A DNA stretch of 23,478 nucleotides, taken from positions 1 through 23,478 of the IMG/VR virus record IMGVR_UViG_3300024262_000250; one strand, written 5' to 3'. Origin of the DNA: a virus. Positions 1 to 23,478 of the stretch are shown here, piece by piece. Numbering within the stretch: the first letter of the stretch is position 1; each line of letters begins with the position of its first letter. The position numbers were made by a program, and so were the translations under genes. Below the pieces are notes generated by a model. It ran no database searches. It was not told the origin of the DNA and worked only from the letters and a program-made list of their open reading frames with translations.

Positions 1-2872
1 TTGGATTAGCAACAATAGTAGAAGCCGTTGCATTATAAAAATTTTCTGTAGTATCTAAGTTAATAGCATATTCTGCCTCAGTTGGATTTATATAACTATA
101 AAAAGTAGCATCATTTGATACGTCACTATATCTACTATAAATAAATTGATTTTTATTCTGTGTTGATTGATATGGTGGTAATGAAACCATTTGCCCGTAT
201 GAAGTTGCCGCTGTTACATTTGGGTTAGTTAATAAAATAGGTGTAAGATCATATTTTCTAATAACATTATAATCTACATCATCAGACCTATATGTTGCTC
301 TTTGTGTTTTTTGATTAATTGCGCTATTATCTAACCATGAATATGTAGCTGGTAAAATTGTAGAACCAGATTGTATTGCAGTTACGTTACCTGGTGAATA
401 AGATCCTGGATTTTCAGATTGATTTACCATTCTTGATCTACTCCCAGTAACCCTAGAAATTAATTGTAGCGTTGTTTGCGCAGTATTTGCTATATTAATA
501 AAATATGTTTTGGTTATGATAGCACCTCTAGGATCATCTAAACCATCTACTTCTTGTGAATAAAAACCTGCAAAAATATTAGTAATTGCGTTCCTTCTTA
601 AATTATAAGTATTACCAGTATCATCAACTAATGTAGTGTTTAATTCACCTACTGCATTATTTAGAATTTCAGCAAACAAATCTAATTGATTTTGCATTTC
701 AGTTAACTTAGTAAATAAATCAATAGGAGTTTGATTCTCTGATAAAAATCCTGATGCTATTACTGGTGTTGAATGCGCGAAATATGTTTCATTAGCAATA
801 AATGAACTACTTAAGTGAGTAGGGAGATTAATAGATTCTAAATTTTCATTTAATGCGACCAATGCTAAATCTTCTTGGTTCTGTGCTAACACAGACTCAA
901 TTGCACTATCAGAACTTAAATCAGCTGGGAACTCAACTCTTATGGGGGTACTCCACTCACTCTCTAATGGATTAGATGGCCAGCCTGCTTCTGATATAGA
1001 TTTTACTTGTATTTCTACTTGTTCGCCTTTTCTAATAGGAATATCTAATTGATTGATATTAACTGAGTCAGCATTATCATCATCGATAGTAACCCATTCA
1101 TATAAACCTGTTATTGAATTCTTTTCTCTAGGTCTTAATACACTGTCAACAATAATATAATTTGAAAATGCACCTTGGCTTGTACCACTACCATCAGTAT
1201 ATGCAAATTGATTCACTGGGTTGGCAGCACCATCTGCAGAAAGATATCTATAGCGATATTGAAATTTTATTATATCTTGTACACCTGTTGCAGGAGCTGA
1301 CTTTTCTTGCGGCATTGCCCAGAATCCTCTTACTCTGTATTTAGGTGATATACTACTAACTGAGTTATCTTGTGCAGATGCAGTTATCTCAGTAACTACT
1401 GATGAATAAAGTTTTGCAGTAGATCCTCTCTCAGTAACAAGACCTTGTAATGCATTCTTATCAGCATCTCTTTCAACCTCAGTAGAATAATTTGTTGTTT
1501 GTATCCTTGTTCTACTTTGTGATATTGAAGTATCCAATTCAGTTAAAGTAGATTGAATAGTATTTTTTTGATTATTTAAATCTTTAAGTTGTACAATAGC
1601 ATCTGAATTACTAACTTGCCCATTAATTAAAGACACTGTAAAATCATCTGATGACAATACTGGTGCATTAGGTATTAGTCCTTCTCTACTTGTAGGAATC
1701 TTATCTTGTGCAAATGATAATAAGTACCGCCCAAAATCAACAGCATTTTGTTGATAATAATCAGCTAAGTTTTGCTGGTTACCACTTGCATCTATTGTAT
1801 TTAAATCATTAGTATAAAAACCACTACCTGGCGACCAATTGACAGCAGGTATTTTTGAATTAGGATCAATAGGTTTTATGAATGTTACGCATCTTTCATT
1901 AAAGCCCACTGTAACATCAACTTCTAATAAATCGTTTAAAGCAGATCCAACCTTTAATACATCAGCACCAATACTTATGGTCCTAGAACCTTCTTGTAAT
2001 CGCACAGTCACTGAATTAGTGCTTGAGTCAATTTGTGTTACCGTGTATCTTGTATCAATTGGTGTAGATACAACTTCCAGGCTATCCCCAACTTTAAGTT
2101 GTACCGTGTCTGGAAAGTCTGCTTCCGAATCGGTGTAAAATATTTTATTAAGCTTATAAAGTTTTTGGGCAGTTGTTTGTTCAACACCGTTAACTGTTTC
2201 AGTTACACTTTCTTCCCCAATTCTTATTACACTAAAGTTACCAGAAAACCTCTTGTCTCTTGGTGGTAGATCTACAACCGCTTCATCTAATACATAAGAT
2301 ATATTTTTTTCAACTATTTGCTGTAGGAAAGTATTATAATTAATTTCTGAACTTCCATTATATTGATTTTCAAAAAAATTGATTTTGCTCTGGCTATTAG
2401 TGTCTAAAATATAACGCTGTACAATAGCCCTCTCAGTATCAATAGGAGCCTGTCCAGTAATATCAAATGAGATATACAGTAATGGATTAATCAACTCTTC
2501 AAAGAACCAGTTAGGCTTTATATTGAATTCATTAACAGAGTTCATTGCAGTTAAGTCAGCAGCCTCAGTAGGTAACTTTGCTAATACTAATTTTCTAAAT
2601 GTACCATCTGGTAATCTTATTGAGCTGTTGGCATCATTAAAATTAGTTATAGTGTTAATATTTGTATTTAACCTATCAACTGAATTTTTAAGATAACCAA
2701 AGCTAGGTATTGTAAGCCTAGAATTAGTTCCATCATTATTTTGTATGTTAACAGTAACAGAATCTCTGCTTGAAGTAATCGCTTGATTAACTTTCTCAAA
2801 GCTCTCCAGCGAATTGTTAAAGAGTCTTAACAGTTCTGGAAGCAAAGTTTGTATTGAATTATTTTCAGCCAT
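1..2872 (-). CDS. Large virion protein, probable peripheral baseplate/fibre component (3' end cut by window)
   Basis: Read by hand: an ATG at 2872 opens a frame that stays open for 957 codons to the window edge, so the C-terminus is missing. It begins MAENNSIQTLLPELLRLF. The N-terminal ~100 residues are helical and amphipathic. Residues ~418-491 are rich in Gln, Asn, Thr and charged residues with heptad-like spacing, a likely coiled coil. Residues ~511-647 look like a fibronectin type III domain: alternating strands with FQYRYRYLS and the closing SEAGWPSNP...SEWSTPI pattern. Beta-rich sequence follows. It starts 23 bases after the 706-residue gene. FnIII and coiled-coil parts in the last position of a baseplate operon suggest an outer baseplate or receptor-contacting protein. 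I cannot name a T4 equivalent. The start has no Shine-Dalgarno; an AT box lies 14 bases upstream. Confidence 0.85.
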   Translation of the reverse strand, partial: MAENNSIQTLLPELLRLFNNSLESFEKVNQAITSSRDSVTVNIQNNDGTNSRLTIPSFGYLKNSVDRLNTNINTITNFNDANSSIRLPDGTFRKLVLAKLPTEAADLTAMNSVNEFNIKPNWFFEELINPLLYISFDITGQAPIDTERAIVQRYILDTNSQSKINFFENQYNGSSEINYNTFLQQIVEKNISYVLDEAVVDLPPRDKRFSGNFSVIRIGEESVTETVNGVEQTTAQKLYKLNKIFYTDSEADFPDTVQLKVGDSLEVVSTPIDTRYTVTQIDSSTNSVTVRLQEGSRTISIGADVLKVGSALNDLLEVDVTVGFNERCVTFIKPIDPNSKIPAVNWSPGSGFYTNDLNTIDASGNQQNLADYYQQNAVDFGRYLLSFAQDKIPTSREGLIPNAPVLSSDDFTVSLINGQVSNSDAIVQLKDLNNQKNTIQSTLTELDTSISQSRTRIQTTNYSTEVERDADKNALQGLVTERGSTAKLYSSVVTEITASAQDNSVSSISPKYRVRGFWAMPQEKSAPATGVQDIIKFQYRYRYLSADGAANPVNQFAYTDGSGTSQGAFSNYIIVDSVLRPREKNSITGLYEWVTIDDDNADSVNINQLDIPIRKGEQVEIQVKSISEAGWPSNPLESEWSTPIRVEFPADLSSDSAIESVLAQNQEDLALVALNENLESINLPTHLSSSFIANETYFAHSTPVIASGFLSENQTPIDLFTKLTEMQNQLDLFAEILNNAVGELNTTLVDDTGNTYNLRRNAITNIFAGFYSQEVDGLDDPRGAIITKTYFINIANTAQTTLQLISRVTGSRSRMVNQSENPGSYSPGNVTAIQSGSTILPATYSWLDNSAINQKTQRATYRSDDVDYNVIRKYDLTPILLTNPNVTAATSYGQMVSLPPYQSTQNKNQFIYSRYSDVSNDATFYSYINPTEAEYAINLDTTENFYNATASTIVANP

Positions 2873-2886
2873 TATCTAGGTTTCAA

Positions 2887-2899
2887 TTTTATTATTTAT
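2887..2899 (-). promoter_or_regulatory. AT-rich leader box, one-mismatch copy
   Basis: On the minus strand this reads ATAAATAATAAAA, differing at one base from the ATATATAATAAAA box found before three other genes. It ends 14 bases before the ATG at 2872 and overlaps the stop codon of the preceding gene. It could be a T4-late-like promoter (consensus TATAAATA) or an A-rich translation leader. In AT-rich DNA chance cannot be excluded. Confidence 0.35.
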
Positions 2900-5016
2900 T
2901 TAACTATATCATATACGAATGTTAACACTCCTTGTTCTGTACAAATCAAATCAATGATTGGTATAGTACTTATATCCGCATTTGGTATAGTTGCTGCTAA
3001 TTTTCCATAAGCTCCCGTGTTTAATCTACTTGGTGCATCTGTAAATATTCTTATATTTCTAGATCCTATTAGTAGAGCATTATTAGTTGTTAGCCTCATA
3101 GTCTGTCCAGTCTTCCATGTAACAGCAGTATCATCAATAAAAATATCTAAATTACCACCTGCTTGATTAATAGTATCTAATCTTAGCATTTGTGTGTATG
3201 TACCTAATGTAGTAAATACTTGTGGTGACACTACATTTAAATTTAACGGTGCAGCTGTTGTTATTTGAATATCTGAATTATCAAATGGAATCATTAAGTT
3301 GTATGCTTGCACATTATTAGATACTTGTATTTGGTTAGGTGTATTTGTATTAATTGTGATACCTGAACCTTGTCTCACGACAGATGTATTATATTGTAGC
3401 GTAGTTGAAACTTGGCCATTTGCTAGCATTTGAATTTCATCTGAATTCTTAGCAATTAAATCTAACAGTGTAGTACTACTTGCAAAAGCTAAAGATGCAT
3501 TATCAAGTTGAGTTTGTAAACTATTAATTTGTGATTGTAAAAATGCAGAGGTACTAACAGAATTTAAAGTATTTTCTACTGATGCTAATCTAACCTCAAT
3601 ATCAGCAATCTCTAATTGCTGTCTTTGAAATATTTGTGCAGATGCTTGCAGCTGTGCAGATGCATCTGAAAAGAGACCCATTGAAAAAGTATTATAATCA
3701 TTAACAATTGTATCAATACCTGCACTACCAGGTGATGCATCAAATCTTAAATTAATTTTAAAGCCGTAACTATTACCATTTTGTCCAGTAACAGGATTTG
3801 GTTTATATTTTGGATATCTTTGTATATAACCACCATCTGTTGTCGGTGTTATATTATCAAGTAATAATAAACCGTAAAGGTTAGTAGTTGTTTTAGTAGA
3901 GTCACTAAGATCTACCATATCATAATAAACTAATACTGCATTAAATTCAAATGAAGCTGATAAACTAGTTCCATTAAATTGTGGAATAGTACTTATAGTA
4001 TTATCTGCTACAATTTGTTCATAGTCATTAGCAGTAAAATCTACACTAATTCCATCTAACTCACTTCTTAAATATGCAGATCCATTATATCCCGTTGGGT
4101 TATTATAATCAGCTTTATATTTTCTAATTTCAGCATTAAGTACACTTTCAAAAGTTGTAGGTTCTGTAAAGTATGCATCAGTAATCGAACTTGTAATACC
4201 TGGGCCTAATCCCATCCAATCTGCATCAGGATCAGTATAACCAGCAGGCCCTAATCCTTGTAGTTGTTGATCATAATCATACCAAGCTAATATATCTAAA
4301 CCTTGTGGATGTACCGTTGCGGAATTTCTTCCTAAGATATATTCACTTGATCCTTGGATTACTAGTGATGGCTGATAGTTTGTATCAGAGACTGAATTAA
4401 AGAGGATAGTAGGAGTTCCACCTACTTCTGTTGGTACATTAATATACAACTCTGTATAGGCCTCACCGGCTTTATCTACATTATTTACAATATCAATTCC
4501 ACCAATATATTTTACTACTTTTCTATATTGCCGAGAACCTGTTGTTACTTCATCTTCTTCTACAAATCTTAAACCGGTTGCAGTACCAGATTGCTCTAAT
4601 TCAGTAGCTTCTCTAAATCTTAGTGCACCGCATTCTTTTAGCCATTTAAAAAATACTCTTTCAGTTACAGATAAGTTTGTAGTGTTATCATAGGTTGAAT
4701 CACTAATTATAAGTTCTTCTAAATTTAGCGCGTAATTTTGAAGACTTTCAGTAAAATTAACATTAGGATCACCCTTTAAACCCCCACTCCATATTGCACC
4801 ATCAATAGTATCAAACTGCATATAGTTTTCCTTATTACTAAATGTAGTAGGATCCAATCTATCAAAGTCTGGTAAATTTAAAAGCACAAACTTAGAAAAG
4901 ACTAATTTAAGACCATCATTATTGAGAGTCCTAGACAAGTCTTTTGCAGCAGAAGAAAATGTATAAAAAGTTCCTCCGTCTGCTTGTGGTGTTCTGATTA
5001 AGGGCGTTGTTGCCAT
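2896..5016 (-). CDS. Virion structural protein with central coiled coil, probable baseplate/fibre protein
   Basis: This is a 706-residue protein starting MATTPLIRTPQADGGTFYTF. The first ~430 residues are beta-rich and mixed, with Tyr, Asp, Asn and Gly abundant and no enzyme motif that I recognise. Residues ~446-513 form a predicted coiled coil (QRQQLEIADIEVRLASVENTL, then SQINSLQTQLDNA), consistent with a trimeric stalk. The C-terminal ~190 residues are beta-rich again (SGITINTNTPNQIQVSNN and similar strands), like a fibre shaft or tip. This head-stalk-tip layout and its position between two other large beta-rich genes suggest a baseplate-associated fibre or peripheral wedge protein. T4 gp8, gp10 or gp11 would be positional counterparts, but I see no sequence proof. 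No signal peptide or membrane segment. Gaps are 23 bases on each side. Confidence 0.8.
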   Translation of the reverse strand: MATTPLIRTPQADGGTFYTFSSAAKDLSRTLNNDGLKLVFSKFVLLNLPDFDRLDPTTFSNKENYMQFDTIDGAIWSGGLKGDPNVNFTESLQNYALNLEELIISDSTYDNTTNLSVTERVFFKWLKECGALRFREATELEQSGTATGLRFVEEDEVTTGSRQYRKVVKYIGGIDIVNNVDKAGEAYTELYINVPTEVGGTPTILFNSVSDTNYQPSLVIQGSSEYILGRNSATVHPQGLDILAWYDYDQQLQGLGPAGYTDPDADWMGLGPGITSSITDAYFTEPTTFESVLNAEIRKYKADYNNPTGYNGSAYLRSELDGISVDFTANDYEQIVADNTISTIPQFNGTSLSASFEFNAVLVYYDMVDLSDSTKTTTNLYGLLLLDNITPTTDGGYIQRYPKYKPNPVTGQNGNSYGFKINLRFDASPGSAGIDTIVNDYNTFSMGLFSDASAQLQASAQIFQRQQLEIADIEVRLASVENTLNSVSTSAFLQSQINSLQTQLDNASLAFASSTTLLDLIAKNSDEIQMLANGQVSTTLQYNTSVVRQGSGITINTNTPNQIQVSNNVQAYNLMIPFDNSDIQITTAAPLNLNVVSPQVFTTLGTYTQMLRLDTINQAGGNLDIFIDDTAVTWKTGQTMRLTTNNALLIGSRNIRIFTDAPSRLNTGAYGKLAATIPNADISTIPIIDLICTEQGVLTFVYDIVK

Positions 5017-5039
5017 GTATAGTTTTTATCTTTTAATTA

Positions 5040-5681
5040 TTACGATATTACATATCCTGTTCCGCCTACTAGGAACCAAACTGCTACACCTGATCCATTA
5101 TCAACAGCTAACAGATGTACACTTTCTCCTATTGCGTTTAATGTTATAGTGTTAAGAGTAGCCCCAGGTAATACCATGTTATTTGCCACACCTGAAATAA
5201 CAACATCTCCACTACCTTCAGTACAGATAAAGAATATTTCTTGTCCTATACTTCCATTGTATAAAGTAATGTTTATAGCTGCTGCTGTCGCATTACCAAC
5301 TCTGTTCATAGTATATGCCGGTATTGCTGTACTTGTTCCTACAGGAATCGGGCTACCTCCAGCAAAAGTACTATTAAGTGTTTGTGGGTTTGTATCATTC
5401 CTAAATATACCAGCACCTGTCATATTTAAATTACCAGTCATTTTAACATTTGTTAAAATATCAAAAGTACTAGCATTTATATCTAGTAGTATTGTACTTA
5501 AACCTACTCTTAATGCTTCTGATGAAAGATTATTTAAATTAGTGATAGTTCCACCTGATGGTGAAAAGTATACCTCCATTGAATTAATCTCACTTGCAAG
5601 AACATTAAAGTTGTCATTGATTACCAGTCTTGAACCGGATAAGGAATCTGTTCCTAATATTTCTGTTACGCTAATTGCCAT
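5040..5681 (-). CDS. Beta-rich virion protein, possible fibre or decoration subunit
   Basis: This 213-residue protein starts MAISVTEILGTDSLSGSR. Around residues 16-34 it has SGSRLVINDNFNVLASEIN, a stretch of the kind seen at the N-terminus of phage appendage proteins. The rest is low in charge and rich in Gly, Asn, Thr, Ser and Ile (MTGNLNMTGAG, NMVLPGATLNTITLNAIGE), typical of a beta-helix or beta-sandwich shaft. No enzymatic residues are apparent. Its start lies inside the end of the 1101-residue gene (11-base overlap), which suggests translational coupling and matched expression. Its place between the gp7-position protein and two large outer proteins supports a structural role at the tail tip. 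The precise function is unknown. Confidence 0.78.
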   Translation of the reverse strand: MAISVTEILGTDSLSGSRLVINDNFNVLASEINSMEVYFSPSGGTITNLNNLSSEALRVGLSTILLDINASTFDILTNVKMTGNLNMTGAGIFRNDTNPQTLNSTFAGGSPIPVGTSTAIPAYTMNRVGNATAAAINITLYNGSIGQEIFFICTEGSGDVVISGVANNMVLPGATLNTITLNAIGESVHLLAVDNGSGVAVWFLVGGTGYVIS

Positions 5682-8600
5682 TTTGTTTTATTTGTTTTAT
5701 ATTTACGATATTTCTATCCTTTTTATATTTATTCCCATTCGTATCAGTAAGTTCTAATGATATCATATACTTTCCTGGGTCTTTAAAAAGATATGTTAAA
5801 TACTTGCTTTCAAAATATATATCAGCCACTGATGAGTTAGTAGTATTAGAGATGGTCCATTTAGGATCTGCCTTACCAACAATTCTACATTTATCATAGA
5901 CAAACATTGCCCATGTCATTGGTGGTAATACCTTTCCATCATTAATAAACTTAGCAGTACTCCATGTTGGGTTACTTGATATGCTCTGGCTTGACTTATA
6001 TATTCTACTTAAACAACCACCAGTAGCTTCACTATCACCAGTTGCAATACCTGTTCCACTTTCGCAAATTCTATTCCCGTTAACATCAACCATGTCTACT
6101 GATTTAAAATCACCAAACTTCCCATAATATCTAGATACGGCCTGTACATAAATTTGACTTCCACTTGCATTCATTACAAGATTATAGACATACTTATTAA
6201 TTATATTATTAGTGCTAACATTAAGTTGATTAACTGCCTCACTTAATGTATCAATAGTAAAATCAAAATACTCTGTACCCGTAACACCATTTGCATCTAT
6301 AATTTTTAAATAGCTATTAGGCTTTATTTGACTAAATTCAAAAAATGCAGGAGTATCACCAGTAGTTGCAGTCATATCCCACCACAAGTGATACGCATTA
6401 TTCCATGTAGAAGTTTTTGTATTTAAATTCTTCCACTGATAAGGTCCGCTAAAACTAGCTTTACCATTATTCTGATAATTCATTAATTGAAAGTCAGTGT
6501 TAGTTCCTATACCAAAAGTATTTAATATCGCATTGACTCTATCCAAAGAATCATATAAGCTTGGGGTTTCTTCATCCCATGTTGTAGAAGGTTCAATTGG
6601 CAAATTCCATAAAGATCCATAATCATTCCAGTTATATTTACCATCAACATTCCAAGTATATCTTCTCTTTCTACTTTGGTACCATCCTGAATATTCTACT
6701 TCTCTTTCATCAACACATATAGCTGAAGTTTTAACAGATGACGAAATATTATTATACAAATCAAACAATTTCATTTCTACATTATATTCACCAATATAAG
6801 GTAATGTAATAGGCAAAGTTCCATAAGTTCCAATTTCTCCTCTTATATTATAATAATATGCTGGAGATACATCTGATGCACTTTTGTAAATAGTCCATTC
6901 AATTTCTGTAAAGTTACCTGAACCTATACCAACCCAAGTAAATAAAGTTTCACCAGGTAACTGCGTTTCTGTATAAGCTCCACCGCTTGCGCTATTAATT
7001 AAAACTACAGATGGAACAAATCTATTAACATCATTACCATAACATCTAATACAGGGACCGATGTCATTCGTTATCTGAGACCAGTCAAACCATAACCACG
7101 GATCGGTCTGCGTAGTTTTTAATAATGCTACTTGATTGTATAGTGATGTTGTGATTGACTGTATTGTATCTCCAGCAACTACAGTATGAGTAGCACCTGT
7201 TGAAGTTGCAGGATCTGTTAAGTTGTAAACATCACCTACATTTGCACCCTGTACATTAAAATCAAAAGTAAAGAAATCATTTGCATTAGTTATCTGATTC
7301 CAAGTACTGCCTATGTTATTCCATGTTATGTTATTAAAGCTATCATTAGTTAATGTTATTAATGCTCCTGACGGAACACCTGGCTGATCTGGTAAACTTT
7401 TTGATGATTCGCCTGGTACATACTCAGCTAATGTTCTATTTAAGTTTGGTGCATATCTTGAAAAGTATGCAGCATATACTCCAGCCACATCTTGTATCTG
7501 CACATTTCCACCATCTTGCAAAGCACCAAGTACACTATTTGCATCTGGTCCTATGGGTGGTGGCGGTAAAACTTGGCCTGGTGTATAATCTATAACCATG
7601 TTTTGGCCTATTACTGCATTTCCTGCAGCAAGCGGTGCAACGTAAGCATTACAGAAATTAATTATAGCTTGGCCAATAACTGCTGATTCTTCTAAGCAAA
7701 ATGAATTAAAAGTTCTTAAATCTTCTAAGTAAGTACATGTACTAGGTAATACTTTAAAGTCTGTATTAATTCCTACTTTAATTGTATTTGTATCATTCCT
7801 ACTAATAGTATTGGTTACTTCCAATAAACCAAAATAATCAGCCTCTGCTGTTATATCTTTAATGTGTGCATTAAGTGGAAGATATTCTCTTTCTAATTTT
7901 CTCTTTAATCCAAATAGCTTAATTAAAACTTCCTCTATAGTAAAATCTTGCACCTCTTCTGTAACAGGTAAATCTTCATCTGTAAATTTATTAGGATTAA
8001 TTTTATTAATTCTATAGATAAGACTAAACATACTAGTCTTCCTAAAGTTTTTGTTTGGTAGTGTTATTGTAAGATCATTAAACTGAGCAGTAGGCGCAAA
8101 TAAATCAACATTATTACTTTGAATATAATTTCCAAATTGTGGAGAATTTGCATTAACATTTTTCCAGAATTCTTTAACCTTTAAATTGTTATATCCAAAA
8201 AACTTAATTGCATTTATTAAACCTCTATAAGAACCAATGAATGGGTAGATGTTACTACCTTCCATCATAATTTCTTTACGCTTAAGATTTATTTCTACAA
8301 AATCAGGTAACGCTTCTTTTAAATTAGTATCTCTAAAAATTGTACTATCTGACGCAATAACATTATAGCCCATGTTTTGCGTCATAACTCTTAATCTTTC
8401 ATCTTCCTCAATACTTTCGGCCCATATAGTAAATTCTGCAATAGTAGTATTGGTGCATGTGTCAACAATTAAAAGCTTTCTCTTATAGGTGTTTTCATTA
8501 CTAGAAGAAAATGCTATATTAAGTTGTAATGATTCTGATCTTATCTTATCACTAATAATAAACCCATCCGGGCTTATCGTTTGGTTAGGATCATAATCTA

Positions 8601-8976
8601 ATGGAACTTTTATGTTATCATACTTAACTAAAGGCGGACCATCAGGTTCTTGTACTAATGCAGACTGCGTACCAGTATTAAAGTATCTATCAAATTGAAA
8701 AAGAAATATCTCATTAGGTTGCTCAGTATCCCACTCTACTTCCCAGTCACAACTACCAGTCACACCAGTAGATTCATGAGGATAACCATATTCAAATGTA
8801 TTAGTTGTCGCATTAATCATTTTTTCTAAAATGAATAATTGTCCTACTTCAAATAAATCAATAGAAACCTGAGGCAAGAATATATCACCAGACCACATAT
8901 CAGTAGTACTGTCATATTCCATGTTGTAATTCTTTCCTTCTTTATCAAAGAAAATTAAATGTTTCCACTTATTCAC
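5671..8976 (-). CDS. Large baseplate wedge protein in gp7 position, with PKD-like repeats
   Basis: The gene encodes 1101 residues. The start is GTG at 8976: an in-frame TAA lies three codons upstream and the next Met is residue 19, so GTG is the best choice; it also leaves a 6-base gap to the preceding gene. The protein follows gp25 and gp6 homologues and is close in length to T4 gp7 (about 1030 residues), so it is probably the wedge protein linking gp6 to the periphery. Residues ~248-270 (GSYRGLINAIKFFGYNNLK) form a conserved-looking motif. Residues ~712-752 and ~1060-1098 look like PKD/Ig-type domains (IGEYNVEMKLFDLYNN and PGKYMISLELTDTNGN). Between them, residues ~760-870 are very rich in Trp and Tyr, as in glycan-binding or tightly packed beta modules. 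The gp7 assignment rests on position and size, not on recognised similarity. Confidence 0.8.
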   Translation of the reverse strand: MNKWKHLIFFDKEGKNYNMEYDSTTDMWSGDIFLPQVSIDLFEVGQLFILEKMINATTNTFEYGYPHESTGVTGSCDWEVEWDTEQPNEIFLFQFDRYFNTGTQSALVQEPDGPPLVKYDNIKVPLDYDPNQTISPDGFIISDKIRSESLQLNIAFSSSNENTYKRKLLIVDTCTNTTIAEFTIWAESIEEDERLRVMTQNMGYNVIASDSTIFRDTNLKEALPDFVEINLKRKEIMMEGSNIYPFIGSYRGLINAIKFFGYNNLKVKEFWKNVNANSPQFGNYIQSNNVDLFAPTAQFNDLTITLPNKNFRKTSMFSLIYRINKINPNKFTDEDLPVTEEVQDFTIEEVLIKLFGLKRKLEREYLPLNAHIKDITAEADYFGLLEVTNTISRNDTNTIKVGINTDFKVLPSTCTYLEDLRTFNSFCLEESAVIGQAIINFCNAYVAPLAAGNAVIGQNMVIDYTPGQVLPPPPIGPDANSVLGALQDGGNVQIQDVAGVYAAYFSRYAPNLNRTLAEYVPGESSKSLPDQPGVPSGALITLTNDSFNNITWNNIGSTWNQITNANDFFTFDFNVQGANVGDVYNLTDPATSTGATHTVVAGDTIQSITTSLYNQVALLKTTQTDPWLWFDWSQITNDIGPCIRCYGNDVNRFVPSVVLINSASGGAYTETQLPGETLFTWVGIGSGNFTEIEWTIYKSASDVSPAYYYNIRGEIGTYGTLPITLPYIGEYNVEMKLFDLYNNISSSVKTSAICVDEREVEYSGWYQSRKRRYTWNVDGKYNWNDYGSLWNLPIEPSTTWDEETPSLYDSLDRVNAILNTFGIGTNTDFQLMNYQNNGKASFSGPYQWKNLNTKTSTWNNAYHLWWDMTATTGDTPAFFEFSQIKPNSYLKIIDANGVTGTEYFDFTIDTLSEAVNQLNVSTNNIINKYVYNLVMNASGSQIYVQAVSRYYGKFGDFKSVDMVDVNGNRICESGTGIATGDSEATGGCLSRIYKSSQSISSNPTWSTAKFINDGKVLPPMTWAMFVYDKCRIVGKADPKWTISNTTNSSVADIYFESKYLTYLFKDPGKYMISLELTDTNGNKYKKDRNIVNIKQIKQNGN
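5695..5706 (-). promoter_or_regulatory. AT-rich leader box, variant
   Basis: The minus strand reads GTAAATATAAAA, 13 bases before the ATG at 5681. It lies inside the last codons of the upstream gene. It resembles the other AAATATAAAA/ATATATAA boxes before genes here, but part of it is coding, so support is weak. Confidence 0.25.
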
Positions 8977-8982
8977 GCTCTC

Positions 8983-9252
8983 TTAATTTATTTTTTGATA
9001 CCATTTAGGAACTGCAAAGTTAAAATAAATTCTTAAGTACTTAACTCTGTTAATATAGAATACCATTATAGGATTTAAATAGTTCTCTAAGAATTTTCTT
9101 AAGTGAGGGTTTCCAAACATGTAATTAGACATTGTATTTCTTAATAAATTGTCAGCATAATCATATCCAGTATTTTTTAATACCCAACCCTCCTCGCGAG
9201 TTGCCCTATATAAACTAGGAAATCCTGTATTATTATTTTTTACTGTTGCCAT
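8983..9252 (-). CDS. Small basic protein of unknown function in the wedge operon
   Basis: This 89-residue protein starts MATVKNNNTGFPSLYR. It is rich in Tyr, Asn, Arg and Lys, with an aromatic C-terminus (INRVKYLRIYFNFAVPKWYQKIN). There is no signal peptide or convincing membrane span. It sits one base after the stop of the gp6 homologue and six bases before the 1101-residue gene, so it is translated with the wedge proteins and is probably a small wedge or assembly component. The start is one of the few here with a Shine-Dalgarno-like sequence (AGAGGA, 7 bases upstream), although those bases also code the end of gp6. I do not recognise the family. Confidence 0.7.
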   Translation of the reverse strand: MATVKNNNTGFPSLYRATREEGWVLKNTGYDYADNLLRNTMSNYMFGNPHLRKFLENYLNPIMVFYINRVKYLRIYFNFAVPKWYQKIN

Positions 9253-9253
9253 A

Positions 9254-11110
9254 TTATTGTCCTCTTAATGTTTTTATTGTTGGTGAATTTTGCAATCTCC
9301 CAGTATTTAATCCTGCTGCATTTGCACCAGTCGCAATAGTAGTACCTCTGTTTCTTTTAACTGAATTATATTTTTCTTGCTGTATTTTATTGTAAAGATT
9401 ATTTTCAATACCTTCTTTATAGAATACATTTAATGAACTAATTTTATTAGCTTCTGGTATTGGTTCATAATAAGTACCATTTCTATCTTCCCAGCCACCT
9501 CTAATTATTGCTATATCATTATTTTCAATTATTACATCACCAAAACTATCTAATCCTAATTGTGGATCCTCGCCTTTCTTTAATACAATTTTTTTAGTTT
9601 CAATTAATACTCGTTGGTCTGTAATAGGATCAGTTCCATAAACAGGAATTTCATAATAACCATTTTTAATAGCAGTTTCATTTTCTTCTGAAATAAAGAA
9701 TACATTTACAGAATCAATACCATCTACATTTTCTATTATTGAAATAATATCAGAGCGAGGTATTCTATCTCTTCTGTTTACATTTAAAAAATATTGATCT
9801 AGATTTTTTCTTATTTCAATTCTTATTTCATCTTTATCATAATTTTCAAACCATCTAACTACAATATTTAATGCATATTTTTTAATGATAGGGTCTACTA
9901 TTCTAGTCTCAGCTGTAACAACTTGCCTTCCACTTTTGTTTAATATTTCATAAGTCATTTCCTTTTCAGCATCAGTCATTGTAAATTCAACCTCAGGGAT
10001 ACTGAAATAATCTATATCACTAGTAAGTTTCTTTTTTACATCAGGAACTAAGAATAAGTAAATAATATTATCATCATCTAAGTATTGATCATTCTTTGTG
10101 TTATAAGCATCTATAAAAGACCAGAAGTCATACTTACTTAAATAGTAAATATAATTATTAGGATTTGCTAATACAAATGAATTACTTGCATAAGGTGCAA
10201 TTAATCTAGTAAATGCAGGATCTTCGGAATCAGAACCAAACATTGGATTCCTTGTAATATTCATAGAAAGAATTTCATTTAAATCCACCTCTTCGCCAGA
10301 CGGGTTTGTGCCCGGGTCTACAAACTTCATATCTATTTGCTTCCCTCCTATATTACCAGCAGCACCTCTTGTCTTTACATAAGTAATTCTAATTCTAGAT
10401 CCTAATGCAGGAGAAATACCAAATTGATTAGTCCCAAAGAATACACTCAACCCACCCGTCACACTAGTTTTAACCATTGCAGCAGTTTCACCAGGGTTCA
10501 TATCATATATAGAATCTACTAATTTCCATCTTTTACCATCTACAAAAACCTCAACTAAAAATTGATCTGTAGGATCTTTTGTAATTAAATTGTAACTCTG
10601 TAAAGCTAAACCTGAACCAGTAAAACTTTGCTCATCTTTTTCTCCTTGTATTATTTCAACATTGACAAAAGCATTTGTAGTTTTATCTAATCTTATGAAG
10701 TCACTATCAAATTTTAAAAAGTAAGTTAAATTGTTCTGGCTAATTTCTAAACTAGCACCATTCATGATCTGTACGTAATCACCACTAAGAAGAGTAGACG
10801 CACTTGTATTCAAACGTAATCCAATTATACCTCTTGCTGATATTCCTCGCGTAGGGTCATGACCAGTCAATCTAGATAGACCATATATTGATTCTATGTT
10901 TCGTGCACGTGCTATATTTGACTCTGTTGCAATAGCCTCTATATAAAAGAATATTAATTCTCCTAAATTAGACACTACAGTTAACACTTGCCCGAATGGA
11001 GATGCAGGTGTAAATGTTTCTATCGCTTGGTCATAAGTACGCTGGAGATATTCAAATGAATCTTCAAATAATTCCGTTGCCTTTATTCTTGTTTTACTAA
11101 AAAATGACAT
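9254..11110 (-). CDS. gp6: Baseplate wedge protein, gp6 / baseplate J-like
   Basis: This 618-residue protein has the layout of T4 gp6 and P2 gpJ. An N-terminal helical region contains SPFGQVLTVVSNLGELIFFYIE (~38-59) and RLTGHDPTRGISARGIIGLR (~80-99), the segment in which J-like proteins carry their conserved Pro/Gly pattern. Next is a beta domain with VKTRGAAGNIGG (~245-256), a typical J-family turn. The region around ~430-460 contains IPRSDIISIIENVDGIDSVN, matching the conserved C-terminal alpha/beta part. In T4, gp6 forms the iris-like ring joining wedges around the hub. It lies 13 bases after gp25, the expected W-J order, which strengthens the call. The C-terminal ~40 residues are Asn/Thr/Gly-rich and probably flexible. 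The leader lacks a Shine-Dalgarno. Confidence 0.88.
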   Translation of the reverse strand: MSFFSKTRIKATELFEDSFEYLQRTYDQAIETFTPASPFGQVLTVVSNLGELIFFYIEAIATESNIARARNIESIYGLSRLTGHDPTRGISARGIIGLRLNTSASTLLSGDYVQIMNGASLEISQNNLTYFLKFDSDFIRLDKTTNAFVNVEIIQGEKDEQSFTGSGLALQSYNLITKDPTDQFLVEVFVDGKRWKLVDSIYDMNPGETAAMVKTSVTGGLSVFFGTNQFGISPALGSRIRITYVKTRGAAGNIGGKQIDMKFVDPGTNPSGEEVDLNEILSMNITRNPMFGSDSEDPAFTRLIAPYASNSFVLANPNNYIYYLSKYDFWSFIDAYNTKNDQYLDDDNIIYLFLVPDVKKKLTSDIDYFSIPEVEFTMTDAEKEMTYEILNKSGRQVVTAETRIVDPIIKKYALNIVVRWFENYDKDEIRIEIRKNLDQYFLNVNRRDRIPRSDIISIIENVDGIDSVNVFFISEENETAIKNGYYEIPVYGTDPITDQRVLIETKKIVLKKGEDPQLGLDSFGDVIIENNDIAIIRGGWEDRNGTYYEPIPEANKISSLNVFYKEGIENNLYNKIQQEKYNSVKRNRGTTIATGANAAGLNTGRLQNSPTIKTLRGQ

Positions 11111-11123
11111 TTAATTTTCTTTT

Positions 11124-11486
11124 TTAAAAAAGAGCCCCTATAACTCTTTGTTCATTTACAAATATATCAACAAATGCTCCATCCCTTTCAGCAGTCGAAA
11201 AAAAGCTTACCGTACAATTAACTGTAAATCCAGCTATATTAGGTAAGCAGTATGCGGTGATCTGGTTATTAATCTGATTTTGTATAGTGTTCTCATTTAA
11301 TACTAATGAAAATATCAAATCATTTAAATTTGCACCCATTCCTGGAGCACCTAGCACATCACCTTTCCTGGTAAATAAACAATTTTCTATCTTTAAAATT
11401 AATTGAGATAATGTATCGCTTACTTCTAACGTAGAATCATTATAGTTGGTCGACTCTATGTCTCGGCTATAGATATCTCTTATCAT
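11124..11486 (-). CDS. gp25: Baseplate wedge protein, gp25 / gpW family
   Basis: This 120-residue protein matches the usual length of the GPW/gp25 family. The diagnostic middle is RKGDVLGAPGMGANLNDLIF (~40-59), equivalent to the family's R-x-G-x-x-x-x-P-x-x-G pattern followed by a leucine/phenylalanine-rich helix. The C-terminal half has the alternating strands of the fold (FTVNCTVSFF, GAFVDIFVNEQRV). The helix NTIQNQINNQITAYCLP precedes them, as expected. In contractile tails gp25 sits in the wedge, helps nucleate sheath assembly and binds gp6 and gp53. Its place directly before a gp6 homologue is the classic arrangement and is the strongest evidence for a contractile-tail phage. The leader contains an exact AT box but no Shine-Dalgarno. 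Confidence 0.93.
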   Translation of the reverse strand: MIRDIYSRDIESTNYNDSTLEVSDTLSQLILKIENCLFTRKGDVLGAPGMGANLNDLIFSLVLNENTIQNQINNQITAYCLPNIAGFTVNCTVSFFSTAERDGAFVDIFVNEQRVIGALF

Positions 11487-11501
11487 TATAAAACACTAAT
11501 T

Positions 11502-11514
11502 TTTTATTATATAT
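11502..11514 (-). promoter_or_regulatory. AT-rich leader box, exact copy 1
   Basis: The minus strand reads ATATATAATAAAA, ending 15 bases before the gp25 ATG. It lies in a true 60-base intergenic gap with no coding constraint. The same 13 bases occur before the genes at 21627 and 23310. It is a candidate late promoter -10 element or A-rich ribosome-loading leader. Confidence 0.45.
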
Positions 11515-11546
11515 TCTCTTTTTATTTAATAGCTTTTAGATTATAA

Positions 11547-12410
11547 TTATCCAGTAAAAAAATAATCAACACCCTCATCATTCTTAATTTCCTCAACTAC
11601 TCTATCCACTTCTTCTCTACCTTCGCTTGAGATTAGATCATAATTAATTGTAATATTACCTGGAAGATTAAAAGAAAATGTTCCTAGAATTCTAGCCAAT
11701 TGTATTTTAGCTTGTCCAATACAATATCTTATAAAAGCTTCATCTTGGAATAGCGCACAATCAGGGATAGTTGAAAAGATTTCAAATATAACAGCTTGTT
11801 TAGGTAATTCACCTTGGAATCTAAATTTCTTAGTTAATCTATTATAAGTATATGATATTTGTGGTAAAAGAACTTGTCTTGCATTATCCATGAATAATGA
11901 GTTAACTACATAATACATTAAATTTTCACTACCTAGCCCCGCACCATAAACATCACTATAAATAAACTTATCAATTGAAAAATCTACATCACCTGCATTA
12001 AAGCTTGTACTACCAAAACCACCATCTTCGCCACTAAAGCCACCAATTTCAAATACAGCATTAACTGAATAAACCCTGGATGGCATTTGTACTATCCCTC
12101 TAGGATTAGTAATATTTTTCTTGTTTGTTATAGTTTCATTACTAGATCCAGTCCCATACGGTACTCCTTGTCTAAAATCAGCTTTAGCAAGTGCCCCTGC
12201 TGGTAAAGCAATATACATCTGTTCTACACTGTCTTCATATATTTTATAAAAGTAACCTTTTGCTCTTTGGATAATGTGTGCTAGCTCTTTTTTAGGAACT
12301 GTGAAAGGTAACTGACATGCAATTGTTAAGTCGTCATTAATTTCATTAATTAGCGCATCTAGGCATGCTGCTTCGTCTGGATCATTACAATAAGTATTTG
12401 GATTAGCCAT
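11547..12410 (-). CDS. Virion structural protein, possibly neck/tail-completion type
   Basis: The gene encodes 287 residues, starting MANPNTYCNDPDEAACLDAL. The C-terminal third is the most characteristic part: DEAFIRYCIGQAKIQLARIL (~223-242), then FSFNLPGNITINYDLI and a final charged helix (EEVDRVVEEIKNDEG). A helix, then a LPG-x-ITIN turn, then a long helix is reminiscent of neck/completion proteins such as T4 gp13. The middle (residues ~105-200) is beta-rich and Gly/Phe-rich. Six bases separate it from the amidoligase gene upstream, and a 60-base gap separates it from gp25 downstream. A neck protein would be out of T4 order here, so a wedge-associated protein is also possible. The virion role is likely; the exact identity is not established. 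Confidence 0.7.
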   Translation of the reverse strand: MANPNTYCNDPDEAACLDALINEINDDLTIACQLPFTVPKKELAHIIQRAKGYFYKIYEDSVEQMYIALPAGALAKADFRQGVPYGTGSSNETITNKKNITNPRGIVQMPSRVYSVNAVFEIGGFSGEDGGFGSTSFNAGDVDFSIDKFIYSDVYGAGLGSENLMYYVVNSLFMDNARQVLLPQISYTYNRLTKKFRFQGELPKQAVIFEIFSTIPDCALFQDEAFIRYCIGQAKIQLARILGTFSFNLPGNITINYDLISSEGREEVDRVVEEIKNDEGVDYFFTG

Positions 12411-12416
12411 GTTAAT

Positions 12417-13709
12417 TTATATTTTTTCTATTTCTATAATTTCGGTATTTTCAAATTTTGCAAATTCAGTAGCCCTGCCTAGTCTAAATATACCACCTTC
12501 CATATCCCCACTAAATACACCACGTGGCCCAAAGACATATGAATCTTTAACTACCACGTTTTTACTTACATAAGAATCTTCTATCTTAGAACTAGTAGCA
12601 TCAGTAGCACCAAACAGATTACACATCATCATTGATGAATTAATTAATTCAGTACTGAATATATCACAACCAATAATGTTACCTTGTATTTTACAATCAA
12701 CAATATCAATTCCACTTATTTCGAAACATTTCATTAATTCAGCATTCTTAAGTTGCATTTTACCGGTATCAGCATCATAATTAATTAAACCTTCTTTCAA
12801 ACCAGCCTTTGTTAATAACTCAAATATCTTTTCCCTCATCTTAGGATAAAATGTTTCTACTATCTGGTCATAAGTCTTTAAGTCAACCATTAACTTAATC
12901 TTAGGATACTTTCTTTTAAATGCAGAATAAGTTTTATATGATTCAATTACGCTTTTATGTTTTTCTAATAATGAATCTAGTATTTTTAAATCATTTTCAT
13001 TATATACTGGATCAACTAAACTTTCATAAAGAGATAAGACAAAATGTTCTGTCATGTTTAATATTGTATTGTACTTCTTTTCATAATCTGCACCACCTAA
13101 ATATCTAAACTCAATATAGTTCTTTGGTAATTTTGAAAAGTTTACACCATAATATTTTTCAGACACAAACATGTAGTTCTTCCATGAAATTCTTCCAGGG
13201 GAAGGTTGAGTCATACCGCTAAGAGGCACAATAAACTTTATAGATTTAGCATAAACAGAATCTCTTCTATTTGGGAATGCTTCATATACGGTTTCTTCGT
13301 TGAAGTTAAGTACAAATTTACCAATATCTAAAGATGATACGTTAGTACCTGGTCCTAATTTTTTACCATCAAATGCAACATTAATATGAATACTACATCG
13401 CTCGTTAGTAGATCCATTTTCACGAATCCACTTTAGAGTTTTTGCTATAATAAGTTTTGATTCAACGAAAGGCATTGGCCCAGTTACCAATTCAATCATA
13501 CCAGATCCACCAGAATTATCTGGCTCTAATTTGAATATTTCATCGGATGGTGTAAATTCACTGTGTGCCTTTACTTCTACTCTTATTTGCTTATTAAGAG
13601 CTTGTGACAGGCTTCGTTTAACCTCGTCCATACCTTCATTGGCAAAGAATTCAAATTCAATTCCAATCTTAGATCCATATATTGCATTTAGCTGTTCGTT
13701 AGTGTACAT
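12417..13709 (-). CDS. Putative amidoligase (glutamine-synthetase fold) fused to a pentapeptide-like beta-helix
   Basis: This 430-residue protein has two parts. Residues ~10-210 show the residues expected of the amidoligase/COOH-NH2 ligase superfamily: GIEFEF at 16-21 (acidic metal ligands E18 and E20), LEPDNSGGSGMIELVTGP at 61-78 (E62, D64, E73), CSIHINV at 105-111 (H108) and YIEFRYLGG at 198-206 (E200, R202). Known members use ATP to form an amide bond between a carboxylate and an amine. A helical linker (~210-305) follows. Residues ~320-430 have regular hydrophobic steps (AELMKCFEISGIDIVDCKIQ and onward) like a pentapeptide-repeat right-handed beta-helix. Substrate is unknown; candidates are peptidoglycan-type peptides, a virion protein or a small metabolite. 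It is not a usual tail component. The leader carries a hairpin. Confidence 0.8.
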   Translation of the reverse strand: MYTNEQLNAIYGSKIGIEFEFFANEGMDEVKRSLSQALNKQIRVEVKAHSEFTPSDEIFKLEPDNSGGSGMIELVTGPMPFVESKLIIAKTLKWIRENGSTNERCSIHINVAFDGKKLGPGTNVSSLDIGKFVLNFNEETVYEAFPNRRDSVYAKSIKFIVPLSGMTQPSPGRISWKNYMFVSEKYYGVNFSKLPKNYIEFRYLGGADYEKKYNTILNMTEHFVLSLYESLVDPVYNENDLKILDSLLEKHKSVIESYKTYSAFKRKYPKIKLMVDLKTYDQIVETFYPKMREKIFELLTKAGLKEGLINYDADTGKMQLKNAELMKCFEISGIDIVDCKIQGNIIGCDIFSTELINSSMMMCNLFGATDATSSKIEDSYVSKNVVVKDSYVFGPRGVFSGDMEGGIFRLGRATEFAKFENTEIIEIEKI

Positions 13710-13715
13710 GTAGTT

Positions 13716-13744
13716 CCTGATTTGTTTATATATTCTAAACCAGG
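13716..13744 (-). promoter_or_regulatory. Inverted repeat enclosing an AT box in the amidoligase leader
   Basis: On the minus strand CCTGGTTT (13744-13737) and AAATCAGG (13723-13716) can pair over 8 positions with one G-U wobble. The 13-base loop contains GAATATATAAA. The 3' arm holds CAGG, and CAGGA is the only Shine-Dalgarno-like sequence before the ATG at 13709, so the stem would hide it in the RNA. It may be an operator or a translational control hairpin. Confidence 0.45.
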
Positions 13745-13751
13745 ATTGTGG

Positions 13752-14894
13752 TTATGCCATGTTCATAGTAATCTTTCGATCGCTAACATTAACACTTCCA
13801 ATCTTAACATTAACAGAATCACCTTTTGTTAGATTTGCATCTTTTAGTTTAGATTTGTGGATTAAACCACTTATACCTTTTTCTAATTCAACAAAGGCAC
13901 CGTATGATGTTATCTTAGTAACCTTACCTTCAGTCACCATCATAGGTTTATATTTTTCATCTATACCATCCCATAAATCAACTTTAGGACCTAATTGGCT
14001 TAGAATGATTTTCTTTTCAGAAATAATTTCTTTAGCCCAGAATTCAATTTCATCACCGGGTTTTATATTGCCTTTATCTAATGAGTTTATAGTTTCTTCT
14101 GTTAATTCAGCCTTAGGTATTAAACCTGTTAGACATTCATCAAATTGTGCAAATATACCAAACTTAGTAGCTCCTGTTACAAAACCTTTTCTTGGCTCCT
14201 TTATTGTATCAGTTAATTGATCAATAGTAATAGGAATCATTGTTCTTAAATATTCTCTATGTGATACTACGATAGTATTTTTTTCTTTTGAAAATATAAT
14301 TGGCATTACTATAATCTCTTTACCAACCAATGAATCAAAATCGTGTAACTTATTTAGCCCACCTAATGAACCTGGCATAAAACATTGAATTCCTGCAACA
14401 TCTACCCAGTAACCACCATGAATTAATTCTTTTACCAATGCAGTAAATCCAACTGACTTATTACCAATTGCTTCCTTAAGTTCTTTTAATTTAACTTCTA
14501 ATATTGCATCACTAATAGAAGCAAGAACATCACCAGTCTTTGTATTAGTTTTAATTTTTACATCAATTTCTATTCCTAGTTCTAACTGTTCAACAATATA
14601 TTCAGGTTCTTTTGACAATACACAATACGCAGTATGCTTAGACCCAATATCAATAAGTGCTCTAGATCTATCATCAGATATAAAAGTAACCGTGCCTCTT
14701 GTAGTATAAGAAATACGATCTTCTGTTAATTGAGTTTTAGCAAGCATAGCATCAGTAAGCCCATACATAGATAAAGTATCAGCTGCATATGATTCATTAC
14801 TCATCAATTTTGTACCATGTGGTACTTGTACTTTTATTACTTTTGTATCAAATGGATCATCACTTAATTGGATTGTGATTTCTTGTTCTGTCAT
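13752..14894 (-). CDS. Phage S1-repeat protein (ribosomal protein S1-like)
   Basis: This 380-residue protein appears to consist of four S1/OB-fold repeats after a ~60-residue N-terminal extension: ~66-129, ~148-212, ~235-302 and ~321-380. The last two are clearest, with RKGFVTGATKFGIFAQFDECLTGLIP and GKVTKITSYGAFVELEKGISGLIH as the G-x-V-x-x-x-x-x-x-G-x-F-V strand pattern. Repeat 2 ends in IVVSHREYLR, very like bacterial S1 proteins. S1 repeats bind single-stranded, usually A/U-rich RNA. bS1 helps load mRNA on the 30S subunit; others occur in Rho, PNPase and RNase E. There is no nuclease domain and the length is shorter than most bS1. It could bias ribosomes to phage mRNA or protect or sequester RNA. 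It has the longest upstream gap of the window (93 bases), with an AT box and an inverted repeat. Confidence 0.88.
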   Translation of the reverse strand: MTEQEITIQLSDDPFDTKVIKVQVPHGTKLMSNESYAADTLSMYGLTDAMLAKTQLTEDRISYTTRGTVTFISDDRSRALIDIGSKHTAYCVLSKEPEYIVEQLELGIEIDVKIKTNTKTGDVLASISDAILEVKLKELKEAIGNKSVGFTALVKELIHGGYWVDVAGIQCFMPGSLGGLNKLHDFDSLVGKEIIVMPIIFSKEKNTIVVSHREYLRTMIPITIDQLTDTIKEPRKGFVTGATKFGIFAQFDECLTGLIPKAELTEETINSLDKGNIKPGDEIEFWAKEIISEKKIILSQLGPKVDLWDGIDEKYKPMMVTEGKVTKITSYGAFVELEKGISGLIHKSKLKDANLTKGDSVNVKIGSVNVSDRKITMNMA

Positions 14895-14921
14895 TTTTTT
14901 TTATTTAGTGTGGTTATTATA

Positions 14922-14934
14922 GATTATATATTAA
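14922..14934 (-). promoter_or_regulatory. AT-rich leader box before the S1 gene
   Basis: The minus strand reads TTAATATATAATC, 27 bases before the ATG at 14894, in non-coding sequence. It shares ATATATAA with the exact boxes. It sits immediately downstream of the inverted repeat at 14935-14966. Confidence 0.4.
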
Positions 14935-14966
14935 CTATGTATATTAGCATTTATTATTTTACATAG
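14935..14966 (-). promoter_or_regulatory. Inverted repeat in the gap upstream of the S1 gene
   Basis: CTATGTA and TACATAG form perfect 7-base arms around an 18-base AT-rich spacer. No T-run follows on the transcribed strand, so it is not a standard terminator. It lies in the longest gap of the operon, next to an AT box, so a protein-binding operator or weak RNA hairpin is possible. Confidence 0.35.
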
Positions 14967-14987
14967 CACAAGTGAGTTTGTTTAAGA

Positions 14988-15257
14988 TTATGTAACAGCA
15001 CCTGAACCGGTACCTGCCTGTGCGACCGCTGAACCCGTAGTAACTACTGCTGTTGTTACCAAACCTGTTTTTACGAAAGCATCTACTGCCGGTGCAGCAA
15101 CCGCACCAAATACTGCTCCTGCTGCAGTTGTAGCTGCAACTGATGAATCCACCCCACTATTTCCAGTTTGATCAAATTTCTTATATTCATTCATTGCATC
15201 AACAAAGGCTTTTGCTAATGCTGCTTGTAAAATTGGTTTTCCTGCGGATAATGGCAT
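14988..15257 (-). CDS. Small Ala/Thr/Val-rich phage protein encoded next to the spike
   Basis: This 89-residue protein starts MPLSAGKPILQAALAKAF. Its first half is helical (AKAFVDAMNEYKKF), its middle is Ala-rich (TAAGAVFGAVAAPAVDAFVK) and its end is a Thr/Val/Gly run (VTTAVVTTGSAVAQAGTGSG). Small proteins with this pattern, ending in repeated T-V-T and G-T-G units, are often encoded beside gp5/gpV-type spike proteins in myophages, usually annotated only as tail or hypothetical proteins. The Ala-rich stretch is too polar at its ends to be a confident membrane span. It starts 26 bases after the spike gene; the 93-base gap behind it separates it from the S1 gene. It is probably a spike- or hub-associated structural protein. 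Confidence 0.7.
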   Translation of the reverse strand: MPLSAGKPILQAALAKAFVDAMNEYKKFDQTGNSGVDSSVAATTAAGAVFGAVAAPAVDAFVKTGLVTTAVVTTGSAVAQAGTGSGAVT

Positions 15258-15275
15258 AATTAAATATTTTTATAG

Positions 15276-15287
15276 TTTATATATTAA
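15276..15287 (-). promoter_or_regulatory. AT-rich leader box before the small spike-associated gene
   Basis: The minus strand reads TTAATATATAAA, 18 bases before the ATG at 15257. It overlaps the stop codon of the spike gene. It shares the ATATATAA core with the other boxes. Confidence 0.3.
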
Positions 15288-16222
15288 TCGGTTGTATTCT
15301 TAGAACTTAAAGATGGCGCAGTGACTGACATTGGTGGAGATGTTGGTCTACCTGCATTACCTATATGAGTATGTGAATCAAATATACCTGCAAAAGTATC
15401 ACCCTTAATAACAGCTTCTGCTGCTGCTTCACCTAACTTAATTCTTGGCGAATTAATATGAGCCTCACCTGTTGCAGTAATCTTTGCATTTACACAATTA
15501 ATATTTGTATCAGCTGTTGCATTAACTATAAAATTAGTATCTGTATTTATGACTGTATCAGCTCCACTATTAATAGTAAAAACAGCAGAATGAGTAAATG
15601 TTATATTTCCATCATTAAGCATTACGATAGAATCACCGTTTGCATTTATTATTTCAACTGAATTATCTGGTTTTATATTAACAGTAGTTGGACCTTCGGC
15701 TGTTGTATAGTCCATCATCAAGCCTTTTTCTTCTGTAAAGAAAACTTTAATATGTTCACCTTCCCTTTCGTTAGTTACTTCAGAAACACCATCTTGTAAT
15801 TCACCAGTTAAACCGAATGCAGTATCATAAACTAATACATGTGAGTTTTGATATGCCGCTTCTATTTCAGCTTTTGTTTCATCTGATGGGTAAACGTTTT
15901 CATGATAAACCGGTTGATAAAAATTTCCATTGTCAAAAGTGACCCTAACAATAGATCCTAGTTTAGGTATTTCAAACTTACCACTTCCAGTAGCACTACC
16001 ACCATACATTAACTGATGTGGTCTTGCCCATGGTAATGTTGCAGTAGGAATCTTATATGCACTTTCAGGATTTTCAGGATCAACCCTATCATCCAGCTTT
16101 CCATATACTCTTATCTTACAGCGACCTTCAAAAATATCATCGGCAGTATCTTCTACAATACCAATCCATTGAGTACTTCTTAAATCATCTGCATTAAAAT
16201 TTGCTGGATTTACTTTTCCCAT
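15284..16222 (-). CDS. gp5: Baseplate spike protein, gp5/gpV-like, without lysozyme domain
   Basis: This 312-residue protein has an N-terminal OB-fold domain at ~15-112 (WIGIVEDTADD, CKIRVYGKLDD, ATLPWARPHQL, PKLGSIVRVTFDNGN), the strand pattern and P-x-x-G-x-x-V-x-V element of gp5/VgrG/gpV spikes. Residues ~180-270 are short alternating strands (NSVEIINANGDSIVMLNDGN, then ADTVINTDTNFIVNATADTN), a triple-stranded beta-helix. The C-terminus has FDSHTHIGNAGRPTSPP (~281-297), the D-x-H-T-H ... P-P ending known from gpV-type spikes. T4 gp5 carries a lysozyme domain between OB fold and helix; here the ~70-residue linker has no room for one. Its ATG overlaps the preceding stop by one base (TAATG). 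It should cap the hub and puncture the outer envelope. Confidence 0.88.
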   Translation of the reverse strand: MGKVNPANFNADDLRSTQWIGIVEDTADDIFEGRCKIRVYGKLDDRVDPENPESAYKIPTATLPWARPHQLMYGGSATGSGKFEIPKLGSIVRVTFDNGNFYQPVYHENVYPSDETKAEIEAAYQNSHVLVYDTAFGLTGELQDGVSEVTNEREGEHIKVFFTEEKGLMMDYTTAEGPTTVNIKPDNSVEIINANGDSIVMLNDGNITFTHSAVFTINSGADTVINTDTNFIVNATADTNINCVNAKITATGEAHINSPRIKLGEAAAEAVIKGDTFAGIFDSHTHIGNAGRPTSPPMSVTAPSLSSKNTTD

Positions 16223-17682
16223 TAGTTAAATATATTTGATGATTTTAGGCTATCGTCTAGTGATGGCCCAGATGGACCAAATGCACTAATACTTTTTATA
16301 GACCCTCGTGTTGATGTAACAGGATCAAATGCAGAAGTATTTCCAGTTAATGTATTATTAATAGGATTTGCAATACCTAGTGGATTATCACCTAGTTTTG
16401 GCTGTACTGTATTACCATAAGTTTGGACATCATTACTCTGTACTGCTGCACCTAGTGCTGCATTCAAAAGACCTTGTGGGTTTGCTAATGTTCCTAATAT
16501 TTCATTTCTTAAACCAAACACGTTACCTAAAGTAATACCTTGTATTGCACTTGATACAGTTCTTTCTAATTTATTCACAGCACCTTTGGCTGCATTCATT
16601 AATTGATCTTTAGCAAAATTCTTTAATGCAGATTTAATACCACCCTTTGCTGGTCGCTTATCTTCAGGCAATCCTACATCAATACCAGAATAGCTAGAAA
16701 TTAATTCCATATTACCATAATTCCACTTTATTTCGGACGTAGTAATATTGCCACCAGTATTAGTCACACCGTCAAATGCTTTACCACTTGCACCTCCATC
16801 AAATATACATTCTTGAAATTTAAATCTAATGTTTGATGTATTTTCATTTACATAGTCTATAGTATTTGTACTTGTGTCACTAGGGTTTAACGCCTTTATC
16901 CAATTTCTTACAGTTTTAAATTTTCTTATTTCATGAACATCTACATACACAGTAAATCTCATTAAATTATTAGGCAAAACCATTCGCTTATATCTTACAT
17001 CATAAACTGCCATTCTATATAAATTGAATAAAGCAGTCATTTTTAAATCAATAGCTTCTAAGCAACCTATAGCAACACCATCAGTTCCAGTAGAACCTGT
17101 ATAAGGATCTTCTGAAAAATCAATTGATTTTTGCCAAGATTCCAATAAGCCTGTTATTGTTTGAAAATAATATGGCCTGGTTGTAACAACCTCTTGTAGG
17201 CCTTGTATAAAAGCCATTAAATACTGAGCGCGGTTTTCCTCACCAACTGCTTTAAGATAAGCAACAGCCGAAGGTGCATTTTCATATACGGCCGGTGGAT
17301 CAGTAGGACCAGCAGGTTTAGCAGAACCTAGAAAATTAGAAATACCAGTTAATCCTGTCAACGCAGCCCCTGGGTCATCTAAAAATTGATCTATCTTACC
17401 AAATGCATCATCACCAAATTGGGTTTTTGTTTGTGGATTACCTTTTGTAGCACCATTAAATAGAGGTGATGTAATATCAAACATTAAACTAAACCCTAAA
17501 TATGTAGGATCATCTAATGAAGTAACTCCGTTGTTTCCACTCCCTTGTGCAGTTGTTGCATTTGCTACAAACCTTTTTGCATATTCATAACTAGATGGAA
17601 ATGACTTTCCACCAAGCAAAGAACCAAATGGCCCTACCGCTTGCGATAATAATTGTGTTCCGGTTAAATCAGTTAAAGGCAT
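16222..17682 (-). CDS. Baseplate/tube-junction protein, tube-like fold suspected
   Basis: This 486-residue protein starts MPLTDLTGTQLLSQAVGPFG. Residues ~59-72 (PTYLGFSLMFDITS) and ~140-185 are followed by a distinctive core. It contains MVLPNNLMRFTVYVDVHEIRKF (~234-255), NTSNIRFKFQECIFDGG (~281-297) and EIKWNYGNMELIS (~317-329). Long strands ending in a short Asp/Gly turn are how tail-tube and tube-initiator proteins (T4 gp19, gp48, gp54 class) look. The C-terminal ~150 residues are low in complexity and rich in Ala, Asn, Gly and Leu. It stands between the hub-like protein and the spike with a one-base overlap to the latter. A role where tube meets hub is therefore plausible. The assignment is by fold pattern and context only. 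Confidence 0.75.
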   Translation of the reverse strand: MPLTDLTGTQLLSQAVGPFGSLLGGKSFPSSYEYAKRFVANATTAQGSGNNGVTSLDDPTYLGFSLMFDITSPLFNGATKGNPQTKTQFGDDAFGKIDQFLDDPGAALTGLTGISNFLGSAKPAGPTDPPAVYENAPSAVAYLKAVGEENRAQYLMAFIQGLQEVVTTRPYYFQTITGLLESWQKSIDFSEDPYTGSTGTDGVAIGCLEAIDLKMTALFNLYRMAVYDVRYKRMVLPNNLMRFTVYVDVHEIRKFKTVRNWIKALNPSDTSTNTIDYVNENTSNIRFKFQECIFDGGASGKAFDGVTNTGGNITTSEIKWNYGNMELISSYSGIDVGLPEDKRPAKGGIKSALKNFAKDQLMNAAKGAVNKLERTVSSAIQGITLGNVFGLRNEILGTLANPQGLLNAALGAAVQSNDVQTYGNTVQPKLGDNPLGIANPINNTLTGNTSAFDPVTSTRGSIKSISAFGPSGPSLDDSLKSSNIFN

Positions 17683-17693
17683 ATTACTATTTG

Positions 17694-17708
17694 TTTTTAT
17701 ATTTATTA
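17694..17708 (-). promoter_or_regulatory. AT-rich leader box, variant
   Basis: The minus strand reads TAATAAATATAAAAA, ending 11 bases before the ATG at 17682 and overlapping the stop of the hub gene. It contains AAATATAAAA, as in the box at 5695-5706. Confidence 0.3.
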
Positions 17709-19217
17709 GGTCGTTGGAACATACTCACGTCGCTGCAATTTTAATTTCATTCTTAATGGACCTGGTTCAGTATAAATATATTCTATACCAGATACAACAT
17801 AAAACCCTGTTAAGAATTCATTAAGAACGCCATTCTGATTTTCAGGTGACGGGTTATTCTGATCGTCATTACCTTCCCTATTTTGTAATGGCCCTGCTCC
17901 TTCTTCTTGATCTACACCATCTAAATTATTTGCAGGTTTTAATATAGTTTCCTGTACAGTTGCAGCATATTCCATAATCTTACAAAAAATTCTACTATAT
18001 CTTGTTATAGAAGGATTAACTGTATCTAATTCTATAATCATTCCCATCTTATTAATCTCTACATTATTCTGATAATTTTGAACTGTAGCATACTGAAATT
18101 CAGGATGAACATTGTCACCTTGTGTTCCTAAGTATTTATATTTAACTTGATCATTCCTAGGACCTTCAACTTCTCCATTTACAATTCTACCCTTTGTTGC
18201 CGGGACCATTCCAGGAGTGTCATTAGTTATAGGATCTACAAATTCACTAATCCATTCTTTAGCTTCTAAATCCCAATACTGTGTATATCTTTTATAACCA
18301 TTTGCTTTACTAATTTCACCACTCTTATTAACCATCTCATATTTAGAAATATAACCAGAGCCGCCTTGAAACTGAATCATATTACTTAGCATATATGGCA
18401 TTGGTGTTTCTTCCACTGTGTCTGCGCCACTTTCACCAACAGTATCAGATGCATTAGTTGGAAATGTTGCCATTGCTTCTATTGCGCCTTCTTGGCTAAA
18501 TAATCTATTAACATCAACCATAGTTAAATAATAATAAGGATCAATGTAACTTGTAAAAAAAGTTTCGTCACTTAAATAACTATTAGCCACAATATCCTGG
18601 ATCCATGTTTCTGTTGTATCATTAGGATTAGTCCAAGTCATCACATCATCAGTTTGTTCAACATTAGATGCATACCCTAATTCCATTGATTCAGCAATAT
18701 TTAATAGTGCATCCCAGCTTGTAACTTGTTCTTGGTATTCAACGGTTTCTGTAAATAATTTTGGCACAAACATTCTACCTGTAATTAAATATTGACTTGG
18801 GCTCGCCCCACCACCGCCACCTACTGGCTTACAGTCAACAACAGAAAAATCTATTCTTATAGGTTTAAATGTAGTCTCATCACCCTGTGACCTAATATTA
18901 ACTTGTATAAGATCACCATCTTTAGGATAATGTCTTGCTGTAAACAAAGCATCATTATCAGCAAATTTTATTTTACATGTAGGATAAAATAAATTATTAT
19001 TTAATATGAATAACTTCAGTTTATCTGCTTGTACATTATATCCATTAATTATAATAGTAGGTATAGCAGTAGAAGATTTAGATAGTGGTTCTTTTGAAGT
19101 TTCCCCATCAGAATTTTCAGTACCACTCTCTACATCAGGTATTGATAGTGGATCTAATTCCAGTGCTGGTTCTATGATCGTTAATATATTTCTGTCAACT
19201 ATAGTATCTCCTGCCAT
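17706..19217 (-). CDS. Baseplate hub protein, gp27/gpD-like
   Basis: This 503-residue protein has an acidic N-terminal ~50 residues, then the first hub beta-barrel (PTIIINGYNVQADKLKLFIL, GDLIQVNIRS). A Gly-rich loop (133-137) is followed by YLITGRMFVPKLFTE (~143-157). TSWDALLNIAESMELGYASN (~166-185) is the helix and turn typical of gpD/gp27 proteins. SYLSDETFFTSYIDPYYYLTM (~213-233) and YLTMVDVNRLF match the second barrel. EINKMGMIIELDTVNPSITRYSRI (~387-410) and the final strand VSGIEYIYTEPGPLRMKLKLQRREY complete the fold. Hub trimers connect the tail tube to the spike, and the spike gene is two genes downstream. A low-complexity Asn/Glu/Gln stretch (~430-460) interrupts the C-terminus. There is a 6-base gap to the gp53-like gene. 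Confidence 0.8.
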   Translation of the reverse strand: MAGDTIVDRNILTIIEPALELDPLSIPDVESGTENSDGETSKEPLSKSSTAIPTIIINGYNVQADKLKLFILNNNLFYPTCKIKFADNDALFTARHYPKDGDLIQVNIRSQGDETTFKPIRIDFSVVDCKPVGGGGGASPSQYLITGRMFVPKLFTETVEYQEQVTSWDALLNIAESMELGYASNVEQTDDVMTWTNPNDTTETWIQDIVANSYLSDETFFTSYIDPYYYLTMVDVNRLFSQEGAIEAMATFPTNASDTVGESGADTVEETPMPYMLSNMIQFQGGSGYISKYEMVNKSGEISKANGYKRYTQYWDLEAKEWISEFVDPITNDTPGMVPATKGRIVNGEVEGPRNDQVKYKYLGTQGDNVHPEFQYATVQNYQNNVEINKMGMIIELDTVNPSITRYSRIFCKIMEYAATVQETILKPANNLDGVDQEEGAGPLQNREGNDDQNNPSPENQNGVLNEFLTGFYVVSGIEYIYTEPGPLRMKLKLQRREYVPTT

Positions 19218-19223
19218 AATTTA

Positions 19224-19766
19224 TTAGTTTGTAGTATTTCTATTCCTTGTTGGTAAATTTGCTCCTAATAAGATCTTACCACCACTGTATATTTTAGCAT
19301 CTTGTCCTTGCTGTAACATGTTTGGTGGTATTGGTGCTTTAACTCCATTCTTTTTAGTTTTAGCTTTTTGTGTTAATCTTTGTATTCTTGATTGATCTTT
19401 TTCACTCTGTCTATCAGTATTAGTGTACTGTGCTAATTGGACACTTGGTCGACTCGCAGGATTAGGTCTTCTGTAAACTAAATTAGGTTGCGCTAAATTT
19501 GGTATTACTAATATATCACCCTCAGATACACTAAATGGATTAAAGATATTATTAACAATGCATATAGCATCTACATACTGGCTTCCACCAAAATATAATT
19601 CAGCTATTTTATCAATGCGCCCAGCCTGGTCCATAGTAACATAATGTATACCTTTAACACCTAAGTCTCTGTTATAGGTAAATGAAGGTGCTGTTAAATC
19701 ATAGTATAATTCACCCGTCTCTTCAATAGATAAAGTATTTTTTAATGTAAGAGATTTAATATTCAT
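19224..19766 (-). CDS. gp53: LysM-containing baseplate protein, gp53-like
   Basis: This 180-residue protein has one LysM-like domain at ~40-91: HYVTMDQAGRIDKIAELYFG, YVDAICIVNNIFNPFSVSEG and DILVIPN. These give the V-x-x-x-D-x-x-x-x-I-A ... N-x-I-x-x-P-x-x-x-x-x-G-x-x-L-x-I-P pattern. T4 gp53 is a wedge protein with such a domain, and phage LysM baseplate proteins usually lie beside the hub. The N-terminal ~38 residues are beta-rich, and the C-terminal ~85 are basic and Gln/Asn/Pro-rich with a final GGKILLGANLP motif. In the particle it should cement neighbouring wedges rather than degrade peptidoglycan, since no catalytic domain is present. It starts 13 bases after the 615-residue gene and ends 6 bases before the hub gene. 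Confidence 0.8.
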   Translation of the reverse strand: MNIKSLTLKNTLSIEETGELYYDLTAPSFTYNRDLGVKGIHYVTMDQAGRIDKIAELYFGGSQYVDAICIVNNIFNPFSVSEGDILVIPNLAQPNLVYRRPNPASRPSVQLAQYTNTDRQSEKDQSRIQRLTQKAKTKKNGVKAPIPPNMLQQGQDAKIYSGGKILLGANLPTRNRNTTN

Positions 19767-19779
19767 GTTATAATTTTTT

Positions 19780-21627
19780 TTAACCGTTAATCATCATAGA
19801 TGTTACACTGCTTATTAATGCTGGGTCAATACCACTACCGCCAGGTGGTGTGGTTGCAACTACGCTATTATTCATTGATGCTGGGGTTGCAGCATTAGTA
19901 GAAGCTCCTCCTAGATTACTAGATCCTGATAAAGCATAACTACTACTACCTGCCTTATTAGAACCATAAGTAGCTACATCAATACCTGCTAAATTAAGTA
20001 TATCTTCTTCACCACGAGCAGAAGCATAAATCCTACCTTGTCCTGCATTAAACATATTTTCTATATCACCCTTATCTCTTGGCTTACCGTGTTTTAAATC
20101 TATTTCAAATTTAACTTCCATTGGAAAATCATCATAGCCTAAACCCTTACCAAGAGTCATTGTTGAGTTATCACAAATCATATTACCCATCATCGCTATA
20201 GGGTTAAGAGGATTACCAATTGTTATATGCCAATCACCTGTAGGTTCGCCACTAATGAAAGCCTTTGTTGCTTGTGTTCCACCGGTACTACCCATCATAT
20301 CTTTTAACATATTACCTAATGCATTACCTAACATTTGTTTACCTGCCTTAAGCCCACCTTTAAGTATACTCTCCCCAGAAAAACCACCATTACCATCGCC
20401 AAATACATTACTCACACCTTTATTAACATCTTTAGCAATACTTCCCATATAACCACCAAAATCACCAGCTTTTAATAAAGAAGGATTACCAAAGGCAGAT
20501 GCAACAAATCCTGCACTTCCATAATACCTATGACCGCCACCAAAGAACTGAGCATTATTTGTTGTCATAGTTAACATATTACTAATAATATCAATCATTG
20601 CTACTTTAGGATTGACAAAGCTTAACGATCTAAGTTCATATTCAAATTGTAATTTAATATCATTTGTAAATTTTAATCCCATATCACGAATCATAGTTTC
20701 ATTTACAACATTAACTGGTCCTAATACAAAATTAGGATATGTAGAATTTAATCTATCGGCAGTAGAACTACCTGCACCATTTTGTTTTCTAAATTTAGAA
20801 CCTGCAGTTTCACCTTTACTAACATCAGCAATCGCTCTACCAACACTACCTATTTTATTATAAAAAGGCTGCTTAGTATAACCACCACCTTGTTCACCAG
20901 TGTCAATGGATTCCATCTCTCCTGTAAGTTGTTTATATTTTAATCCAAAAGACATCTTAAGAAGATCATCTAATTTATTACCAGCAGTTTCTCCCATGTA
21001 TGTTATGGCAGTTACACCAGCTACTTGTGTCGCATCAACTCTTTCTTGCGCGGATACATCACTACCTGTACCATTCTCTGCAGCAGAAGATGGTGCAATT
21101 CTAACACCTAGGTTATAAATGTTATCTGCAATAGGCGTAGGAAACCTTCTTAATGTAACTAAATGATTTACTGGAATTTTCTTGTAATATTTAGAATATA
21201 AAAAATCAGATGGTGAATAACTTATTTTAGGATATGTATCTTTAAAATATTGTATGACTTTTGGTATAGTTACGTTATGTGCCTGCTCACCACCCATTAA
21301 TGGATTAGGCCCTGCTGTTGTATTATCATTATAGTTTTTCCACTGACTTTGTGCTACACTTCCATTAAATCCTTGAAAGTTAAATAATGCATACTTGTTA
21401 GCAATAGACCTTGCTATTTTCTGATCACCAACCCCTTTAGCTACAGTATCTGCCGATGCCTCAGTCCCTTGTGTATAAAAATACTTAGCGTAATCATTAG
21501 CTAAATCAGAAGCAAACCCAGTTGACTGGCCACCAAATGCAGCAAGAATTTCATTATTGTTTTTATTTGGGCCAGGGAATAATGCATCATTTACACTTTG
21601 TACAGCCGTTCCTAATTTCCAAGACAT
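19780..21627 (-). CDS. Large tail/baseplate protein upstream of the hub genes
   Basis: This 615-residue protein begins MSWKLGTAVQSVNDALFPGP. Two blocks look like parts of a tube/hub-type fold: NETMIRDMGLKFTNDIKLQFEYELRS region (~309-334) followed by PKVAMIDIISNMLTMTTNNA (~340-359), and GDWHITIGNPLNPIAMMGNM (~464-483) followed by LGYDDFPMEVKFEIDLKHGKPRDKGDIENM region (~496-525). The DFP-x-E-x-x-x-x-x-x-L-x-x-G-x-P-R-D-x-x-x-I-x-x-M ending is a strong, specific motif. Between and after them are Gly/Ala/Ser-rich linkers (~365-455 and ~550-615). It heads the recognised baseplate block, before the gp53-like and hub genes. It may be a tube-initiator or tube-sheath junction protein (gp48/gp54 position), but I cannot prove this. 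The leader has an exact AT box inside a 7-base inverted repeat. Confidence 0.75.
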   Translation of the reverse strand: MSWKLGTAVQSVNDALFPGPNKNNNEILAAFGGQSTGFASDLANDYAKYFYTQGTEASADTVAKGVGDQKIARSIANKYALFNFQGFNGSVAQSQWKNYNDNTTAGPNPLMGGEQAHNVTIPKVIQYFKDTYPKISYSPSDFLYSKYYKKIPVNHLVTLRRFPTPIADNIYNLGVRIAPSSAAENGTGSDVSAQERVDATQVAGVTAITYMGETAGNKLDDLLKMSFGLKYKQLTGEMESIDTGEQGGGYTKQPFYNKIGSVGRAIADVSKGETAGSKFRKQNGAGSSTADRLNSTYPNFVLGPVNVVNETMIRDMGLKFTNDIKLQFEYELRSLSFVNPKVAMIDIISNMLTMTTNNAQFFGGGHRYYGSAGFVASAFGNPSLLKAGDFGGYMGSIAKDVNKGVSNVFGDGNGGFSGESILKGGLKAGKQMLGNALGNMLKDMMGSTGGTQATKAFISGEPTGDWHITIGNPLNPIAMMGNMICDNSTMTLGKGLGYDDFPMEVKFEIDLKHGKPRDKGDIENMFNAGQGRIYASARGEEDILNLAGIDVATYGSNKAGSSSYALSGSSNLGGASTNAATPASMNNSVVATTPPGGSGIDPALISSVTSMMING

Positions 21628-21632
21628 ATGAG

Positions 21633-21661
21633 TAGGTTATTTTTATTATATATTTAACCTA
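21633..21661 (-). promoter_or_regulatory. Exact AT box (copy 2) inside a 7-base inverted repeat
   Basis: Arms TAGGTTA (21633-21639) and TAACCTA (21655-21661) are perfectly complementary. The 15-base spacer contains the exact box ATATATAATAAAA on the minus strand (21653-21641), 13 bases before the ATG at 21627. One arm overlaps the final codons of the upstream gene. Candidate late promoter with operator, or leader hairpin. Confidence 0.45.
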
Positions 21662-22217
21662 AGCTATTAAGATACTTATTAATGTCTAGCGCATTTCTTT
21701 CAAATTTATCAGCCCAACCTTTTTTATATCTAGCATCAAATTCTTTTGGGCTATCTAATGAAAGAGGTCCTTTAAAAAATGGCCTAGTAGAGATATCTCT
21801 TATTTCTTTTAGGTTTTTAGAAATCATATAAAATTGAACTTTTTCAAATAATTCTGAAAGTCCAATTTTTGTTTTTGTGCACATAACAGATTCTATAACA
21901 ACATAAAAACGCTCGCGGTCTTTATCATTTAATCGATCTTCTAATGCTTTAGTTGTTTTAAAGTCCTCTGATTTAAGAATCATTTTTCTTGCTCGGTTTT
22001 CAAACTCATGCCTGAAATTCATACCAAAGAAATGTTGTTTTAAAAATTTCATATTATCATAAAGTTTAATAATACGAATTTGATAAAGAGGATTTACGGG
22101 ATCCCATTTAGAATCTAAGATAACACCTTTGACTGGCAAAAGTATATTAGGATTTGTATGAGATGCTAATAAGCAATATACAAATTGTCCTTTATTAAAT
22201 ATTCTGTGGGTTTTCAT
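21654..22217 (-). CDS. Hypothetical phage protein, 187 residues
   Basis: I do not recognise this family. The N-terminal ~55 residues (FNKGQFVYCLLASH, LLPVKGVILDSKW, LYQIRIIKLYDNM) look like a small five-stranded barrel, similar in outline to SH3/KOW-type modules. The rest is helical and basic, with FENRARKMILKSEDFKTTK (~70-88), ALEDRLNDKDRERFYVVIES (~91-110) and a C-terminus rich in Lys, Arg and Asp. No catalytic motif, signal peptide or membrane segment is visible. The start overlaps the stop of the previous gene by four bases (ATGA), a sign of coupling to the two genes upstream. Since it directly precedes the baseplate block, an assembly or regulatory role is possible, but nothing in the sequence decides this. 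Confidence 0.72.
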   Translation of the reverse strand: MKTHRIFNKGQFVYCLLASHTNPNILLPVKGVILDSKWDPVNPLYQIRIIKLYDNMKFLKQHFFGMNFRHEFENRARKMILKSEDFKTTKALEDRLNDKDRERFYVVIESVMCTKTKIGLSELFEKVQFYMISKNLKEIRDISTRPFFKGPLSLDSPKEFDARYKKGWADKFERNALDINKYLNSLG

Positions 22218-22606
22218 TCAAATTCTATTATGTCATCGAATAGCGTAGCAGTACCGTTGACATTAATATCAGGTGAATGATAAATTTTATAAGTAATAGG
22301 TTTAGTGGATAATGATTCTACATATTGTTTAATTCCACCAACTGTTTCTTTGTTAAGATTTCCTAATACATAAAATATTGTAGTAGATAAGTTACGAGAT
22401 ATCGCATTTTGTAATTGCCTCATTAAATAAGATGATACCACGGCATCTGATGGTTCAAATTGATAAAAATCATTTTTAGTGAGCTTATTAAATATATCCA
22501 TGTAATTTATACACTCCATACTTCTAGGAACGTTCCCTAAAAATGTCTTAACGCGCAATGCATCACTAGAGTATATGAAATTAAATTCTATATGTTCTTC
22601 TTCCAT
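22214..22606 (-). CDS. Hypothetical phage protein, 130 residues
   Basis: Unrecognised protein starting MEEEHIEFNFIYSSDALRV. Strand-helix-strand runs are visible: IEFNFIYSS, then LSTTIFYVLGNL, KETVGGIKQYVESLS and ITYKIYHS. This suggests a small alpha/beta domain resembling a Rossmann or P-loop half, but there is no G-x-x-x-x-G-K-S/T motif, so nucleotide binding is not supported. The C-terminus is acidic (LFDDIIEFE). Its ATG lies 19 bases inside the end of the 110-residue gene and its stop overlaps the next start by four bases, so the three genes are read as a coupled set. An AAGGA 9 bases before the ATG could serve as a Shine-Dalgarno, though it also codes for the upstream protein. Confidence 0.72.
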   Translation of the reverse strand: MEEEHIEFNFIYSSDALRVKTFLGNVPRSMECINYMDIFNKLTKNDFYQFEPSDAVVSSYLMRQLQNAISRNLSTTIFYVLGNLNKETVGGIKQYVESLSTKPITYKIYHSPDINVNGTATLFDDIIEFE

Positions 22607-22920
22607 TCTTCTAATTCCTTAAGCTCATTCTTAAGTCTTTTTATTTTAAATTCAATATCTTTAGCAGTAGGTTCATAATGAGATCCCCACTGTGCATTAA
22701 TATCCAATACATCCTTATCAAATTTACTACCAAGTTCTAAGCCTAGATCATCACACAAGTCAAAAAAGAATCTTTTTATATAACTATATTTACTCTTATC
22801 TATTTCGTGTGTTTCATAAACATCAGTAGAAGTAAAATGTTCTCTCCCGCCACCATGATTATCATCAACAACTTTTTTGATTACACCATTTCTGGCAGGC
22901 TCTAAAATTATTTTAATCAT
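22588..22920 (-). CDS. Hypothetical phage protein, 110 residues, with C-terminal coiled coil
   Basis: Unrecognised protein starting MIKIILEPARNGVIKKVVDD. A beta-rich N-terminus is followed by a Gly-rich HGGGREH turn (~22-28), a helical middle (YIKRFFFDLCDDLGLELGSKF) and a strongly charged C-terminal helix of Lys, Glu and Leu (FKIKRLKNELKELEEWKK, ~91-108), which probably makes a short coiled coil. The ATG follows directly on the stop of the previous gene with no spacer (TAAATG), and its end overlaps the next gene by 19 bases, so translation is coupled on both sides. A weak AAAGG precedes the start. The function is unknown; the coiled coil points to a protein partner. Confidence 0.7.
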   Translation of the reverse strand: MIKIILEPARNGVIKKVVDDNHGGGREHFTSTDVYETHEIDKSKYSYIKRFFFDLCDDLGLELGSKFDKDVLDINAQWGSHYEPTAKDIEFKIKRLKNELKELEEWKKNI

Positions 22921-23310
22921 TTACGACCTTTCTTGCAATTTTAAACTAAGTTCTTTTATTGTTTTTCTAGCTACTTTTTTATCAGTGTGCCATGTAGATT
23001 TATCTTTAATCATAAAAAAAGAATAAGCCTCTCTTAACTGTTCTATTTCTTTATCAGTATAACCTTCTTCTCTCCAGTTTGAAATTTTTGTAGATTCAAT
23101 TTCCTCTAATCTTGCAAAGTTAGCTTTTTCACTTCTTTCTACATTTGCTTGATGGATTTCAGTTCCACTAATGCTTAACTCTTTACAAAGTTTAGACCAT
23201 TCAGTTAAACTTAATTTACTTTTTTGTTTTAAAAATCCTTGGTGAGCCATTGCTTTTCTTCGCTGGCTACGATTAGGTATTGTTTGAGTTTGTGTAGTAG
23301 TGTCTTTCAT
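22921..23310 (-). CDS. Hypothetical basic phage protein, 129 residues
   Basis: Unrecognised protein. The first ~32 residues are basic and polar, with PNRSQRRKAMAHQGFLKQKS (~12-31), an N-R-x-x-R-R-K signature that recurs at the N-terminus of small phage proteins and could bind nucleic acid. The rest appears fully helical and highly charged (WSKLCKELSISGTEIHQANV, YTDKEIEQLREAYSFFMIKD, KTIKELSLKLQERS). No signal peptide or enzyme motif. It is the first gene after a 39-base gap holding an exact AT box 8 bases before the ATG, so it may start a transcription unit covering the four small genes. It abuts the next gene with no spacer. Confidence 0.7.
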   Translation of the reverse strand: MKDTTTQTQTIPNRSQRRKAMAHQGFLKQKSKLSLTEWSKLCKELSISGTEIHQANVERSEKANFARLEEIESTKISNWREEGYTDKEIEQLREAYSFFMIKDKSTWHTDKKVARKTIKELSLKLQERS

Positions 23311-23318
23311 ATGATTAA

Positions 23319-23331
23319 TTTTATTATATAT
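23319..23331 (-). promoter_or_regulatory. AT-rich leader box, exact copy 3
   Basis: The minus strand reads ATATATAATAAAA in a non-coding 39-base gap, ending 8 bases before the ATG at 23310. It is identical over 13 bases to the boxes at 11502-11514 and 21641-21653. Confidence 0.45.
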
Positions 23332-23349
23332 TACTAGTTATAAAGTATG

Positions 23350-23478
23350 CTATTCGTCTTTGTACTTGCTCATGATTAATGATTTAATGCTATCCAACAA
23401 ACACTTAGTAATTTCTTCTTGAGATAGTTGATCTAAAATAAATGAAAAGAGTTGTTCATCAACTTCATCTTTATCAAA
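23350..23478 (-). CDS. C-terminal fragment of an unknown phage protein (5' end cut by window)
   Basis: The frame is open from the window edge at 23478 to a TAG at 23350-23352, giving 42 visible residues (FDKDEVDEQLFSFILDQLSQ, then EEITKCLLDSIKSLIMSKYK and DE). It is acidic at first, helical and amphipathic. Codon use and strand match the neighbours, and it is followed by a 39-base gap before the next gene. The fragment is too short to assign a function, and a start outside the window cannot be seen. Confidence 0.6.
   Translation of the reverse strand, partial: FDKDEVDEQLFSFILDQLSQEEITKCLLDSIKSLIMSKYKDE

Follow-up and report, generated by a model that had tools for sequence, protein, structure and literature searches.

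A predicted glutamine-synthetase-fold amidoligase with a beta-helix tail in the baseplate block of a wide group of huge phages

The window analysed in this work, which is the whole 23,478-base stretch of virus record IMGVR_UViG_3300024262_000250, carries among its baseplate genes a single gene that resembles the amidoligases, enzymes of the glutamine-synthetase (GS) fold. The locus raises the question of whether such an enzyme belongs to the structural block as a rule and, if so, what it may do there.

The amidoligase-like gene and its operon

The gene, which is the sole match to its family in the record, codes for a protein of 430 aa, as judged from the open reading frame and its relatives. 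The coordinates given in an earlier note on this DNA proved correct once read on the minus strand, the plus-strand translation of the same positions being full of stops. The gene is part of a long run of minus-strand late genes transcribed in the order spike, an 89-aa ORF, S1-like gene, amidoligase-like gene, neck-like gene, gp25-like wedge and J-like wedge, with the following positions:

15284..16222, minus strand: baseplate spike/hub gene (phrog_37871, E 5.1e-14; PF04717, E 0.0017, below the cut-off)
13752..14894, minus strand: ribosomal-protein-S1-like gene, 380 aa, adjoining the ligase gene upstream (rpsA model TIGR00717, E 3.7e-39 with most of the protein covered, below the curated cut-off; PF00575, 6.7e-19)
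12417..13709, minus strand: amidoligase-like gene, 430 aa (stop codon at 12417-12419)
11547..12410, minus strand: neck or head-tail adaptor-like gene, 287 aa, downstream of the ligase gene (phrog_211 "head-tail adaptor Ad2", E 7e-11)
11124..11486, minus strand: gp25-like baseplate wedge gene (phrog_43, E 1.6e-4)
9254..11110, minus strand: baseplate J-like wedge gene (phrog_219, E 1e-24; PF04865, E 0.0048, below the cut-off)

The ligase gene is separated from the S1-like gene by 42 bases and from the neck-like gene by 6 bases. It was previously described as lying between the spike and wedge genes, which holds for its placement but leaves out the 89-aa ORF, the S1-like gene and the neck-like gene situated in the same interval.

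Five genes of the window are preceded by A-rich leaders, most of them without an obvious Shine-Dalgarno sequence, as is expected for a Bacteroidota host. The slot between the spike and S1-like genes varies among phages, its ORFs being very different and ranging from 89 to about 1,700 aa (for instance, 4599-6059 in locus L219, 3392-6196 in L246 and 1088-6190 in L278), and five of these variable ORFs gave no Pfam match at E<=0.001.

Sequence family and conserved residues

All the motifs quoted in the earlier note are present in the predicted protein, namely GIEFEF at residues 16-21, LEPDNSGG...IELVTGP at 61-78, CSIHINV at 105-111 and YIEFRYLGG at 198-206. Their conservation was assessed in a set of 257 sequences comprising the window protein and 256 sequences of more than 250 aa (L070, L104-L106 and L177 were dropped as copies), which fall into 48 greedy clusters at 70% identity and 16 at 50% identity, with gaps set aside:

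13647..13664, minus strand: motif G-x-E-x-E-F (GIEFEF), residues 16-21; E18 and E20 unchanged in 252/252 ungapped rows
13476..13526, minus strand: motif EPDxSGG...ELVTGP, residues 62-78; D64 and S66 unchanged in 255/255 ungapped rows, E73 in 256/256
13371..13397, minus strand: motif CSIHINVAF, residues 105-113; position 108 is H in 180 rows and Q in 76, position 110 is N in 180, S in 49 and G in 27
13092..13157, minus strand: motif KYYGVNF...YIEFRYLGG, residues 185-206; K185, N190, E200, R202 and G205 unchanged in 257/257 rows

E138 is likewise unchanged (256/256 ungapped rows), R148 is retained in 255/256 rows and K131 in 251/256, and the five rows with gaps at E18/E20 start at contig ends. 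In GS-fold ligases the E-x-E, the acid following it, the H and the E-x-R serve as metal and substrate residues.

The E-x-E, D-x-S, E-x-V-[ST]-P/G-P and IEFR motifs occur in the window protein in this order, which agrees with the order G-x-E-x-E, D-x-S, E-x-V-[ST]-P, C-x-x-H, N, IEFR in phage GS-fold amidoligases (PF12224) such as CW02 gp9, Salgado gp98 and FP_Taranis gp81. The agreement in motif order, noted before from the letters alone, is above chance: when the 62-row family alignment was compared by hhalign with ten annotated phage amidoligases, the probability was 94.2% (E 1.2e-7) and the score 60.6, against 22.4 for the best of 100 column shuffles and 17.0 for the reversed profile, while a further profile comparison with the phage amidoligases gave 92.3% (E 5.4e-7) over 212 columns with the motifs in register. 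The search with the Amidoligase_2 model of Pfam, proposed earlier as a check, came out divided. The window protein alone matched nothing in Pfam or NCBIfam at E<=10, thus failing the curated cut-off of PF12224 (22 bits), whereas 21 of the 67 aligned family members matched Amidoligase_2 and 34 matched Pentapeptide_4, in both cases at E<=0.01. Against PHROGs the window protein gave one unnamed family (E 9.8e-6) and one chance-level match.

The window family differs from the canonical phage amidoligases, at least 90% of the ten of which have H-x-H, in having H-x-N, Q-x-S or Q-x-G at positions 108 and 110. As the window protein itself has H-x-N in place of the H-x-H of the C-G-x-H-V-H motif, it is filed as a diverged relative and not as a canonical GS-fold amidoligase. 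With glutamine synthetases, represented by an alignment of six sequences, the family gave no profile-level sequence match in the local mode of hhalign (score 15.6, below the best shuffle of 23.2), and even the canonical amidoligases barely match them (23.9 against a best shuffle of 21.2). By prediction and profile, membership of the GS-fold amidoligase family is firm.

The 256 rows with letters at positions 108 and 110 include 179 with H-x-N, 48 with Q-x-S, 27 with Q-x-G and one each with H-x-S and Q-x-N. Glutamine at position 108 prevails in the sister-clade set fetched with a wedge protein (L219-L297), where it was found in 72 of the 74 lettered rows and where the ligases are 31-38% identical to that of the window. 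L162, L175 and L176 also carry Q for H108, and across this clade the Q is nearly always accompanied by S or G for N110. Of the four residues E18, E20, H108 and R202, which had been expected to be conserved in homologues, three are unchanged and H108 gives way to Q in 76 of the 256 rows. At one site for metal or substrate the family thus departs from the canonical phage amidoligases, and the clade with Q possibly has a different metal or substrate site.

This variation, together with the missing sequence match to glutamine synthetase and the near-obligatory presence among structural genes described below, could also mean that the protein is a dead enzyme, its GS fold and beta-helix now being merely a structural part of the baseplate or neck. 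Since E18, E20, D64, S66, E73, E138, K185, N190, E200 and R202 are unchanged down to the 31% identity of the sister clade, we regard this as rather improbable. The protein is likely to be an active amide ligase, with a real question over the clade in which H is changed to Q.

Predicted structure

The predicted protein consists of two parts:

12810..13709, minus strand: glutamine-synthetase-fold domain, residues 1-300, boundary approximate (AlphaFold model and PDB matches)
12420..12809, minus strand: C-terminal pentapeptide-type beta-helix with its cap, residues 301-430 (pLDDT 96 for the model of the tail alone; R409 in 256/256 ungapped rows)

The AlphaFold model of the whole protein, built with the 62-row alignment, has a pLDDT of 91.0 and a pTM of 0.84. 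Its 26 Foldseek matches in the PDB at E<=0.001 are glutamine synthetases or their homologues and one bifunctional glutathione synthetase, with TM-scores by query length as low as 0.24-0.31 because the tail and a part of the domain are unaligned. The best 50 PDB rows of VIA-align are all glutamine synthetases or other members of the GS family (GmaS, 1-naphthylamine GS), with Z from 12.4 to 10.8, rmsd from 3.2 to 4.7 and 170-206 residues aligned; for glutamine synthetase itself the values are Z 12.4, rmsd 3.4 and 185 residues. GS entries dominate these lists, and families ranking below them may match as well. Among viral models, the best match is the uncharacterised protein A0A6J5PQ40 from an uncultured Caudovirales phage, which aligns over the full length with TM-scores of 0.90/0.88 and 23% identity, and the named structural matches ranking below the best relative are mostly called amidoligase, which is a further likeness to the phage GS-fold amidoligases. 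As a prediction, the glutamine-synthetase fold of residues ~1-300, which had been proposed before any model was built, is firm.

The tail of about 110 residues, likewise suggested in advance to be a pentapeptide-like beta-helix, is modelled as such. The pentapeptide pattern and the beta-helix fold are found at the level of the family, the profile of which matches pentapeptide-repeat proteins in the PDB (the best is MfpA, E 2.6e-5). The tail alone gave no Foldseek match in the PDB at E<=0.001, and its best VIA-align match is a pentapeptide-repeat fusion (Z 10.1, 118 residues, rmsd 2.5), with autotransporters and pectate lyases scoring close behind, so the pentapeptide assignment leans on sequence as well. 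In comparison with the pentapeptide-repeat proteins MfpA, Qnr and NP275-NP276, to which it is similar in tail fold and profile, the window protein has the tail fused to a ligase, and other beta-helices match it nearly as well. The conserved cap motif G-x-M-x-G-G-[IV]-F-R-x-G (residues 401-411) closes the beta-helix, and a cap profile found no match at E<=0.01 in other ORFs of L001-L186. A search of the same loci with the tail profile revealed one ORF outside the family with tail-like stretches and no cap (L107 11204-12688, E 6.5e-8), and a tail-only search of phage records yielded nothing beyond the records of the family.

Linkage to the baseplate block

Contigs fetched with the J-like wedge protein of the window carry the ligase gene in 43 of 49 loci, many of which lie on contigs from the other scans, and in all six misses the wedge gene is located at most 1.4 kb from the contig end on the ligase side. 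When an alignment led by a divergent wedge protein was used instead, which sampled mostly the sister clade (the best 80 of 464 relatives, with 79 new loci counted), the ligase was found in 75 of 79, always with 80 or more tail residues. Three of the misses, L226, L251 and L272, are cut by the contig end, and the fourth, L292, possesses wedge genes and no ligase in the 6 kb upstream, which makes it the sole uncut miss of the two wedge-seeded scans. Because the sister-clade wedge alignment was drawn from ligase-bearing loci, the sample covers phages with wedge genes close to these, those with remote wedge genes lying outside it. The placement beside the spike and wedge genes is thus stable in related phages, and the description of an enzyme in the structural block as unusual needs qualifying for them, as this position is their norm and all but one of the ten misses are loci truncated by the end of a contig.

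Of the 182 loci fetched with the ligase, 174 contain within 10 kb a member of one or more of ten tail-block families taken from the window; the ten include some families of no known function, and the 182 loci, from which L070 and L104-L106 were dropped, include near-identical contigs. None of the ten families was found within this distance in L006, L107, L109, L114, L124, L139, L142 and L146. Of the 42 rearranged loci L107-L148, 33 have a 615-type or neck gene within 5 kb (615-type in 26, neck in 8, neither in 9). The nine large genes near the megaphage ligases mostly gave no clear match in PHROG, one of them being a homing endonuclease. The dN/dS values of the ligase gene (0.080-0.114) are similar to those of the wedge gene (0.088-0.159) in five orthologue pairs, which are rough estimates as dS is 0.9-1.4.

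Across a wide range of huge phages the ligase gene is therefore a near-obligatory part of the baseplate module, and its tie to the baseplate block is new; among the titles and abstract openings found in the literature there was no description of a baseplate-linked amidoligase family. Its retention, as faithful as that of the tail genes, suggests that the making or the use of the virion involves a chemical step not recognised so far.

A host-protein modifier or counter-defence enzyme riding in the late operon would be expected to behave otherwise, as accessory genes are usually patchy. Given that in the two wedge-seeded scans the ligase is lacking from just a single uncut contig and that its dN/dS is wedge-like, we consider such a role very unlikely, even though jumbo phages carry other predicted host-modifying peptide ligases of the R2K ATP-grasp type, according to the excerpted text of PMC7824862.

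The S1-like neighbour

The S1-like gene directly upstream suggests a different explanation, in which it forms one unit with the ligase that would modify either the S1-like protein of the phage or a ribosomal protein of the host and so steer late translation, the linkage to the baseplate reflecting nothing but shared late timing. A modification of this kind is known from RimK, which ligates glutamates to ribosomal protein S6. Overlap between the S1 and ligase ORFs was seen at 49 loci, nearly all from the sister clade (40 if only ATG starts are allowed); by a slightly narrower count it affects 44 of the 67 loci measured in the sister-clade set. Every one of the 71 sister-clade loci in which S1 was matched also has the ligase, and clear S1-like genes (E < 1e-14) were detected in 8 of 12 related phage records, with weak single-domain matches in two more. 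However, the overlap occurs in merely 2 of the 127 loci measured outside the sister clade, and the neck gene is placed as tightly, lying at most 50 bases from the ligase in 207 of the 210 loci where it is within 1.5 kb. Two of the 12 records searched, Atu_ph07, which has the ligase, and G053, gave no S1 match. In megaphages the S1 gene is unlinked from the ligase, which mostly remains near a 615-type or neck gene, while in 3 of 6 regions the S1 gene itself belongs to the same gene run as a member of the window's 957-aa family, from which three ORFs separate it. Even where they are separated, S1 and the ligase tend to stay with genes of the tail block, and for this reason a role in the tail is preferred over a pure pairing with S1, which we take to be unlikely.

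Comparison with known amidoligases

In the excerpted texts of PMC5498523 and PMC10580990, phage amidoligases are predicted to be accessory or wall-modifying genes with putative substrates, and wall modification is proposed for the phage amidoligase cassettes. By analogy with the cassettes of podophages, the ligase of the window might modify peptidoglycan peptides or metabolites, for example for superinfection exclusion, and might even be carried by the tail. Five of nine annotated phage amidoligase stretches (CW02, the Arthrobacter phages Salgado and Kharcho, TPDSL_ph1 and NatCom_6392) do have an amidotransferase, ATP-grasp or cyclotransferase gene near the amidoligase, but no such partner was detected among the window genes searched (all but three small ORFs at 22214-23310), GATase_6 was found in none of the eight records of the window family, and GGACT was found in four of the eight, where by linear coordinates it lies at least some 24 kb away from the ligase. 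A cell-wall function thus appears improbable to us, with the reservation that the partners are also missing in the other four of the nine annotated stretches, which makes their absence weak evidence.

In contrast to the phage GS-fold amidoligases named above, the window family combines the enzyme with a C-terminal beta-helix and a place in the baseplate operon. The annotated amidoligase of Porphyromonas phage phage018a_AFR5B1 (L189) lies between adaptor and neck genes, in a block that includes the portal gene, and adjoins HicAB-like genes, so a position in the structural block may not be special to the window family. For the idea of folate/polyglutamate in the T4 baseplate, no usable literature was found.

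Distribution in huge phages

In a tblastn search of 50,697 phage records, eight contained relatives: six of these are from uncultured phages and measure 462-735 kb, and Agrobacterium phage Atu_ph07 is represented by the other two. LR756501.1 and LR756503.1 are of equal length and have the same match in the same place, so they are probably one genome deposited twice. Genomes of 634, 636, 642 and 735 kb are called the largest in the excerpted text of PMC7162821. In IMG/VR, the first scan for relatives gave 63 loci, the second gave at least 566 relatives among the 598 pattern matches listed, and a scan with a megaphage query gave at least 491 among 598 listed, with at most 80 loci kept per scan. 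In bacterial genomes one of 29 pattern matches is a relative; as its metagenome-assembled contig of 5.9 kb has neck and wedge genes too, it is likely to be of phage origin.

The relative in Atu_ph07 (AUZ94978.1, which appears to correspond to the UniProt entry A0A2L0UZM1 "Amidoligase enzyme") is a structural match to the window protein (E 3.7e-12) with 26% identity over 54% of the query, and it differs in a large insertion and in aligning over little of the beta-helix. With 30.7 bits it is the sole one among the six large records to exceed the PF12224 cut-off, which is also passed by the L186 gene with 22.1 bits. The gene occupies 155929-157431, with the portal gene two genes away, and would be gp196 if counted from gp198 and gp200; this numbering would put it inside CDS 170-215, which the excerpted text of PMC6102473 gives as one of three clusters with the majority of the 131 virion proteins identified by mass spectrometry.

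Proposed function

The explanation that we tentatively favour, well short of confidence, is that the protein is an ATP-dependent carboxylate-amine ligase of the GS fold belonging to the late tail/baseplate module and modifying a tail or baseplate protein in a broad group of huge phages. It builds on the predicted fold, the homology, the conservation of the motifs, the operon position and the near-obligatory presence, on top of which it postulates that ATP is used, that amides are formed, that the enzyme docks and that the acceptor is a tail protein. In this scheme E18, E20, E73 and E200, with D64 nearby, would hold metals and ATP in a GS-like pocket, a carboxylate would be activated as an acyl phosphate, and the amine to which this is joined would be bound close to R202, K185 and N190. 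The beta-helix at the C terminus might dock the enzyme on a baseplate or neck partner, and the acceptor could be a tail protein, modified at a side chain or chain end during assembly. As the Atu_ph07 relative aligns little of the beta-helix, such docking cannot be general.

The tail ligase is favoured by the motif residues being unchanged across the 48 and 16 clusters mentioned above and by the Atu_ph07 relative with its putative place in a cluster rich in virion genes. What counts against it is the S1-like neighbour, which fits a role outside the virion, the variation of H108, the lack of an hhalign match to glutamine synthetases, the eight of 182 loci with no tail-block family within 10 kb and L292. 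A tail protein as the acceptor is a leading guess drawn from the position, a role with S1 or in translation coming next.

It is also conceivable, if somewhat doubtful, that huge phages, by inference including the four largest of the 2020 survey, build their tails with a self-encoded GS-fold amide ligase of the late operon. Such an enzyme would modify or cross-link a protein of the baseplate or neck, or the S1-like protein, by covalent bonds, and it would be no less indispensable than the wedge proteins. The near-obligatory place in the baseplate block narrows the substrate candidates to the S1-like, neck, gp25, J-like and spike proteins. If a tail protein is the acceptor, covalent modification driven by ATP would be among the central steps by which some of the largest bacterial viruses build their tails.

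Other GS-related genes in huge phages

The phages RaK2, XacN1 and 121Q gave no relative at E<=0.01. Salicola phage SCTP-2 (L218) possesses two distant relatives in tandem, gp124 and gp125, both annotated as hypothetical and situated near a ClpP-like gene. The 507,910-base record G047, from which L118 comes, has at 341742-342437 a match to the glutamine synthetase catalytic domain itself (E 2.4e-15), in this case in the genome of a huge phage.
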